Part shown: piece after piece, positions 1 to 64,000 of the stretch
Position numbering within the stretch: position 1 is the stretch's first letter
Layout: each line of letters opens with the position of its first letter
Origin: Thioclava atlantica
GTDB taxonomy: Bacteria > Pseudomonadota > Alphaproteobacteria > Rhodobacterales > Rhodobacteraceae
Direction: 5' to 3'
Assembly (NCBI RefSeq): GCF_000737065.1
Contig: NZ_AQRC01000002.1
Location: 248,001 to 312,000 of the forward strand
DNA length: 64,000 nucleotides
Notes under the pieces: generated by a model
What the model saw: only the letters and a program-made list of their open reading frames with translations
Database searches by the model: none
Told to the model about the DNA's origin: nothing
Position numbers and translations under genes: made by a program

Positions 1-139
1 GCGCGGCGACCTCCTCGGCGCGCTGATCGGCGGCGCCGCGGGGCATCATCACCTCCTGATCCCAGCTCAGCAGGCCCGCGATATTGCCCAATGCCTCGGT
101 TTCGCGCTGATGCGCGAGCAGATCCTGATACGCGGTCAT
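1..139 (-). CDS. M32 family carboxypeptidase (Taq type), N-terminal part only
   Basis: The reverse strand reads MTAYQDLLAHQRETEALGNI and continues AGLLSWDQEVMMPRG into the window edge. The stretch LLSWDQEVMMPRGAADQRAEE is typical of the N-terminus of zinc-dependent M32 carboxypeptidases (Taq/thermostable carboxypeptidase 1 family), cytoplasmic enzymes of about 490-500 residues. Only about 46 residues lie inside the window, so the catalytic HEXXH is not visible. The start codon overlaps the stop of ctaA by four bases (ATGA), so translation is probably coupled and the two genes share an operon. Family assignment rests on this short but characteristic segment. Confidence 0.75.
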   Translation of the reverse strand, partial: MTAYQDLLAHQRETEALGNIAGLLSWDQEVMMPRGAADQRAEEVAA

Positions 140-1290
140 GCGCGGCCCTCCCGAATGGAACGGATGATGGGGTAGCGCGCATGGTGGCGCGCGCGGATCA
201 CGAGAACCCAGGTCACCACCGCGCCGAACTGGTGGATCAGGCCGAGTTCCCAGTAATGGACGAGCTCGAGCGCCGTGGTGATGCCGAGGATCATCTGGAA
301 GAAGATCATCGCGGCGGCGAGCGCGAAGGCCTCGCGCGTGCGCTGATGGGCCGAACTGCGCGCGCGCCATGCCGCGTAGAGGCCGGTGAGGAAGACGAGA
401 TAGCCCAGCATCCGGTGATTGAATTGCACCAGCGCCGGGTTTTCGAAGAAGTTCCGCCACAGCGGCGTGTAATCGAAGCTCTCCGACGGCAGGAACTGTC
501 CGTTCATCGAGGGCCAGGTCGGGAAGGCGAGCCCCGCGTCGATCCCGGCGGTCAGCGCGCCGAGAAGGATCTGCACGAAAACGAGCCCGATCAGGACCGA
601 GCCGATGCGCCCGATCCTGGGCTCGGACAGGCGCCGCGCCTGCAGGAGGGCGGATTGCGGGCGCGAGAGCTGGGCTGCGAACCAGGCGATCAGACCGAGG
701 ATGATGAAGGCGAGCCCCAGATGGGTCGCGAGCCGGTAGGAGGCGACCGAGGTCATGCGCCCGACGAGGCCCGAGGACACCATCCACCAGCCGATCGCCC
801 CTTGCAGACCGCCGAGCACGCCCAGCGAGAACAGCCGCCCCGTCCAGCCCGGCGGGATCTTCTTCGTCAGCCAGAAGCCGACGAAGCCCACGAACCAGAC
901 CATGCCCACGAGACGGCCGAGCTGGCGATGGCCCCATTCCCACCAGAAGATGCCCTTGAACTCGGGCAGCGTCATGTTGGGGTTCATGTACTTGAACTGC
1001 GGGCTGGCCCTGTAATTGTCGAACTCGGCCTGCCAGTCCGGCGCGGAGAGCGGCGGGATCGCCCCCGAGATCGGCTTCCATTCGGTGATCGAGAGCCCGC
1101 TATCGGTGAGCCGCGTGGCGCCGCCCACCGCGATCATCGCCACGACCAGCGTGAAGAGCACGAAGAGCCAGAGCCGGATCGCCCGGCGTGCGCCGCGGGG
1201 TTTCGCGTCGATCATGCCGCCCTGCGGCGCCGTCCGCTCTGTGGCGCCGTCCGAGCCGACCTCTTCGAAGATGCTGCGTTTCTGGCTCAT
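136..1290 (-). CDS. ctaA: Heme A synthase (COX15/CtaA, type 2)
   Basis: Converts heme O to heme A for aa3-type cytochrome c oxidase; inner-membrane protein. The 384-residue product has a charged cytoplasmic N-terminus followed by about eight hydrophobic segments. The four conserved histidines are seen in WGHRQLGRLVG, ATHLGLAF, FNHRMLGYLVF and IHQFGAVVTW. The early motif GGATRLTDSGLSITEWKPISG is diagnostic for the alphaproteobacterial/mitochondrial COX15 branch. Length is normal for that branch. The gene is followed with a four-base overlap by an M32 carboxypeptidase. The start at 1290 is the first ATG in frame that gives the expected N-terminus. Confidence 0.96.
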   Translation of the reverse strand: MSQKRSIFEEVGSDGATERTAPQGGMIDAKPRGARRAIRLWLFVLFTLVVAMIAVGGATRLTDSGLSITEWKPISGAIPPLSAPDWQAEFDNYRASPQFKYMNPNMTLPEFKGIFWWEWGHRQLGRLVGMVWFVGFVGFWLTKKIPPGWTGRLFSLGVLGGLQGAIGWWMVSSGLVGRMTSVASYRLATHLGLAFIILGLIAWFAAQLSRPQSALLQARRLSEPRIGRIGSVLIGLVFVQILLGALTAGIDAGLAFPTWPSMNGQFLPSESFDYTPLWRNFFENPALVQFNHRMLGYLVFLTGLYAAWRARSSAHQRTREAFALAAAMIFFQMILGITTALELVHYWELGLIHQFGAVVTWVLVIRARHHARYPIIRSIREGRA

Positions 1291-1398
1291 GCGTGCGGGC
1301 CTCCGGACCTGTCATTTTGCCCGGCAAACTAGGCCGCCCCTTGCCCCGGGGCAAGAGGGCGAGCCCGGCAGGACCCGCATGTCACGCGATCGCGTGGA

Positions 1399-2079
1399 TC
1401 AGTCGAAATCCTCGCGGATGATCCGCCCCGCGTCAACGCCGAGATCCTTGAGCGTGGCCTCGATCTCGTCGACCATCTTGGCGGGCCCGCAGATATAGAA
1501 CTTTCCGCGCTCGGCCTCGACGTAGGGCGCGAGGAAATCGCGGTCGATCTTCGCGCTGCGAACGCCCGCGCCGGGATCGTCCTGATCGGTCACGGTCCAC
1601 ACCGTCTCGAGCCCTGTCATCGCCTCGAATTCGTCGCGCAGGATGATGTCGGCCTCGGTCTTGTTCGAGAAGATCAGCCGGCAACCCTCGAGCGTGCCCT
1701 CGCGGGCAAGCCGCGCGCGCAGGATCGCGATGAAGGGGGTGACGCCCGCCCCGCCCGCGATGAAGGTGCCCGCGCCCTTGTCCTCGATCGCCCCCCAGGG
1801 ATCGGAGATCTCGACCGGCTCGCCTGGCGTCAGCGTCGCGATCTGCTCGGTCACGCCCTCATGGTCGGGATAGCTCTTGATGACGAATTCGAGCGTCTCG
1901 CCATTGCCCGGATTGGTGAAGGTGAAGGGGCGCTGCTCGGTCTGCCAGCCCTCGCGGGTCAGGTTGAGATCGACCGCCTGACCGGGCGTGAACGCGAACC
2001 CGTCGGGGCGCGCGAAGGTCAGGTGGTGAGTGTCATGGGTGACCGGTTCGATCGCTTTCAGGGTCAGTCGGTTGGTCAT
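1399..2079 (-). CDS. FAD/NAD(P)-binding oxidoreductase of the ferredoxin reductase type
   Basis: About 226 residues. An FAD-binding beta-barrel comes first (residues 1-95, with QRPFTFTNPG, the RxYS-like flavin site in degenerate form). A nucleotide-binding half follows (IAGGAGVTPFIAILRA, residues about 107-123) and the C-terminal FYICGPAKMVDEIEATLKDLG. This is the ferredoxin/flavodoxin-NADP reductase and phenol hydroxylase-reductase fold. No 2Fe-2S domain is present, so it must reduce a separate partner. The frame stays open upstream, but the ATG at 2079 begins right at the barrel (MTNRLTLKAIEP), so I place the start there. It is followed on the same strand by a 46-bp gap and then unlinked ctaA. 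Exact redox partner unknown. Confidence 0.85.
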   Translation of the reverse strand: MTNRLTLKAIEPVTHDTHHLTFARPDGFAFTPGQAVDLNLTREGWQTEQRPFTFTNPGNGETLEFVIKSYPDHEGVTEQIATLTPGEPVEISDPWGAIEDKGAGTFIAGGAGVTPFIAILRARLAREGTLEGCRLIFSNKTEADIILRDEFEAMTGLETVWTVTDQDDPGAGVRSAKIDRDFLAPYVEAERGKFYICGPAKMVDEIEATLKDLGVDAGRIIREDFD

Positions 2080-2203
2080 CACAAATGCTCCTCTCGTTGT
2101 GACGCCGAACGCCCGAGCCGCGGGGCCCGTTCCGAGAAAACCAGCCGCAGCCGGCCGTCGGGGCGGTGCGGAGCGAAAGCCCGCGCAGCCCCGACGGATC
2201 CCC

Positions 2204-3142
2204 TCAGAGGCCGAGCGCGGCGCGCACCTGATCGAGCACTTCCTTGACCTTGTCGGGATTGGCGCGCGCGCCCTCGACGGCGGTCTTGAGCTGCACCCGC
2301 GTCGCTTCGGGGAGCGCGGAGGCGTCGATGATCTTCTCGACCTTGTCGGCATCGAAACCCGACACGGTGAGCGCCTTGGCCGCGCCCATCACGCTCTCAA
2401 GCGCCCCCTGCCCGGTGACACTGGCCTGCGTCTGCGCATTGGCTGCGGTGGTATCGGCGGTCTGGCTCGCGGTCTGCGCGGCATTGGTCGCGGCGGCAGC
2501 GGCATCGGCGGCGGCACTGGCGGCCTTGCTCGCGGCATCGGCGGCCGATTGCGCGGCGCTCGCGGCCCCTTTCGTGGTCTCGGTATCGGCATTGACCTGC
2601 GCCTGCGCCGCCGCATCGGCTGCGGCATTGGCGGCCTCGGTCGCCGCCTGGGCCGCCTGCGTCGCTGCATCGGCGGCCCTGGAGGCGGCATCGCTCGCGG
2701 CCTGGCTGGAGGCATCGACGGTCGCCTGCGCCGCGTCGGTGGCGGCCTGAGCGGCCGCGGATGCAGCCGTTCCCGCCTTGTCGGCCGCGGCCTTCGCGGC
2801 CTCCACCGAGGCATGGGCGGCATCGGTGGCGCTCTGGGCCGCTTCATTGCCGGTCTCGACGGCCTGCGAGACGCCCTCCTGAGCCGCCTGCTTGGCTTTT
2901 TGCGCGGCATCCGCGGCGGAGCGGCTTGTTCCGTCGACCGCATCGCTCGCCGCCTGCTTGGCTTTGTCGAGCGCCTCGGTCGCCGCCTGTCCTGCCTGTT
3001 TGAGCTTTTCGCCCGCCGCTTGCGTCGCGCTCGGCGGCGCAGCCGCTTCCGGCGCGGGCGTCTCATTGCCCGAGGTCGTGAGATAAATCGCCAACGCTGC
3101 GAGCGCGAGTACGGCGACGACCGCGGCTGAAATCCTGTTCAT
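2204..3142 (-). CDS. Alanine-rich membrane-anchored helical protein
   Basis: 312 residues. An N-terminal hydrophobic segment (MNRISAAVVAVLALAALAIYL) acts as an uncleaved anchor or signal peptide. A Pro/Ala linker follows, then about 190 residues built almost only from Ala with Lys, Asp, Glu, Gln, Thr and Ser in irregular AAQAATDAA-like units, i.e. one long amphipathic helix or coiled coil like LEA proteins or apolipoproteins. The last about 65 residues are a normal globular sequence (GFDADKVEKIIDASALPEATRVQLKTAVEGARANPDKVKEVLDQVRAAL). No cysteines or catalytic motifs were seen. The function is unknown; the shape suggests an envelope spacer or a stress protein. The start codon at 3142 precedes the signal-like segment; the frame upstream is open but non-coding in character. 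Confidence 0.75.
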   Translation of the reverse strand: MNRISAAVVAVLALAALAIYLTTSGNETPAPEAAAPPSATQAAGEKLKQAGQAATEALDKAKQAASDAVDGTSRSAADAAQKAKQAAQEGVSQAVETGNEAAQSATDAAHASVEAAKAAADKAGTAASAAAQAATDAAQATVDASSQAASDAASRAADAATQAAQAATEAANAAADAAAQAQVNADTETTKGAASAAQSAADAASKAASAAADAAAAATNAAQTASQTADTTAANAQTQASVTGQGALESVMGAAKALTVSGFDADKVEKIIDASALPEATRVQLKTAVEGARANPDKVKEVLDQVRAALGL

Positions 3143-3298
3143 AACCAATCCCCTATGCCTGTTGCCCGAGGACGGCGCCCGGCTGCGCCAGCCCACGCTG
3201 CCCGCGCCCGCGCGCGCATCCGCAGATGCCCCGCGAGCCGCGGCTGCAAGATGGGAGGAAACGCGGGAAACATCCGCCCGGTTCCCTGCGCTTTGCGG

Positions 3299-3327
3299 TT
3301 GAAAGAGCGCACCGGCCCGTCTATCTT
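3299..3327 (+). promoter_or_regulatory. Sigma70-type promoter of infC
   Basis: TTGAAA at 3299-3304 and TATCTT at 3322-3327 are separated by exactly 17 bp, about 40 bp before the infC start. The match to the housekeeping consensus is 5/6 in the -35 box and weaker (4/6) in the -10 box. Confidence 0.5.
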
Positions 3328-3367
3328 CTGCGCCTGAATTACTCTTGGCTACAGAAGGATTTCGACC

Positions 3368-3910
3368 ATAGCCCGCAGACCTCACAATGCCCCGCCGACC
3401 CGTGACACCGGACCTCGCGTGAACGGACGGATCCGCGCCCCCGAAATTCGCCTGATCGGCGCGGACGGGGAGAATGTCGGAGTCGTGACGCCCCGCGAAG
3501 CCATGTCCATGGCCGAGGAGGCCGGGCTCGATCTCGTGGAAATCTCGCCCAACGCCAATCCGCCGGTCTGCAAGATCATGGATTTCGGCAAGTTCAAATA
3601 CGAACAGCAAAAGCGCGAAGCCGAAGCCCGCAAGAAACAGAAGACGATCGAAATCAAGGAAGTGAAATTCCGTCCCGGCACGGACATTCACGACTACGAA
3701 GTGAAGATGAAGAACGTCATGCGGTTTCTCGAAGGCGGCGACAAGGTGAAGGTGACCCTGCGCTTCCGTGGCCGCGAGATGGCGCACCAGGATCTCGGTC
3801 TCGAACTGCTCAACCGCGTCAAGGCCGATGTCGGCGAGGCCGGCAAGGTCGAGAGCATGCCCAAGCTCGAAGGGCGCCAGATGGTGATGATGATCGCACC
3901 GACGAAGTAA
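3368..3910 (+). CDS. infC: Translation initiation factor IF-3 (rare ATA start)
   Basis: IF-3 binds the 30S subunit, prevents 50S joining and proofreads start-codon/initiator-tRNA pairing. Translated from ATA at 3368 the product starts (M)[20 protein letters not shown], the conserved N-terminus of rhodobacterial IF-3, giving 180 residues with both the N domain ([17 protein letters not shown]...[17 protein letters not shown]) and the C domain ([19 protein letters not shown]...[11 protein letters not shown]...). A GTG inside the gene at 3419 is the first conventional start but would remove this conserved leader. AAGGAT sits about eight bases before the ATA. A non-AUG start is known in enterobacterial infC (AUU), where IF-3 represses its own translation by rejecting that codon; the same autoregulation is inferred here. 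Monocistronic, with its own promoter and terminator. Confidence 0.93.
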
Positions 3911-3935
3911 GCTCTTCCGGCGATCCGACAGCTCG

Positions 3936-3964
3936 AAACCCTCCCCTCAGCGGGAGGGTTTTTT
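3936..3964 (+). terminator. Rho-independent terminator of infC
   Basis: A ten-base stem, AAACCCTCCC (3936-3945) with GGGAGGGTTT (3952-3961), has a six-base loop and runs into TTTTTT (3959-3964). It begins 26 bp after the infC stop. Confidence 0.9.
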
Positions 3965-4015
3965 CGTTGTGCTGCGCTTGCACGAAGGCGCGGGAGACCG
4001 AAGAGGCGACCGGTG

Positions 4016-4051
4016 AAAATTAAAGCGCCGCGGGAGGGAGACCCGCGGCGC
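4016..4051 (-). terminator. Intrinsic terminator on the minus strand
   Basis: A perfect 10-bp stem, GCGCCGCGGG (4025-4034) with CCCGCGGCGC (4042-4051), has a seven-base loop. On the minus strand it is followed by TTTAATTTT (4024-4016). On the plus strand no U-run follows, so it acts leftward. No protein gene feeds into it, which supports the small RNA call. Confidence 0.75.
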
Positions 4052-4135
4052 ATTTGGGATGAGACGAGGGAGAACGTCTGATCCTCTGTCCGGGCTTGTT
4101 GCGGCTGTGCCGCGTCAGGGAGATCAGAGCCCGGT
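4016..4135 (-). ncRNA. Candidate FNR-controlled small RNA with three UCUCCCU motifs
   Basis: There is no convincing reading frame between the infC terminator and the gene ending at 4338, but the minus strand has all the parts of a small RNA gene. A perfect FNR-type dyad lies at 4170-4183. A TATGAA -10-like box at 4147-4142 is at the right distance for a class II activated start near 4135. A strong intrinsic terminator ends near 4016. The predicted RNA of about 120 nt begins exactly at a stem (CCGGGC with GCCCGG, enclosing GCGGC-ACA-GCCGC). It carries UCUCCCU three times (plus-strand AGGGAGA at 4117-4123, 4067-4073 and 4035-4041), one of them in the terminator loop. Repeated CU-rich loops that pair with Shine-Dalgarno sequences are a known feature of many alphaproteobacterial trans-acting sRNAs. 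No named family was recognised; expression is inferred. Confidence 0.55.
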
Positions 4136-4169
4136 GCACGTTTCATATGGGAGTATTCGCGTGCTGAGA

Positions 4170-4183
4170 TTGACTTAGGTCAA
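4170..4183. promoter_or_regulatory. FNR/FnrL-type box
   Basis: TTGACTTAGGTCAA is a perfect TTGAC-N4-GTCAA dyad, the form bound by FNR/FnrL/FixK-type regulators in Rhodobacterales. Read leftward, its centre is 41-42 bp from the inferred start of the small RNA. No plus-strand gene begins within 2.5 kb to the right, so leftward control is the likelier use. Confidence 0.6.
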
Positions 4184-4337
4184 AAGCGGGTCGGGTTAAA
4201 CTGCGACATGTTGAACACCCGGTCACGTTTCAGCCAGAAGCCGGTGAGATTTGCGTGATTTTCAAGGGGTTTCGCGCATCTCCAGGGGGCCGCCCGCCGC
4301 AGATGCGGCATCGCGCCGCAGTGCGGCACTCGGCGGA

Positions 4338-6560
4338 TCAGAGCCCGCGCAGGGCCTGGCGGATCGCCCGGTTGTCATTGCGCCGCAGAACCGACTCGCC
4401 CATCCGCCGCGCGAGGCTCTCATGCCCCCGCGCCAGAGCCCGCTGAAACAACTCGCGCTGGTAGCGCGGGAAATCGCGCCGGGCCCGAAGGTGGCGGTGA
4501 AACTCGGCCTCGCTCAGCCCTCCGTCGAGCGCGGTCAGAAGGATCGGGCTGAGGATCCCCATCTGGTGCAGCGACGACCCCAGCCGATGCCCCAGAAGCG
4601 GCGTGCGCAGTTTCATCACATTGGGCGCCGTGAAGCGGTTCACATGGCCCGCGTCGAGCGGTTCATAGGGATCGTAGAGGATCGTCACCCGTCGCGCCGC
4701 GCGGCTCGCCTCGGCCGCATCGCCGTACCTGCCGGAGAAATCGCGGTCCCAGGCGACCTTGTAGCGCGTCTCCCAGGGCACGACGGACTTGTCGAGCGTC
4801 GATTGCGGCGAGATCGCCACCACCTCCGCCCCCGGACAGGCGGCCGAGAAGGCGCAGGCCGCATAGCCGCCCATCGACGCGCCGTAGAACACGACACGGC
4901 CGAACTGCGCGAAGAAGCCCTCGGATGCGAGCCGGTCGAATTCCTGCGCCACCCAGTCGTCGCGATACCAGGTCCAGCCGCCTGCCATCGCGCCCAGCAT
5001 CGACCAGCCCTGTTTCTCGATGAACTCAAAGCCCCAGGGCCGGCGCGTGTCGCGCTTGTTCATCGCGATATCGAGATTGTCGAAGGTCACGACGAGCGTG
5101 TCCTTGGCGCGTGGGATATAGAGGAAGCTGTGGCTGCCATTGTCGCGGTAGAACCCCTCCGGCCCGGCCAGCCGCGTCGCGAGTTCCGCCCAGCCCGGAT
5201 CGCTGACCGTCTCCGCGGGCGGGTCGGGCACGAAGACGATCCGGGTGCGCTTGCCCCCTGCCCCGTCGCCGATCTCCGCGATCACCTCATTGGAGCCGAA
5301 ATCGCGCAGGAAGGGGAAACTGCCCGAGCCCTTGCGGATATCCATCACCATCCGGCTGTCGGCGTGAAGCGCGCGCTCGAGGATCGGTCCGAGATGCTTG
5401 ACCTTGTTCACATCCCCGAAGCCCGCGAGGTTGAGCACCAGATCGACGGGCCGCAGATCCTTTTCCGCGCCGACATGGCGGATCCGGGCCGGATCGACGC
5501 CGTTTTCGGCGAGAAACGCGCGATAGCCCGCCACCCAGTCCGATTCCGCTTCGGGCCAGGCCCCGTCCGCGCGCAGGTCGATCAAGGTGATGTCGCAGTC
5601 CCAGCGGTGATGCGCGGCCAGCACCAGCGCGGGCGCGGTGCCGCCCAGATCGGCGATCGAGGAAAGCTCGGCGATGCCGGCCGCCGCGAGCTGTGAAAGA
5701 TTGGCCTCCCTGTCCTCGAAAACCAGCTTCGCGCGGCCCTTGATCGGCGCGAATTCGGGGCGGATATCGTGTTTCTTCAAGAGCGTGTCGAGAAAGCTTC
5801 CCTCGCGCGGGATGCCGTTGAACCGCAGCCCCAGCTCGCGCTTGTTCGAGGCCCAGAGATGCAGCGCGGTGGTGTTCCCGGTCAGCCGCGCCTCGACTTT
5901 GGACGCGCGCCGGATCATCCGCGTGCGTTCGGGGAACGGGATCGGGTAGAAGGCGTCGAGCGGCTGAACCTTGTCCTGAAGTCCGTGTTTCGCGACGAAA
6001 TGGGTCAGCATCATCGGCCCCCAGACGCCCCAGGGGTGCTGACTGACATGGACCGGGTGACCGGCCTTCGCGGCGGCCGCGTACTCCTCGCGCAGCTTCG
6101 GCTTCACGAAGGGCGGGATCGCGTAGCGGTCGGACATGAACTCCAGGATGTCATGCACGATCGCGCTGTCGGCCGGCAGGCCCAGAACCGCGTTGTTCAC
6201 CCGGTCGCTGTCGGGCAGCTCGTAGCCCAAGACGTAGTCGCTGTCATAGTCCATCGGGCGCCAGCAATAGACATCCGTATCGACCCAGATCAGCCCGGGA
6301 TTGCGCGCGATCATGTGGATGCGGAAATAGTCGGCGAAGAGGGCGAAGCTGTCCTTCTTCTCGTATTTGATGAAGTCGTCGGTATCGAGCACCTCGCGCC
6401 CGTCGCGCCGGATCACGCCCTCGGGGACATTGGGGATCTCCTCGTAGGAATAGAGCGTGATGCGCTGCCCGGCATCGACGAAGCTCTTCAGGCAGAGCTG
6501 TTCCATCCAGCTCAGCGCTCCGCCGATCCAGAGCGTGCCGACCTCGCGCACCCGTGCCAT
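4338..6560 (-). CDS. Three-part glycan protein: GT32-like transferase, Rossmann domain, serine hydrolase-like domain
   Basis: 740 residues. Residues 1 to about 225 resemble GT32 (DXD) sugar transferases: GTLWIGGALSWMEQLCLKSF, ITLYSYE and the DXD in LIWVDTDVYCW near residue 92. Residues about 280-470 form a Rossmann-like unit (DLGGTAPALVLAAHH, ITLIDLRADG, VDLVLNLAGFGDVNK), possibly a methyltransferase relative with no clear catalytic motif. Residues about 480-690 look like an alpha/beta hydrolase: LVVTFDNLD, GASMGGYAACAF (GxSxG near residue 558), LYDPYEPLD and a late GHRLGSSLHQMG that may supply the histidine. It is divergent from a two-gene glycosyltransferase unit and shares its last domain with the protein at 10579. 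It probably modifies or builds a surface polysaccharide; substrate unknown. Confidence 0.7.
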   Translation of the reverse strand: MARVREVGTLWIGGALSWMEQLCLKSFVDAGQRITLYSYEEIPNVPEGVIRRDGREVLDTDDFIKYEKKDSFALFADYFRIHMIARNPGLIWVDTDVYCWRPMDYDSDYVLGYELPDSDRVNNAVLGLPADSAIVHDILEFMSDRYAIPPFVKPKLREEYAAAAKAGHPVHVSQHPWGVWGPMMLTHFVAKHGLQDKVQPLDAFYPIPFPERTRMIRRASKVEARLTGNTTALHLWASNKRELGLRFNGIPREGSFLDTLLKKHDIRPEFAPIKGRAKLVFEDREANLSQLAAAGIAELSSIADLGGTAPALVLAAHHRWDCDITLIDLRADGAWPEAESDWVAGYRAFLAENGVDPARIRHVGAEKDLRPVDLVLNLAGFGDVNKVKHLGPILERALHADSRMVMDIRKGSGSFPFLRDFGSNEVIAEIGDGAGGKRTRIVFVPDPPAETVSDPGWAELATRLAGPEGFYRDNGSHSFLYIPRAKDTLVVTFDNLDIAMNKRDTRRPWGFEFIEKQGWSMLGAMAGGWTWYRDDWVAQEFDRLASEGFFAQFGRVVFYGASMGGYAACAFSAACPGAEVVAISPQSTLDKSVVPWETRYKVAWDRDFSGRYGDAAEASRAARRVTILYDPYEPLDAGHVNRFTAPNVMKLRTPLLGHRLGSSLHQMGILSPILLTALDGGLSEAEFHRHLRARRDFPRYQRELFQRALARGHESLARRMGESVLRRNDNRAIRQALRGL

Positions 6561-6712
6561 TCCCCGCCCCTTGCCGCTTTTCCTTGCTTTTGCCGCATCG
6601 TGCCCGAGAAAAGGCCGGTTTCCAATGGAAATCAGGCGCTTCGGCGCGGCGATCCTTCACCGGGCGGAAACGGCGTGCTAGCAGGGACGCAAGGGACAGC
6701 GATGAGGAAACA

Positions 6713-9031
6713 ATGGGCGAACGGCAGGTGATCCGGCGGCAATTGCGCGCGCAAGCTGGCGCGCCTGCCCTGCTCGACGCGGTCGGATGGACGCAGGACA
6801 CCGCCGAAGGCCCGCGCCATCGCCTGCGCGCCTTCTTCGCCAATCCCTCGCACGCCGATCAGCTTTGGCCCGAACCGCGCGAGGGCGTGGCGCGGCTGAT
6901 CGAGGCGCGCGACGTCTCGGGGGCCGCAATGGGGATCTACGAGACCGACGCCCCCGGCCCGGCCCGGCTCGCGCTTCGCGACGCGGCGGGCGCCGTCACC
7001 TTGCGCGAGGTCACCCCCGATGCGCCCGACTGGGCTCTTTTCGAAGGCCGCAACTGCCTCTTCGGCCAGCGGCTGGGGGAAAGCATCGAGACGGTGCTCG
7101 ACTGGCTGAGCTGGCATCACGATCATCACGGCGCGACCGGCGCGGTGATCCTCAACCGCGCGCCGCCCGGCGACGACGGCGAAACCGGTGCGGAGTTCGC
7201 ACAGGCGCTGGCCGAGGGCATGGCCTTGCGCGAACTCGCGATGCCGGTCGTCCTGCTCGAGAGCCCGACGCCCCTGGGCAAGCCGGATCTGGGCCCCGAA
7301 AACCATATCTTCCTCGCCCCCGACGCGCCGGGCAAGGACCGGATGGAGCCCCCCGCCCCCGATCCCTGGCGCAGTCCGCAGGGGCAGGGGCTGATCTTCG
7401 AGATCGTGAAATGGCGGTTCTTCGCCCGCGCCGCCGGCCTCCTGATGCTCGATGTGAGCGATCTTCTGATGGAGCGCGAGCCCGATCAGCCGAGCGCGTT
7501 CGAAGCGGTGCAACGTGCCGCGACCGGGGTGATCCTGCTTGTCGGACGGCGCAGCTATCCCTGGCGCGTGCGCAAGGGCGAGCCCGCGCGCTTTCCCGAT
7601 CATGTCTGCCGCCAGTTCGACGCGCGACGGGGCATCGCGCGATGGGGCTGCGCGCCGCGAAAGGCCGGGCTCGAGAATACATGGCGGATGCTGCGGGTGA
7701 GCTATTGCAAGCCCGATCCCGGCCTGACCTACGGGTTCTGGCGCGCGATGGCGCTGCGGGTGCCGGGCCATGCGCCCGCCGAGCTCGCGCCCAAGACCTC
7801 GCTGATCGAGGACGAGCGCCTGCTCCACCTGTCGCGCGACATCTGGGGGTTCAAGCCGATCCGCCCGCCGGTCTCGAAACCGAAACCCGCACCGAAACAG
7901 GCCGTGGATGCGGGCCGCACCGCGATCGTGACCACGATGAAGAACGAGGGGCCCTTCATCCTCGAATGGCTGGCCTATCACCGCGCGATCGGGGTGGATG
8001 ATTTCCTGATCTACACCAATGACTGCACTGACGGCACCGACGCGATGCTCGACCTGTTGCAGCGCAAGGGGCTGGTGCAGCATCGCGACAACCCGTTCCG
8101 CACGATGGTGGACATGAAACCGCAGCACGCCGCGCTGGCGGCCGCCGAGAACGAGCCGGTGATCCAGCGGGCGGGCTGGTCGATCTGCATGGATGTCGAC
8201 GAGTTCATCACCGTCAAGATCGGCGACGGCACGCTGGGCGCGCTCTACGCGGCGATGGGCGAGGCGAACATGATCTCGCTCACCTGGCGGCTCTTCGGCA
8301 ATGCGGACATCCATCACTACGAGGACCGCTTCATCACCGAGCAGTTGACCCGCTGCGCCCCCGAACTCGTGCGCAAGCCGCATCAGGCCTGGGGCTTCAA
8401 GACGCTGTTTCGCAATATCGACATCTACAAGAAGCTGGGCGTGCATCGGCCCAAGGGGCTCAATCCCGACCTGTGGGACCAGGTGCACTGGCTCAACGGC
8501 TCGGGCAACCGGATGCCGCGCGAGATGTTCCGCAACGGCTGGCGCTCGACGCTCGAGACCTATGGCTATGACTGGGTGCAGCTCAACCATTACGCGGTGC
8601 GCTCGGCCGAGAGCTTCCTCGTCAAGCGCGACCGCGGCCGGGTCAACCATGTCGATCGCGACCAGGGGCTCAATTACTGGTTCCGGATGAATCACAACGC
8701 GGTCGAGGACCATGCGATCGCGCGCATGCTGCCCGCCGCGCGCGCCGAGTTCGACCGGCTGATGGCCGATCCCGAGATCCGGGCCGCGCATGACCATTGC
8801 GTCGCCTGCCACCGCGCCAAGATCGCCGAGCTGATCGCGCGGCCCGATCAGCGCGAATTCTACCGCACGCTCACCTCCGGGCGCTTCGAGAAGCTCTCGC
8901 GAATGCTGCATCATTTCGGCTCCGCCGTCTTCAATGCGGGCCCCGAGGTGATTCCTGCCGATCTGCACGAACGCGACCTGCCGCCCGATTTCTTCTTCAC
9001 CCTGCGCCATGTGGGCGAGGCCCGGCACTGA
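6713..9031 (+). CDS. Glycosyltransferase with a degenerate and an intact GT2_4-type domain in tandem
   Basis: 772 residues from the ATG at 6713, which has GAGGAAA just upstream; the open frame further left is non-coding. Residues about 395-700 are an intact Glyco_tranf_2_4-type domain: AIVTTMKNEGPFILEWLAYHRAIGVDDFLIYTND, the metal-binding DVDEF near residue 494, and LTWRLFGN. Residues about 122-290 echo the same landmarks in decayed form: ESIETVLDWLSWHHDHHGATGAVILN in place of the NEG...EWLAYHR block, DVSDLL (near 246) instead of DVDEF, and GVILLVGRRSYPW for SLTWRLFGN. So the N-terminal half looks like an inactive copy. It most likely transfers a sugar to a surface glycan. Same strand as the paralogue at 9342. 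Confidence 0.8.
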   Translation: MGERQVIRRQLRAQAGAPALLDAVGWTQDTAEGPRHRLRAFFANPSHADQLWPEPREGVARLIEARDVSGAAMGIYETDAPGPARLALRDAAGAVTLREVTPDAPDWALFEGRNCLFGQRLGESIETVLDWLSWHHDHHGATGAVILNRAPPGDDGETGAEFAQALAEGMALRELAMPVVLLESPTPLGKPDLGPENHIFLAPDAPGKDRMEPPAPDPWRSPQGQGLIFEIVKWRFFARAAGLLMLDVSDLLMEREPDQPSAFEAVQRAATGVILLVGRRSYPWRVRKGEPARFPDHVCRQFDARRGIARWGCAPRKAGLENTWRMLRVSYCKPDPGLTYGFWRAMALRVPGHAPAELAPKTSLIEDERLLHLSRDIWGFKPIRPPVSKPKPAPKQAVDAGRTAIVTTMKNEGPFILEWLAYHRAIGVDDFLIYTNDCTDGTDAMLDLLQRKGLVQHRDNPFRTMVDMKPQHAALAAAENEPVIQRAGWSICMDVDEFITVKIGDGTLGALYAAMGEANMISLTWRLFGNADIHHYEDRFITEQLTRCAPELVRKPHQAWGFKTLFRNIDIYKKLGVHRPKGLNPDLWDQVHWLNGSGNRMPREMFRNGWRSTLETYGYDWVQLNHYAVRSAESFLVKRDRGRVNHVDRDQGLNYWFRMNHNAVEDHAIARMLPAARAEFDRLMADPEIRAAHDHCVACHRAKIAELIARPDQREFYRTLTSGRFEKLSRMLHHFGSAVFNAGPEVIPADLHERDLPPDFFFTLRHVGEARH

Positions 9032-9062
9032 ACGAGCGCGCGCCCGTGGCGGGCTGGGGATG

Positions 9063-9080
9063 CCTCCGGCGGGGGTATTT
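9063..9080. repeat. Intergenic repeat, copy 1
   Basis: CCTCCGGCGGGGGTATTT lies in the gap after the tandem glycosyltransferase gene. It matches the inverse of 13358-13375 at 17 of 18 positions. The same CTCCGGCGGGGATATTT family is common between genes in Rhodobacterales. The rest of the gap (9081-9341) shows no gene. Confidence 0.6.
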
Positions 9081-9341
9081 TCATCCAGGTGAAAGAGAAT
9101 TTCCTTAACCCTTCATTTACCCCTCTTTGCGAGTTTGGCCGGGCAGTACAGGCTGGGGAGCCGATGGCTGCCTAGGTGAAGCGCGCCCCGCTCCCGCCGG
9201 GGGGCCGGATGCGGGGCGCGTGGACACCTTTTCATCTCGCCGGGACAGTTTTCCTCTGGTCGAGACAACCCCGCCGCAGGCGCCTCCCGCATGAAGCGAG
9301 TAAGGGGCCCGGCATTCCCGCTTGCCTGCCATCGGGCGCCC

Positions 9342-10394
9342 ATGCAAAGTCGCCCCATGCGCATTCTCGCCATCACCTCGGTCAAGAACGAAGGGGCCTT
9401 CCTGATCGAATGGCTGGCCCATCACCGTGCGGTCGGCTTCACCGATTTCCTTGTTTTCTCAAACGATTGCAGCGACGGGACCGATGCGATGCTCGACCGT
9501 CTCGCGGCGCTCGGCTGGCTCACGCACCTGCCCAATCCCGGCCCCTGGAAGGAAGGGCCGCAATGGGCCGCGCTGAAACAGGCCCGGGACCATCCGCTCA
9601 CCACGGGCGCCGACTGGATCGCGGTGATCGATGTCGATGAATTCGTCGCCATCAAGACCGGGGACGGCACGCTGCAGGCCCTGTTCGACGCCGTGCCCGC
9701 CGCGACCGCCTTCGCCCTCACCTGGCGGCTTTTCGGCAATTGCGGCGTGGTGCGTTACGAGGACCGCCCGGTGACCGCGCAGTTCCCGCGCTGTGCGCCT
9801 GCAGCGATGCTCTGGCCCTGGCGGGCCTCGATGTTCAAGACGCTGTTCGCCAATGACGGCACCTATGAGAAGCTCGGCGTGCACCGCCCCCAAGCCCCGC
9901 GGGAGGCGGGGCTTGCCAACTCTCTCTGGGTCGACGGCTCGGGGCGCAAGCTGCCCGCCCTCTACCAGCGCCAGCGCCTCTTCACCCCGCCGGGCAGCGC
10001 GCCCTACGATCTGGTGCAGCTCAACCATTACCCGCTGGGCGCGATGGAGAGCTATGTCGTGAAATGCGAACGCGGGCGCTCGAACCGCCAGCAGGGCGGG
10101 TTCGACATGGGGTATTGGGTGGAGCGCAATTTCTGTACCGAGGAAGATGATGCGGTGCGCCGCTATGACACGGCGGCCGGGGCGCTGCGCGCGGAGCTGA
10201 TGCGCGACCGGGACCTCGCAAAGCTTCATGCCGACGCGGTGGCGTGGCGCCGCGCCCGGTTCGAGGCGCTGATGCGCGACGAACCCTATCGCGCGCTTTT
10301 CGGGCGCCTGTTGCTCTGCCCGCCGAGTCAGCCCCTGTCGGAGGCGGCGGCCCGGGCGATGGTCGGATATGGTCAACGCGCGCAAGAGGCTTGA
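9342..10394 (+). CDS. Glycosyltransferase family 2-like (Glyco_tranf_2_4 type)
   Basis: About 350 residues. The first block RILAITSVKNEGAFLIEWLAHHRAVGFTDFLVFSNDCSDGTD is the nucleotide-sugar site, IAVIDVDEFVAIKTGDG carries the metal-binding DVDEF, and LTWRLFGNCGVVRYEDRPVT follows. It is a close paralogue of residues 395-700 of the protein at 6713 and lacks the decayed N-terminal copy. It probably adds a sugar to an envelope polysaccharide in the cytoplasm. Start uncertain: ATG at 9342 or 9357, or 9291; none has a strong ribosome site, and homology to the paralogue begins at MRILAIT (9357). Confidence 0.85.
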   Translation: MQSRPMRILAITSVKNEGAFLIEWLAHHRAVGFTDFLVFSNDCSDGTDAMLDRLAALGWLTHLPNPGPWKEGPQWAALKQARDHPLTTGADWIAVIDVDEFVAIKTGDGTLQALFDAVPAATAFALTWRLFGNCGVVRYEDRPVTAQFPRCAPAAMLWPWRASMFKTLFANDGTYEKLGVHRPQAPREAGLANSLWVDGSGRKLPALYQRQRLFTPPGSAPYDLVQLNHYPLGAMESYVVKCERGRSNRQQGGFDMGYWVERNFCTEEDDAVRRYDTAAGALRAELMRDRDLAKLHADAVAWRRARFEALMRDEPYRALFGRLLLCPPSQPLSEAAARAMVGYGQRAQEA

Positions 10395-10578
10395 ATGGAA
10401 ACAAAAATCGAGAATGGGTTGACTCGTTTCCAGATCCCGCCCCTGACCGGGAAATTCCCAACCGATCCCTCAATTGTGCCGCTTTCCTCGGGACAAAGGG
10501 ACCCATATTGATGAATGATGAGCGTTCGCCCCGCAAAGGCCGGGACGGGCGCCAGAAGATCGGGAAATTGAAGCGACC

Positions 10579-11520
10579 ATGGCCAGGCACGGCGACATCG
10601 GATGGAAAGAGCAGCTCGGCGAAATCGCCGAGGAGAACGGCTATTACGAGCCGCTCGGCGCATCGCATGAGGTGCTGTTCAACGATGACGGGCCGGTCCT
10701 GCTGGTAACCTTCGAGAATAGCGGCGCGATCGAGGCCGAGCGTGCGGATGCGCTGCCGCGCGGCTACCGGATCGCGAACGAGCATGGCTGGTCCTCGCTC
10801 ACGCTGATCTGCAACAGCGACACCTGGTACCGCGATCCCGCGGTTTATGCCTATTTCGACCGTCTCGTCGACGAGGCCTTCTTCGAGGATTTCGACCGCG
10901 TCGTGTTCTACGGGGCGGGCCCGTGCGGCTATGCGGCGGCGGCTTTCTCGGTGACCGCTCCCGGCGCGACGGTGATCGCGCTGCAGCCGCAGGCGACGCT
11001 CGATCCGGCGCTCACGGTCTGGGATGACCGCTTCGCTCATATGCGGCGCATCTCCTTCACCGATCGCTACGGCTATGCGCCCGAGATGCTCGACGGCGTG
11101 GGCCAGGCCTTCGTCTTCTACGATCCGTTCGAGCGCCATGACGCGATGCATGCGGCACTCTTCGCGCGGCCCTGCGTGACGCTGATGCCCTGCCGCAATC
11201 TCGGCCGCTCGGTGGAATGGATGCTGCGCGAGATGGACATCCTCGACGAGATCCTGATCGCCGCCTGCAAGAACGAGTTCGAGCCGGCACAGTTCTGGCC
11301 GCTCTTTCGCGCCCGCCGCAACCTGCCGCGCTACGCGCGCAACATGGCCGGCCGGTTGCAGGCCGCCGGGCGCCCCTATCTCGAGGCGCTGGTCTGCCGC
11401 AACATCGCCGAACGGCTCAACGGGCCGCGCTTCCGCGCCCGGTTCGAAACGCTCGAGCAGGTGCTCGCGGAACGCCGCATCACCCTGCCTGCCTCGAAGA
11501 ACCGGTCGGCGCCGGACTAG
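10579..11520 (+). CDS. Hydrolase-fold paralogue lacking the catalytic serine
   Basis: 313 residues, homologous to the C-terminal domain of the protein at 4338-6560 over most of its length: VLLVTFENSG / LVVTFDNLD, DTWYRDPAVYAYFDRLVDEAFFEDFDRVVFYGAG / WTWYRDDWVAQEFDRLASEGFFAQFGRVVFYGAS, FYDPFERHDAMH / LYDPYEPLDAGH, FRARRNLPRYARN / LRARRDFPRYQRE. Where the relative has GASMGGYAA, this protein has GAGPCGYAA, so the GxSxG serine is glycine. The GHRLG histidine is also not kept (CRNLG). The aspartate block is retained. It may be a non-catalytic partner or glycan-binding protein. It lies 184 bp after the glycosyltransferase; that gap shows a possible TTGACT element but no gene. Confidence 0.75.
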   Translation: MARHGDIGWKEQLGEIAEENGYYEPLGASHEVLFNDDGPVLLVTFENSGAIEAERADALPRGYRIANEHGWSSLTLICNSDTWYRDPAVYAYFDRLVDEAFFEDFDRVVFYGAGPCGYAAAAFSVTAPGATVIALQPQATLDPALTVWDDRFAHMRRISFTDRYGYAPEMLDGVGQAFVFYDPFERHDAMHAALFARPCVTLMPCRNLGRSVEWMLREMDILDEILIAACKNEFEPAQFWPLFRARRNLPRYARNMAGRLQAAGRPYLEALVCRNIAERLNGPRFRARFETLEQVLAERRITLPASKNRSAPD

Positions 11521-11524
11521 AATC

Positions 11525-11827
11525 TCACGCGTTCGACGAGGGCCCGTGCGGCTCGATCGCCTCATCCCCTTCATCGGGAGGAATCGAGCCATGGGTCACG
11601 ACACGGCGCGCGGGCGCCGGGGTCTCGGTCGGGGTGAAATCTTCAGAAACCGGGCTGGGGCTGAAGCCGAGCGCGCGCAGGGCGTCGAGAAGGGCTGCAT
11701 CGGCCCGCACCAGGAGCCGGTCCGGGGCGATCTGGCACGGGGCGTGGAAGCGCCCCACGCAAAGCGCGGCGAGGGTCAGGTCGCCGCGAAGTTCGATCAG
11801 GGTCGTTTCGTGAGCGTCTTGTTGCAT
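11525..11827 (-). CDS. Small conserved-type protein of unknown function
   Basis: 100 residues starting MQQDAHETTLIELRGDLTLA, with GGAGG at normal spacing before the ATG at 11827. The first 65 residues look globular (LAALCVGRFHAPCQIAPDRLLVRADAALLDALRALGF); the tail is Pro/Glu/Asp-rich and disordered. Not recognised. It converges on the hydrolase-like gene, with a four-base gap between stops. Real-gene status rests on the ribosome site and codon character. Confidence 0.5.
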   Translation of the reverse strand: MQQDAHETTLIELRGDLTLAALCVGRFHAPCQIAPDRLLVRADAALLDALRALGFSPSPVSEDFTPTETPAPARRVVTHGSIPPDEGDEAIEPHGPSSNA

Positions 11828-11918
11828 GGGGCCTCCGGCACGCGTTTCATCCAACTATCGCGCCGCGGCCCGGTTCGGGCAAGCCCGCGCAAGCGGGCCC
11901 GCCCCGAAAATCGGCCGC

Positions 11919-12128
11919 TCAGAGGTAGAAGCGGTCGCGGAAGACGTGACGCACGATGCCGTCGCGGGTCAGGCCCATCGCGGCAAGTTGGGCATCGGTC
12001 TTCGCCTCGAGACGTGCGATCTCTTCCTGGCGCGACTGGCGCTCCATGAAGCGGGTGAACGCGGCGGCGAGACGCTGGCCGAAGCTCTGGTGATCGGCGT
12101 GACGGTGGTCAGCAGTAATGAAAGCCAT
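11919..12128 (-). CDS. DUF1127 protein (YjiS-like)
   Basis: 69 residues. The C-terminal half [35 protein letters not shown] matches the DUF1127 pattern (aspartate-leucine motif, then GLTRxxI), and the RDRFYL ending is usual in Rhodobacterales. AGGAGG lies about eight bases before the ATG. Small Arg-rich DUF1127 proteins can bind RNA in some alphaproteobacteria (phosphate and carbon metabolism effects reported in Agrobacterium); the role here is unknown. It is divergent from pyrC, about 170 bp apart. Confidence 0.85.
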
Positions 12129-12301
12129 TGGAAACCTCCTGCGAGAAGATGTGTCAGGTCGTTTCCTCCCTTGCCGCCCAATCTAGGTCAGCATCACTGT
12201 CCGTACCACTTCCATTCGCGCATCCCCGCCATGCACATGCTGCAGCGCAGCATGCGCGCGGGTACTGGATTTGCGCCCCGCCCCGCGCTAATGACATCGC
12301 C

Positions 12302-13342
12302 ATGAGCACGATCACCATTCCCCGTCCCGACGACTGGCACCTGCATCTGCGCGACGGCGCGATGCTGGAAGGTGTCGCCCCCGAGAGCGCGCGCGATTTC
12401 GCCCGCGCGATCATCATGCCCAATCTCGTGCCGCCGGTGGTGACCGGCGCCGAGGCCACCGCCTATCGCGAGCGCATCCTCGCAGCCCTGCCCGAGCGCG
12501 CCGAGTTCGAGCCGCTGATGACGCTCTACCTCACCGAAAGGACCGATCCCGAAGACGTGGCCCGGGCCGCCGCCTCGGGGCTGGTGCGCGCGGTGAAGCT
12601 CTACCCGGCGGGAGCCACGACCAATTCCGATTCCGGCGTGCGCGATTTCGACCGCGTGCGCGGCGTGCTGGAGAAGATGGCCGAGATCGGCCTGCCGCTC
12701 TGCGTCCATGGCGAGGTGACGAGCCCCGAGATCGACATCTTCGACCGCGAAGCGGTGTTCATCGAGACCGTGCTCGACCCGATCCGCCGCGCGACCCCGG
12801 GCCTGCGCGTGGTGATGGAACATGTGACCACGAAAGACGGTGTGGATTACGTCAGATCCCAGGGCGACGACATGGGCGCCACGATCACCACCCATCACCT
12901 GATCATCAACCGCAACCACATCCTCGTGGGCGGGATCAAGCCGCATTACTATTGCCTGCCGGTCGCCAAGCGCGAGGAGCACCGGCGCGCCCTCGTTGCC
13001 GCCGCCACCTCGGGCGATGCGCATTTCTTCCTCGGCACCGACAGCGCGCCCCATGCCGACCCGGCCAAGGAAAGCGCCTGCGGCTGCGCGGGCTGTTTCA
13101 CCGCGACCCACACGATGCCGCTTCTGGCCCATGTCTTTGAGGCCGAGGGCGCGCTCGACAAGCTCGAGGGTTTCGCCTCGCGCAACGGGCCGCGCTTCTA
13201 CAAGCTTCCGGTCAACGAGACGACGCTGACGCTCGAGAAAACCGATGAGCCCGCCAGCTGGCCCGCCAAGATCGAGACCGGCGCCGGCCCCGTCACCCTC
13301 TTCGACCCGGGCTTCCCGGTCCATTGGCATGTGAAACGCTGA
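12302..13342 (+). CDS. pyrC: Dihydroorotase, class II
   Basis: Cyclises N-carbamoyl-aspartate to dihydroorotate in pyrimidine synthesis; zinc enzyme. 346 residues from the ATG at 12302. Metal ligands appear in [10 protein letters not shown], in the lysine of [16 protein letters not shown] (carbamylated Lys), in LCVHGEV, in [11 protein letters not shown] and in FLGTDSAPH. Length is that of the short class II (E. coli-like) enzymes. It is followed 109 bp later by pyrE on the same strand with an intergenic repeat in between. Confidence 0.97.
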
Positions 13343-13357
13343 TCTTCCTCTTGACCC

Positions 13358-13375
13358 AAATATCCCCGCCGGAGG
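13358..13375. repeat. Intergenic repeat, copy 2 (inverted)
   Basis: AAATATCCCCGCCGGAGG sits between pyrC and pyrE. It is the reverse complement of the copy at 9063-9080 with one mismatch. Confidence 0.6.
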
Positions 13376-13451
13376 CTCCCGGCCCAACCGATGGCAGCTC
13401 CGCGGGGAAGATTTGCCGCAGTTGGAAGCCAGACATGATAAGGACGAACCG

Positions 13452-14129
13452 ATGATCCCCAACTCCTTCCCCAGCAAAGACGAAATCGCCCGGCTCACCG
13501 CCCGGATGCTTCTGGAAATCGGCGCGGTGCATTTCAATGCCGACGAGCCCTTCACGCTCGCCTCGGGCCTGCCCTCGCCCACCTATATCGACTGCCGCAA
13601 GCTGATCTCCTACCCGCGAATCCGTTCGACGCTGATGGATTTCCTCGCCGTCACGGTGATGCGCGAGGCGGGCTTCGAGGCATTCGACAATATCGCGGGC
13701 GGAGAGACGGCGGGCATCCCCTTTGCCGCGATGGTCGCCGAGCGCCTCGCGCTGCCGATGACCTATGTGCGCAAGAAGCCGAAAGGCTACGGGCGCAACG
13801 CGCGCATCGAGGGCGCGATGAGCGAGGGCCAGCGCGTGCTGCTGGTCGAGGATCTGACCACCGATGGCGGCTCGAAACTGAGCTTCGTCGACGCGATCCG
13901 CGACACCGGCGCGACCTGCGGGCACACGGCGGTGATCTTCTATTACGGCATCTTCCCCGAGACCGTGCCGAACCTGCGCGACCATGGCGTCGAACTGCAC
14001 CACCTGTGCACCTGGTGGGACGTTCTGGCCGAGGCGCGCGAGCAGGGCAGCTTCTCGAAGGAGACGCTCGACGAGGTCGAGGCCTTCCTGAACGCGCCCC
14101 GGCCCTGGCAGGAGGCGCGCAAGGGCTGA
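13452..14129 (+). CDS. pyrE: Orotate phosphoribosyltransferase
   Basis: Joins orotate and PRPP to give OMP, two steps after PyrC. 225 residues from the ATG at 13452, preceded by AAGGACGAA. The orotate loop [22 protein letters not shown], the [17 protein letters not shown] lysine cluster and the PRPP loop [14 protein letters not shown] are present. The PRPP loop is TTDGGS rather than the commoner TTGGS form, as in the longer alphaproteobacterial PyrE. Confidence 0.96.
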
Positions 14130-14151
14130 GCCGCGGGCTCACGGAAATTTC

Positions 14152-14172
14152 TGTGGATGAAGCTGTGGATGG
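14152..14172. promoter_or_regulatory. Pair of DnaA-box-like sequences upstream of dnaB
   Basis: TGTGGATGA (14152-14160) and TGTGGATGG (14164-14172) are one and two mismatches from the reverse of TTATCCACA, spaced 12 bp apart. A third near-box, TTATCCAGA, is at 14299-14307. All lie in the 239-bp gap before dnaB, which holds no gene. Confidence 0.35.
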
Positions 14173-14368
14173 GTTGGGGAGCATTTTCGCTCCCCGCTCG
14201 CGCCGCTCGAGCCCATGGTCAAGATATGGTAGGCTCGCCCCGTCGAGCCCACCAGATTCCCTGAAACACGGCATGAAACAGTCCGGTTTTCCCCGGACTT
14301 ATCCAGATTCCGTTCACCCCCGCCTTCCGCTAGAAGAGCCAGGGGCGGACAGTTGAAAGAGGCAGGAT

Positions 14369-15868
14369 ATGAACGATCAGGCACAACGTCCCGACGAGGG
14401 TCAGCCGGGCAACCTTCCCGCCGAAGGGACCGCGCTGCCGCACAATATCGAGGCCGAGCAGCAGCTTCTGGGCGCGATCCTCACCAATAACGACATCTAT
14501 GACCGGATCGCCGCGGTCATCAAACCGGAGCATTTCTACGAGCCGGTCCACCAGCGGATCTACGAGGTCGCCTCGGCCAAGATCCAGAAGAACGCGCTGG
14601 CCTCGCCGGTCACGCTCAAGGCCTATCTCGAGGACGATGCGGGGCTCAAGGAACTGGGCGGCCCCGCCTATCTCGCACGGCTCGCGGGTGCTGCGATCTC
14701 GGCCTATGCGGCGCGCGACTACGCGCTGATGATCTATGAGATGGCGGTGCGGCGCGGGCTCATCGAGCTCGGGCAGGACATCTCCACGCGCGCGTCGAAA
14801 CCCACGATCGACGACGACCCCAAGGAACAGATCGCCTCGGCCGAACAGCGGCTCTACAACCTCGCCGAGGAAGGCCAGGCGCAGAAAGGCTGGACCTCGT
14901 TCCTCTCGGCCGTCACCGATGCGGTGCAATCGGCCAACGCCGCCTATCAGCGCGATGGCGGTCTCGCGGGGGTCTCGACCGGCCTGACCGATCTCGACAA
15001 GAAGCTGGGCGGCTTCCACCCTTCCGACCTTCTGATCCTCGCCGGCCGTCCCTCGATGGGGAAGACCTCGCTCGCGACCAACATCGCCTTCAACATCACC
15101 AAGGCCTACAAGCGCGGCATCCGCCATGACGGCGTCGAGGGCGCGGTCGAGGGCGGTGTGGTCGGCTTCTTCTCGCTCGAGATGAGCGCCGAGCAGCTGG
15201 CCGCGCGTATCCTCTCGGAAGCCTCGGAGGTGCCCTCGGAACGCATCCGCCGCGGCGACATGACCGAGAGCGAATTCCGCCGCTTCGTCGAGGCCGCGAA
15301 GGCGCTGGAAGCCTGCCCGCTCTATATCGACGACACGCCCGCCCTGCCGATCGGCCAGGTCGCGGCGCGCTGCCGGCGCCTCAAACGCACCCACGGGCTC
15401 GACGTGGTGATGGTCGACTACCTGCAGCTCCTGCGCGGCTCGGGGCGCGGCGACAACCGGGTGCAGGAGATCGGCGAGATCTCGATGGGCCTCAAGGCGA
15501 TCGCGAAAGAGCTCAACATCCCCGTCATCGCGCTCTCCCAGCTGAGCCGGACGGTGGAAAGCCGCGAGGACAAGCGCCCGCAGCTCTCGGATCTGCGCGA
15601 ATCCGGCTCGATCGAGCAGGATGCCGACGTGGTCATGTTCGTCTATCGCGACGAATACTACCATGAACGCCTCAAGCCGCCGGAAGACGATCCGAAATTC
15701 GCCGAATGGATGCAGAAGGCCGAGCGCGTGCATGGCAAGGCCGAGGTCATCCTCGGCAAGCAGCGCCACGGCCCGATCGGCACGGTCGAGCTCGCCTTCG
15801 AAAGCCAGTTCACCCGCTTCTCCGATCTCGCGAAACCCTGGCAGGGCGACGGGTCCGAAGGGTTCTGA
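14369..15868 (+). CDS. dnaB: Replicative DNA helicase DnaB
   Basis: Hexameric 5'-3' helicase that unwinds DNA at the fork. 499 residues. The N-terminal domain begins LPHNIEAEQQLLGAILTNN, and the RecA-like domain has Walker A GRPSMGKTSLA, SLEMSAEQLAARIL, Walker B VVMVDYLQLL, LSQLSRTVESREDKRPQLSDLRESGSIEQDADVV and the C-terminal KQRHGPIGTVELAFE. The start has AGGCAGGA upstream. Length is standard. Confidence 0.98.
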   Translation: MNDQAQRPDEGQPGNLPAEGTALPHNIEAEQQLLGAILTNNDIYDRIAAVIKPEHFYEPVHQRIYEVASAKIQKNALASPVTLKAYLEDDAGLKELGGPAYLARLAGAAISAYAARDYALMIYEMAVRRGLIELGQDISTRASKPTIDDDPKEQIASAEQRLYNLAEEGQAQKGWTSFLSAVTDAVQSANAAYQRDGGLAGVSTGLTDLDKKLGGFHPSDLLILAGRPSMGKTSLATNIAFNITKAYKRGIRHDGVEGAVEGGVVGFFSLEMSAEQLAARILSEASEVPSERIRRGDMTESEFRRFVEAAKALEACPLYIDDTPALPIGQVAARCRRLKRTHGLDVVMVDYLQLLRGSGRGDNRVQEIGEISMGLKAIAKELNIPVIALSQLSRTVESREDKRPQLSDLRESGSIEQDADVVMFVYRDEYYHERLKPPEDDPKFAEWMQKAERVHGKAEVILGKQRHGPIGTVELAFESQFTRFSDLAKPWQGDGSEGF

Positions 15869-15880
15869 ACCCGCAAAGGG

Positions 15881-15974
15881 CGGGGGCGCCGCCCCCGTCG
15901 CCTCCTCGGCGACTCCCCCGGGATATTTACGCAGGCCCGAAGACCGGATTCGGGCCTGAAAAATATCCCGGGGG
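15881..15974. repeat. Composite hairpin repeat after dnaB
   Basis: Several nested dyads lie in one gap: CGGGGGC/GCCCCCG (15881-15897), GTCGCC/GGCGAC (15897-15913), a perfect 14-bp outer dyad CCCCCGGGATATTT (15915-15928) with its complement at 15961-15974, and inside it a 10-bp stem CAGGCCCGAA/TTCGGGCCTG. The CGACTCCCCCGGGATATTT ending is the same repeat family as at 9063 and 13358. It probably also ends dnaB transcription. Confidence 0.65.
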
Positions 15975-15989
15975 TGAATTTCCGTCAGG

Positions 15990-16011
15990 AAAGAGGGGGC
16001 AGCGCCCCCTT
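15990..16011 (-). terminator. Terminator of the OmpA/MotB-like gene
   Basis: On the minus strand GGGGGC-GCT-GCCCCC is followed by TCTTTCC, about ten bases after the stop at 16021. Confidence 0.55.
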
Positions 16012-16020
16012 TCCCCGCTC

Positions 16021-17412
16021 TCAGCGTTCTGTGAGCTTCAGCTCGATCCGGCGGTTCTGGGCGCGGGCTTCGGGTGTGTCGCCGGTGGCCACGGGATCGT
16101 ATTGCCCGAAGCCCGCGGCGGCTAGGCGCTGCGGCGGGAAGCCCAGATCGTCGACCATGTAGCGCACCACCGAGAGCGCGCGGGCCTGGCTGAGCTCCCA
16201 ATTGTCCTTGAACTGCCCCTGCCCCGAAAGCGGCGTGTCGTCGGTATGGCCGTCCACGCGGATGATCCACGGGATCTCCTTCGGGATCTCGCCGCGCAGC
16301 TGGTCGAGCAGGTCGGTCACCTGCTTGATCTGCGCCTTGCCGGCATCGGAGAGCGTGGCGGAGGCCGGCGGGAAGAGCACCTCGGAGGAGAAGACGAAAC
16401 GGTCGCCCTCGACCTTCACGCCCTCTTTGCCCTTGAGCACCTGCGACAGCTTGCCGAAGAATTCCGAGCGGTAATTCTGCAGATCCTTCGCCTTGGCCTC
16501 GGCCTCCTTGCGCATCTGCTCCTCTAGATCGGCGCGCTTCTTCTCCTCGGCGGCGGCACGCGCCAGCGCGGCGTTGAGCTGCTGGCCCAGATTGTCGATC
16601 TGGACCTTGGCATCGGCATCCTTCTGCTGCGCCTCGTCGAGCACGTTCTGGAGCTGGGCAAGCTGCGTGCGCAGCGCCGCGACCTGCTGATTGAGCAGGG
16701 CCACCTTCTTCGCGCCCTGATCCGAGATCGCTTTCTGCTGCTCGAGCGCCTTCTGCGCGGTCGCCTTCAGCGCGGCCTGTTTCTCCGCCTCGCTCAGCTG
16801 GCTGTCGAGCTGCGCCTGGAGGTCCTTCTTGGCGGCCTGCGCGGCGGCGAGCAGGGTGAGCGTCTCCTCGGCCTGCTTGCGCGCCTCCTCGAGCTGAAGC
16901 GTCATCGCCGCCACCTCGTCGCCGGACTTGGTCAGCTTGTCGCGCAGATCGGCGATGGTCTGCTTGCTCAGGCGGATCTCGTCGGCCCTGGCCGTCGCAT
17001 CCTGCCGCGCCGCGTCCCGCTCGCCGATCAGCTGGGCCACGCGGGCCTCGAATTCGGTGATCTTCTGGGTCGCGCTGTCGAGCGCGGCCTTGCGGTCCTG
17101 CAATTGCGAGGTCAGCGTCGCGATCAGGGTCTGCTGTTCGTCCGCCTTGTCCTTCGCATCCTCGAGCTGGCCGGTCAGCGTCTGGCTGCGGGTCTGCTCG
17201 AGCGAGAGCGCCTTGGCGAGGTTGGCGACCTGCTCGTTGAGCGAGGACAGCTCGGTTTCCTTGGTGCTCAGCGTGTCGCGCAGCACCGATTGCACGATCA
17301 TGAAGATCGACAGCACGAACATCAGCACCAGCAGGAGCGCCGTCATCGCATCGACGAAACCGGGCCAGATATTCGTCGAGAAGCGATTGTTGCTGCGACG
17401 GGCGAGCGCCAT
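16021..17412 (-). CDS. MotB-like protein: one membrane segment, long coiled coil, OmpA peptidoglycan-binding domain
   Basis: 463 residues. NIWPGFVDAMTALLLVLMFVL (residues 14-34) is a MotB-type transmembrane helix with the proton-carrying aspartate (Asp21). Residues about 40-300 are continuous heptad coiled coil (Gln/Ala/Lys/Glu-rich). Residues about 320-463 are OmpA-like: FVFSSEVLFPPASATLSDAGKAQI, RVDGHTDDTPL, NWELSQARALSVVRYM, AAGFGQYDPVATGDT, ARAQNRRIELKL. With the MotA/ExbB-like partner encoded just upstream (3-bp gap) it should form a proton-driven stator-like complex in the inner membrane that reaches peptidoglycan. No flagellar or defence genes adjoin. The pair is a conserved orphan unit in this group as far as I know; its work output is undefined. 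Confidence 0.85.
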   Translation of the reverse strand: MALARRSNNRFSTNIWPGFVDAMTALLLVLMFVLSIFMIVQSVLRDTLSTKETELSSLNEQVANLAKALSLEQTRSQTLTGQLEDAKDKADEQQTLIATLTSQLQDRKAALDSATQKITEFEARVAQLIGERDAARQDATARADEIRLSKQTIADLRDKLTKSGDEVAAMTLQLEEARKQAEETLTLLAAAQAAKKDLQAQLDSQLSEAEKQAALKATAQKALEQQKAISDQGAKKVALLNQQVAALRTQLAQLQNVLDEAQQKDADAKVQIDNLGQQLNAALARAAAEEKKRADLEEQMRKEAEAKAKDLQNYRSEFFGKLSQVLKGKEGVKVEGDRFVFSSEVLFPPASATLSDAGKAQIKQVTDLLDQLRGEIPKEIPWIIRVDGHTDDTPLSGQGQFKDNWELSQARALSVVRYMVDDLGFPPQRLAAAGFGQYDPVATGDTPEARAQNRRIELKLTER

Positions 17413-17415
17413 GGA

Positions 17416-18612
17416 TCAGTCCTCGATGCGCGGCTTGTAGCCGAGAATGGCACGGGTGAGCGCCGCGAAATCATGGCGCAGGTCGGCCATGCTCTCCTGT
17501 CGGCCGGCCGAGACCTCCTCGAGCATCCGCATCATCTGCTGGTCGATCGAGCGCAGCCGCATCCGGGTCTCCATCAGCGCCTCGGCCTCGGGCGCGCCCT
17601 CGGCGGTGCGCGCGGCGAGCATGTCGAGTGAGCCGATCAGCCGCTCCTGCCCGTCCGCCATCTGCTGGAGCGCGTGATATTGCTGCGCACGCGCGTCGAG
17701 CTCGGAGCCCAGACGCTCGGACAGGTCGTGGATCGCATTCGACAGATGGGCGATACGCGCCTCGGTCTGCACCCTGCCCGCATCGGAGCGCACGAACAGG
17801 GTCTGGATCTGCTCCATCTGCTCGGACATGTGATCGAGGATCCCCGCGATCATCGAATTCTCGCCCTCGTCCCCTTCGAGCGCGGTGAAGCTCAGCCGGG
17901 TGATCGAGGAGATCCATTCCTCGAGCTCGCGGTAGAAACGGTTCTGCCCGTGGGTCACGAAGAGTTCGAGAAGCCCGACGACGAGCGACCCCGCAAGGCC
18001 CAGCAGCGAGGAGGAGAACGCCGTGCCCATGCCGCCCAGCTGCGCCTCGAGCCCGGTCATCAGGTTGTCGAAGACGCCCATCGCGCTCTCGCCCGGCTTG
18101 GGTGCGAGCGCGCGGATCGTCTCGACCACGGCGGGCACGGTCGTGGCGAGGCCGTAGAAGGTGCCGAGCAGACCGAGGAAGATCAGAAGGCTCGCGATGT
18201 AGCGCGTGATGTCGCGCGCCTCGTCGATCCGGGTCGCGACGGATTCGAGGATCGAGCGGCCCGAGGAAGACGACACCGCGCGGCGTGCCTCGCGCGAGCC
18301 CAGCAGGGCGGCAAGCGGGGCGAGCATCGAGGGGGCGGTGTAATGCGGGCGCCCCGGGCGGTCGGCCGCGAAGCTCTCGATCCAGTTCACCGCCTTGACC
18401 AGCTGCACCACCTGCCAGAAGCAGGCGAGGATACCGATCACGAAGACCGCCGCGATGACCCCGTTGAGCCAGGGATTTGCGAGGAAGATCGGGAAGATGC
18501 GGGAATATGCGAAATAGCCGCCCGCGCCCACCAGTCCGAGGACCAGCAGCATCAGGAGAACCTGACGCACGGGTTGCGAAAATTGCGGCTCCAGCCGGTC
18601 CGGCTCGTGCAT
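17416..18612 (-). CDS. MotA/TolQ/ExbB-family proton channel protein
   Basis: 398 residues. N-terminal membrane helices are followed by the family core RYIASLLIFLGLLGTFYGLATTVPAVVETI and GLEAQLGGMGTAFSSSLLGLAGSLVVGLLELFVTHGQNRFYRELEEWI (residues about 140-240). A cytoplasmic helical tail of about 150 residues follows (MAGILDHMSEQMEQIQTLF..., ARTAEGAPEAEALMETRMRLRSIDQQMMRMLEE). It should be the five-subunit ring around two MotB-like helices. It lies directly before its partner and the two are surely co-transcribed. The tail is longer than in ExbB but shorter than in Zorya ZorA. Confidence 0.87.
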   Translation of the reverse strand: MHEPDRLEPQFSQPVRQVLLMLLVLGLVGAGGYFAYSRIFPIFLANPWLNGVIAAVFVIGILACFWQVVQLVKAVNWIESFAADRPGRPHYTAPSMLAPLAALLGSREARRAVSSSSGRSILESVATRIDEARDITRYIASLLIFLGLLGTFYGLATTVPAVVETIRALAPKPGESAMGVFDNLMTGLEAQLGGMGTAFSSSLLGLAGSLVVGLLELFVTHGQNRFYRELEEWISSITRLSFTALEGDEGENSMIAGILDHMSEQMEQIQTLFVRSDAGRVQTEARIAHLSNAIHDLSERLGSELDARAQQYHALQQMADGQERLIGSLDMLAARTAEGAPEAEALMETRMRLRSIDQQMMRMLEEVSAGRQESMADLRHDFAALTRAILGYKPRIED

Positions 18613-18673
18613 GGATTGTCTCTCTTGCCTGTTTCGACGGGAGCCTAGCCGCGCACTCCCGTTTCGCCAAGGG

Positions 18674-19222
18674 TTAACGCATCAATTCGCGCACCCGTGC
18701 CGCCAGTGCATCAAGGCTCGGATCGGGAATCCCCAATTCGTGCAGATGTGCTGCCGTATTGAACAGATATTCGTGGTTCGGACCGCGCCCGCCATGGGCC
18801 TGGGCGATGATCGCGGCCTGCTCCTCATGGGTGAGCCCGCCGCAATACTGGTCGTGATGGCGGTCGATCACATAGGTCACCGCGTGCACGCGCCGCCCAT
18901 CCGCCAGATCGAGCGCCACCTCGCGTTCGAGATAGGCCGCGGTCACGAGTTCGCGCTTGCGCAGATAATCCATCACCTCGGCTTCCTGCCCGGCGCGCAC
19001 CGAGAAGGCGAGCCCCGCGCAGGTCCCCTCCCCCTCGTCGAGCGCCAGAACCAGACCCGGCGCCTCGGGCCTGCCGCGATGGACGAGCGAACGCATGCAG
19101 AAAGACCGCTCCCATCCCGGCGCGCGGGCGAGAAGACGCTCGGCCGGGTCGAAGCCCGGGTCCCAGATCAGCGAGCCGTAGCCGAAGATCCAGATCGTGT
19201 CTTGCATGGACTGGTTCTGCAT
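18674..19222 (-). CDS. Gamma-glutamylcyclotransferase (ChaC-like)
   Basis: 182 residues. WIFGYGSLIWDPGFDP is the ChaC/GGCT signature (YGSL), SFCMRSLVHRGRPEAPGLVLALDEGEGTCAGLAFSV follows, and YLRKRELVTAAYLEREVAL contains the catalytic glutamate region. ChaC enzymes degrade glutathione to 5-oxoproline and Cys-Gly in the cytosol. The start at 19222 has AAGG upstream; an internal ATG at 19207 is an alternative. Divergent from the DUF2125 gene. Confidence 0.93.
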   Translation of the reverse strand: MQNQSMQDTIWIFGYGSLIWDPGFDPAERLLARAPGWERSFCMRSLVHRGRPEAPGLVLALDEGEGTCAGLAFSVRAGQEAEVMDYLRKRELVTAAYLEREVALDLADGRRVHAVTYVIDRHHDQYCGGLTHEEQAAIIAQAHGGRGPNHEYLFNTAAHLHELGIPDPSLDALAARVRELMR

Positions 19223-19273
19223 CGCGCCACGCCTTACATGGGTGACGACGTTTTTGCAAAGGGGCCGCAGGCG

Positions 19274-20329
19274 ATGCGCAAACTGATCTGGCTGGTGGTG
19301 ATCCTGACGCTTGCCTATGGCGGGTACTGGTTCATGGGCGCGCGCAAGATCGAGGCGGGCGCGCAGGCGATGGTCTCGCAGGCGCGCTCGGAAGGCTGGG
19401 GCGATGCGAAATCGGTCTCGCTGGCGGGATTCCCGTCGCGCTTCGATCTGACCTTCGACGAACCGCAACTCACCGGGGGCGACGGGCTGTGGCACTGGCA
19501 GGCGCCTTTCGCGCAGCTCTTCGCACTCGGTTACCGCCCGAACGAGGTGATCGCCTATCTGCCCTCGGGGCAGGAACTCGACATCGGCGATCGCAGCTAC
19601 CGGCTCGACCTCGCCGATATGCGCGCCTCGGCACGCGTGAGCTATTCCCCTGCCCTGCCTCTCGAAGACGCGGTCGCGGTGCTCAGCAAACCCGTCCTGA
19701 TCCCGAAAACCGGCAGCACCCCCGAGGTCTCCGCCGACCAGATCCGCCTCGCGATCTCGCGCGAGGACAAGGCGCAGGGCGCGCTCGGCTCCTCGGCCAG
19801 CGCGAGCGATCTGGTGATGCCGGGCGCGGCCTACCGGCTCGGCGCGGAGGCGGTGAACCTGACCCTGCCACCCGAGATCGCGCAGGATCTGGAAACCAAG
19901 GCGGGGCTGCCCACCACGCTTGCGCGGCTCCATTTCGACGCGGTCACCGGGCTGCAGGCGCCGATCACCCGCGCCGCGCTCCAACGGGGCCTGCCCGGGG
20001 TGATGACCTTCTCGCTCTCCGACCTTTCGCTCAGCTGGGGCGGCAACGACCTCTCGGCCAAGGGTGACCTGCGCATCGACGCGAGCGGCTATCCCGAGGG
20101 CACGATCGAGATCCGCTCGGCCAGCTGGCGCAAATGGGTCGAGGTGGCGCAGAAGCTCGGGCTGATCGGCCAGGACGAGGTGAAGGTGGTGACCAGCGTG
20201 GGCACGATGCTGGCCGCGCAGGACCCGGGCAATGCGGTGACCGTGCCGCTGATTTTCCAGAACGGGATGATGCGGCTCGGGCCGATCCCGCTGGGCGCGG
20301 CGCCGCAGCTCCCGGTTCAGCGGCAGTAA
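19274..20329 (+). CDS. DUF2125 family exported protein
   Basis: 351 residues. A signal or anchor segment (RKLIWLVVILTLAYGGYWFMGARKIEAGAQAMVSQARSEGW) is followed by AGFPSRFDLTFDEPQL and WQAPFAQLFALGYRPNEVIAYLPSGQEL, the DUF2125 pattern of alphaproteobacterial envelope proteins of unknown function. The body is beta-rich. The 3' end overlaps the convergent extensin-like gene by 13 bp. Confidence 0.88.
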   Translation: MRKLIWLVVILTLAYGGYWFMGARKIEAGAQAMVSQARSEGWGDAKSVSLAGFPSRFDLTFDEPQLTGGDGLWHWQAPFAQLFALGYRPNEVIAYLPSGQELDIGDRSYRLDLADMRASARVSYSPALPLEDAVAVLSKPVLIPKTGSTPEVSADQIRLAISREDKAQGALGSSASASDLVMPGAAYRLGAEAVNLTLPPEIAQDLETKAGLPTTLARLHFDAVTGLQAPITRAALQRGLPGVMTFSLSDLSLSWGGNDLSAKGDLRIDASGYPEGTIEIRSASWRKWVEVAQKLGLIGQDEVKVVTSVGTMLAAQDPGNAVTVPLIFQNGMMRLGPIPLGAAPQLPVQRQ

Positions 20330-20937
20330 GGACCCGAGCGGTAACGCGCCACATCGACATGGATGTGGTCCTGATGGAAGCGGTCGGATTTCGGCCCGAG
20401 CACGGTGCCGAAGGGGCCGCAGGCCGAGCGGTGCATCTTGCGCATCACCCGCCGCCCGTCGCCGCGCCAGTTCTCGAGCACGCTCAGCCGTGTCCCGTCG
20501 CGCAGGATCACCCCGGAGACGTCGATCGCATTGCCCTTCGCGTGCTCGGAAAGCTTCGCGCCGCGCTGCGAATTGCGCGACCGGCAGGAATAGGAGGCGG
20601 CGATGCGGATCGCCTCGATGCCGCCGCCGCGCCGCCCGACCGCCGGGCGGATCCCGCGATCGACCCACCGCTTGAAGGACCGCGCCGCGGAACAGTTCAC
20701 CCGCGCGGGCGTCGTCAGCCGGATGCCCGAGACGGCCGTGATCTGGACGGGGTTCTCGATCCCGCAGGCGCCCGGACCGTCGATCGGCGCGATGACCTGC
20801 CCTTCGAGGCCGGGAATGCCGCACAGGCTGCCGGAAGAGGAATAGCGCGCCGCGCGCGGCTCACGCTCTTCGCCGCCACGGCCGCACGAGCCCAGGGCCA
20901 CCAGCGCCGCGAAGGCGATGAGCGCGCCCGCCCTCAT
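20317..20937 (-). CDS. Extensin-like C-terminal domain lipoprotein
   Basis: 206 residues. An N-terminal lipobox (IAFAALVALGSCGRGG, Cys at about 18) indicates a lipoprotein. The mature part has CGIPGLEGQ, ITAVSGIRLTTPARVNCSAARSFKRW, KLSEHAKGNAIDVSGV and FHQDHIHVDVARY. The SEHAxGNAIDV and DHxHVD elements resemble LAS/M15-type zinc peptidase ligands, so a peptidoglycan-trimming role is plausible but unproven. Its start overlaps the tyrC stop by four bases, making a hisC-tyrC-extensin operon. Confidence 0.88.
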   Translation of the reverse strand: MRAGALIAFAALVALGSCGRGGEEREPRAARYSSSGSLCGIPGLEGQVIAPIDGPGACGIENPVQITAVSGIRLTTPARVNCSAARSFKRWVDRGIRPAVGRRGGGIEAIRIAASYSCRSRNSQRGAKLSEHAKGNAIDVSGVILRDGTRLSVLENWRGDGRRVMRKMHRSACGPFGTVLGPKSDRFHQDHIHVDVARYRSGPYCR

Positions 20938-21860
20938 CCCTCGCCCTTCTTCGGCACGCGCCCGAAATCGGGTGCATCGGTATCCTGCCCCGCCTCGATG
21001 ATACCGCGCCGGATCTCGCGGGTGCGCGAGAAGTAATCGTGCAGCATCTGCCCGTCGCCCATCCGGATCGCCCGCTGGAGCATGAAGAGCTCCTCGGTGA
21101 AGCGCCCGAGAATGTCGAGCGTGGCTTCCTTGTTCGTCAGGAACACGTCGCGCCACATGGTCGGGTCCGAAGCCGCGATCCGGGTGAAGTCGCGAAAGCC
21201 CGAGGCCGAATACTTGATGACCTCCTGCTGGCTCACCCGGCGCAGGTGATCGGCCACGCCCACCATCGTATAGGCGATCAGATGCGGCGTATGCGACACG
21301 ACCGAGAGCACGAGATCGTGGTGATCGGGCTCCATCTCGTCGACATTCGCCCCCATCGCGGTGACGAGCGACTTGAGCCGATCGAGCGCGGCCGGATCCG
21401 TCCCCTCGAGCGGCGTGAAGAGCCACCAGCGGTTCACGAAAAGCGAGGCGAAGCCCGAGCGCGGGCCCGATTGCTCGGTCCCGGCCAGCGGGTGGCCCGG
21501 AATGAAATGGACATGGGCGGGCATATGCGGCCCGACCGCGTCGATCACCGCACGCTTGACCGAACCGACATCGGTGACCGTCGCGCCCTCGGCCAGATGC
21601 GGAGCGATCTCCTCGGCGATCTGCCCCATCACGCCCACGGGCACGCAGAGCACCACCAGATCGGCGCCGTCCACCGCCTCGGCGGCCGTGTCGAAGACCT
21701 TGTCCACCAGCCCGATCTCGAGCGCGGTCGCGCGCGTCTCGGCCGAGCGGGCATGGCCGGTGATCTCTCCCGCGAGCCCGTGCTCGCGCATCGCGCGGGC
21801 CATCGAGGAGGCGATCAGCCCGAGCCCGATCAGCGCGACCTTCTGGTAGATCACGCTCAT
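20934..21860 (-). CDS. tyrC: Prephenate/arogenate (cyclohexadienyl) dehydrogenase
   Basis: 308 residues. The N-terminal NAD site [40 protein letters not shown], and the substrate-site block [23 protein letters not shown] with the catalytic HPLAG histidine are all present, followed by [13 protein letters not shown] and [25 protein letters not shown]. It performs the oxidative decarboxylation step to tyrosine. Start overlaps the hisC stop by four bases (ATGA), so it is translationally coupled. Confidence 0.95.
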
Positions 21861-22957
21861 TCCTGCGGTCCCGCGCCGCCCGCCTTGAACACGCCGATGA
21901 GATGCGCGACCCGGCGGCAGGAGGGCTCGTCGCCCACCGTGATGCGCAGGCAGTTGGGCAGGTTGTAGCCCGCGACCCGGCGCACGATGATGCCTTCGGT
22001 CTTGAGATAGGCGTCACAGGCCGTGGCCTCCTCCTCGGAGGCGAAGCGTGCGAGGATGAAGTTCGCCGTCGAAGTATCTGACGGAACGCCCTTTTCAGCC
22101 AGCGCCTCGGCCAACCACGCGCGCAGGCGGGTGTTGTCGTCGCGGCACTTGTTGACCCAGTCCTGATCGCGCACCGCGGCCTCGGAGGTCTCGAGCTGCG
22201 CGGTGGAGAGGTTGAACGGGCCACGGATGCGGTTGAGGATGTCGATCACCTCGCGCGGGCCGTAGCCCCAGCCCACGCGCAACCCGCCCAGCCCGTAGAT
22301 CTTCGAGAAGGTCCGGGTCATGAACACGTTGGGCAGGCGCGTGGCAAGTTCCGCCCCGCCATCATAGCCCTCGACATATTCCGCATAGGCCCCGTCGACC
22401 ACCAGCAGCACGCCCTTGGGCAGACCGGCGGCGAGATGTTCGAGCTCGGCCAGACCGATCATCGTGCCGGTCGGGTTGTTCGGGTTGGCAAGGAAGACGA
22501 GCTTGGTCTTCTTGGTGCAGGCCGCGAGGATCGCGTCGACATCGGTGGTGCGCTCGCGCTCGGCCACCTGCACCGGGGTGCCGCCCGCCGCCTGCGTCGC
22601 GATCCGGTACATCAGGAAGCCGTGCTCGGTGAACACGACCTCGTCGCGATGGCCCACGAAGGACTGGCACAGCAGGTGGATGATCTCGTCCGAACCCGCG
22701 CCGCAGATGATCCGGTCGGGATCGAGCCCGTGCACCTCGCCGATCGCCGTGCGCAGCCGCGCGTGGTCGGTCGAGGGGTAGCGATGCATCGTATGCGCGC
22801 ATTTGACGAAGGCATCCTTGGCCTTGTCGGAGGGGCCGAACGGGTTCTCGTTCGAGCTGAGCTTGATCGCGTCGGTGCGCCCCGCCACATGCGAGGCCCC
22901 GCCCTCGTAAAGGGCGATGTCCATGATGCCGGGCTGGGGACGGATATGCGTGGTCAT
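21857..22957 (-). CDS. hisC: Histidinol-phosphate / aromatic aminotransferase
   Basis: 366 residues, PLP-dependent fold type [72 protein letters not shown] and the PLP lysine in [19 protein letters not shown] are all in order. Placement before tyrC suggests it also serves phenylalanine/tyrosine transamination, as noted for this gene pair in many alphaproteobacteria. Confidence 0.94.
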
Positions 22958-23080
22958 TGAGCTCTCCTGAATCTTGACCGACTTCTATCCGCCAAGCCCG
23001 CGCAGGGCTAGTGAGAAGATCACCCGTCCGCGACGACGCGGCAGGGATGCAACGCCGCCCGCCTGTTGGTCCGAGAATCG

Positions 23081-23110
23081 AAAAAGGCCGCACCCGGAGG
23101 TGCGGCCTTT
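23081..23110 (-). terminator. Terminator of rpsD
   Basis: On the minus strand AAAGGCCGCACC-TCCG-GGTGCGGCCTTT forms a 12-bp stem ending in TTTTT (23085-23081), 25 bp after the rpsD stop. Confidence 0.9.
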
Positions 23111-23134
23111 CCCGAAGATCGGCGAAGAACGGGA

Positions 23135-23755
23135 TCAGTTCTTCGCGTAGAATTCGACGACCAGGTTCGGTTCCATGACGACCGCGTAGGGCACGTCCGA
23201 CAGAGCCGGGGTGCGCACGAATTTCGCGGTCAGCTTGTTGTGGTCGACTTCGAGGTAATCAGGAACGTCGCGCTCGGCCGACTGGACGGCTTCGAGAACC
23301 AGAGCCATCTGCTTCGACTTCTCGCGAACCTCGACCACATCGCCTTCTTTCAGGCGGTAGGAGGGGATGTTCACTTTCTTGCCGTTCACCAGCACGTGGC
23401 CGTGGTTGACGAACTGACGCGCGGCGAAGACGGTCGGCACGAACTTGGCGCGGTAGACCAGCGCGTCGAGGCGGCGCTCGAGCAGGCCGACCAGGTTTTC
23501 ACCGGTGTCGCCCTTCACACGCTCGGCTTCGGCGTAGATGCGGCGGAATTGCTTCTCGGTCAGGTCGCCGTAGTAGCCCTTGAGCTTCTGCTTGGCGCGC
23601 AGCTGGATACCGAAATCCGACAGCTTGCCCTTGCGGCGCTGACCGTGCTGACCGGGGCCGTATTCGCGGCGGTTCACCGGCGACTTGGCGCGGCCCCAGA
23701 TGTTTTCGCCCATGCGGCGGTCGATTTTGTACTTGGCAGACGTGCGTTTGGTCAC
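23135..23755 (-). CDS. rpsD: 30S ribosomal protein S4
   Basis: 206 residues, standard length for S4, which nucleates assembly of the 16S 5' domain. [41 protein letters not shown], the S4 RNA-binding domain [42 protein letters not shown] and the C-terminal [13 protein letters not shown] are present. It stands alone here, away from the alpha operon, as usual in Rhodobacterales. AGGAGAT precedes the ATG. A good promoter and terminator bracket it; the 145-bp leader between promoter and start is long enough for autoregulation by S4. Confidence 0.98.
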
Positions 23756-23899
23756 GGCTGATCTCCTTCTTAGCGTGTCGAAGGGCGTTGTCCTCCTCCC
23801 TCAACCCCATCCGAGAGGTTTCGGGCGACAGGTTTCCCCTCGCGGGGTCCACCAACACCAATGAATAACCCCGGCAACTCTCGTCACCGGGATGGCGGG

Positions 23900-23927
23900 C
23901 TTATACAGGCTGCGATCGGGGTGTCAA
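23900..23927 (-). promoter_or_regulatory. Strong promoter of rpsD
   Basis: On the minus strand TTGACA (23927-23922) and TATAAG (23905-23900) are separated by 16 bp. It overlaps the stop of the upstream TPR gene. Confidence 0.7.
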
Positions 23928-24511
23928 CCGCTCTGGCCCCCGTTTGCCCCGGCGGGCGGAAGATGCATCGGCAGCTGGCCGCGCGCGACGCGGGTGAGCG
24001 CCTTGAGCGCAAGCGCCCGGTTCGCGGGATCGTGCAGCAGGGAGGCGCGTAGATGGGCCGCCTCCTCGTCATGGCCCAGCTCGCAGGCCACGCGGTAGCG
24101 GGCGGCGAGCGCCTCGGGATCGGCGCCGAGACGATGCGCCGCCCCCGCCGCTTCCTCCCAGTGGCCCAGACGCAGCGCGAGCCGCATCAGGTTGCGCGCC
24201 GCATCGCCATCCTGCGGGTCGAGCGCGAGCGCCTTGGCGAAAGCCGCGCGCGCCTCCTCGAGCTGATCGGCGGCGAGCCGCACGCGTCCAAGCTCGAACC
24301 AGGCGATCGCGTAGCGCGGATCGCTCTTGACCGCCCGGGTGAGCCAATGGCCCATCTGCTCGGGCCGGCCCGCAGCTTCGAGAACCTTCGCCAGATTGTA
24401 GAAGATCGGCGCCGAGGCGTCCTTGCGCTTCGCCTCGCGGCGCAGCAGCGCCTCCGCCCCCGCCCAGTCCTGCGCGGCAATCAGATGCCCGAGTTTCGCC
24501 AATCCGCTCAT
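23924..24511 (-). CDS. Tetratricopeptide-repeat protein
   Basis: 195 residues from ATG 24511. TPR-like helices: DASAPIFYNLAKVLEAAGRPEQMGHWLTRAVKSDPRYAIAWFELGRVRLAADQLEEARAAFAKALALDPQDGDAARNLMRLALRLGHWEEAAG. No signal peptide or catalytic domain; a protein-interaction role is inferred. Divergent from the PHP gene (95 bp). Confidence 0.8.
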   Translation of the reverse strand: MSGLAKLGHLIAAQDWAGAEALLRREAKRKDASAPIFYNLAKVLEAAGRPEQMGHWLTRAVKSDPRYAIAWFELGRVRLAADQLEEARAAFAKALALDPQDGDAARNLMRLALRLGHWEEAAGAAHRLGADPEALAARYRVACELGHDEEAAHLRASLLHDPANRALALKALTRVARGQLPMHLPPAGANGGQSG

Positions 24512-24606
24512 GCGCGCACCATCCGCGAAAATCGTTGCGGATGCACGCGGATTGTCACATCGCTGTTGCGCGATCCTGCGAAGGGGTGCGCGCAAACTGA
24601 CGGAGG

Positions 24607-25536
24607 ATGCTCTTGAACGCTCTTTTCGATACCGGCCTGCCCTTCTGGCGCGGCAACCTGCATACCCATTCGAACCTCTCGGACGGCTGCCTCGACCCCG
24701 CCGAGGTCTGCCGCCGCTACAAGGCGGAAGGCTATGACTTCCTCGCGCTGACCGATCACTTCATCGGCCTCTTCAACTACCCGATCGCAGACACCCTGCC
24801 CTTCCGTGATGACGATTTCACGACGCTTCTGGGCGCGGAGCTGCATTCCGGTCCGATGGAGAACGGAGAGCTTTGGCATATCCTCGCCGTCGGCCTGCCG
24901 GCCGATTTCGAGCCCGCCAACGCTCCGCATTTCAACCCGGTCGAGGGGCAGGAAACCGGCCCCGAGATCGCGAAACGCGCCGTCGATGCCGGGGCGTTCG
25001 TCGCGATCGCCCACCCGCAATGGTCGGGCATGACGATGAACGATGCGCGCTCGATCGAATCGGCGCATGCGGTCGAGACCTACAACCACGGCTGCGCGAC
25101 GGGCTGCGACCGCGCGGACGGGTTCCACACGCTCGACCTGCTCCTGAGCGAAGGCAAGCGGCTGAACCTGGTCGCGACCGACGACGCACATTTCACCGAG
25201 CCCGACCATTTCGGCGGCTGGGTGATGGTGGGCGCGGCCGAGAACACCCCCGAGGCGCTGCTCGAGGCGCTCAAGGCGGGCCACTACTATTCGAGCCAGG
25301 GCCCGCAGCTGCGCCAGATCAGCTGGGACGACAAGAAGATCACGGTCGAATCCTCCTCGGCCGCCACGGTGATCGTTCAGGGGCACGGATGCGCGGCGGT
25401 GGCGAAACACGGCAATTCGCTCACCCGTACCGAGATCGCGCTCTCGCGCTTTGCCAAATCGCCCTGGATCCGCGTCTCGGTGATCGACGCAGCCGGGCGC
25501 CGCGCCTGGTCGAACCCGATCTGGCGCGAGGCCTGA
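24607..25536 (+). CDS. PHP-domain metal-dependent phosphoesterase
   Basis: 309 residues. NLHTHSNLSDG (metal ligands HxH), EGYDFLALTDHF, GAELHS, FVAIAHPQW and VATDDAHF are PHP motifs 1-4 in order. It belongs with YciV/TrpH-like phosphatases that hydrolyse small phosphates or oligonucleotides; substrate unknown. GGAGG-like sequence (acggaggatg) precedes the start. A dyad with 11-bp arms at 25564-25592 follows the stop and could be its terminator, although no U-run follows it. Confidence 0.87.
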   Translation: MLLNALFDTGLPFWRGNLHTHSNLSDGCLDPAEVCRRYKAEGYDFLALTDHFIGLFNYPIADTLPFRDDDFTTLLGAELHSGPMENGELWHILAVGLPADFEPANAPHFNPVEGQETGPEIAKRAVDAGAFVAIAHPQWSGMTMNDARSIESAHAVETYNHGCATGCDRADGFHTLDLLLSEGKRLNLVATDDAHFTEPDHFGGWVMVGAAENTPEALLEALKAGHYYSSQGPQLRQISWDDKKITVESSSAATVIVQGHGCAAVAKHGNSLTRTEIALSRFAKSPWIRVSVIDAAGRRAWSNPIWREA

Positions 25537-25777
25537 TCGGGCTGCGCCCCACCTTCAACAATCGATCGCGCCCGCGTCACACGGGCGCGATCAAAATTGA
25601 TCCCCCGCCCCCTGTTCAGCCCGGTCCGGCGCACCATGATTGCGCTAACGGGATGCGTGCTCCGGGCGGCGCATCCTGCCCTCCCCGACCTGCGGTATTG
25701 CGCGCAGGACGGGCGATCGGCGGCAGGTCACGATCCTGAGGCCGAATGGAGGAGACGCCCGGTCCAGGAGGATCCAG

Positions 25778-26965
25778 ATGACACATTCCAAACGCCCCTC
25801 GGCCGCGATGAAAGCGGCCGGCTTCGCGGGCACCAGTCTTCTCGCGCTCGGCCTCGTCGCGGGCGCGGCGCAGGCGGCCACCATCAAGGCCTCGGATTTC
25901 GGCGCCGATTTCGCCGCGATGGCGAAGCTCAAGGACATCACCGCGAAGGGCAAGGGCAAGGTCGGCGTTCTGCTGCCCGACACGGCAAGTTCGGCGCGCT
26001 ACACCTCGTTCGACGCCCCCTATCTGAAGAAGGCCTTCGCCGCGGCGGGGCTCGCGGCGAGCGACCTGATCATCACCAATGCGCAGGGCTCGGAGGCCGA
26101 TCAGCTCACCCAGGCCCAGACCGATATCAGCCAGGGCGCGACCGTGCTCCTGCTCGACCCGATTTCCTCGGGCGGCGGCGCCGCGGTCGAAAAATATGCG
26201 AAGGATCATGGCGTCGCCGTGATCGACTATGACCGCCTGACCGTGGGCGGCCAGCGCGACTACTATATCAGCTTCGACAACGTCTCGGTCGGCAAGCTGA
26301 TCGGCAAGGGCATGGAGCAGTGCCTCGCCGACTGGAACATCAAGAGTCCCGACATCCTCGTGATGGCCGGCTCGCCCGACGACAACAACGCCACGCTCTT
26401 CAAGCAGGGCTACATGGACGTGCTGCAGCCGCAGTTCAAAGGCGGCAAGTACAAGAATGCGGGCGAGCCCGCGGGCACCTGGGACCCGTCGGTGGCGCGC
26501 ACCACCTTCGAGCAGCAATTCACCGCCCATCCCGACATCAACGCGGTCGTGACCCCCAATGACGACAACGCGAACGCGGTGATCTCCTATCTCAAGACGC
26601 TGCATGTCCCGGCCAAGAGCTTCCCGACCACCGGTCAGGACGCCACGCTGACCGGTCTGCAAAACGTGCTGAGCGGCTATCAGTGCGGCACCGTCTACAA
26701 GCCGATCTATCTCGAAGCGCAGGCGGCGGCCGCGCTTGCGGTCTATCTGCGTGCGGGCGAGACCCCGCCGGCGGGCCTCGTGAACGGCAAGACGATGGAC
26801 AGCTCGCAAAACAAGGAAGTCCCCTCGGTTCTCGAGGTGCCGATCTGGGTCACGCCGAAGAACATGGCGAAGACGGTGGTGAAGGATCACTTCGTCGATC
26901 AGGCCAAGCTGTGCACCGGCGCGACCGGCAAGGCGTGCAAGGCCGCCGGCATCGGGCAGTCGTAA
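25778..26965 (+). CDS. Periplasmic sugar-binding protein (XylF-like, cluster B type 1)
   Basis: 395 residues with a signal peptide ending near [148 protein letters not shown] follow the ribose/xylose-binding family. A pair of cysteines near the C-terminus (LCTGATGKACKAAGIG) may form a disulfide. Sole partner is the fused ABC protein 3 bp downstream. The 240-bp gap before it holds no gene and no regulator lies beside it. Confidence 0.92.
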   Translation: MTHSKRPSAAMKAAGFAGTSLLALGLVAGAAQAATIKASDFGADFAAMAKLKDITAKGKGKVGVLLPDTASSARYTSFDAPYLKKAFAAAGLAASDLIITNAQGSEADQLTQAQTDISQGATVLLLDPISSGGGAAVEKYAKDHGVAVIDYDRLTVGGQRDYYISFDNVSVGKLIGKGMEQCLADWNIKSPDILVMAGSPDDNNATLFKQGYMDVLQPQFKGGKYKNAGEPAGTWDPSVARTTFEQQFTAHPDINAVVTPNDDNANAVISYLKTLHVPAKSFPTTGQDATLTGLQNVLSGYQCGTVYKPIYLEAQAAAALAVYLRAGETPPAGLVNGKTMDSSQNKEVPSVLEVPIWVTPKNMAKTVVKDHFVDQAKLCTGATGKACKAAGIGQS

Positions 26966-26968
26966 GCG

Positions 26969-29059
26969 ATGCGCGATATGGGTAATGGCACCGGGTCCCG
27001 CGATGCGATCCTCCGCATCCGGGGCCTGGAGAAGCGTTTCGGCGCGGTGCAGGCGCTGAGCGGGGTGGATTTCGAGGTCCGCCCCGGCGAGGTGACCGCG
27101 CTGGTGGGAGACAATGGCGCGGGCAAATCCGTGCTGACCAAGACGATCGCGGGCATCCACGAAGCCGATGGCGGCGAGATCTTCTGGGAGGACGCGCCAG
27201 TCCGCATCCGCAGCCCGCGCGAGAGCGCCGAACTGGGGATCGAAGTCGTCTATCAGGACCTCGCGCTGTGCGACAATCTCGACGTGGTGCAGAACATGTT
27301 CCTCGGCCGCGAGATCCTGACGAACGGCACGCTCGACGAGGACGCGATGGAACGTGCCGCGGCCGAGACGCTGGCCGGGCTCAGGGTCACCACCCTGCGC
27401 TCGATCCGCGCGCCGGTCTCGGCGCTCTCCGGCGGTCAGCGCCAGTCGATCGCGGTCGCCAAGGCGGTGATGTGGAATTCAAAGCTGGTGATCCTCGACG
27501 AACCCACCGCGGCTCTGGGCGTCGCCCAGACCGGGCAGGTGCTGCAACTGGTGCGGCGGCTGGCCGATCAGGGGCTCGCGGTCGTGATGATCTCGCACAA
27601 CCTCAACGACGTCTTCGCGGTCGCCGACAACATCGCCATTCTGCGTCTGGGCAAGATGGTCGGGCAGGCCCCGGTCGAGGAATTCGACACGCAGCGCGTG
27701 GTCGAACTGATGACCACCGGCAAGTCCGACCATGTCGTCGAACCGGGCAAGGGTCGGGCCGCGCCGTCGATCGCGGCCGAGAACGCCCGGGAGGTCGCGG
27801 CCGAGCGCGCGGCCTCGGGCGAGGAAGGCCCCTCCGCCGTCGTGGGCGCGGGCGAGAGCGAAAGCTTCTCCAGCTACATCGCGCGCAGCTGGTCGCGCAT
27901 CAAGGCGGGCGAGAGCGGCGTGCTGCCGGTCGTGCTCGGCTTCGTGCTGATCTCGGCGATCTTCCAGATCGAGAACGCGAAATTCCTCTCGCCCGGCAAC
28001 CTCGTGAACCTGCTCGTGCAGGGCTCGGTCTTCATGATGATCGGGATGGGCCAGGTCTTCGTGCTGCTTCTGGGCGAGATCGACCTCTCGCTCGGCTTCG
28101 TGGCCGGGATCGGGGCGACGGTGGCGACGCTTCTCGTCGCGCCGGGGATCGGCTGGCCCTGGTGGGCGGCGCTGATCGTCGCGCTCGGGGTGAGCGCGCT
28201 TCTCGGGCTCGTGCAGGGCTCGCTCATCACCCGGCTCAAACTGCCGTCCTTCGTGGTGACGCTGGCGGGCCTTCTGGGCTTCAACGGGTTGATGATCCAG
28301 CTTCTGGGCGCGGGCGGCACGGTGCCGATCGCGGACGAGACGCTCAACAACTTCGCCAATGGCACGCTGAGCCCCACCGCGGGCTGGGTTCTGACCGGGC
28401 TCGTCGTGGCGGTCTATGCGGCGCTGATCTACCGCAAGGACGCGGTGCGGCGGAAGCACGGACTCGTCGCGCCGCCGCTCGGGCTGACGCTGATGAAGAT
28501 CGGGGCGGCGGTGCTGGCGGGCGTGGTGCTCGTGGTGATCTCGAACATGAACCGTGGCATCGCGCGCTTCCCGCTCTCGGGCATGCCCTGGGGGATTCCG
28601 ATCGTCTTCGCGGTGCTGCTGGCCTGGTCCTTCCTGCTCGGCAAGCTGCGCTTCGGGCGCTATGTGCTCGCGATCGGGGGCAATGCCGAGGCGGCCCGGC
28701 GCGCAGGCATCAACCTGCGCCTGATCCGCACCGCAGCCTTCACGCTGGCCGCGACGACGGCGGGGCTGGGTGGCGTGCTCTACGCCTCGCGGCTGCGCTC
28801 GATCTCGACCAGCTTCGACGGCGGCACGATCGTGCTCTATGTCGTGGCGACGGCGGTGATCGGCGGCACGTCGCTCTTCGGCGGGCGCGGTCATCCGCTC
28901 CATGCGGTGCTGGGCGGCGTGGTGATCGCGGCGATCGTCAACGGCATGGCGCTTCTGGGGCTGCCGGCGGCGGTGCAGCTGATGGCGACCGCGCTGGTCC
29001 TGCTGGCCTCGATCACGGTCGATGTCGTCGTGCGCCGGCGCGGTGAAACCACGCGCTGA
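26969..29059 (+). CDS. Sugar ABC transporter: ATPase and permease fused in one chain
   Basis: 696 residues. Residues 1 to about 245 are one ABC ATPase domain: Walker A GDNGAGKS (47-54), Q-loop VVYQDLALCDNLDVVQNMFLGRE, signature LSGGQRQSIAVAKA, Walker [14 protein letters not shown]-loop VVMISHNLNDVF. An Ala/Glu-rich linker (about 250-325) joins an RbsC/XylH-type permease (about 330-690, 8-10 membrane helices; GNAEAARRAGINLRLIRTAAF, GGTSLFGGRGHPLHAVLGGVVIAAIVNGMALLG). Usual sugar importers of this class have a double ATPase (RbsA/XylG, about 500 residues) and a separate permease; here a single FrcA-type ATPase is joined to the permease, so a permease dimer would bring two ATPases. No frameshift is needed to read it. 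Substrate probably a pentose or related sugar. Confidence 0.9.
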   Translation: MRDMGNGTGSRDAILRIRGLEKRFGAVQALSGVDFEVRPGEVTALVGDNGAGKSVLTKTIAGIHEADGGEIFWEDAPVRIRSPRESAELGIEVVYQDLALCDNLDVVQNMFLGREILTNGTLDEDAMERAAAETLAGLRVTTLRSIRAPVSALSGGQRQSIAVAKAVMWNSKLVILDEPTAALGVAQTGQVLQLVRRLADQGLAVVMISHNLNDVFAVADNIAILRLGKMVGQAPVEEFDTQRVVELMTTGKSDHVVEPGKGRAAPSIAAENAREVAAERAASGEEGPSAVVGAGESESFSSYIARSWSRIKAGESGVLPVVLGFVLISAIFQIENAKFLSPGNLVNLLVQGSVFMMIGMGQVFVLLLGEIDLSLGFVAGIGATVATLLVAPGIGWPWWAALIVALGVSALLGLVQGSLITRLKLPSFVVTLAGLLGFNGLMIQLLGAGGTVPIADETLNNFANGTLSPTAGWVLTGLVVAVYAALIYRKDAVRRKHGLVAPPLGLTLMKIGAAVLAGVVLVVISNMNRGIARFPLSGMPWGIPIVFAVLLAWSFLLGKLRFGRYVLAIGGNAEAARRAGINLRLIRTAAFTLAATTAGLGGVLYASRLRSISTSFDGGTIVLYVVATAVIGGTSLFGGRGHPLHAVLGGVVIAAIVNGMALLGLPAAVQLMATALVLLASITVDVVVRRRGETTR

Positions 29060-29079
29060 GACCGAACCACCGACCCTCA

Positions 29080-29116
29080 AAGGCGCGCGCGGACACCCAT
29101 CCGCGCGCGCCTTATT
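29080..29116 (+). terminator. Terminator of the fused ABC operon
   Basis: A 12-bp stem GGCGCGCGCGGA (29082-29093) with TCCGCGCGCGCC (29100-29111) is followed by TTATT, about 22 bp after the stop. Confidence 0.7.
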
Positions 29117-29237
29117 CATTCCCGCCCCCTTCCCCTCACCCTGCCCCGGCACCTCCCGCACGGCAATTTGCGAGACCTGCGAAAATCGCTCGAAAAACCG
29201 CTTGTTTCCCCCTGCCACGATCCCTATACGGGTCGGC

Positions 29238-29327
29238 GGAGACGTGGCCGAGTGGTCGAAGGCGCTCCCCTGCTAAGGGAGTAGGCGGGAAACCGTCTCG
29301 AGGGTTCGAATCCCTTCGTCTCCGCCA
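29238..29327 (+). tRNA. tRNA-Ser (anticodon GCT)
   Basis: 90 nt. Acceptor stem GGAGACG pairs with CGTCTCC. D-arm starts TGGCCGAGTGG. Anticodon arm CTCCC-CTGCTAA-GGGAG gives GCT. A long variable arm (class II) and the T-arm AGGG-TTCGAAT-CCCT follow. The CCA end is encoded. It borders a patch of different composition, and tRNA-Ser genes are common integration sites, but I found no repeat of its 3' end downstream. Confidence 0.97.
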
Positions 29328-29556
29328 TCCACCTAGCGACGAAAACAGCGTAGCATTCTGAAGCTTAGCTGTGGTGCAAATTGAACATCTCCACACGCCA
29401 TCACGACACGCATATGGGAAAGCGGTGCGGCCCTCGCGGTTCTTCCATGCCTCCGAGCGAGTTCAAGCAGCGGAAATGAAGCGCGGCGCAGCTCCAACTG
29501 GGAGCGGGTCCGGGAAGTGTTATCGAAGCCCTGGATAGACTATCGTTGAGTTGGAT
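29328..29556. other. Gene-free stretch between tRNA-Ser and the insertion sequence
   Basis: Lower GC than the surroundings. Stops are frequent in all frames and no RNA element or gene was recognised. The last eight bases are the left copy of the IS target duplication. Confidence 0.5.
29549..29556 (+). repeat. Target-site duplication, left copy
   Basis: AGTTGGAT directly abuts the left end of the IS256-family element and recurs at 30935-30942. Confidence 0.85.
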
Positions 29557-29606
29557 GGTCACGTCCGTCAAGGTGGTGTAAATTCCCGTGTGGCCTGAGG
29601 TCATGA

Positions 29607-30812
29607 TCAGGCGGCCTTCGTTGTTATGCTGAGAATGGGGTCGATCTCCTCCTTGTCGATCTGCGTGAACGCCTCGACCATCATGTAGCGGCTGGCGGTC
29701 TGCCATTCGTCGTTCTGCTCGAACAACACCGCGCCGATCAGACGCATGATTGAGGCCTCGTTCGGGAAGATCCCGACGACATCGGCGCGGCGTTTCACTT
29801 CCTTGTTGAGGCGCTCGATGGGGTTCGTGCTGTGCAGCTTGGTGCGGTGCTGACGTGGGAAGGACATGTAGGCCAACACGTCGTGTTCACTTGCGTCCAT
29901 CAGGTCTGCCAACTTCGGCCACCGCGGGCGCAGTTGCTCGGACACCTTGCGCCAAGTCTCGCCGGCATGACCGCGGTCGGGCTGATCAAAGGCCTGCCGG
30001 ATTGCGGCGGCGACGACGGTGTGCTGGCCGCGCGAGACATGGGCCAGTGCGTTACGCATCCAGTGAACGCGGCACCTTTGCCACGTTGCCTCGAAGACCC
30101 GGGCAATGGCGGCCTTGAGGCCGGTGTGGGCGTCGCTGATCACCAGCTTGACCCCGCCAAGGCCTCGGGCGCGCAGGGAACGCAGGAACTCGGTCCAGAA
30201 GGTCTCAGCCTCGGAGGGGCCGATACCAAGACCGATGATTTCCCTGCGCCCTTCAGTGTTGGCCGCCACGGCGATTATGGCCGCGACTGGCACGATCCGG
30301 CCGCCTTGGCGCACCTTGAGATAGGTCGCATCCAGCCAGACATAGGGCCATTCCCCGGTCAGCGGGCGGTTCAGGAATTCGCCGACCCGTTCATCGATGT
30401 CCTTGCATAGCTTGGAAACGGTGCTCTTTGAGATGCCGCCCAGACCCATGGCCTGCACCAGTTCGTCGACGCGTCGGGTGGACACGCCCCCAATCCATGC
30501 CTCCTGCATCACGGCAACGAGCGCCTGTTCCGAGGTCTTGCGGACTTCGAGAAAGCCCGGGAAGTAGCTGCCCTGCCGCAGCTTCGGAACCCGCAGGTTC
30601 AGTGTGCCCAAACGGGTATCGAGAGCGCGCTCTCGATACCCGTTTCGCCAGGTTGTGCGTTCGCCGCTGCGTTCGTGCCTGCCAGCACCGATCAGGCCAT
30701 CCACATCCGCCTCCATGATCAGCTGAAGGACGGCCTCTGCAATGTTGCGCAGCAAATCACCCTGATCGTGCTTGGCCAGAAGCGCAGACAGGTCCATGTT
30801 GGTCTTGGTCAT
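29607..30812 (-). CDS. IS256-family (Mutator) transposase
   Basis: 401 residues, full length. N-terminal helical region LLRNIAEAVLQLIMEADVDGLIGAGRHERS and TWRNGYRERALDTRLGTLNLRVPKLRQGSYFPGFLE are typical. The RNase H-like core has DATYLKVRQ (first Asp), LVISDAHTGLKAAI (second Asp) with CRVHWMRNAL, and the Glu in HSTNPIERLNKEVKRR. The gene contains a perfect 36-bp palindrome at 30610-30645, coding for part of the YRERALDTR segment. Confidence 0.97.
   Translation of the reverse strand: MTKTNMDLSALLAKHDQGDLLRNIAEAVLQLIMEADVDGLIGAGRHERSGERTTWRNGYRERALDTRLGTLNLRVPKLRQGSYFPGFLEVRKTSEQALVAVMQEAWIGGVSTRRVDELVQAMGLGGISKSTVSKLCKDIDERVGEFLNRPLTGEWPYVWLDATYLKVRQGGRIVPVAAIIAVAANTEGRREIIGLGIGPSEAETFWTEFLRSLRARGLGGVKLVISDAHTGLKAAIARVFEATWQRCRVHWMRNALAHVSRGQHTVVAAAIRQAFDQPDRGHAGETWRKVSEQLRPRWPKLADLMDASEHDVLAYMSFPRQHRTKLHSTNPIERLNKEVKRRADVVGIFPNEASIMRLIGAVLFEQNDEWQTASRYMMVEAFTQIDKEEIDPILSITTKAA
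30610..30645. repeat. Perfect 36-bp palindrome inside the transposase gene
   Basis: Positions 30610-30627 (ending in GTATCGAGAGCG) are the exact reverse complement of 30628-30645. It falls within the conserved YRERALDTR-coding part, about 170 bp from the transposase start. Confidence 0.9.
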
Positions 30813-30934
30813 CGGGGTCTCCGTAAGGTTCGTGGTTGAAGCGTCGAAACTCCACCTCGACCATACACCTCGATGGCCACCCGGGATTACACCTTTGACG
30901 GCGCAGAAATTACACCACGTGCGCGGACACTAAC

Positions 30935-30942
30935 AGTTGGAT
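30935..30942 (+). repeat. Target-site duplication, right copy
   Basis: AGTTGGAT follows the right end of the insertion sequence and equals 29549-29556. Confidence 0.85.
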
Positions 30943-31004
30943 CGCTCAGCGGTTCTTTGCTGGATGAAAGAACCATGGCAGACTAATTGCCTTTTCCCTA
31001 CGCA

Positions 31005-31922
31005 TTAGTTTCGGTGGCTCTCGAACAACGGAGCAATGCTAGGGTTCCACTTTCTGCGGGCGCTTTCAAAAGAACCGAGGAAGTGCTTTTCAGAGGCCGC
31101 ATCTAGCTGCAAGGCTATGTGGCGCGATCTCTGGAGTGGAATGCGCCTCGCGATGCGTCCTGCTCTCTTCCACCCAGGGAGACTGCGCAACCCCAGACAG
31201 TCTATGATCGCCTTCACGCTGCGTGTCTCCCCTAACAGCGCGAGATTTGAACCCGGCAAGAAACGCAACTCTCCATCATTGGAAACCTTGCTGACATTGG
31301 CTTTGGGTAACTGCAATGTCGCATCAAGTTCGGATGATGGGCCAAGAATGCGAGAAAGTGCCATCTCGCTCACCATTAGCAAACGGAAATCAATTAAATG
31401 AAGATCGACGCCAAGAGACTCAATGAAAGAGCACAGGGCGTTGTAGTCAAAGCAGTAGGTTCGTCCGTCCCTGGTGAAACGATCGAAGTCGCGCACCAGG
31501 TCAAATGGGAGCGAGCGATAGATCTCTTGATAATAAGAGGGAATTGCTTTTCGGGGGTCACGAAGGGCGACAATCACTGTAGTCGGCAATCCTTCGAGAA
31601 ATGCGACCAATCTACGGAGTTGGTCTTTGATCGTTTCCTCGCTGTCTCCGACGACGAACATCTCTTCCGACACAATGACGGTTTCGCCTCGCGCGACGCG
31701 TCCCTCCAGTGAGGCGCGAAGAAGCTGCGCTTCTTCGGTGCAACCGGGGTCCGCACGGGACACACGAATGAGAACATTGCTTTCGGCATTTTGCGCTGGC
31801 GATCTCGGCTGAGAGGTCCCGAGGTAAGATGCCCCCTCGATATGGAGTCCCTGTAGCCCGATCTGTAGGGATGTTGTTGCGGTCTTCGGCGGGCCGATAT
31901 GCAGGAAAATTCGCCCGCTCAT
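31005..31922 (-). CDS. Sulfotransferase-like protein
   Basis: 305 residues. The start RIFLHIGPPKTATTSLQIGLQ is the 5'-phosphosulfate loop of PAPS-dependent sulfotransferases, and TVIVALRDPRKAIPSYYQEIYRSLPF is the 3'-phosphate site (RDPxxxxxSYY). It probably sulfates a carbohydrate or other surface molecule. Codon use is less GC-biased than in the neighbours and it lies next to the insertion sequence, so it is likely acquired. No PAPS synthesis genes are in the window. Confidence 0.82.
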   Translation of the reverse strand: MSGRIFLHIGPPKTATTSLQIGLQGLHIEGASYLGTSQPRSPAQNAESNVLIRVSRADPGCTEEAQLLRASLEGRVARGETVIVSEEMFVVGDSEETIKDQLRRLVAFLEGLPTTVIVALRDPRKAIPSYYQEIYRSLPFDLVRDFDRFTRDGRTYCFDYNALCSFIESLGVDLHLIDFRLLMVSEMALSRILGPSSELDATLQLPKANVSKVSNDGELRFLPGSNLALLGETRSVKAIIDCLGLRSLPGWKRAGRIARRIPLQRSRHIALQLDAASEKHFLGSFESARRKWNPSIAPLFESHRN

Positions 31923-32564
31923 CGCGTTCCGAACCCTGTCAGCTGCATCAAGCGGAAAACTTCACTCGAACTAAAATGCGATCTCGTCGGCAAGCTTAAA
32001 ACCTCGTCGGCTGACAAACTCGCTAGAGGTAGCACTCGCAGACACCCCTGTCTCTAGCGGATGGTGAGGTTGAAGATCTAGCGCACGATGGGCTTATCGT
32101 CCATCATGATTTATTCTCTTCAAATGGTTGGCGAAACAGATGGAACTCTGCGGTCCGGACGTGTTCGTCGTGGGGCAGGTCACCGCCCATCTCAGGGTCT
32201 TCCGGACGCATCTCTTCCCGCTGATCACGGGCGTCGGAATTTCTGCAAAGCAGAAGGTTCTTGGTCGGGAAATTCCCCGTTCCGGCAGGGTCCCCCGCAG
32301 CACGCCCTCAGCCTCAGCGCCTTCAAGCTGTACGCGAGCGCAGATCCGTGCGCTCGAGGCGGGCTTTCGGTTCTCAATCTGATGTGAGCTATGGCGCACG
32401 GTTGCCGACCGCTGTGCCTTGATTACACCTTCCGTAGGTTATAAGCCGCTCAGGTACGCCTCCACCTCTATTGGACGTCACCAGTGCTTTCTGTCGAACA
32501 GATTGTCATGCTTGCCCGGATTACTGCGAGTCCGTAACATTTTTTGAAGTCTGAGGTACACTGG
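31923..32564. other. Gene-poor stretch in the island
   Basis: Short open frames on both strands around 32090-32400 (about 85-101 codons) overlap each other and match nothing I recognise. This may be a decayed gene. GAGGT at 32553-32557 is the ribosome site of the next gene. Confidence 0.4.
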
Positions 32565-33830
32565 ATGCAAGAAAAAAGAAGTGATCCCGTGAGAGGCAGA
32601 GGCAGCGTCTTGCTCTTCAGCGGAGTCTTTTTTCTTTTCGCTGCGATTGCAGTGATCGGGTACGTTTCAGCCAACCCTCACGCATGTTATGGAGCGGGCG
32701 ATTGCGTCCATTACACTGCGATGACCGAGGCTTTTCGTGCATGGACCCCCACTACGATTCCTTTTCCCTTCAATACGCGGGTACTCGCTCCGTTTCTTGC
32801 CTCCTTATTCCCGTACGAAATTACCGACTCGTTTCTGATACTTAATTTGATCTGCGTTATTCTATTCCTTGTGTTCCTGGCGCTGATAATCTGGGAATTG
32901 GAACTGGGAAGCGTCGACTATCTTCTGATCGGACTGTGGTTTCTCCTGCACCCGTCCGGATTCCCAACATACTACGCCAATCCGAAGTTAGTGGATCCGC
33001 TTGCTTACGCGATTTTTGCGCTGGTCATCCTTTGCTATATCAAAAATTGGCGTTTCTTCTTGGTGATTTCACTCATTGCCGGCTTGCTGACCAAGCAGAC
33101 CTTCTTAGTCCTCGCACTTCTTATTACCCTAGCGGATCTGATGTTTTCTTCCAAGGTTCGATTCGCAAAGGATTTTGACTGCGACGCAAAACGAAACTTT
33201 TGCTTCTTTGTTGGGATCGAGAAACGTACGGTGTATTTCTTGATTGGCCTGTATTTCGCGATCTACTTAACGCTGGATTTCTTGAAGGCGGTAGAAAAGG
33301 AAGCCTTTCCGCTTCCGTTTTATCCGGCCCCCTCTTCTCTCGGAACAATTATTCACTTCCTCAAGGAGAGCCTAAGGGAACCCTTCAGAATAATAGTTTG
33401 GTTCGGATCGATTTTCTCCGCAACGGGATTCTTTCTCGTTTACGTATATCCGGCGAAGAGGGCTCTTCAGTTCGCCTTGAAAAGCAAGGTGGCGTTTTTC
33501 TTATTTATTGGCTCTCTCGCGTTCCTCGTTTTGGGCCTGCTGGGCGGGAGTGACATGACAAGGATTATATTCAACGGGAACCTGCTCATTCTTCTTTTTG
33601 TCTCCCTTCTTGCGAAGGCGGGCACATTTTCGAAAACCTTTCATTTCGCAGCGGTTACGCTTTCAGCGGCGATGATGCTACTATATACACACTTCTTTCC
33701 GACGGCCTTTGAATACGCCTATTATGTCGGCCATGATGTTTCGGGCATCTCTATATTTCTAATGATAATGAGCCTTTTTAGCCTGATGCTTGTCTTCGCG
33801 CGTCATCACCTCTTGGACGAGGCCCAATAG
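32565..33830 (+). CDS. Multi-pass membrane protein, possibly a GT-C type glycosyltransferase
   Basis: 421 residues from ATG 32565 (GAGGT eight bases before; a TTG at 32544 is an alternative). About ten hydrophobic segments. The first loop has ACYGAGDCVHYTAMTEAF and then FPFNTRVLAPFLASLFP. This acidic loop followed by an RxLxP block recalls integral-membrane GT-C sugar transferases or bacterial proteins of that shape, but I cannot assign a family. The gene is distinctly AT-richer than the chromosome, suggesting transfer, and is close to a sulfotransferase-like gene. Confidence 0.7.
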   Translation: MQEKRSDPVRGRGSVLLFSGVFFLFAAIAVIGYVSANPHACYGAGDCVHYTAMTEAFRAWTPTTIPFPFNTRVLAPFLASLFPYEITDSFLILNLICVILFLVFLALIIWELELGSVDYLLIGLWFLLHPSGFPTYYANPKLVDPLAYAIFALVILCYIKNWRFFLVISLIAGLLTKQTFLVLALLITLADLMFSSKVRFAKDFDCDAKRNFCFFVGIEKRTVYFLIGLYFAIYLTLDFLKAVEKEAFPLPFYPAPSSLGTIIHFLKESLREPFRIIVWFGSIFSATGFFLVYVYPAKRALQFALKSKVAFFLFIGSLAFLVLGLLGGSDMTRIIFNGNLLILLFVSLLAKAGTFSKTFHFAAVTLSAAMMLLYTHFFPTAFEYAYYVGHDVSGISIFLMIMSLFSLMLVFARHHLLDEAQ

Positions 33831-34475
33831 AGATGGATCGGTTTTTTCCCATCACGCATTTGGAAATTCTCCCCTTCTGAGCCCGACGTCCAATAACGGC
33901 GCACAGTGCATACGCGAAGGTTTCTTCGAGAAAAGCGATCGCGCGCCGCCCCATCATCGGCACGAACCGACCTCGGGGCGTGTGAATCCCACAGGCGGAG
34001 GGGAAGCGCGACGCAAGTTACCCCGCCAACGAGCGCATCTTGGGCATGGCTCGCCCATGTCGCAATCGCGAGACACGTGCCCGCGCCGAAAAAGGCCTCA
34101 CCAAAGCCTTCCGTTCCGTCCACGCTTTTCCCATTTGCGCCTCCGCTTTCATGCGGCGAGAAGCAACACGCATCCTCTCCACGTGCGAGGCGTGGGGACC
34201 ACTCCGAAGGTGTTGCCTTGGGTCGCCGCTTTCGCATCAGGGTCGGTTCAAGCCTCGCGCGCCGCTCGCGAAGAAGACACGCCTTTGGTCTGAGGCGATG
34301 CAATTTAGACAAGGTCCATTGGCAGAGCGCGTCGGGGCCAGGGCGGGCACCTTCCCGATAGGGTCTCGAGACCGCCGTCGCGAGGAATCGGCCAACTCCA
34401 GCGTTCGGTGCCCCAAATCGGTCGGCAGAGCAGAACCTGGCGCACGCGCCCAAGATCAACCGGTGCGCGCTGTGC
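33831..34475. other. Gene-free stretch at the right edge of the island
   Basis: Open frames on both strands overlap one another, have Arg/Ser-rich low-complexity translations and no recognisable domain. No repeat, RNA or integrase remnant was found. It lies downstream of the sugar operon, for which no clear terminator is visible. Confidence 0.4.
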
Positions 34476-35405
34476 TCACTCGTGGAAGGGCTCGACCGCG
34501 CGCTGCGCGCCGAGGAGGAACGCATCGGCCACGAGCTGCAGGGGCGCGAGGTCGACATCGGAGCGTCCCGCCCCGATCAGTTCGGCGAAACGCGCATAGA
34601 GCCTGCGATATTCGCGATCCTCGGCGGCGATCCTCTCCTGCCCGTCGACATAGAGACGCGCCCCGCCTTCGCGCAGCAAGACCTCGGGGCCCTCGGTCTC
34701 GACCCGGATATCCCAGGTCTGCGGCCCGGTCTGGCGCCAGTCGAACTCCGCCGCGATCGGCGCGCCCGAGGCGGTCTCCATCGCGAGTTGCGCCGCGATC
34801 GGGGCCTGCTTGTTCGAGGGGATCTCGAGCTCGGCGCGTTCGAGCCGCACCGGATCGCGCAGGATCCGCGTCAGCACCGACAGCGCATTGATGCCCGGAT
34901 CGAAGACGCCGAGCCCACCCGGCTCCCAGATCCATTCCTGGCCGGGATGCCAGTGGCGCACATCTTCCTTCCAGGTGATCTCGACGCGCCGGATCGCGAC
35001 ATCGGAAAGCAGCGCGCGCGCCAATTCGACGGCGGCGGCCTCGCGCGAATGCCATGTCGCGAAGAGCGTCACGCCCTTCTCCTCGGCGAGCCGGGCCAGC
35101 GCCTGCACCTCGGACACGCCGGTTCCGGGCGGCTTTTCGAGCATCACGTGACGGCCCGCGCGGATCGCGGCGACGGCCTGGGCGAAGCGGCCCTGCGGCG
35201 GGGTGCAGAGCGAGATCGCGCCCAGCCCCGCCTCGCCTGCCAGCATCGCGTCGATATCGTGATAGGAGGGCAGATCGTCGAGCGTCGCGTTGCGGCTCGC
35301 GATCGCGGCCAGGCGCAGCTCCGGAACCTCCTCGAGCGCGGGAAGGTGCTGGTTGCGGGCGATCGTGCCAAGCCCCACGAGGCCGAGCTGGATCGGATCA
35401 CTCAT
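34476..35405 (-). CDS. D-galactose / L-arabinose 1-dehydrogenase (Gfo/Idh/MocA family)
   Basis: 309 residues. QLGLVGLGTIARNQHLPAL is the NAD(P) site, then GAISLCTPPQGRFAQAVAAIRAGRHVMLEKPPG with the catalytic lysine, and EWIWEPGGLGVFDPGINALSVLTRI. This last block and the length match the small family of galactose dehydrogenase (Pseudomonas) and arabinose dehydrogenase (Azospirillum), which oxidise the sugar at C1 to the lactone. It is the last gene of the ten-gene operon. Two adjacent ATGs (35408 and 35405) overlap the stop of the lactonase gene; AGGAG fits either. Confidence 0.88.
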   Translation of the reverse strand: MSDPIQLGLVGLGTIARNQHLPALEEVPELRLAAIASRNATLDDLPSYHDIDAMLAGEAGLGAISLCTPPQGRFAQAVAAIRAGRHVMLEKPPGTGVSEVQALARLAEEKGVTLFATWHSREAAAVELARALLSDVAIRRVEITWKEDVRHWHPGQEWIWEPGGLGVFDPGINALSVLTRILRDPVRLERAELEIPSNKQAPIAAQLAMETASGAPIAAEFDWRQTGPQTWDIRVETEGPEVLLREGGARLYVDGQERIAAEDREYRRLYARFAELIGAGRSDVDLAPLQLVADAFLLGAQRAVEPFHE

Positions 35406-36286
35406 CATTCGTCTCCTGCGGTTGCGATGCGGAAGGCGGGTTCGGCCCGGCCCTGCCCGGCATCGGATAGGGTGAAAACTGCGCCCGAAAGCGGCGCCGC
35501 GGCCAGCGCGTCGGGGCCCATCCCCTCCTGCGCGCTGGTGCAGTAAAGCGTGGTAAAATCGGGACCGCCCATCGCCGGGCAGGACGGCTGCGGCGCGGCC
35601 AGCGCGATGCGCTCGCCGAGCTCGCCCTCGGGCGAGACCGCGATCACCGCGCCCGCGCCCCAGAGCGCGACCCGAAGCGAGCCGTCCGCGAGCGTCACCG
35701 CCCCGTCGGGAGAAAGCCCGTGCGCGGCGAAATCGACGAAGCTCTCGGGCGCGGCTGCGGGCCAGCCCTCCGCATCGAGCGCGACCCGGTAAAGCTGCCC
35801 CGTGGCGGTATCGGCGAAATAGGCCAACTCGCGCGCGGGCGAGAAACAGATCGCATTGGGGATCGTGATGCCCTCGACCAGCCGGCGCAGCTCGCCTCGT
35901 GCATAGCGATAGAGCGATCCGGCCTCGCGCGCGGCACTCTTGCCCATCGTGCCGATCCAGAACCCGCCCCAGGGATCGGCGCGCCCGTCATTCGAGCGTG
36001 TCCCGGGCTGATCCGCCTCGAGCGCGACGAGCCGCTTTTCCAGCCGCCCCGCCGCGATGTCGAAGATCCGGAGCCCGGTCTCGGAGGCCACGAGCAGATG
36101 CCCGGCATCGATCCAGGCGGCGGCCGAACAGATCTCGGGGAGCGCGACCTCGCGGGTCTCGTGGGTTTCGGGGTGACGCGACAGCAGGTGCCGGCCGAGG
36201 ATGTCGAACCAGAAGAGCTCGCCCCGTAGCGGATGCCAGAGCGCCCCCTCCCCCAGTTCGCACAGGCGGGTATCGAAGGGCGTCAT
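35405..36286 (-). CDS. SMP-30/gluconolactonase family sugar lactonase
   Basis: 293 residues, six-bladed propeller. CELGEGALWHPLRGELFWFDILGR, GTRSNDGRADPWGGFWIGTMG (metal-binding Asn/Asp), GITIPNAICFSPARELAYFADTATGQLYRV and HGLSPDGAVTLADGSLRVALWGAG are the family hallmarks. It opens the galactono- or arabinono-lactone formed by the dehydrogenase next to it. Stop overlaps the dehydrogenase start; start overlaps the aldolase stop (36283-36286). Confidence 0.92.
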   Translation of the reverse strand: MTPFDTRLCELGEGALWHPLRGELFWFDILGRHLLSRHPETHETREVALPEICSAAAWIDAGHLLVASETGLRIFDIAAGRLEKRLVALEADQPGTRSNDGRADPWGGFWIGTMGKSAAREAGSLYRYARGELRRLVEGITIPNAICFSPARELAYFADTATGQLYRVALDAEGWPAAAPESFVDFAAHGLSPDGAVTLADGSLRVALWGAGAVIAVSPEGELGERIALAAPQPSCPAMGGPDFTTLYCTSAQEGMGPDALAAAPLSGAVFTLSDAGQGRAEPAFRIATAGDE

Positions 36287-36906
36287 CGGGCGATCTCCGC
36301 GCGCGCGGCATCATAGGCGGCGACGATTTCGGCGGCGCGCCGGGCGACCTCGTCGATGTCCATTCCCGGCTTGTAGAGCGCCGAGCCGATGCCGAACCCG
36401 TCCGCACCGGCTGCGAACCAGGCGCCGAAATTCTCGGGCCCCGCGCCGCCCACCGCATAGACCTGCGTGCCCTTGGGAAGGACCGCGCGCATCGCCCGCA
36501 ACCCCTCGGGACCGGCCATCGAGCCGGGGAACAGCTTGAGGCCCGTCGCCCCGGCGGCCAGCGCCGCGAAGGCTTCGGTCGGCGTGAAGATACCGGGCCA
36601 GGACAGCAGCCCGCGCGACGCCGTCTCGGCGATCACCGCCGGATCGGCATTGGGTGAGACGATCAGCCGACCGCCCCGCTGCGCGACCTGCGCGACCTCC
36701 TCGGGCGTGAGCACCGTGCCCGCGCCGATCTCGATCCCGGGGTGCTCCGCGAAGCGCGCGGCCATCGCCCCGATCGAGTCGAGCGGGTCGGGGGAATTGA
36801 GCGGTACCTCGATGCGGGTGATCCCGGCCTCCACGAGCGCCTCGGCGCAGGCCACGGCTTCCTCGGGGCGGATCCCGCGCAGGATTGCGATGATATTGCG
36901 GCTCAT
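36283..36906 (-). CDS. dgoA: 2-dehydro-3-deoxy-6-phosphogalactonate aldolase
   Basis: 207 residues, KDPG/KDPGal aldolase fold. IIAILRGIRPEEAVACAEALVEAGITRIEVPLNSPDPLDSI, IGAGTVLTPEEV, LIVSPNAD and the Schiff-base lysine in GATGLKLFPGS. The RGI/LNSP residues mark the galactonate rather than the gluconate enzyme. It splits KDPGal to pyruvate and glyceraldehyde-3-phosphate. Four-base overlap with dgoK. Confidence 0.94.
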   Translation of the reverse strand: MSRNIIAILRGIRPEEAVACAEALVEAGITRIEVPLNSPDPLDSIGAMAARFAEHPGIEIGAGTVLTPEEVAQVAQRGGRLIVSPNADPAVIAETASRGLLSWPGIFTPTEAFAALAAGATGLKLFPGSMAGPEGLRAMRAVLPKGTQVYAVGGAGPENFGAWFAAGADGFGIGSALYKPGMDIDEVARRAAEIVAAYDAARAEIAR

Positions 36907-37802
36907 GTCGCCTCCTCCTCCTCTGCGGCCCGGGCGGCGATCAGGCCGCGGCGAACCAGTTCGGCCCCGTCATGGACCGCAGCCGCGATCCCCAGCAGCG
37001 CCAGCGCCTCGCGGTAGCGCGCTGCCAGCGCCCCTGCCCCGATGATCGCGACCGCCGCGCCGCTTGCGGGAAGCTGGGCCAGTTCGGCCCCGATCAGCAA
37101 GCCCGAGAGGCGCGCGCGCGCCTCCTCGGGCGAAAGTCCTGAAAGCAAGGCCTCGGCCCGCAGCCCGAACAGGCGCGACAACGCCTCGCCTGCCCGACCC
37201 ATGCGCAGACCTTCGGCAAAGGCTTCGGGCGCCGTGCCGTCGAGCTCGGCAACCGAGTGACGCAGGACGGTATGCTGCGCGAGGGTCGCGAAGAGTTCGC
37301 CCGTCATATGGGTGGCAAAGCCCGTCACCTCGCCGCCCGCGATACGGACATGTTTCGAATGGGTCCCCGGCAGGATCAGCGTGCCTTCGAACTCGGGATG
37401 GAGCGACAGGAAGCCCGCGATCTGGGTTTCCTCGCCGCGCATCACGTCTGCCGGATCGGCCTGGCACAGCCCCGGCAGGATCGACACGTTCAGCCGAGGA
37501 TCGCGCGCGGCGACCGGCATCAGGGCACCCGGCGCGACCGGTGCGCAGGGCACCGTGCGATACGGTGCCTCCGCCCAGCCCTGCCGCGCACCGACCATGC
37601 CGCAGGCGATCACCGGCGTGACGCCCGAACCCAGCCACGGCTCGATCAGGCGCAGCAGCGCGGGTTCGAAGGCATCGGGCGCAAGCCGCCCCATGCCCTC
37701 GTCCGAACTGGCCTCGGCCAGCACGCGCTCTCCGCTCATCGCGAAGGCGCGCAGCTGCGAGGTGCCCCAATCGACCGCGATCCAGTCGGGCGCCTCGTGC
37801 AT
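36903..37802 (-). CDS. dgoK: 2-dehydro-3-deoxygalactonokinase
   Basis: 299 residues. WIAVDWGTSQLRAFAMSG is the phosphate-1 motif of DgoK kinases, and CGMVGARQGWAEAPYRTVPC, LPGLCQ...MRGEETQIAGFL, LILPGTHSKHVRIAGGEVTGFATHMTGELFATLAQHTVL follow in order. It phosphorylates 2-keto-3-deoxygalactonate with ATP. The start ATG overlaps the aldehyde dehydrogenase stop by one base. Confidence 0.94.
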   Translation of the reverse strand: MHEAPDWIAVDWGTSQLRAFAMSGERVLAEASSDEGMGRLAPDAFEPALLRLIEPWLGSGVTPVIACGMVGARQGWAEAPYRTVPCAPVAPGALMPVAARDPRLNVSILPGLCQADPADVMRGEETQIAGFLSLHPEFEGTLILPGTHSKHVRIAGGEVTGFATHMTGELFATLAQHTVLRHSVAELDGTAPEAFAEGLRMGRAGEALSRLFGLRAEALLSGLSPEEARARLSGLLIGAELAQLPASGAAVAIIGAGALAARYREALALLGIAAAVHDGAELVRRGLIAARAAEEEEAT

Positions 37803-39313
37803 CAGCGCAGATCCTCGGGGAGAAGATCCTCGGCGATGTTCTGGTAGCAGACCGGGCGCAGGAAGCGCCGGATCGCCATCGTGCCGACCGAGGTCGCCCC
37901 GAAATTGGTCGAGGCCGGATAGGGCCCGCCATGCACCATCGCATCGCACACTTCGACGCCGGTCGGGAAGCCATTTGCCATGACCCGGCCCGCCTTGCGC
38001 TCGAGCACCGGCATCAGACGGCCCGCCAGCGCGGCGTCGCCCTTGTCCATATGCAGCGTCACCGTGAGCTGGCCGCGGAAGCTTTGCGCGACCTTCGCCA
38101 TCTCGTCGACGCTCTCCACGGTCACCAGCAGGCCGAGCGGGCCGAAGACCTCGTCGCTCAGCACATGGTTGCCCAGCCAGTCCTTGCCCGAGACGACGAA
38201 GAGATTGGGCTGTGCCTCGCGCCCCGCACACATCGAGGTCAGCACCTCGCGCACGCCCGGCGCCCCGGCGATCTGGCCGGTGCCCTTGCGGTAGGCCTCG
38301 GCGATGCCTTCGGTCAGCATCACCTGCGCCCCGGTCTTGGCGAGCACCTCGCGCGCGCCTTCGATCACCGCCTCGGCCTGTTCCTCGAGCACCACGGCGA
38401 TGCCGGGATTGGTGCAGAACTGGCCCACGCCCATGGTCAGGCTGCCCGCCCAGCCGGCGCCGAGCTCGGCACCGCGCGCGGTGACCGCCTCGGGCAGAAG
38501 GAACATCGGGTTGACCGAGCCCAGCTCACCGAAGAAGGGGATCGGCTCGGGACGCTGGGCGCACAGATCGAACAACGCGCGCCCGCCCGCGAGCGAGCCG
38601 GTGAAGCCCGCCGCCGCGATCAGCGGATGGGTGACGAGCGCCCCGCCGACCTCGCGCGAGCCGCCCTGAACGAGGCTGAACACGCCGCCCGGAAGGCCGC
38701 ATTTCGCAACCGCCGCCGCGATCGCCTCGGCCACCAGCTCGCCGGTGCCCGGATGCGCCTCGTGGCCTTTCACGACGACCGGGCAGCCCGCGGCGAGCGC
38801 CGAGGCCGTGTCCCCGCCCGCGACCGAGAAGGCCAGCGGGAAGTTCGACGCGCCGAAGACCGCGACCGGGCCGACCGGGCGCTGCATCAGGCGCAGATCG
38901 GGGCGCGGCAGCGGCTGACGGTCGGGAAGCGCGGGATCATGGCGCCGATCGAGATAATCGCCCTTGCGGATATGGTCGGCGAACATGCGCAACTGGCCGG
39001 TGGTCCGGCCGCGCTCGCCCTCGAGGCGTGCCTGCGGCAGCCCGCTTTCGGCCATCGCGATCTCGGTGATGTCGGCGCCGCGCGCCTCGATCTCCTCGGC
39101 GATCGTCTCGAGCAGGACGGCGCGGTCCTCGCGGCTGGTATAGCCGAAGGTCCAGAACGCCTCCTCGGCGGCCTGCACCGCGCGATCGACCAGATCGGCC
39201 GAGCCGCAGGAGACCTCGAGCCCCGCGCCGGTCACCGGATGCGAGGTGAAGCGGGTCTCGCCCGCGAGGCGTTCGCCGGCGATGAGATGCTGTCCGTGAG
39301 GTTGATAAGTCAT
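37802..39313 (-). CDS. 2,5-dioxovalerate (alpha-ketoglutarate semialdehyde) dehydrogenase
   Basis: 503 residues, aldehyde dehydrogenase superfamily. PVAVFGASNFPLAFSVAGGDTASALAAGCPVVVKGHEAHP, FTGSLAGGRALFDLC, PFFGELGSVNPMFLLP (general-base Glu), GQFCTNPG (catalytic Cys) and MANGFPTGVEVCDAMVHGGPYPASTNFGATSVG are typical of the ketoglutarate semialdehyde branch used in L-arabinose and D-xylose oxidation. It makes 2-oxoglutarate with NAD(P). Its place in the operon argues that L-arabinose, not only galactose, is used. Confidence 0.9.
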   Translation of the reverse strand: MTYQPHGQHLIAGERLAGETRFTSHPVTGAGLEVSCGSADLVDRAVQAAEEAFWTFGYTSREDRAVLLETIAEEIEARGADITEIAMAESGLPQARLEGERGRTTGQLRMFADHIRKGDYLDRRHDPALPDRQPLPRPDLRLMQRPVGPVAVFGASNFPLAFSVAGGDTASALAAGCPVVVKGHEAHPGTGELVAEAIAAAVAKCGLPGGVFSLVQGGSREVGGALVTHPLIAAAGFTGSLAGGRALFDLCAQRPEPIPFFGELGSVNPMFLLPEAVTARGAELGAGWAGSLTMGVGQFCTNPGIAVVLEEQAEAVIEGAREVLAKTGAQVMLTEGIAEAYRKGTGQIAGAPGVREVLTSMCAGREAQPNLFVVSGKDWLGNHVLSDEVFGPLGLLVTVESVDEMAKVAQSFRGQLTVTLHMDKGDAALAGRLMPVLERKAGRVMANGFPTGVEVCDAMVHGGPYPASTNFGATSVGTMAIRRFLRPVCYQNIAEDLLPEDLR

Positions 39314-39373
39314 GCAAAATTCCTTTCCTGTCTGTGCGGCCCCGCGAGGGGGAGGATGCGGGGCCGCTTCGGA

Positions 39374-41125
39374 TCAGTGGCTGTCGCGGCCCACCGGGTT
39401 GCCGCGGCACCCCTTGAGGAAGTCGAGATCGGCGCCGGTATCGGCTCCCTCGACATGTTGCTGGTGAAGCCAGGCATAGCCGCTTTCGGGCCGCTCGTGG
39501 CCGGGCTGCCATTGCTCCAGCCGAGCGGCGAGCTCTTCGTCCGAGATCTCGAGGGTGATGCTCCGGTTCGGCACGTCAAGCGAGATCATGTCGCCATCGC
39601 GCACCACCGCCAGCGGGCCGCCGGCCGCCGCCTCGGGCGAGGTATGCAGCACCACCGTGCCGTAAGCCGTGCCCGACATCCGCGCATCCGAGATCCGCAC
39701 CATGTCGGTGATCCCCTTGCGCAGGACCTTCGGCGGCAGGCCCATATTGCCGACCTCCGACATGCCCGGATAACCCTTGGGCCCGCAGTTCTTCAGCACC
39801 ATCACGCAGGTCTCGTCGATGTCGAGATCCTCGTCGTTGATCTTGGCCTTGTAGTCGTCGATATCCTCGAACACGACCGCGCGACCGCGATGGGTCAGCA
39901 GATGCTCGCTGGCCGCCGAGGGTTTCAGGACCGCCCCTCTCGGCGCGAGGTTGCCGCGCAGCACCGCGATCCCGCCATGTTCGGTCAGCGGCTTGTCGGC
40001 GGGCAGGATCACGTCCTCGTTCCAGTTCACGACGTCCTTGACCTCGTCCCAGACCGCGCCGCCCGAAACGGTGAGCGCATCCTTGTGAAGCTGTCCGGCC
40101 TCGCCCAGACGCTTCAGCACGACCGGCAGGCCGCCTGCATAGAAGAACTCTTCCATCAGGTATTTGCCCGAGGGCATCAGGTTCACGATGGTCTTCACAT
40201 CGCGCCCGCAGCGGTCCCAGTCGTCGAGCGTCACATCGACGCCCACGCGACCGGCCAGCGCCAGCAGGTGGATCACCGCATTGGTCGAGCCGCCGATCGC
40301 GCCATTGGTACGGATCGCGTTCTCGAAGGCCTCCTTGGTGAGGATGTCGGAGGGCTTGAGGTCGTCCTTGACCATCTGCACGATGCGCCGGCCCGAGAGC
40401 TGCGCCATCACGCGGCGGCGGCTGTCGACGGCGGGGATCGCGGCATTGCCCGACAGCGCCATGCCGAGCGACTCGGCCATCGAGGCCATCGTCGAGGCGG
40501 TGCCCATCGTGTTGCAGGTTCCCGAGGAACGCGACATCGAGGCTTCGGCCTCGAGGAATTCCTCCTGCGTCATCTCGCCCGCCTTCACGGCTTCGGAGAA
40601 TTTCCACAGATGGGTACCCGAGCCCACGCGCTCGCCGCGGAAATAGCCGTTCAGCATCGGCCCGCCGGTCACCACGATCGAGGGGATATCGCAGCTCGCC
40701 GCCGCCATCATCAGCGAGGGCGTGGTCTTGTCGCAGCCCACCAGCAGAACCGCGCCGTCCATCGGCTGGCCGCGGATCGTCTCCTCGATCGAGAGCGCGG
40801 CGAGGTTGCGAAACATCATCGCGGTCGGGCGGAAGGTGTTTTCCGAGGCGGAGAAGACCGGCACCTCGACCGGGAAGCCACCGGCCTCCCAGATGCCCGC
40901 CTTCACCTTCTCGGCGAGTTCGCGCAGATGCCCGTTGCAGGGCGTCAGCTCGGACCAGGTATTGAGGATGCCGATGATCGGGCGCCCGTCGAACAGGTCG
41001 TGGGGGTAGCCCTGGTTCTTCATCCAGCCGCGATGATAGATCGTGTCGCGGCCATTGCCGCCATACCATTCCTGCGAGCGCAGTTTGCGCGGCCAGGCGG
41101 CAGGGGTGAAATTCTTCGCGGACAT
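39374..41125 (-). CDS. L-arabinonate (sugar acid) dehydratase, IlvD/Edd family
   Basis: 583 residues. LRSQEWYGGNGRDTIYHRGWMKNQGYPHDLFDGRPIIGILNTWSELTPCNGHLRELAEKVK, LVGCDKTTPSLMMAAAS, SRSSGTCNTMGTASTMASMAESLG, TNGAIGGSTNAVIHLLALAGR and NCGPKGYPGMSEVGNMGLP. Cysteines in PCNGH, GCDKT and GTCNT are the iron-sulfur ligands. The short N-terminus and sequence are those of arabinonate/fuconate-type dehydratases, which act on several aldonates, so one enzyme may serve galactonate and arabinonate. Start at ATG 41125 (GGAG upstream) rather than an upstream GTG. Confidence 0.92.
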   Translation of the reverse strand: MSAKNFTPAAWPRKLRSQEWYGGNGRDTIYHRGWMKNQGYPHDLFDGRPIIGILNTWSELTPCNGHLRELAEKVKAGIWEAGGFPVEVPVFSASENTFRPTAMMFRNLAALSIEETIRGQPMDGAVLLVGCDKTTPSLMMAAASCDIPSIVVTGGPMLNGYFRGERVGSGTHLWKFSEAVKAGEMTQEEFLEAEASMSRSSGTCNTMGTASTMASMAESLGMALSGNAAIPAVDSRRRVMAQLSGRRIVQMVKDDLKPSDILTKEAFENAIRTNGAIGGSTNAVIHLLALAGRVGVDVTLDDWDRCGRDVKTIVNLMPSGKYLMEEFFYAGGLPVVLKRLGEAGQLHKDALTVSGGAVWDEVKDVVNWNEDVILPADKPLTEHGGIAVLRGNLAPRGAVLKPSAASEHLLTHRGRAVVFEDIDDYKAKINDEDLDIDETCVMVLKNCGPKGYPGMSEVGNMGLPPKVLRKGITDMVRISDARMSGTAYGTVVLHTSPEAAAGGPLAVVRDGDMISLDVPNRSITLEISDEELAARLEQWQPGHERPESGYAWLHQQHVEGADTGADLDFLKGCRGNPVGRDSH

Positions 41126-41139
41126 TGGGGAACTCCGGG

Positions 41140-42105
41140 TCACAGGGTACGGACCGTGGCGGGCCCCTCATCGGGCGCCACGGCAAGCGGGTTACGAAGG
41201 GCAAGGCCGAAAGCCGGGCTCGAGATCTCGAAGATGTCGCCCTGCTGCGGCTTGATGCCGGCGGCGAAGCTCAGCGTCGCGGTGCCGAACATGTGGACAT
41301 GCAGGTCCCCCGGACGCCGGAACGGCGCGTATTTGAAATGGTGGTGTTCGAGGTTCGCGATGGTGTGCGACATGTTCTCCTCGCCCGACAGGAAGGGCTC
41401 GTCGAAGATCACCTCGCCACCGCGCACGATGCGCGAACGGCCCTCGATATGCGCGGGCAGTTCGCCGATCAGCAGTTCCGGGCCGAACGAGGCCGGGCGC
41501 AGCTTGGAATGCGCGAGGAAGAGGTAGTTGATCCGCTCCGTCACATGGTCGGAAAACTCGTTGGCGAGCGTGAACCCGATCCGGCAGGGCACGCCATCGG
41601 CCCCGTTGAGATAGAAGCCCGCGATCTCGGGCTCCTCGCCGCCATCGAGCGCGAAGCCCGGCGAGGTGAGCGCATCGCCCGGCGCGACCGCCTCGGTGCC
41701 CGGCCCCTTGTAGAACCATTCGGGCTGCACGCCGATCTCGCCCGGCGCGGGCTTGCCGCCCTCGAGCCCCATGCGGAACATCTTCATCGAGTCCGAGACA
41801 TGCTCCTCGGTCTGCGCATGCATCGCGTTGCGGGTCGAGGCCGAACCGAGATGTGTCAGCCCCGTGCCGCACAGATACATCCGCGCGGGCTCGGGATGGC
41901 GCACCGGCACGTCGAGCTTGCCCTGCGCCGCGAGCGCCTCGAGATCGACGCTCTCGCCGCCCTGAGGGATCAGATCGGCGAGTTTCGCGCCTTTTCCGAT
42001 CGCCTCCTCGGCTAGGGCGAAGATCGTCTCGATCCCCGGAAGCAGCCGTGCGGTCTCATTTTCGCGGACGATCACGCCGCCCGATTTCAACTGGCTCAGA
42101 TGCAT
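41140..42105 (-). CDS. gguC: GguC/AraD1-type protein (fumarylacetoacetate hydrolase fold)
   Basis: 321 residues. The first part is family-specific (MHLSQLKSGGVIVREN). The FAH-like part has YLCGTGLTHLGSASTRNAMH, EPEIAGFYLNGADGVPCRIGFTLANEFSDHVTERINYLFLAHSKLRPASFGPELLIGELP. GguC lies with chvE-gguAB in Agrobacterium; related proteins occur with arabinose oxidation genes. The likeliest job is to dehydrate 2-keto-3-deoxy-arabinonate to the semialdehyde used by the adjacent dehydrogenase; this is inference from context. Four bases after gguB. Confidence 0.88.
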   Translation of the reverse strand: MHLSQLKSGGVIVRENETARLLPGIETIFALAEEAIGKGAKLADLIPQGGESVDLEALAAQGKLDVPVRHPEPARMYLCGTGLTHLGSASTRNAMHAQTEEHVSDSMKMFRMGLEGGKPAPGEIGVQPEWFYKGPGTEAVAPGDALTSPGFALDGGEEPEIAGFYLNGADGVPCRIGFTLANEFSDHVTERINYLFLAHSKLRPASFGPELLIGELPAHIEGRSRIVRGGEVIFDEPFLSGEENMSHTIANLEHHHFKYAPFRRPGDLHVHMFGTATLSFAAGIKPQQGDIFEISSPAFGLALRNPLAVAPDEGPATVRTL

Positions 42106-42109
42106 CTGC

Positions 42110-43345
42110 TCAGCCCTGTTTCTGCTTGTTGTAGACGTCGAAGACCACGGCGGCCAAAAGCACCAGCCCCTTGATCATCTGCTGGTAGTCGATGCCGATA
42201 CCCATGATCGACATGCCGTTGTTCATCACGCCCATGATGAAGGCACCGACGACCGCCCCCACGATCTTGCCCGAGCCGCCCGACATCGACGCACCGCCGA
42301 TGAACACGGCCGCGATCACGTCGAGCTCGAGCCCGAAGCCCGCCTTCGGCGTCGCGGTGTTCAGACGCGCGGCGAAGATCAGGCCCGCCAGCGCGGCCAG
42401 CACGCCCATGTTGACGAAGGCGAGGAAGGTCAGCCGCTCGGTCTTGATCCCCGAGAGCTTCGCGGCCTTAGCATTGCCGCCAAGGGCGTAGATGCGGCGA
42501 CCGATCACCGTGTTCTGGGTGATGAAGGCGTAGATCACGATCAGCACGCCCATCGTCACCAGCACGTTCGGCAGGCCGCGGAAGGTGGCGAGCTTGTAGG
42601 TCAGGAACAGCATCGCGCCGAGCACGATCACGTTGCGCGCCCAGAAGAAGTTCGACGGTTCGCTCTCCATCCCGTAGGCCTTGTCGCGCGCTCGCGCCCG
42701 CAGCCCGAGCCAGATCACCACCACCGCGGCAATCAGACCGACCGACATCGCGAGGATGTTGAAATTGTGCGAGCCCACCATCGCGGCGAGGCCGGAGGTG
42801 ACGTCGCGCGGCAGGATATCGGGCACGAAGCCGGTCGAGAGCAGCTGGAAATCGCGCGGGAACGGGCCGACCGACTGCCCTTCGAGCAGCAAGAGCGACG
42901 CGCCGCGGAAGACCAGCATCCCGGCCAGCGTGACGATGAAGGACGGAATTTTCCAATAGGCGACCCAATAGCCCTGCGCCGCGCCGATCGCCGCGCCCAT
43001 CACGATGGAGGCCAGGAAGGTCAGCCAGACCGGCATGTGCCATTGCACGATCATCACTGCCGCGAACGCGCCCACGAAGCCCATCACCGAGCCGACCGAG
43101 AGGTCGATATTGCCCGAGACGATGACGATCAGCATCCCGAGCGCCATGATGATGATGTAGCTGTTCTGCAGGAACAGGTTGGTGATGTTGACCGGCCGCA
43201 TCAGCGTGCCCCCGGTCACGATCTGGAAGAAGGCCATGATCGCGATCAGGGCAAAGAGCAGCCCGTATTCGCGCATGTGGGTCTTCAGGTAGGTCTTGAG
43301 CCGCGACGGCTCGGTTTCGGCAGCGGCGGTTTCGCTCGATTGCAT
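42110..43345 (-). CDS. gguB: Sugar ABC transporter permease GguB
   Basis: 411 residues, about ten membrane helices, RbsC/XylH type. MALGMLIVIVSGNIDLSVGSVMGFVGAFAAV, YWKIPSFIVTLAGMLVFRGASLLLLEGQSVGPFP, GGNAKAAKLSGIKTERLTFLAFVNMGVLAALAGLIFAARLNTATPKAGFGLELDVIAAVFIGGASMSGGSGKIVGAVVGAFIMGVMNNGMSIMG. Pairs with GguA and ChvE. Start at ATG 43345, ten bases after the gguA stop. Confidence 0.94.
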   Translation of the reverse strand: MQSSETAAAETEPSRLKTYLKTHMREYGLLFALIAIMAFFQIVTGGTLMRPVNITNLFLQNSYIIIMALGMLIVIVSGNIDLSVGSVMGFVGAFAAVMIVQWHMPVWLTFLASIVMGAAIGAAQGYWVAYWKIPSFIVTLAGMLVFRGASLLLLEGQSVGPFPRDFQLLSTGFVPDILPRDVTSGLAAMVGSHNFNILAMSVGLIAAVVVIWLGLRARARDKAYGMESEPSNFFWARNVIVLGAMLFLTYKLATFRGLPNVLVTMGVLIVIYAFITQNTVIGRRIYALGGNAKAAKLSGIKTERLTFLAFVNMGVLAALAGLIFAARLNTATPKAGFGLELDVIAAVFIGGASMSGGSGKIVGAVVGAFIMGVMNNGMSIMGIGIDYQQMIKGLVLLAAVVFDVYNKQKQG

Positions 43346-43355
43346 CGGTTCCCCC

Positions 43356-44873
43356 TCACTCGGTGACAATGAGCGACATGATGCGCTCCTGGCTGGCTTC
43401 GGCGGCGGTCAGTTCGCCCACGAAAGCCCCTTCATTCATGACGTATATGCGGTCGCACATGCCCAGCAGTTCGGGCATCTCCGACGAGATCATCACGACG
43501 CCTTTGCCCTCGGCGGAGAGGTCGTTGATGATCGAGTAGATTTCGTATTTCGCGCCGACATCGATCCCGCGCGTGGGCTCGTCGAGGATCAGCACCTCGG
43601 GCCCGGCAAAGAGCCACTTGGCGAGCACCACCTTCTGCTGGTTGCCGCCCGAGAGGTTCTCGACCTTCTGCATAACCGAGGGCGTGCGCGTCCCGAGCGC
43701 CCGGCGATAGCGTTCGGCGACCTCGGTCTCGGCGCCCTCGCTGAGGACGCCGCGCGAGGAGACCTGCTCGAGATTGGCGAGCGTGGTGTTGAAGCGGATC
43801 GACTCGTCGAGCACCAGCCCGAGGCTCTTGCGGTCCTCGGTGACATAGGCGAGCCCGGCATCGATCGCGCGGTCCACCCGGCTCACATCGACCGGCTTGC
43901 CATGCAGTTTCACCTGCCCCGAGATGTTGCGCCCCCAGCTCTGCCCGAAGATCGACATCGCCAGTTCGGTGCGGCCCGAGCCCATCAGGCCCGCGATGCC
44001 CACGACCTCGCCGGCACGGACATGGAAGGAGATGTCTTGGATCACCTGACGGCCGGCATGTTCGGGATGCCAGACATTCCAGCCCTCGACCTCCATCACC
44101 ACCTCCCCCGCGCGGCGGGTGCGGTCGGGGAAGCGGTGCGTCATGTCGCGCCCCACCATGTCGCGCACGATATGGTCTTCCTCGAGCCCTTCGCGGGCAT
44201 CGAGCCGGGAGACGGTCGAGCCGTCGCGGATCACCGTCACCGTATCGGCGACATAGCGCACCTCGCCGAGCTTGTGGGAGATGATGATGCAGGTGACGCC
44301 CTGAGCCTTCAGCTCGAGCATCAGGTCGAGCAGCTTGCGCGAGTCGTTTTCCTGAAGCGCGGCGGTCGGCTCGTCGAGGATCAGCAGCTTCACGTCCTTC
44401 GAGAGCGCCTTCGCGATCTCCACGAGCTGCTGCTTGCCCACGCCGATACTGTCGACCATCGTGCCCGGCGCGTCGCGCAGGCCCACCTTGGCCAGAAGCT
44501 CCTCGGTGCGGCGGAAGGTTTCCTGCCATTGCATCACGCCGCCGGTGGCGCGCTCGTTGCCCAGAAAGATGTTCTCGGCGATCGAGAGCTGCGGCACCAG
44601 CGCGAGTTCCTGGTGGATGATGACGATGCCGCGCGCCTCGCTGTCGGAGAGCGACCGGAATTCGGCCAGCGCGCCATCGTAATAGATCTCGCCGTCATAG
44701 CTGCCCGCCGGGTAGACGCCCGAAAGCACCTTCATCAGCGTGGACTTGCCGGCGCCGTTCTCGCCGCAGATCGCGTGGATTTCGCCTTTTTCGACCGAGA
44801 GGTTCACCCGATCGAGCGCCTTCACACCCGGAAATTCCTTGGTGATGTCGCGCATCTCCAGAAGAGTTGTCAT
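43356..44873 (-). CDS. gguA: Sugar ABC transporter ATPase GguA (two ATPase domains)
   Basis: 505 residues from ATG 44873 ([20 protein letters not shown]). First domain: [52 protein letters not shown]. The second domain has a degenerate Walker A ([18 protein letters not shown]) and a standard signature [40 protein letters not shown]. This is the usual double-domain form, in contrast to the single fused ATPase at 26969. Confidence 0.95.
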
Positions 44874-44956
44874 GTCGGATTCCTGGAATTCGTCCTGCCC
44901 CGTCCCCTGACGGGCGAGGTCAGCCCCTCCGGCGACACGCGGCCGCCGGAGCGGGA

Positions 44957-44995
44957 GACCGGCCCGCACGAGCCGCGAGGGCTCGGGGGCCGGTC
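44957..44995 (-). promoter_or_regulatory. Hairpin between chvE and gguA
   Basis: GACCGGCCC (44957-44965) and GGGCCGGTC (44987-44995) form a 9-bp stem enclosing a smaller CGAGCC/GGCTCG-type stem, just after the chvE stop. No U-run follows. Such a structure would protect the chvE message and reduce read-through, making more binding protein than transporter. Confidence 0.55.
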
Positions 44996-45003
44996 GGCCT
45001 GCG

Positions 45004-46068
45004 TTACTTCAGCTGGTCTTCGGAGTAGTAGCCCGAGTCCACCAGAACCTTCTTGACGTTCTCCTTGTCGACGAGCTTCGGCTCGAGCAGGTAGGAGGGA
45101 ACGACCTTCACGCCGTTGTCATAGGTCTTGGTGTCGTTGACCGGGACTTCCTTGCCCGACTGCATCGCGTCGACCATCTCGACGGTGACCTTCGCGAGTT
45201 CGCGGGTGTCCTTGAACACGGTCGAATACTGGTCGCCGCGCTCGATCGCCTTGATCGAGGGGATCTCGGCATCCTGGCCGGTGATGATCGGCATCTTCAT
45301 GTCGCCCGAACCATAGCCCACGCCCTTGAGCGAGGAGATGATCCCGATCGAGAGGCCGTCATAGGGCGAGAGCACGCCCTGCACCTGCTTGTCGGTGTAG
45401 TTCGCCGAAAGGAGGTTATCCATCCGCGCCTGCGCCACCGCGCCGTCCCAACGCAGCGTGCCGACCTTGTCCATGCCGGTCTGACCCGAGGGGATGACGA
45501 TGTCGCCGCTGTCGATCAGCGGCTGGAGCACCGACATCGCGCCGTTATAGAAGAAATAGGCGTTGTTGTCGTCGGGCGAACCGCCGAACAGTTCCACGTT
45601 CCACGGATGGACGTCGGGGAAGCGCTGCTTGAGCCCCTGCACGAGCGATTCCGCCTGGATCACGCCGACCTTGAAGTTGTCGAAGGTCGCGTAATAGTCG
45701 ACATTCCCCGAGTCCTTGATCAGGCGGTCATAGGCGATGACCTTCACGCCCGCCGCGGCAGCGTTCTCGAGCGCGTTGGACAGCGTCGTGCCGTCGATCG
45801 CGGCGACGACGAGCACGTTCGCACCCTTGGTCACCATGTTCTCGATCTGCGCGAGCTGGTTGGGGATATCGTCCTCGGCATATTGCAGGTCGGTCTTGTA
45901 CCCGGCTTCCTGGAACTGCTTGACCATGTTCTCGCCATCGGCAATCCAGCGCGCCGAGGATTTCGTCGGCATCGCGATCCCGATCAGGCCCTTGTCCTGG
46001 GCGTGGACGGGCGCGGTCAGTGCCGCAAGGCTCACGGCGAGTGCACCCGCCAGCTTCAAGATTCTCAT
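45004..46068 (-). CDS. chvE: Multiple sugar-binding periplasmic protein ChvE
   Basis: 354 residues with signal peptide [144 protein letters not shown] and [20 protein letters not shown] follow the ChvE family, which binds D-galactose, L-arabinose, D-fucose, xylose and glucose. AGGGAGGAAAAG precedes the ATG. First gene of the operon, divergent from gbpR. Confidence 0.95.
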
Positions 46069-46150
46069 CTTTTCCTCCCTTCACGGCGCACCTGCGCCGT
46101 TCACTCTTCCCCCGAAAAGGCGGGGACGGCTCCTTATAGCGACGGGTGAC

Positions 46151-46168
46151 ATACCATCCAAATACCAT
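46151..46168. promoter_or_regulatory. Candidate GbpR operator (direct repeat)
   Basis: ATACCAT occurs twice, at 46151-46157 and 46162-46168, exactly 11 bp apart, in the 135-bp AT-rich gap between chvE and gbpR. One helical turn spacing suits binding of a regulator dimer on one face. A loose GCAT...ATGC dyad follows at about 46181-46200. Confidence 0.45.
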
Positions 46169-46203
46169 TAACATCATTTTGCATAACAAAATTGGAATGC
46201 CGA

Positions 46204-47145
46204 ATGTCCGACCCTTTCCTGCATATGCGGCCCCGCCAGATCCGCCTGATTTCCGAGATCTTCAGCCACGGAAAGCTGCAGATCGCGGCCGAGCTTTGCG
46301 GGATGACCCAGCCCGCCGCCTCGCGGATGCTCGGCGAGGTCGAGGCCCTTCTCGGTGCGAAACTCTTCAATCGCGGACCCAAGGGGATGGAGGCGACACC
46401 CACCGGGGCGCTGGTGGCGCGCCATGCGCGGCGGATGGTCAATGACCTGTCGCAGCTCTCCGCCGAGTTCACCGAATTGCGCGCGGGCCGGGGCGGGATC
46501 GTCCGGATCGGCGCGGTGACCGGCCCCGCGCTCGGCGAGATCGTTCCCGCGATCCAGGCCCTCAAGGCCGAGGCGCCGCTGGTGGACGTGTCGGTCGAGG
46601 TTGCGCCCTCGGCGACGCTGGTGCCGCAGCTCGAACGCGGCCATCTCGATTTCGCGCTCGCCCGGCTGCCGCCCTGGATGGAGGACCGCGCCTTCGATAT
46701 CGAACCGGCGCGCACCGAAATCGTCCGGCTTCTCGTGCGCGACGGCCATCCGATGCTCGAGCGCGGCCCGCTGAAGGTCTCGGCGCTGCACGATTTCCCG
46801 TGGATCCTGCAGAGCCTCGGCACACCGATCCGGCGCGCGGTCGAGGAGGCGTTTCACGAAGAGGGGCTGAGCAGCCCGCCCAATGTCACGACCACCTCCT
46901 CGCTGCTCGCGGTCATCGCGCTCCTCCGGGACTCCGACGCGATCGCGCCTATGGCGCAGGAAGTGGTCGATCTCATGCTCGAGCCCCCCGTCTCGGCCGG
47001 GTTCCGCCATCTCGAACTCAAGCGTCCGATGAGCGTCGAGCCCTACATGATCCTGTGCGCGCGCGACCGCGAGCTGTCGAAGGCGGCCGAGACATTGCTG
47101 ACGATGGTACGCAAATCGATCCGGATGCGCGGCGCGCGGTTCTGA
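46204..47145 (+). CDS. gbpR: LysR-family regulator, GbpR-like
   Basis: 313 residues from ATG 46204. The HTH is in LRQIRLISEIFSHGKLQIAAELCGMTQPAASRMLGEVEALLGAKLFNRGPKGMEATPTG (written there as RPRQIRLI at the start), followed by a LysR effector domain. GbpR divergent from chvE controls chvE by sugar in Agrobacterium and Azospirillum; the same divergent layout is present here. It should turn on the operon with galactose or arabinose and regulate itself. Confidence 0.88.
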   Translation: MSDPFLHMRPRQIRLISEIFSHGKLQIAAELCGMTQPAASRMLGEVEALLGAKLFNRGPKGMEATPTGALVARHARRMVNDLSQLSAEFTELRAGRGGIVRIGAVTGPALGEIVPAIQALKAEAPLVDVSVEVAPSATLVPQLERGHLDFALARLPPWMEDRAFDIEPARTEIVRLLVRDGHPMLERGPLKVSALHDFPWILQSLGTPIRRAVEEAFHEEGLSSPPNVTTTSSLLAVIALLRDSDAIAPMAQEVVDLMLEPPVSAGFRHLELKRPMSVEPYMILCARDRELSKAAETLLTMVRKSIRMRGARF

Positions 47146-47228
47146 CATTGGCCTTCCCCGCGTCAGACCGCACGCCGCCGCTCGGGGCGAGGGCGCGCAC
47201 CTGCGGGATCGGGGCCGCCCTGCCCCGC

Positions 47229-48839
47229 CTAGTCCGCCCAGTTCAGGCGGATGTCATGCTCGTAGCGATATTGCGGCGGCAGGGTCGGCGCGGTCGCCTC
47301 GTCGATCTCCGAATGGACGTTGCGCGGCGGCGTGACCGTCGCGTCGCGACCGAAGAGGAAGCTCTGCTCCGCGACCAGCACACGGTAAGCCTTGTTTAGC
47401 GTCAGGGCGCGCTCGCGGCTCGGGGCGATGAGGTCATAGACCGTCTTTCCCTCCAGCGCCGCGTGATTCACGCTCCCATCCGCGTCGAACCAGCGCGCGA
47501 TCATCTCGTCATTGGAGCGGAACTCGTCACCGCCACCCGCGCGCGAGAGGTAGAGCGCGATCTCGCCCATCTCCTCGCCGCGATTGGGCACGTCGCGCTG
47601 CGATCTGAGATCGAGATAGCCCCACCCCTCGGCCCCGGTGATCTTGCGCGGGAACGCCCATGTCTGGTCGATATTCGCGCCCACCGTTGCGTGACAGCCC
47701 CGGCAGAAGAACAGCTCCTCGTTGGTCTGGCGGCGCAGGTTGCCTGCCTTGTCCTCGATCCAGGCGAGCATGGTCCAGCCCTGCCCGTTATCCATGCCCT
47801 TGTCGCCAAGATCGACATAGCGCGGCAGGTTGCCGTCGATCTTCTCCTGCCGCTCATTGCCGTAGCGCGAGGCGATCTGCGGCACCGAAAGACGGCGCGT
47901 CTTGACCATGTAGCGCAGCTCCTTCATCCGGCGCGCGGTCTCGATCCGGTCGCCCTCGCCGACCCCGACATAGCGGACCGAATGGAGAAATTCCGTCCCC
48001 TCGGGATAGGACATCCGGCGCACTTCCACCCCGGAGGCCGCGCCGAGAAAGCGCGCGCGCCGCACGATCTGCGAGGTCCGACCCAAGACACCGTCGCCAT
48101 CGAGATCGGTCCCGATCGCGGCCTCGTCCACCTCGGGCAGCGTCACCCGGTCGAGATCCTGAAAGGCGATCTCGATCAGCGCGAGATTGGCGAAGTAGAG
48201 ATCCACGCTCTGTGCGCCCGTCTCGGTCGTGTAGAACGGCGCGGGCAGCCGGATCAGCACATCGTCGGTCGAGCCGTTGGTGGGCCAGAAGGTCGAGGGT
48301 TGGGGCTTGTAGTTGAAGGCCACCCACCAGGAGCCGTCCTTCGCAAGGCCGTTCTCGTCGAAGGCGGCCGCGGCATCCTCGTAATTCGCGATATCGGGGA
48401 TCCACCCCGCGAAACCCTCGGCTTCGAGACGTCCGGCAAGATCGGAGTAATTGTCGTCGTCGATCCAGTCGAGGATCGCCGCGTCGGAAATCTCCGCGAC
48501 CTGCTGCGAGCGATCGAGGAACAGGTTGGCGTAGTGATTGGTGAGGCCCGCCTCCGAGAAGGCATATTCCGCCTGCAGGCCGCCATCTTGCATGAAATTG
48601 GGCCGGGTGCGGTCATCATTGGACTGGTGACACACATAGCACGGATTATAGCGCCCCTCGATCCGCGTGTAGCACTGGGGCGGAACCGGCGCCTCGGCAT
48701 TGTAGCGCCGCCCGGCTTCCGCGAGCGCCGTGGCTTCGGGGCGGAAGATCATCATCTCGGCCTCGATCATCTCCGAGAGGCCACCGGCCGAGCTGGAGGG
48801 CGGGCACGCGAGCAGCAACAGAAGGAGGAGGCGTTTCAT
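47229..48839 (-). CDS. Exported diheme c-type protein of unknown function
   Basis: 536 residues. Signal peptide LLLLLLLACPPSSSAGG at the N-terminus (the Cys could also be a lipobox). Two heme-binding motifs are present: CYVCH near residue 70 and CRGCH near residue 380. Between them lie RYNPCYVCHQSNDDRTRPNFMQDGGLQAEYAFSEAGLTNHYANLF and many Trp/Tyr-rich segments, plus an EF-hand-like DLDGDGVLG. No known enzyme family was recognised. It follows phoX with a hairpin between, so it may be read through from the phosphate-responsive promoter. Confidence 0.75.
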   Translation of the reverse strand: MKRLLLLLLLACPPSSSAGGLSEMIEAEMMIFRPEATALAEAGRRYNAEAPVPPQCYTRIEGRYNPCYVCHQSNDDRTRPNFMQDGGLQAEYAFSEAGLTNHYANLFLDRSQQVAEISDAAILDWIDDDNYSDLAGRLEAEGFAGWIPDIANYEDAAAAFDENGLAKDGSWWVAFNYKPQPSTFWPTNGSTDDVLIRLPAPFYTTETGAQSVDLYFANLALIEIAFQDLDRVTLPEVDEAAIGTDLDGDGVLGRTSQIVRRARFLGAASGVEVRRMSYPEGTEFLHSVRYVGVGEGDRIETARRMKELRYMVKTRRLSVPQIASRYGNERQEKIDGNLPRYVDLGDKGMDNGQGWTMLAWIEDKAGNLRRQTNEELFFCRGCHATVGANIDQTWAFPRKITGAEGWGYLDLRSQRDVPNRGEEMGEIALYLSRAGGGDEFRSNDEMIARWFDADGSVNHAALEGKTVYDLIAPSRERALTLNKAYRVLVAEQSFLFGRDATVTPPRNVHSEIDEATAPTLPPQYRYEHDIRLNWAD

Positions 48840-48856
48840 CGGCTGTCTTCTTTATG

Positions 48857-48884
48857 AAAAGGGGGCGGACTGGCGCCCGCCCCC
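48857..48884 (-). terminator. Terminator or attenuator between phoX and the diheme gene
   Basis: GGGGGCGG and CCGCCCCC (48861-48868 and 48877-48884 on the plus strand) form an 8-bp stem followed on the minus strand by TTTT. It starts 24 bp after the phoX stop; the diheme gene starts 18 bp beyond. Confidence 0.65.
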
Positions 48885-48908
48885 GTGACTTCAGTGAGGC
48901 GTCGGCGA

Positions 48909-50471
48909 TCACATCGCGGCGCGCTCGGGCTTCCAGAGCCACATCGCGTTGTTCTCGTGATGGCCGGTATCCTCGCCGATCAGCACGTTGCCGTTGCCCA
49001 GCACGACGATGTTGTCCGGGTTCGAGATGCCGTTCAGATCGCAGGCATTGGCCTCGTTGTTCTTGTCATAGGCGCCGCCCGCGACAATCGGCTTCATCAT
49101 CGAGACATTGAAGTTGCTGTCGAGGCGCATCTCGTAGACGACACCGCATTTGTTGGTCTCGACCTGGATGTCGCCCTGGTCGTCGGCCATGCCCTTCGCC
49201 ACTTCCGACATCGCCATATACATGAACGGTACCGAACCGTCGGCGGCGGCGGCGTGGTTGATGTTCACGCCTTCCATCTTGCGGAACTCGGCCGTCGCGC
49301 CCTTGGCCTTGGCAGCCTTGCGGCTTTCGAGGAAGGCGACGCGGTTGTCGGCAGCCTCGCCGCGCGCCCAGGCGGCGACGTCCTCGTCGGAGATGTAGGA
49401 GGTCTTGTCGGCCTCGAACTTGTCCTGGGTGATCCCGTCATATTCCGCGATCCAGCCGGCGATCTCGCCGTTGGAGCCGTGGGCGAGCTCGATCCAGCTG
49501 ATCTGGAAGGAGGCGTCCGCGGCGGGGGTGCCCGGCTCGGCCATCTGGGTCATCTTCGCGGCATAGAGCGTGCCCGAGGTCAGATCGCCCGCGCGGTCCG
49601 CGACGAATTTGTAGAAGACCACGTCGGTACCGTCATCCGACAGATAGACGGTGCGCTGGTCGGGCATGACCACGCTGTTCTCATGCGAGAAGCGGCCCAT
49701 CGAGAAGAGCTTGTTCGGCGTGGCCGATCCGGTCGGGTTGGTGATCTCGACGATATAGCCGTAGCGATAGGGGTTCGGGTAATGGCCCAGATAGCTCTCG
49801 AGCGCCGCGACATCGCCGATGTCTTCGTATTCGGGGTTGTTCCAGTCGGCGGTGTTGTCGAAATAGAGTTCTTCCGAGGAAAGCGGCGTACCCCAGGGCG
49901 AGAGCGAGCCGAAGCAGTTCACCCAGGTGCCTTCGACACCGGTGAAGTCGAGCATCTTGGCATCGGCCTCGTCGACTTTCCACATGCCGCCCTCGTCACG
50001 GGTCATCTTGACGCGCGACATGCCGCCGGGACGGTCTTCCCAGTTGGTGAAGAGGAAGCCCTCGTTTGCGCCGGTGCGCACGAAGGCGTTGAAATCGGGA
50101 TCGTTCGAGACCTTGATCTCGCCCTTGCTGCCCGCGATATGGCCGATCTTGTCGAAATCGCCTTCCTGCACCAGCACCTGATATTTCCCGAAGGCCGATT
50201 TCACGACCTTCTTGTCGTCGCCTTCCGCCGCGGCCAGTTCCGAGGCTTCGAAATCGGCGTTCGAGATCACGCCGACCGTGGCGCGGGCGAACTCGTTGCC
50301 CAGATCGTCGGCGGGGTGCTGAACGTTGAAGAACAGATCGTCGCCCTCGAGGAACATGCCGGTGATCTCGGCGCCGAGCGGAACGGTGACGACACGGGTC
50401 AGCGATTCCGCGGCCGCCGGCATGGCGAGAGCGGTGGACAGGAACAGGGCGGTGAGGCCGGTGAACTTCAT
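48909..50471 (-). CDS. phoX: PhoX-family (DUF839) exported phosphatase-like protein
   Basis: 520 residues. Sec-type signal MKFTGLTALFLSTALAMPAAAES. Propeller-like body: FLFTNWEDRPGGMSRVKM, VNCFGSLSPWGTPLSSEELYFD, YGYIVEITNPTG, MGRFSHENSVVMPDQRTVYLSDDGTDVVFYKFVAD, EGVNINHAAAADG, NPDNIVVLGNGNVLIGEDTGHHENNAMWLW. FSHENS and EDTGHHENN provide residues of the iron-calcium site of PhoX phosphatases, but the canonical PhoX has a Tat signal and is about 600 residues, so it is a shorter, Sec-exported relative. AAGGAG precedes the ATG. A Pho-box-like promoter lies upstream. Confidence 0.82.
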   Translation of the reverse strand: MKFTGLTALFLSTALAMPAAAESLTRVVTVPLGAEITGMFLEGDDLFFNVQHPADDLGNEFARATVGVISNADFEASELAAAEGDDKKVVKSAFGKYQVLVQEGDFDKIGHIAGSKGEIKVSNDPDFNAFVRTGANEGFLFTNWEDRPGGMSRVKMTRDEGGMWKVDEADAKMLDFTGVEGTWVNCFGSLSPWGTPLSSEELYFDNTADWNNPEYEDIGDVAALESYLGHYPNPYRYGYIVEITNPTGSATPNKLFSMGRFSHENSVVMPDQRTVYLSDDGTDVVFYKFVADRAGDLTSGTLYAAKMTQMAEPGTPAADASFQISWIELAHGSNGEIAGWIAEYDGITQDKFEADKTSYISDEDVAAWARGEAADNRVAFLESRKAAKAKGATAEFRKMEGVNINHAAAADGSVPFMYMAMSEVAKGMADDQGDIQVETNKCGVVYEMRLDSNFNVSMMKPIVAGGAYDKNNEANACDLNGISNPDNIVVLGNGNVLIGEDTGHHENNAMWLWKPERAAM

Positions 50472-50521
50472 GATCAACTCCTTTGGCTGTCCGGGCGCGA
50501 ATTGCCCGGTGCTGTCAGGGG

Positions 50522-50555
50522 TCGATATTTCCGGCACACGACAATTTGATAACAA
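50522..50555 (-). promoter_or_regulatory. Pho-box-like promoter of phoX
   Basis: On the minus strand TTGTTAT-CAAA-TTGTCGT (50555-50538) fits two 7-bp repeats at 11-bp spacing, each 5/7 to the PhoB half-site CTGTCAT. A -10-like TATCGA (50527-50522) follows after exactly 10 bp, the arrangement of PhoB-activated promoters. It is about 50 bp before the phoX start. Confidence 0.55.
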
Positions 50556-50597
50556 AGTCGCGAAGGATTGATGAATGCTGAGCGGCCGTGATCGCGG

Positions 50598-50620
50598 GGG
50601 CCCGGCCCTGGGCCGGACCC
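50598..50620 (-). terminator. GC-rich hairpin after efeB
   Basis: GGGTCCGGCCC and GGGCCCGGCCC arms nearly touch in the gap after the efeB stop. Strong stem but no U-run, so a weak or Rho-assisted terminator separating efeUOB from phoX. Confidence 0.4.
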
Positions 50621-50642
50621 GACCGCGGGTGAGCCGGGCGCC

Positions 50643-51938
50643 TCAGCCGAACAGCTCGGCTCCGATATAGGAGCCTTCCTTCGGGGCGGGCGGCACGAAG
50701 AACACACCCGATCCGATATGGGAGACATATTCCCCGAGCGCGTCGGACGTGCCCAGCCGCCGCTGCAGGCGTTCGAAATGCGCCGGATCGTTCTGGTAGC
50801 TGACGAAGAGCAGCCCGGCATCGAGCCGTCCCACCGCGTTCAGCCCGTCGGTGTAGTTGTAGGAGCGGCGCAGGATCTTCACCCCGTCATTCTCTTCATG
50901 CGCCATCTGCCGCATATGCGAATCCACCGGGATCACGGGGCTGCCCGCCGCATCGCGCCGCGCGAAATCCGGGGCGTCGAATTCGTGCTGCCCGGTCAGC
51001 GGCGCGCCGGTGACCTTGTGGCGTCCGAAGACGGCGTTCTGGACCGAGACCTGCGCATTGTCCCAGTTCTCGATATGCATCTCGATCTTGCGGACGACCT
51101 GATAGGTCCCTCCATGCGACCAGTCAGGCCCGTTCTCCACCCAGACATGCTGGTTGAAGTCCTGCGCCTCGCGGATGTTGCGGGTCCCGTCGCGAAATCC
51201 GAAGAGGTTGCGCGGCGTCTCCTGCCCCTTGCCAGCCGAGGCGCGGCCGAAGCCCATCTGGGTCCAGCGGGTCGCGGCCGCGCCGGTGCGCTTGGCGATC
51301 CGGGCCAGATCGCGGATCGCGTGATAGGCCACCTGCGGATCCTCCGCGCAGGCCTGAAGCGAAAGATCCCCGCCCCTCAGACCGGGACGCAGCGCATCGG
51401 ACGGCAGCGTCTCGAGTTCGCGCAGATGCGACGGGCGTTTATCCGCGAGCCCGAAATCGGGCCCGAAGACCCGCGGGCCCAGCCCCAGCGTCACCGTCAG
51501 CGCGGCCGTCCCGAGATCGAGCGCCTCGCCGGTATCGAGCCCCACCGCGGCGGTGCGTTCCGGCTCCACCTGCCCCACGGGCCGCCCCTTCATCAGCAAG
51601 CCGATCGCCGCCGACCAGCGCGCGAGCAGGACCTGCAGATCGCGCGGATCGCGCGTCGTCAGATCGAAGCTCATGAACATCGTGTATCGCTGTGGTGGCG
51701 TCTCGATCCCCGCTTGCGGCGCGGTCTCGTCCGCAGCGCTGTAGAAGGGATATTCCAGATGCATAGCGGGATTGGCCGCGTCGCTCATCGCCTCTGCCGG
51801 GGTCATGGGCTCGGCGGAGCCGGCATGCCCCGCCCCCGGAAGCGCCGCTCCCAGCCCGCCGGCGGCGGCGCCGAGGAAGAGCCCCCGCCGCGTCAGGGCG
51901 GGAGCCTCCTTGTGTTGCCTGTCTTGCCTCTTCGTCAT
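50643..51938 (-). CDS. efeB: EfeB: Dyp-type heme peroxidase
   Basis: 431 residues. Tat signal LTRRGLFLGAAAGGLGAALPGAGHA. Dyp-type motifs: FGFRDGTRNI (GxxDG, catalytic Asp), PVDSHMRQMAHEEND (proximal His), RRSYNYTDGLNAVGRLDAGLLFVSYQNDPAHFERLQ. EfeB is the periplasmic heme peroxidase of the EfeUOB ferrous iron importer. Lies 13 bp after efeO. Confidence 0.96.
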   Translation of the reverse strand: MTKRQDRQHKEAPALTRRGLFLGAAAGGLGAALPGAGHAGSAEPMTPAEAMSDAANPAMHLEYPFYSAADETAPQAGIETPPQRYTMFMSFDLTTRDPRDLQVLLARWSAAIGLLMKGRPVGQVEPERTAAVGLDTGEALDLGTAALTVTLGLGPRVFGPDFGLADKRPSHLRELETLPSDALRPGLRGGDLSLQACAEDPQVAYHAIRDLARIAKRTGAAATRWTQMGFGRASAGKGQETPRNLFGFRDGTRNIREAQDFNQHVWVENGPDWSHGGTYQVVRKIEMHIENWDNAQVSVQNAVFGRHKVTGAPLTGQHEFDAPDFARRDAAGSPVIPVDSHMRQMAHEENDGVKILRRSYNYTDGLNAVGRLDAGLLFVSYQNDPAHFERLQRRLGTSDALGEYVSHIGSGVFFVPPAPKEGSYIGAELFG

Positions 51939-51951
51939 GGCGTGACCTCTC

Positions 51952-53157
51952 TTATCCGGCCGTCGCGACCTTCTCGGCGATCTGCGCGAGCGGCTCCTGC
52001 AGGCTCTGGATCGCCTGGCTGATCTTCTTCCCGTCGCGCGCGCGCAGCTCGGCCGTGTAGACCTTGTAGCCGCCGAGCGCCTGCGGATCGCGATAGGTGT
52101 CGAGCAGCGCCCGCACGTCGGCGAAACGGGCGTTGATCCGCTCCGCAAGCTCGGGCGAGATCTTCTTCATCCCGGGCTCGAGGAAGGCGAAGGCCTGTTG
52201 GGCGCCTTCCAGATTGCCCGCGATATCCACGAGATCGATATGGCTGTAGGCCTCTTCCTCGCCGGTGATCTTGCCGCTTTGCACCTCTTCGAGCAGCGAT
52301 GCCGCGCCATTGGCGAGATCCTCGGGGCGGTAGGTCAGCCCCTTCGCGAGATCGTCGAGCCGCGCGACATTCGCCACGAGTTCGGCCGCGAATTCCTTCG
52401 TTCCGGCGTCGATCGCCTGTTTCTCGAAGAGGTCGCGCTCGACCGCGTGATACCCGTGCCAGCCGGCTTCGGGATCGAGATTGGAGGCGCGCATGTCGAT
52501 CAGATAATCGAGATTGCCCGAGCTGTCGGTCGGATCGGTGCCGGGCAGCACGAAGCCTTCGACATCGGATTCGATCCGCTCGTAGAAGGGCCGCGCATTG
52601 GCATAGGCCGCCTGCGCCGCTTCCAGATCATCCGCCTCGACGGCCTCTTTCAGCCGGGTGACCGCGACCAGCATCGCGTCGACCGTTTGCTCGACATAGG
52701 CCGCATACCCGGCGGTCCCTTCGGCGAGGAGGTCGGCCACTTCGCCCTGCGGCCGGGCCGCGAGCTTGCCGGTGACGGTGAAGTCGATCATCTGCTGCGC
52801 CGCCGCCGGGCAGTAGATCTGGTAGGTGCCGCCGTCGAGGGTGAGCGTGAAGCGCGCGGGCGGAAGCCCCGGCGCGAGGTTTTCCTTCTCGCCGAGGATG
52901 CGCGACCCGGCGAGCACCTCGAGCTCCGAGATCGCGGGGGCGGACACGTTCGTCACGGTGAAGGTGACGGGCCCCGCCGCGGCGCTGTCGGCATCGAGCT
53001 GGCAGGTGCCGCCATCATCGCCGGTCAGCGTGATCGCGACCTGCGCGACGCCGTCCTTGATCGTCGCGGGATCGGCCAGCGCGGGCTGGGCCCCGAGCAT
53101 CAGAAGGCCGAGCACGGCCTGGGGCGCCACGGAACGGGTCAGGAAAGAACGGGTCAT
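51952..53157 (-). CDS. efeO: EfeO: periplasmic iron-uptake protein (cupredoxin plus M75 domain)
   Basis: 401 residues with a signal peptide ending near QPALADP. The N-terminal cupredoxin-like part (VAITLTGDDGGTCQLDADSAAAGPVTFTVTNVSAPAISELEVL, TYQIYCPAA) is followed by the M75/imelysin-like part with the HXXE metal motif in WHGYHAVERDLF (about residue 235). EfeO binds iron and hands it to EfeU. AAGGAG precedes the ATG at 53157. Last 14 bases of the gap precede efeB. Confidence 0.95.
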   Translation of the reverse strand: MTRSFLTRSVAPQAVLGLLMLGAQPALADPATIKDGVAQVAITLTGDDGGTCQLDADSAAAGPVTFTVTNVSAPAISELEVLAGSRILGEKENLAPGLPPARFTLTLDGGTYQIYCPAAAQQMIDFTVTGKLAARPQGEVADLLAEGTAGYAAYVEQTVDAMLVAVTRLKEAVEADDLEAAQAAYANARPFYERIESDVEGFVLPGTDPTDSSGNLDYLIDMRASNLDPEAGWHGYHAVERDLFEKQAIDAGTKEFAAELVANVARLDDLAKGLTYRPEDLANGAASLLEEVQSGKITGEEEAYSHIDLVDIAGNLEGAQQAFAFLEPGMKKISPELAERINARFADVRALLDTYRDPQALGGYKVYTAELRARDGKKISQAIQSLQEPLAQIAEKVATAG

Positions 53158-53204
53158 CGAAAGACTCCTTTTGGGATTTTGCTTGAGGGTCGATGGCTCG
53201 GTCA

Positions 53205-54764
53205 TCACGACCTGGCTTCTTGGAAGGTGGAAAGGCTCCGGCGGCGCGCGGCGCGCAGGGCCGGCACGATCAGCGCCAGCGCCCCGAGGAGCAGGAAGAG
53301 AGGAAGGGCTCCGGCCCAGAAGCGGGCCTCGATCCGGGCCTGTTCGGCCGTTCGCAGCGCACGGGCATTCTGCGCGACGACGGCAGGGTCGATGCGCCAG
53401 GCTCCGGCGGTCTCGCCGTCCGGCATGCGTTCGATCCGCAGTACCCGGGAGGTCTGCAGACCGCCCTGCGACAGGGTCAGCACGAGATCCGTCCGCCCCT
53501 CGGCATCGAGCAGCGCCCCGGAGGCGGTCCAGAGATCGACCTTGTCGATCCGCTGCCAGGTGGCCGCATAGGGCCCGGGATGACGCGCGGGGTTCAAGCC
53601 GACCGGTAGGCGCCCGCCCGTGAGCGTCACGAGTTCCTGCAGACCGATCCGCGCGGGCAGATCGCTCAGCTCCCGAGACGATTTCAGATAGCGGTGCGTG
53701 GCGGCGAGCCCCTGATGGCGCTCGGGCGTGACCTCGGCCTGCGAGAGCGGCAGGCTCAGGCGCTGCCCCGCGACGCTCAGGATTGCGTCACGGGAGGAAA
53801 GAGAGAATTGCGCATCCGACAGGGTCTCGCCATCGGCTGTGACCATCGGTGCCTGCATCCTCACGGCCGGCTCGGCCTTCGGCCAGCCAAGCGCCAGCCC
53901 GGCGGCCAGCAGAACCAGCGCCCCTGCCCCGCCAAGACGCAACCGCAGCGCCCCTTGCGCATCGGGGCGCAACCGGCGCGGCCAGAACACGATGAGGGTG
54001 ACCGGGATCAGATAGGCAGCCCAGCCCAGGACCTCCACGAGCCGCGGATCAGCGGGAATGCCGAGCACTCCGGTGATCAGCGCCGATTGCACCGATCCGG
54101 GCGCGACCAGCGCCGCGAGATCCGCGACCTGACGCTGCCCGGCCAGAAGCCAGCCCGCCTCATGCGCGGTCCGCAGCGCCTGCAAGGTCAGCCCCGCCGC
54201 GACGAGGATCAGGAAAGCCCCCGTCCAGCGGAAGAACCGCCCGAGATCGAGTTTCACCCCGCCGAGATAGATCCCCCAGCCGATCGCGACCGAGAGCGCC
54301 AGCCCCAGAGCCGCGCCGAGCGACGCGAGAAACCCGGATTGCGCCGCCGAAAGCGTGGCGAGCAGGAAGACGCTGGTCTCGAAGCCTTCGCGCAGCACCG
54401 CGAGGAACGCCATCACGGCCAGCGCAAGGCCCCCGCCCTTGCCCAGGGCCGCACCGATATCGCCTTCGAGATTGCGTTTGAGATCGCGTGCATGGCGATG
54501 CATCCACAAGATCATGCCGGTGACGAAGACCACCGCGATCACGCCGATTACCGTCTCGAGGGCTTCCTGTTCGCGCTGCGGCAGGGCGTGCTCCAGCGCC
54601 TTGAGCGCCAGGCCGACCGCGAGCGAAAGCGTCAGCGCCGTTCCGACCCCGATCCACATCGCCCCGAGCCCTTGCCCGCGCTGACGCAGGAAGGCGGCGA
54701 TGATCCCGACGATCAGGGCCGCTTCGAGCCCTTCTCTCAACCCGATAATGAATGTCGGCAGCAT
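53205..54764 (-). CDS. efeU: EfeU: FTR1-family iron permease with a C-terminal extension
   Basis: 519 residues. REGLE near residue 10 and REGFE near residue 123 are the two iron-translocating motifs of FTR1/EfeU, within seven membrane helices ending about residue 265. Usual EfeU is about 270-280 residues. Here about 225 extra residues follow: a periplasmic-looking domain (PMVTADGETLSDAQFSLSSRDAILSVAGQRLSLPL..., LQELVTLTGGRLPVGLNPARHPGPYAATWQRIDKVDLW...) and a final membrane helix (FWAGALPLFLLLGALALIVPAL). The extension resembles nothing I can name. First gene of efeUOB. Confidence 0.93.
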   Translation of the reverse strand: MLPTFIIGLREGLEAALIVGIIAAFLRQRGQGLGAMWIGVGTALTLSLAVGLALKALEHALPQREQEALETVIGVIAVVFVTGMILWMHRHARDLKRNLEGDIGAALGKGGGLALAVMAFLAVLREGFETSVFLLATLSAAQSGFLASLGAALGLALSVAIGWGIYLGGVKLDLGRFFRWTGAFLILVAAGLTLQALRTAHEAGWLLAGQRQVADLAALVAPGSVQSALITGVLGIPADPRLVEVLGWAAYLIPVTLIVFWPRRLRPDAQGALRLRLGGAGALVLLAAGLALGWPKAEPAVRMQAPMVTADGETLSDAQFSLSSRDAILSVAGQRLSLPLSQAEVTPERHQGLAATHRYLKSSRELSDLPARIGLQELVTLTGGRLPVGLNPARHPGPYAATWQRIDKVDLWTASGALLDAEGRTDLVLTLSQGGLQTSRVLRIERMPDGETAGAWRIDPAVVAQNARALRTAEQARIEARFWAGALPLFLLLGALALIVPALRAARRRSLSTFQEARS

Positions 54765-54859
54765 GGTTTTATCCTCGCGCGGGGGGCGGCGCCCCGATTC
54801 CTTATCGTTTTACTCGGGCTTCCCTAACGCCCGCGTATCCCCGGCGCAAGGGTTTTTCC

Positions 54860-54872
54860 GACTAATTAAGTC
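54860..54872. promoter_or_regulatory. Imperfect dyad upstream of efeU
   Basis: GACTAATTAAGTC is an almost perfect dyad about 95 bp before efeU in an AT-rich patch. Read leftward, TGACTTAATTAGTCG is one base from a TGA-N9-TCA iron-responsive element, so it may bind RirA or another iron regulator. The rest of 54765-55104 holds no gene. Confidence 0.35.
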
Positions 54873-55104
54873 ATCTATTTCCTGTAGCACGCACATGATG
54901 GGGCCGCGCGCACCGACCGGTGTCCTGAAACAGTGTCCACCAGCGCAGGGCGCGGCGTAGGATTTCGGGTGCCCTTCGGATCTCGGGCATTGCCGATCGG
55001 TGGAATACCGCTGAAACGCCGCGCCTATATCCTTCGATCAATCGACGGGGTCCTGCCGGTTGCTAGAGTGGAGCGGAGATCCGTTTCCATCAGGCGCTCT
55101 TGCC

Positions 55105-55992
55105 ATGACGAAGCTCACGCCCCTCGCACCGCCCCGCGATTGCATTGGCTGCCCCACCCGCCGGAGCGGCGCCTGCGCCGAACTGCCCCCACGCACGCAG
55201 GCGCGCCTCGGGGCGCTCGCCCGATCCCGGAACTATCCGCGAAATCACCGTTTCTGGAGAGAGGACAGCCCGCCCGCATTCTACGCCGTCGTGACGCGGG
55301 GCTTCGTGCGGATCCAACGCCACTCCCCGGATGGCCGGCGCCAGATCGTCGGCATAGCGCATCCCGGCGAGCTGATCGGCGCAGGCATCGAGTCGCGCGC
55401 GGGCTATGCGCTCGAGGCGGCGACGCCGGTCGCGCTGTGCCGGTTCGACAGAGGCGCATTCGAGCGCCTCGCGCGCACACTTCCCGACCTGCGCAAGCTG
55501 GTCACGCGGCAGGTGCTCCGCCAACTGCACGAGATCCGGAGCATGAGCTGGATGCTGGCCCGGCTCTCGCGAGAGGAACGATTGCGCCTGTGCCTGAACG
55601 ACATGCGCGATCTCATGCCCTGGCAGCCGCAGCCCGACGGGTCCGGCATCCTCACCGTCGAATGGTCCCGCGCCGACATTGCCGACCTGCTCGGGACCAC
55701 ACCGGAATCGATCTGCCGCGTGCTTCGCCAGCTCGAGAAACGCGGGCTGTTGGGCCTCCTCGATCCCTATCACATCCGGATCGACGACATGGCGGCGCTT
55801 ACCGAGGGGCTCCCCGTGGGCCCGGGCATCGCGCTGCTCCGACCCGCAGAGACCGGCTCCCCGCCCTGCGCATCCTCGCTCCGAAGCGCGGATCAGCCGG
55901 GTTCGGAGCAACGCCTTGATGGGGATCAATGCCCGCGATCCCTTCGCGCGCCACGCTCGCAACGTGAGCGGGAGGCTCCCGACGGGCGCTGA
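55105..55992 (+). CDS. FNR-like oxygen-sensing regulator (four cysteines)
   Basis: 295 residues from ATG 55105. Cys13, Cys16 and Cys24 at the N-terminus (DCIGCPTRRSGACAEL) and Cys112 (PVALCRFDRGAF, aligned with Cys122 of E. coli FNR) give a full set for a 4Fe-4S cluster. Cyclic-nucleotide-like barrel, dimer helix and a winged HTH follow (WSRADIADLLGTTPESICRVLRQLEKRGLL). In the recognition helix the FNR pattern ExxSR is ESICR, with serine replaced by cysteine. The C-terminus is about 45 residues longer than usual and low-complexity. It may bind the FNR-type box at 4170 or regulate nearby P-ATPase and efe genes. Confidence 0.85.
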   Translation: MTKLTPLAPPRDCIGCPTRRSGACAELPPRTQARLGALARSRNYPRNHRFWREDSPPAFYAVVTRGFVRIQRHSPDGRRQIVGIAHPGELIGAGIESRAGYALEAATPVALCRFDRGAFERLARTLPDLRKLVTRQVLRQLHEIRSMSWMLARLSREERLRLCLNDMRDLMPWQPQPDGSGILTVEWSRADIADLLGTTPESICRVLRQLEKRGLLGLLDPYHIRIDDMAALTEGLPVGPGIALLRPAETGSPPCASSLRSADQPGSEQRLDGDQCPRSLRAPRSQREREAPDGR

Positions 55993-56059
55993 CGCAGGCG
56001 GGCCTCATCAGCACAGGGGCTGGCCGGGGGCATGCCGGCAAGTTCTCAGGGAGGGCAAG

Positions 56060-56737
56060 ATGGACGAGATTGACCGTTTCGAAGATCGCGAGGAGGCTGG
56101 AAAAGCGCTTGCCGACCGGCTGTCGCAGTATCGCGGACAGGATGCGGTGGTGCTCGCCCTGCCGCGCGGAGGTCTTCCGGTCGGCGCCGAAATCGCGCGC
56201 GCGCTCGCCCTGCCGCTCGACCTCGTCTTCGTGCGCAAGCTCGGCACGCCGCACAATCCCGAACTCGCGATGGGAGCGATCGCCGGGCCGCAGGGCGAGG
56301 TCGTCGTGCGCAATCCCGACGTGTTTCGCGCCGCGGGCTGCGAAGAGGCGGAGTTCACCCGCATCGCCGAGCGCGAAAAGGCGGAAATCCTGCGAAGGCG
56401 CGAAGCCTATGGCGCGCCGGATCTGCCCTTGCAGGGCAAGATCGCGATCGTGGTCGATGACGGCATGGCGACCGGGGCGACCATGCGCGCGGCGCTGCGC
56501 GCAGTCCGCCAGAGCGGTCCCGAAAAGACGATCTGCGCGATCCCGGTCGCCTCCCGCTCGGCGCTTGAGGAAATGAGGGGCGAGGCCGACGAGGTGATCT
56601 GCCCGCTCGTGCCGAGCCATCTTTATGCGGTCGGCGCGCATTACATCCATTTCGATCAGGTCCCGGATTCCGAGGTGACCGCGATCCTCGCCCGCGCGCG
56701 TTCGGAGGCTTCCTCGGCGGAGAACCCGGCGAAGTGA
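56060..56737 (+). CDS. Phosphoribosyltransferase-fold protein
   Basis: 225 residues. LALPRGGLPVGAEIARALALPLDLVFVRKLGTPHNPELAMGAIA and the PRPP loop IAIVVDDGMATGATMRAALRAVR are typical of the ComF/erythromycin-esterase-associated phosphoribosyltransferase group. Good ribosome site (GGGAGGG). Such genes often lie beside universal-stress or FNR-type anaerobic genes; the substrate is unknown. Confidence 0.85.
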   Translation: MDEIDRFEDREEAGKALADRLSQYRGQDAVVLALPRGGLPVGAEIARALALPLDLVFVRKLGTPHNPELAMGAIAGPQGEVVVRNPDVFRAAGCEEAEFTRIAEREKAEILRRREAYGAPDLPLQGKIAIVVDDGMATGATMRAALRAVRQSGPEKTICAIPVASRSALEEMRGEADEVICPLVPSHLYAVGAHYIHFDQVPDSEVTAILARARSEASSAENPAK

Positions 56738-56791
56738 CCGGACCCCTTGCACGAGGCGCTTCAGCGAGGAAACGCCCCTGCCCGCTGCGCC

Positions 56792-57019
56792 TCAAGCAAG
56801 GCGAAGGCGCGCGGACCAGCAGGCGATGTCACGCGGCGAAAGCCGGAAATAGCGGGCGATCTCGGCATCGCTCAGCCCGAGATCGATCAACGCCGCGAGC
56901 GTCCGCCGCGGATGTGGTCCGAGGACTGCCGGATAAGCGGGCCCGAGGCCGGTCAGGGTTGCGGATGTGGTCGCCTTCGATGCCTGAACTCGCGGGGGTC
57001 GTTCGCACACGTCGCTCAT
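56792..57019 (-). CDS. Small HTH-like protein
   Basis: 75 residues from ATG 57019 (AGGGCAGG upstream; a second ATG is at 57031). The C-terminal half HPRRTLAALIDLGLSDAEIARYFRLSPRDIACWSARLRLA reads as a helix-turn-helix. Small proteins of this form occur near Crp/Fnr genes in Rhodobacterales as far as I recall. Divergent from the regulator at 57227. Confidence 0.5.
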   Translation of the reverse strand: MSDVCERPPRVQASKATTSATLTGLGPAYPAVLGPHPRRTLAALIDLGLSDAEIARYFRLSPRDIACWSARLRLA

Positions 57020-57226
57020 CCTGCCCTCCATCGCTAGGAAACAAGAGCCAACATAGGGTCCGCGGCCCCGCGCGCATTGACGCCACGCAAAACGACGGGC
57101 CGGGTCTCGCCCTGCCGCCCCCGCACCGGCAGGAATTGGCCTGCCGGCGCTCCGGCAGCAGCCGAGCGGCGCCGGGGGACCGACAGCACCGCGCGCCGAC
57201 CGCTCTGCTGCCCAATGGAGGACGCC

Positions 57227-57961
57227 ATGAGAAAGACCCAGCGGTTTCCGGACAGCCGCGGCACCGGATCGCGGGGGGAGTTTCCCGAACGGCTCCAGCG
57301 GGTTTTCGATGCGCTCTCGCCCGGGCAGCGGAGCGCGCTCGCGAAGCTGTGGAAGACCCGGGCGCTGAAAGCGGGGGACATCCTCTGGCGCGAAGGCGAG
57401 AGCAGCGAGGATCTGGGTTTCCTGCGCGACGGCGTGCTGGCGCTGGTGAAGACCCTGCGCGACGGTCAGCGCCATATCGTCGGGTTGCGCGTCCCGCCCG
57501 CAATGGTCGGCGATGCGTCCGGAGGGGAGGAGGCTTTCGCCGTCGAGGCGCTGAGCGATGCGACGCTTGTCACCTGCAACCGCGCCGCATTCGAGGAGAT
57601 TCTCTCCCGCTCCGCCGAAGCCTCCGATCTCTTCATGCAGATCACCCTCGACGACATCGAGGCGGCGCGGGAATGGAACCTCGTCCTCAGCGCACCGAAA
57701 GCGGCACAGCGGGTCGCCGCCTTCCTCGCCATCCTGTGCCGGTCGGAGACAGGCGACGCGGTGCCGATCCGGCTCGCGATCACGATCAGGCGCAAGGACC
57801 TCGCGCAATATCTCGGCATGCGGCAGGAATCGCTCAGCCGCGCCTTTCACGACCTCGAGGCGCGCGGGATCATCCGCCTGCGCTCCCCTTCGGAATTCGA
57901 CGTGATCGACCGCGCGGGTGTTTTCGGGATCGCGGGAGATGTCGTGACGCGCGACCTCTGA
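57227..57961 (+). CDS. Crp/Fnr-family regulator without cluster cysteines
   Basis: 244 residues from ATG 57227 (GGAGG five bases before). Barrel: KAGDILWREGESSEDLGFLRDGVLALVKTLRDGQRHIVGLRVPPAMVG. HTH: TIRRKDLAQYLGMRQESLSRAFHDLEARGIIRL, with the FNR-type ExxSR (ESLSR). There is no N-terminal cysteine cluster; Cys at the middle only. It resembles DNR/FixK-type regulators that recognise FNR-like boxes but sense other signals or levels. Confidence 0.88.
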   Translation: MRKTQRFPDSRGTGSRGEFPERLQRVFDALSPGQRSALAKLWKTRALKAGDILWREGESSEDLGFLRDGVLALVKTLRDGQRHIVGLRVPPAMVGDASGGEEAFAVEALSDATLVTCNRAAFEEILSRSAEASDLFMQITLDDIEAAREWNLVLSAPKAAQRVAAFLAILCRSETGDAVPIRLAITIRRKDLAQYLGMRQESLSRAFHDLEARGIIRLRSPSEFDVIDRAGVFGIAGDVVTRDL

Positions 57962-58005
57962 GCAGCGGGGATGTCCGATCCCTTGCCACGGGCCGCACCC
58001 GGTCC

Positions 58006-59901
58006 CTACGAGGCCACGGGCTCCGCCCCGGCTTCGGGTTCGGCCATCGGCACCGCACGCGGCGCGATCCGCAGCGCCCGCAGCGCATTGAGAATGACCG
58101 CGACGTCGATCAACTCCTGCAGCAAGGCCCCCTCGACGGGCGTCAGATACCCGAAAGCCGCCACGATCATCCCGATCACCGACAATCCGATCCCGGCGAC
58201 GACGCTTTCGAGCGCGATGTGGCGCGAGCGGCGCGCGATCTCGATCCCCGGTCCGAGCCGGTCGATCTGGTCGACGAGGATCACCACATCCGCCGCCTCT
58301 GCCGACGCCGCCGCCCCTCGCGCGCCCATCGCGACGCCGACATCCGCCGCGGCGAGCGCGGGCGCATCGTTGATACCGTCGCCCACCATCATCACCGGGC
58401 CGTTCTTGCGCTCGGTCAGCACCAGCAGAACCTTCTGATCGGGCGTCAGGCTGGCGCGCAGCCCGTCAAGCGGGAGCCCCTCGGTGACGCGCTCGGCCAC
58501 CTCGGTCCGGTCCCCCGTGGCCAGAAGGATTCGCCCGACCCCCTCGCCGCGCAGCCCCGAGAGCATCACCCCCGCGCCCTCGCGAAGCGGGTCGGCCATC
58601 ACCAGATGCCCCGCCAGTTCACCGTCCACCGCAAGCGCCACGAGCACCGATCCTGCCGAGAGCGCGGGATGGTCGTTCGCCCCCTCGCCGACCCGCGCGG
58701 CGACGAAACCGTTGCTGCCGACGATGACTTCATGCCCCTCGACATGGCCGATAAGCCCTTCGCCGGGGATTTCGGTGACCTCGGAGGGCACGGGGAGACC
58801 GAGCCCGCGCGCGCGCGCCGCCACCACGATCGCCTGGGCCACGGGATGTTTCGACGCCTGATCGAGCGCGGCGGCGAGCCGGAGGATCTCGTCCTGCTCC
58901 AGCTCGCCATGGCTGTCGATCGCGACGATCTGCGGCCGCCCCTCGGTCAGGGTCCCGGTCTTGTCGAGGATCAGCGTGTTGATCCGCGCCATCGTCTCGA
59001 GCGGTCCCACCCCCTTGATGAGAACACCGAAATGCGCCGCCCGCGACAGCCCCGCGACCAGCGCCACGGGAACCGCGAGGATCAGCGGACAGGGCGTGGC
59101 CACGACGAGCACGGCGACGGCGCGGATCGGGTCGCCGGTGAACCACCAGGCGGCGGAGGCGATGACGAGCGTGACCAGCAGAAACCCGAGCGACCAGCGA
59201 TCGGCGAGCCGCGACATCGGCGCCTTCGAACGCTGCGCCTCCTCCACCAGCCGGACGATGCCGGCATAGGTGCTTTCCTCGGCGCGGCGCATCGCGGTCA
59301 GGTCGAACGCGTCGCCGGCATTGGTCGAGCCGCTCATCGCCTCGGTCCCATGCGCGAGCCGGACCGGCAGCGACTCCCCGGTCAGCGCCGAGGTGTCGAG
59401 AAAGACCCCGTCCGACAGCACGACCCCGTCCACGGGCACCACGTCGCCCTGCCGGATCAGGAGCCGGTCGCCGGGCTCGATCCGGTCGAGCGGGATCTCC
59501 TCGAGCCCGCCGTCGCGATGTCGGGTCGCGGTGCGGGGCACCCGTGACAGGAGATGATGCATCTCGCGCCGGGCGCGGCCCTCGGCGAAGCTCTCGAGGA
59601 ACGTGCCCCCGGTATACATCACCGCGACGACCGCGGCGGCCAGCTCCTCGCCGAAGAGCAGCGCAGCGCTCATCGACAATGCCGCGACGAAATCGAGCCC
59701 GACCTCGCCGCGCAACAGGCTGCGGATGATCTCGAGGAAAAGTGCGGCCAGGGCGGGAAGGACGCCCGCGATCCAGACAAGCTCCGCCAGATCGGCGCGC
59801 CCGACCGCCAGCAAACCGAGCCCCGCGACCAGACCGGCAAGCGCCAGCAGGAAAATGGCCGTCTTCAGACGTCCGAAGCTCGATTGTTCCACGCGGCGCA
59901 T
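58006..59901 (-). CDS. Heavy-metal P1B-type ATPase with a TPCP motif
   Basis: 631 residues, no N-terminal metal-binding domain. Transmembrane metal motif VVATPCPLILAVPVAL (TPCPL in place of the usual CPC), phosphorylation site LDKTGTLTEG, HP motif KHPVAQAIV, TGES (DTSALTGESLPV) and MVGDGINDAPALAAADVGVAMG. TPCP is the mark of the poorly known P1B-5-like group (Ni/Fe export in some rhizobia), which often ends with a hemerythrin domain; that domain is absent here. Probably exports a divalent metal. Its location next to Crp/Fnr regulators suggests oxygen-linked control. Confidence 0.9.
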   Translation of the reverse strand: MRRVEQSSFGRLKTAIFLLALAGLVAGLGLLAVGRADLAELVWIAGVLPALAALFLEIIRSLLRGEVGLDFVAALSMSAALLFGEELAAAVVAVMYTGGTFLESFAEGRARREMHHLLSRVPRTATRHRDGGLEEIPLDRIEPGDRLLIRQGDVVPVDGVVLSDGVFLDTSALTGESLPVRLAHGTEAMSGSTNAGDAFDLTAMRRAEESTYAGIVRLVEEAQRSKAPMSRLADRWSLGFLLVTLVIASAAWWFTGDPIRAVAVLVVATPCPLILAVPVALVAGLSRAAHFGVLIKGVGPLETMARINTLILDKTGTLTEGRPQIVAIDSHGELEQDEILRLAAALDQASKHPVAQAIVVAARARGLGLPVPSEVTEIPGEGLIGHVEGHEVIVGSNGFVAARVGEGANDHPALSAGSVLVALAVDGELAGHLVMADPLREGAGVMLSGLRGEGVGRILLATGDRTEVAERVTEGLPLDGLRASLTPDQKVLLVLTERKNGPVMMVGDGINDAPALAAADVGVAMGARGAAASAEAADVVILVDQIDRLGPGIEIARRSRHIALESVVAGIGLSVIGMIVAAFGYLTPVEGALLQELIDVAVILNALRALRIAPRAVPMAEPEAGAEPVAS

Positions 59902-60077
59902 CCCCTCCTGCCCGTGCGAGCGCCGCGCATGAAGCGGGCGCCTGCCTCGGCCCCTACTCTTGCGCAGATCGCTTCAGGCGTCGAGCCCGGCAGACGGCCC
60001 CGAATGTCGCAGGCGCACCGGGCCCGGCAGCCCGAAACGGGATCCGGTAGGGACCGCGCCGCGCGGATCTTGCCTCC

Positions 60078-60497
60078 TCAATTGCCGCGGCAGCGGTCGC
60101 GCATGCTCTGAAGCGCCTCGAGGCCGAGGTCGATGCGGTCCTGACAGCTGCCGTCGCGGGCCCTGTCCTGCGTCAGGCAGGAGCGGATCACCGCAAGCAT
60201 CTCGTCGGTCGCGGCAACGACGTCCTGGCAGCTTCCGTCGCGCAGCCGGTCACGGATGCGGTCGCGATCCGCATCGCTCCAGTCCCGATCCCGATCCTGA
60301 TCCTTGTCCTGATCGCGGTCCTTGTCGCGGTCCTGATCGCGATCCTGGGATTGCCCCTGCGCGAGGACGAGTGGCTCATCCGCGGCAAGGGCGGGTGCTG
60401 CCGGGAGAACCGTGCAGGCCAAGGCGAAGGTGAATGCCGCCGAAACTGCGCGCACGGGCTGCAGGGGCGAAGTCGAACGTGAAAGAATTCCAGCCAT
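60078..60497 (-). CDS. Small secreted protein with a charged D/R/Q repeat
   Basis: 139 residues. Signal peptide VRAVSAAFTFALACTVLPAAPALAADEP, then about 25 residues alternating Asp, Arg, Gln and Lys (QDRDQDRDKDRD-like units), then about 60 residues with four cysteines in two similar DGSCQD...CL/C segments (LRDGSCQDVVAATDEMLAVIRSCL and ARDGSCQDRIDLGLEALQSMRDRC). The two Cys pairs look like an internal repeat that forms disulfides. Unknown function. Nearby 60498-60615 and 59902-60077 show no gene. Confidence 0.65.
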   Translation of the reverse strand: MAGILSRSTSPLQPVRAVSAAFTFALACTVLPAAPALAADEPLVLAQGQSQDRDQDRDKDRDQDKDQDRDRDWSDADRDRIRDRLRDGSCQDVVAATDEMLAVIRSCLTQDRARDGSCQDRIDLGLEALQSMRDRCRGN

Positions 60498-60615
60498 CTC
60501 TTTGCTCCATGAATGAGTGTTGCTCGATCACGGTGGCGTGAGATTGCCGCGCGCGCATTGTCGGAAAGCAACAGCGCGCGTTCCGCCCGATTCCCGACCG
60601 GCCCGCAGTTGCGCC

Positions 60616-61677
60616 CTAGCTTTCCAGACGGAGCCCCGTCTCCGGGTCGAACAGCGACAACCGCGCGGGATCGACATGGAGCGTGAGTTCCTCGTTCAGC
60701 GCCACCGGATGCTCCGCCGGGATCGTCGCGATGACCTTTTCCCCGTTGCCGATATCGAGGCTCACGATGAATTCCGGGCCTGTCAGTTCGATCAGGTCCA
60801 CCTTTCCGGTGAGCGGCAAGCCCCCCTCCATCGGTGCGAGCTTCAGCGCCTCGGGCCGAAAGCCCACGACGAAGGGGCCGCGGGGCGCCTTGCGGGGCCA
60901 GATCACGCCGGACTTCCCCAAGCTGATCTGGCCGTCGATCGCGGTCGCGTCGAGAATGTTCATCGGCGGGGCGCCGATGAATTCCGCCACGAAGCGCGAG
61001 GCGGGCCGGTTGTAGATCTCTTCGGGCGTTCCGAGTTGTTCGATCCGGCCCGCATTCATCACCGCGATCCGCGTGGCCAGCGTCATCGCCTCGATCTGGT
61101 CATGGGTGACATAGACCACGGTGACCCCGAGCCTCTGATGAAGCCGCTTCAATTCGCTGCGCATCTCCATCCGGAGCTTCGCGTCGAGATTGGAGAGCGG
61201 CTCGTCGAACAGGAACAGCTTCGGCTTGCGCACGAGCGCGCGCCCGATCGCGACGCGCTGGCGCTGGCCGCCCGACAGATCGGCGGGCTTGCGGTCGAGA
61301 AGATGCTCGATCTGCAGGATCTTCGCCGCCTCCAGCACCGCGCTGTCGCGTTCGGCCCGGGGCACGTTGCGCATCTCGAGCCCGAAGCCGATATTCCGCG
61401 CGACCGACAGGTTCGGATAGAGCGCATAGGACTGGAACACCATCGCGATGTCGCGGTTCTTCGGATGCACGCCGTTGAGCCGTTTGCCGTCAAGGATGAC
61501 ATCGCCCTCGGTGGGGTCGACAAGGCCGGAAATCGTGCTCAGAAGCGTCGATTTCCCGCATCCCGACGCACCCAGGAGCACGAGAAATTCTCCGTCCTCG
61601 AGGGTCAGGTCGATCCCCTTGAGCGTTTCGATCGCCCCGAAGGATTTTCGGATGCTTTTCAACTGCAGCGCGCTCAT
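60616..61677 (-). CDS. Sugar ABC transporter ATPase (MalK/UgpC type)
   Basis: 353 residues from ATG 61677. LLGASGCGKSTLLSTISGL, VFQSYALYPNLSVARNIGFGLEMR, LSGGQRQRVAIGRALVRKPKLFLFDEPLSNLDAKLR and VTHDQIEAMTLATRIAVMNAGRIEQLGTPEEIYNRPASRFVAEFIG, then a C-terminal TOBE part. Energises a MalFG-type importer of which one permease is at the window edge. Overlaps the PfkB kinase by four bases. Confidence 0.94.
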   Translation of the reverse strand: MSALQLKSIRKSFGAIETLKGIDLTLEDGEFLVLLGASGCGKSTLLSTISGLVDPTEGDVILDGKRLNGVHPKNRDIAMVFQSYALYPNLSVARNIGFGLEMRNVPRAERDSAVLEAAKILQIEHLLDRKPADLSGGQRQRVAIGRALVRKPKLFLFDEPLSNLDAKLRMEMRSELKRLHQRLGVTVVYVTHDQIEAMTLATRIAVMNAGRIEQLGTPEEIYNRPASRFVAEFIGAPPMNILDATAIDGQISLGKSGVIWPRKAPRGPFVVGFRPEALKLAPMEGGLPLTGKVDLIELTGPEFIVSLDIGNGEKVIATIPAEHPVALNEELTLHVDPARLSLFDPETGLRLES

Positions 61678-62606
61678 GCCTGCACCTCCGGCGCTTCTTG
61701 CAACAGATACTGACGCGGCTCGGTGGAAATCGCGCGCGACGCGCAACCCACCGCAGAGCCCAACGCCTCTCCGACCGCGCGGCCGTCGGCGAGCGCGACC
61801 AGGAAAGCGGCATTGAACACGTCGCCCGCGCCGATCGTGTCACGGACCCGGACCGCGGGCGCGGCCGCGCGGTGTGTCGTGTCACCTGCGCGCGCGATCG
61901 CGCCTTTCGGGCCGATCTTGACGACCGCGATACCCGCCTCGGGTTGCAGCGAGCTCAGCGCGGTCGCGGCTTCGAGCGGATCGGCGAGGCCGGTGAAGCT
62001 GGTGGCTTCGGCCTCGTTGAAGAGCACGATGTCGCTCTGGGCGATCCAGTCCCGCACCCGGGCAAGGACCGCATCGCTCCATCCCTCGGGCGGCCATCCG
62101 GTATCGAGGGCGACGGAAATCCCGAAGCGCCGCGCCTTCGCGAAGAGCGCCTCGTAATCGCTGCACAGCGCATCGGTCAGAAAGGACCCGCAGAGCATCA
62201 CGATGCCCCCGCGCAGCGCCTCCCAGTCGAGCATCGCATCGACCTGCGGCCAGTCAAGCGCGGGAAGATGCCCCGCCGTCGTGAGAAACGTGCGCTCGTC
62301 ATTGGGATGAATGAGCCCCACAGAGACCGTCGTCGACCCCGTCGTGCGGGGCCAGCGCGCGGCCAGGGGGCCGAACTCTTCGCAAAGCCAGTCGCCGAAC
62401 TTGTCCGAGCCCGCATTGGCCGCGATCTGGAAGGGCCGCCCCATGCCGCGCCAGGCTTGCGCGACGTTCCCGGCGGCTCCGCCCACGCGTAGCTCATCGC
62501 GCGCACACAGCACCTCCGAACCGGGTTTGGGCCAGGGCGCGAGCGGCCCGAGGATGAAATCGACATTCACGTTGCCGACGGTTGCGAGGGGTCGGGTCAT
62601 CGTCAT
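61674..62606 (-). CDS. PfkB-family sugar kinase
   Basis: 310 residues. ATVGNVNVDFILGPLAPWPKPGSEVL, GGAAGNVAQAWRGMG and the ATP/anion-hole motif DTIGAGDVFNAAFLVALADG with the catalytic Asp. Substrate not determinable; its partner in the operon is an SIS-domain protein. Start at 62606 overlaps the SIS stop; ATG 62600 is possible. Operon: permease, SIS, kinase, ATPase. Confidence 0.9.
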   Translation of the reverse strand: MTMTRPLATVGNVNVDFILGPLAPWPKPGSEVLCARDELRVGGAAGNVAQAWRGMGRPFQIAANAGSDKFGDWLCEEFGPLAARWPRTTGSTTVSVGLIHPNDERTFLTTAGHLPALDWPQVDAMLDWEALRGGIVMLCGSFLTDALCSDYEALFAKARRFGISVALDTGWPPEGWSDAVLARVRDWIAQSDIVLFNEAEATSFTGLADPLEAATALSSLQPEAGIAVVKIGPKGAIARAGDTTHRAAAPAVRVRDTIGAGDVFNAAFLVALADGRAVGEALGSAVGCASRAISTEPRQYLLQEAPEVQA

Positions 62607-63622
62607 TCCACCCGGGTAACCTTGGAGCTGCGCACCGGCACGCCCGCATCGGGCACGCGCGAGGCCGCGAAATCGACCATGAAGCGCTGCGCGCTCGGCA
62701 GGATCGAAAACGCCGCGGCCAGCCCCGAAGCTTTCGCGCAAGGCACGCAGAGCGCGCCCTCCACCGGCGGGCGGCCCGAGGCGTCGAACAGGATCAGAGG
62801 CGCGTCGCTTTCCGCCACGAATTGCGCGAGGCTCGTGACCTTGTCGGCGCTCGGATCGTCGCCGCGGAACATCACCACCCCGACCGATGGCGCGAGCATC
62901 TCGACCGGGCCATGGCGCAGCTGACCGCCTTCGAGGCTGAAACAGGGAAGGCGCGACAGCTCGGTCAGCCCGAGCGCGATCGCCTCCGCGACGCCCTGCA
63001 GCGCCCGCCCCGACGTCACGATCGCGGAGACGGAGTTGAACCGCACCACGGCCGCATCGACATCGGCGAGAGAAGGATTGCGCAGGATCTCGAGCGTGGG
63101 CGCCAGATCGAGACCGAGCTCGCCGAGAATGGCCGCGTGCAGCGCCAGCGTGACGGTCAGGGACCGGGTCGCCGCGAAGGGGATCTCGGAGCCCCCTGCC
63201 CCGATCAGCGACGGCGCGAGCCGCGCGAGGCTCGAATTGGGCTCCATCGTCGAGCCGAACGTGTCGGCGGGCGCGTGCCCGTCCGCAAACCAGCGCAACA
63301 CCTCGGCGCTTTCGCCCGATTGCGAGGTCACGATGACCGTCCGACCTTCGAGCGGCACGGGCGCGTCGAGCTGCTCGGAGAGCGGCAGCGCGATCGCGTC
63401 GATCCCGAGCGCGCGATAGCTCGGCTCGAGCGCGCGGCCCACCGCATGCGAGCCCCCCATGCCAAGGAGAACCAGGCGCTTCGTGCGCCGCAACGAGCCG
63501 GCGATCGTGCGGGCGAGATCGCGCGCGCCTTCAAGGCTCGCCTGCGCATCCCCCATCTGTCGGGCCATCTCGTCATAGAGCGCCGAGATCGGGTCATAGC
63601 TGGGGTTCGACACGGTGGTCAT
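62603..63622 (-). CDS. SIS-domain sugar-phosphate isomerase/deglycase-like protein
   Basis: 339 residues with two SIS domains: LVLLGMGGSHAVGRALEPSYRAL, VIVTSQSGESAEVLRWFAD, and SAIVTSGRALQGVAEAIALGLTELSRLPCFSLEGGQLRHGPVEML. Resembles the GlmS isomerase half and FrlB/FraB deglycases or NagB-II/AgaS deaminases. With a PfkB kinase and importer, this suggests use of an amino-sugar or Amadori (fructosyl-amino) compound; the choice is open. GGAGGTG lies nine bases before the ATG; overlaps the permease stop by four bases. Confidence 0.85.
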   Translation of the reverse strand: MTTVSNPSYDPISALYDEMARQMGDAQASLEGARDLARTIAGSLRRTKRLVLLGMGGSHAVGRALEPSYRALGIDAIALPLSEQLDAPVPLEGRTVIVTSQSGESAEVLRWFADGHAPADTFGSTMEPNSSLARLAPSLIGAGGSEIPFAATRSLTVTLALHAAILGELGLDLAPTLEILRNPSLADVDAAVVRFNSVSAIVTSGRALQGVAEAIALGLTELSRLPCFSLEGGQLRHGPVEMLAPSVGVVMFRGDDPSADKVTSLAQFVAESDAPLILFDASGRPPVEGALCVPCAKASGLAAAFSILPSAQRFMVDFAASRVPDAGVPVRSSKVTRVE

Positions 63623-64000
63623 CCTTTCACACCTCCATTGGTGAGGCCCGATATCAGGGCACGTTGCATCAAGATCCCGATCGCGACGGGCGGCAGGGCG
63701 GCAAGCACCCCGGCCGTCGCGATCAGGCCGTAATCGGAAACACGTCCCCCCGCGAGATCGGCGATCGCCACGGGGAGGGTCTTGGCGTCCTGCGTCGAGG
63801 TGAAGAGGAGCGCGTAGAAGAACTCGTCCCATGCCAGCAGGAAGGCGAAGATCAGCGCCGTCGCGATGACCGGCAGCGCGAGCGGCAGGATCACGATCCG
63901 CAGCAGCTGGTCGAGACGCGCGCCATCCATCGACGCCGCCTGCTCCAGCTCCCGCGGGATCGGATCGAAGCCGGACTTGAGCAGCCAGGTCACGAAGGGC
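63619..64000 (-). CDS. Sugar ABC transporter permease (MalG type), C-terminal part
   Basis: The last about 127 residues. PFVTWLLKSGFDPIPRELEQAASMDGARLDQLLRIVILPLALPVIATALIFAFLLAWDEFFYALLFTS holds the EAA loop (EQAASMDGA..ILPLALP) of MalG-like permeases. The gene runs past the right edge and has no start in the window. Confidence 0.9.
   Translation of the reverse strand, partial: PFVTWLLKSGFDPIPRELEQAASMDGARLDQLLRIVILPLALPVIATALIFAFLLAWDEFFYALLFTSTQDAKTLPVAIADLAGGRVSDYGLIATAGVLAALPPVAIGILMQRALISGLTNGGVKG

Follow-up and report, generated by a model that had tools for sequence, protein, structure and literature searches.

PcrZ, a low-oxygen sRNA of 136 nt from the bacterial family considered here, is described in the accessible parts of two papers as being under the control of PrrA and FnrL (PMC8139620, PMC6238624), and in PMC4263372 both PrrA and CrpK/FnrL peaks cover the position published for its 5' end. 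PMC4263372 also presents FnrS of E. coli, an sRNA which is directly controlled by FNR and represses its targets anaerobically. In Bacilli and Staphylococci, RoxS/RsaE uses C-rich regions to pair with mRNAs of central metabolism and is controlled by the redox-linked regulators ResD and Rex, according to excerpts of PMC8216469. The cuckoo/CcsR RNAs (SmelA075 type; RSs0680a-d of R. sphaeroides) consist, in the accessible text of PMC3927594, of several hairpins with variable stems that share an anti-Shine-Dalgarno-like loop, and RSs0680a is reported in an extract of PMC3320616 to be co-transcribed with RSP_6037 from an RpoHI/II promoter. Two further sRNAs of R. sphaeroides, SorX (RSs2461) and Pos19 (RSs0019), have FnrL peaks. 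SorX is described as a product of the RSP_0847 transcript and Pos19 as a coding RNA that depends on RpoE; both were set aside as candidates for the RNA described below.

The window analysed here, a stretch of 64,000 nucleotides from Thioclava atlantica at G000:C2:248001-312000, contains what may be a free-standing gene for a regulatory RNA in Rhodobacteraceae. Sequence comparison supports this gene and its promoter well, and with them a conserved family of multi-hairpin sRNAs that have anti-Shine-Dalgarno-like loops and a promoter of the FNR type in this bacterial family. The predicted features are the following.

4202..4208, minus strand: TGTCGCA, a further conserved element of the promoter, lying 18 bp above the FNR box
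4170..4183, minus strand: FNR/FnrL box TTGACCTAAGTCAA, centre at -41.5 from the predicted start
4142..4147, minus strand: -10-like element TATGAA (TATCA/TAGAA-like in many relatives)
4016..4135, minus strand: predicted sRNA of about 120 nt, its start placed by promoter spacing
4090..4134, minus strand: stem-loop 1, which contains a small inner hairpin and UCUCCCU at 4117-4123
4057..4084, minus strand: stem-loop 2, with UCUCCCU at 4067-4073
4025..4051, minus strand: stem-loop 3, the terminator hairpin, with UCUCCCU at 4035-4041
4016..4024, minus strand: U-rich tail UUUAAUUUU

An earlier note on this DNA had picked out a perfect TTGAC-N4-GTCAA box on the minus strand, a TATGAA element, a start predicted about 41 bp from the box centre with a stem beginning there, three copies of UCUCCCU (one of them in the terminator loop) and a 10-bp terminator with a U-tract, all of which are present; read in the direction of the RNA, the box runs from 4183 to 4170, the TATGAA from 4147 to 4142, and the loop copies from 4123 to 4117, 4073 to 4067 and 4041 to 4035. 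The note had also placed the RNA between the infC terminator and a convergent gene. The terminator lies where this description puts it, at 3935-3962 on the plus strand beyond infC (IF3 domains), which ends at 3910. The RNA gene itself is convergent with infC, and the gene at 4338-6560 is convergent with infC as well but co-directional with the RNA, so this part of the description needed correction. The product of 4338-6560 has 740 aa and no Pfam or NCBIfam match, and the gene is kept beside the sRNA gene in many relatives.

In the whole 3.93-Mb genome the perfect form TTGAC-N4-GTCAA is found five times, this box included, and once in the reversed control; of the looser form TTGAY-N4-RTCAA the window has two sites where 0.03 would be expected. 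Its centre at 4176.5 corresponds to -41.5 by arithmetic on a predicted start near 4135, and a TTGAY-N4-RTCAA site in that position is the layout of a class II FNR-activated promoter, an assignment that holds for the start as predicted. A simple sigma-70 scan of 3300-4700 returned no promoter, as is expected where an FNR box replaces the -35 element. Within Thioclava the looser box is present in 12 of the 13 rows of an alignment most of whose loci came from a DNA query that included the box; G015 has one mismatch, as has the box of G011. Figures for box conservation are taken from this alignment and from matches to RNA models R1 and R2, since the 38 sequences behind two wider alignments, A6 and A7, were gathered by a pattern demanding a TTGA-N6-TCAA box and two CTCCC, and the box is present in them by construction. 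G015 (L014) is in neither wider alignment because its mismatched box fails that pattern; the near-duplicates L009 and L077 were likewise removed from A6 and A7, and A6 alone also omits L049 and L072, which are divergent.

The second promoter element, TGTCGCA, had been overlooked in the earlier note. Of 36 aligned promoters, 33 have it letter for letter, with the FNR box 18 bp away in 31 and 17 bp away in two; those of L017, L049 and L072 lack it. TGTCGCA formed part of no exact search pattern, and the Thioclava DNA query stopped short of it. It is probably the site of a second redox regulator and may be a half-site of the RegA/PrrA type, and the constant arrangement of TGTCGCA, 18 bp and FNR box would offer a clean case for joint activation by two redox regulators. 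These elements also bear on the origin of the RNA. Conceivably, most of the RNA is produced by processing from the 3' end of the gene upstream, at 4338-6560, as 3'-UTR-derived sRNAs are, given that this gene is on the same strand, ends 155 bp from the box and is followed by no U-tailed terminator on the minus strand before the box in a simple scan. The same gap, however, holds the FNR box, the -10-like element and TGTCGCA at constant spacing, and a clear relative of the 740-aa gene was not found beside every copy (the R. capsulatus stretch is one example), which makes such an origin improbable.

The minus strand of 4016-4135 is predicted to fold with -56.8 kcal/mol (z = -5.86; none of 200 shuffles folds as well); the plus strand also folds well (z = -4.16). 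The terminator has ten G-C pairs, a 7-nt loop and TTTAATTTT. The UCUCCCU copies are largely unpaired in the predicted ensemble, with modelled probabilities of 0.81-1.0 per base, the one exception being the final base of copy 1 (0.28). The 7-mer by itself is not rare (5 in the window against 7.25 expected), so the evidential weight lies on its conservation, and three of the five copies fall within 89 nt on one strand.

The gene is present in 15 of 16 Thioclava genomes. Thirteen were found by DNA search, and G005 and G011 by model R2 near infC (75 and 74.6 bits); for G013, model R2 near infC gave 11.9 bits at best and no copy. In G006 the DNA search matched the terminator part only, and its RNA, in which most other letters have changed, nevertheless folds into three hairpins whose loops carry UCUCCC. 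The conservation of box, loops and terminator in related genomes, on which the earlier note had staked its proposal, is thus borne out within the genus.

The 34-row alignment A6, made from sequence only, places paired bases in 87.7% of cells. Of its 32 pairs, 18 change on both sides, compared with 11.9 +/- 1.6 in shuffles (none of 500 reaches 18) and at most 10 in slid controls, and the covariation score is 0.216 vs 0.133, a value as high being found in none of 500 shuffles. The number of pair types is weakly above shuffles (29 of 500 reach the observed number); within Thioclava alone 485 of 500 do so. RNAalifold predicts the same three hairpins for the family with a shorter stem 2, and the outer part of stem 2 aligns poorly (70% of cells). 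Loops are more conserved than stems in hairpin 1 (0.990 vs 0.801) and hairpin 2 (0.995 vs 0.690); in hairpin 3 the loop is no more conserved than the stem (0.954 vs 0.957), so the excess holds for two of the three. The UCUCCC of loop 2, with its conservation of 0.99, lay outside the exact-pattern scan. The promoter layout, the hairpins and the conservation of the loops can be read from the aligned letters themselves.

The earlier note had seen no protein frame. A frame of 150 aa (4146-3694, minus strand) is in fact open across the gene, and one might suppose that it encodes a small protein. None of 12 aligned relatives has an in-frame ATG at the same place, gaps of one or two bases disrupt the frame, and the changes follow base pairing; a coding function is exceedingly improbable, and the absence of a conserved frame stands. 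A predicted promoter and terminator of its own, a conserved structure and no conserved reading frame are together what marks a trans-acting sRNA gene.

Beyond the genus, model R1, which covers the RNA body alone and was built on 10 Thioclava sequences, matches at least 49 of 394 family genomes at E <= 0.01, with filters that lose weak matches. Ten matches have E < 1e-8, eight of them in other genera, and an FNR box stands 44-45 bases above the model start in all ten. The search of relatives that the earlier note had proposed has in this way favoured it. An exact-pattern scan of the genome collection returned 34 stretches, of which 31 were judged family members from their letters and three (L048, L068, L069) chance. 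The members come from Rhodobacter capsulatus (2), R. viridis, R. aestuarii, R. maris, Rhodobacter sp. TJ_12, Sinirhodobacter (3), Phaeovulum (3), Frigidibacter (2), Defluviimonas, Sedimentimonas, Pseudothioclava, Thioclava (4) and MAGs, one of which is labelled Sphingomonadales and has the Rhodobacteraceae neighbour gene. Of the 31 stretches, 22 include infC and three more include a clear relative of the 740-aa gene (>=57% identity), giving 25 of 31; the stretches are short, so that a missing neighbour says little. The linkage to infC is not universal, the RNA and infC being on different contigs in G220 (Frigidibacter) and G267 (Phaeovulum vinaykumarii), and occurrence away from infC indicates that the sRNA gene is independent of its neighbours.

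In 38 genomes R1 matched only weakly and infC was located; eight of them have the match within 10 kb of infC, and one of these, G154, looks like chance from its letters. Model R2, applied to 40 infC neighbourhoods that were chosen and not random, found nine loci with E < 1e-4. The box is at -43/-44 in five of them (L287, L298, L291, L292, L266), at -43 with one mismatch in L288, at -100 in L296, at -146 in L295, and about 480 bases upstream in L293, with further CUCCC/UCCCU hairpins lying between. Divergent infC-linked relatives in other genera seem to bear such extra hairpins behind one FNR box, up to at least five, in these regions:

L293, 6692-7277: extra-hairpin region
L295, 5863-6118: extra-hairpin region
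L296, 3841-4055: extra-hairpin region
L297, 8460-8574: extra-hairpin region

No copy was detected in R. sphaeroides by the exact pattern or by R1 over the whole genome (best E = 3.1), and the best score near infC is 13.8 bits (E = 0.93), without a box. This bears on PcrZ, whose orthology with the present RNA at first looked likely because of the PrrA and CrpK/FnrL peaks over its 5' end. At the PcrZ locus of R. sphaeroides, in a genome that a PufX identity of 100% points to as strain 2.4.1, there is no R1 match and no series of UCUCCC hairpins, and the best score in 5 kb, 9.8 bits, falls on another spot. PcrZ therefore differs from the present RNA in having no detectable sequence or structure match at its locus, and orthology, which was rejected after that reading and with E = 3.1 as the best whole-genome match, is hardly credible. 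Five R. sphaeroides chromosome-1 peaks without an assigned gene were also read and hold no such RNA. In the visible part of the P. denitrificans sRNA lists, conserved intergenic entries 134, 60, 100 and 28 list R. sphaeroides, where no copy of the sRNA was found, a comparison made by listing.

The likeness to the cuckoo/CcsR RNAs is one of form, as both have several hairpins, a repeated loop and variable stems, and membership in that group has to be weighed. The cuckoo loop CCUCCUCCC occurs in none of the 34 family sequences, whose loop is UCUCCC, and an array of CCTCCTCCC stands at a separate locus in this genome, as also in T. pacifica and R. capsulatus; membership is thus very improbable and was rejected, and the two groups may nevertheless share a common ancestor. 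RSs0680a has an RpoHI/II promoter, whereas the RNA here would have its own FNR-type promoter, and in the window the upstream gene is the 740-aa frame instead of a small co-transcribed gene of the RSP_6037 type. The cuckoo/CcsR-type array of T. atlantica is at G000:C10:127821-128324, and R. sphaeroides has a similar one.

With 4227 Rfam families at gathering score, the window yielded one tRNA and nothing on the sRNA, which separates the RNA from FnrS, if FnrS is in Rfam. RoxS/RsaE is set apart by the same result and by its description as a Gram-positive RNA with other regulators. The open PMC literature, with subscription papers mostly uncovered, yielded no description of the RNA, in keeping with the earlier note, which had recognized no described family; the RNA may be in print elsewhere, or may figure unnamed in published R. 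capsulatus data.

The likeliest mechanism, to which we assign a probability of about 0.62, is activation by FNR of an sRNA that acts in trans, its loops pairing with AGGGAGA ribosome sites. When oxygen is low, FNR/FnrL would bind the box at -41.5 and activate transcription, with a second redox regulator (RegA/PrrA type) probably bound to TGTCGCA. The resulting RNA would fold into three hairpins, each exposing UCUCCC(U), and end at its own terminator. Its loops, perhaps with a need for Hfq, would then pair with ribosome-binding sites of the AGGGAGA type in mRNAs from other loci, and the effect is expected to be negative, lowering translation or stability of the target mRNAs when oxygen is short. 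Transcription, oxygen control and the existence of several targets are what we infer. If true, this RNA would be an arm of the low-oxygen response in Rhodobacteraceae, including the model phototroph R. capsulatus, by which sets of genes may be turned down when oxygen runs out, and it would be testable at once.

AGGGAGA stands before an ATG at 67 places in T. atlantica (reversed control 3), 73 in T. pacifica (5), 54 in R. capsulatus (0) and 74 in R. sphaeroides (5). As a ribosome site it is plainly common, and no more so here than in R. sphaeroides, which has no detectable copy of the sRNA. This lack of enrichment would suit a different role for an RNA that is real and FNR-driven, in which the loops chiefly sponge G-rich sRNAs or titrate an RNA-binding protein: a sponge would be expected to carry the same loop several times over, and the G-rich RosA pairs with sRNAs having C-rich loops in Bacillus (excerpts of PMC8216469). 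UCUCCC is nonetheless a ready complement of AGGGAGA ribosome sites, and sponging or titration is considered unlikely.

For the preferred reading, pairing with ribosome sites, the gene encoding a DUF2282 protein is the only candidate target and is offered as a lead. Whole-sRNA duplex energies against 66 leaders ignored sRNA structure and were discarded. TCAGGGAGAT occurs before an ATG in 11 of 12 genomes (24 rows), seven rows being the complement of the sRNA gene itself. The longest loop-1 match before a plausible gene, UCAGGGAGAUCA, precedes the DUF2282 gene, which has a homologue in 19 of 26 genomes, with 20 leaders. UCAGGGAGA is present in 10 of the 20 (8 Thioclava, G240 and G129), and the R. 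capsulatus leader has CAGGGAGA. Four genomes have the changed sRNA loop UCUCCCAA: the leaders of G001 and G002 have UUUGGGAG, a matching change, and those of G004 and G015 have UUAGGGAG, which does not match, so that the leader follows the loop in two of four. By short-duplex energy the G001 leader prefers its own partner (-13.0 vs -10.9), and the G002 leader shows no clear preference. Five of the 20 leaders (G031, G220, G005, G006 and the second copy of G004) have no match site, the sRNA being present in four of these five genomes, and five genomes with the sRNA have no DUF2282 homologue at E <= 1e-6. Elsewhere in the T. atlantica genome, a gene with a DUF465 match (L108; G000:C1:360847-360920) carries an AGGGAGA ribosome site with a perfect FNR box 46 bases ahead of it, and could be FNR-activated and sRNA-repressed at once.

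A broader and rather doubtful idea is that Rhodobacteraceae run two parallel anti-Shine-Dalgarno codes, the stress-induced cuckoo loop and the oxygen-controlled UCUCCC family, the flavour of the ribosome site deciding which global condition represses an mRNA, and that the UCUCCC family has grown from three to at least five hairpins behind one FNR box in some genera. Two multi-loop families with different loop letters in one cell would make the regulatory meaning of ribosome-site variants testable.

The window also contains two Crp/Fnr-family regulators close together, at 55060-55992 and 57077-57961. The NCBIfam FnrL model is the best for both, with 86.8 and 113.1 bits; these scores are far below its cut-off of 300 bits, so neither is FnrL itself. 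A second FNR-type box, TTGATGGGGATCAA at 55916-55929, overlaps the end of the first of these frames and lies about 130 bp before the ATG at 56060.
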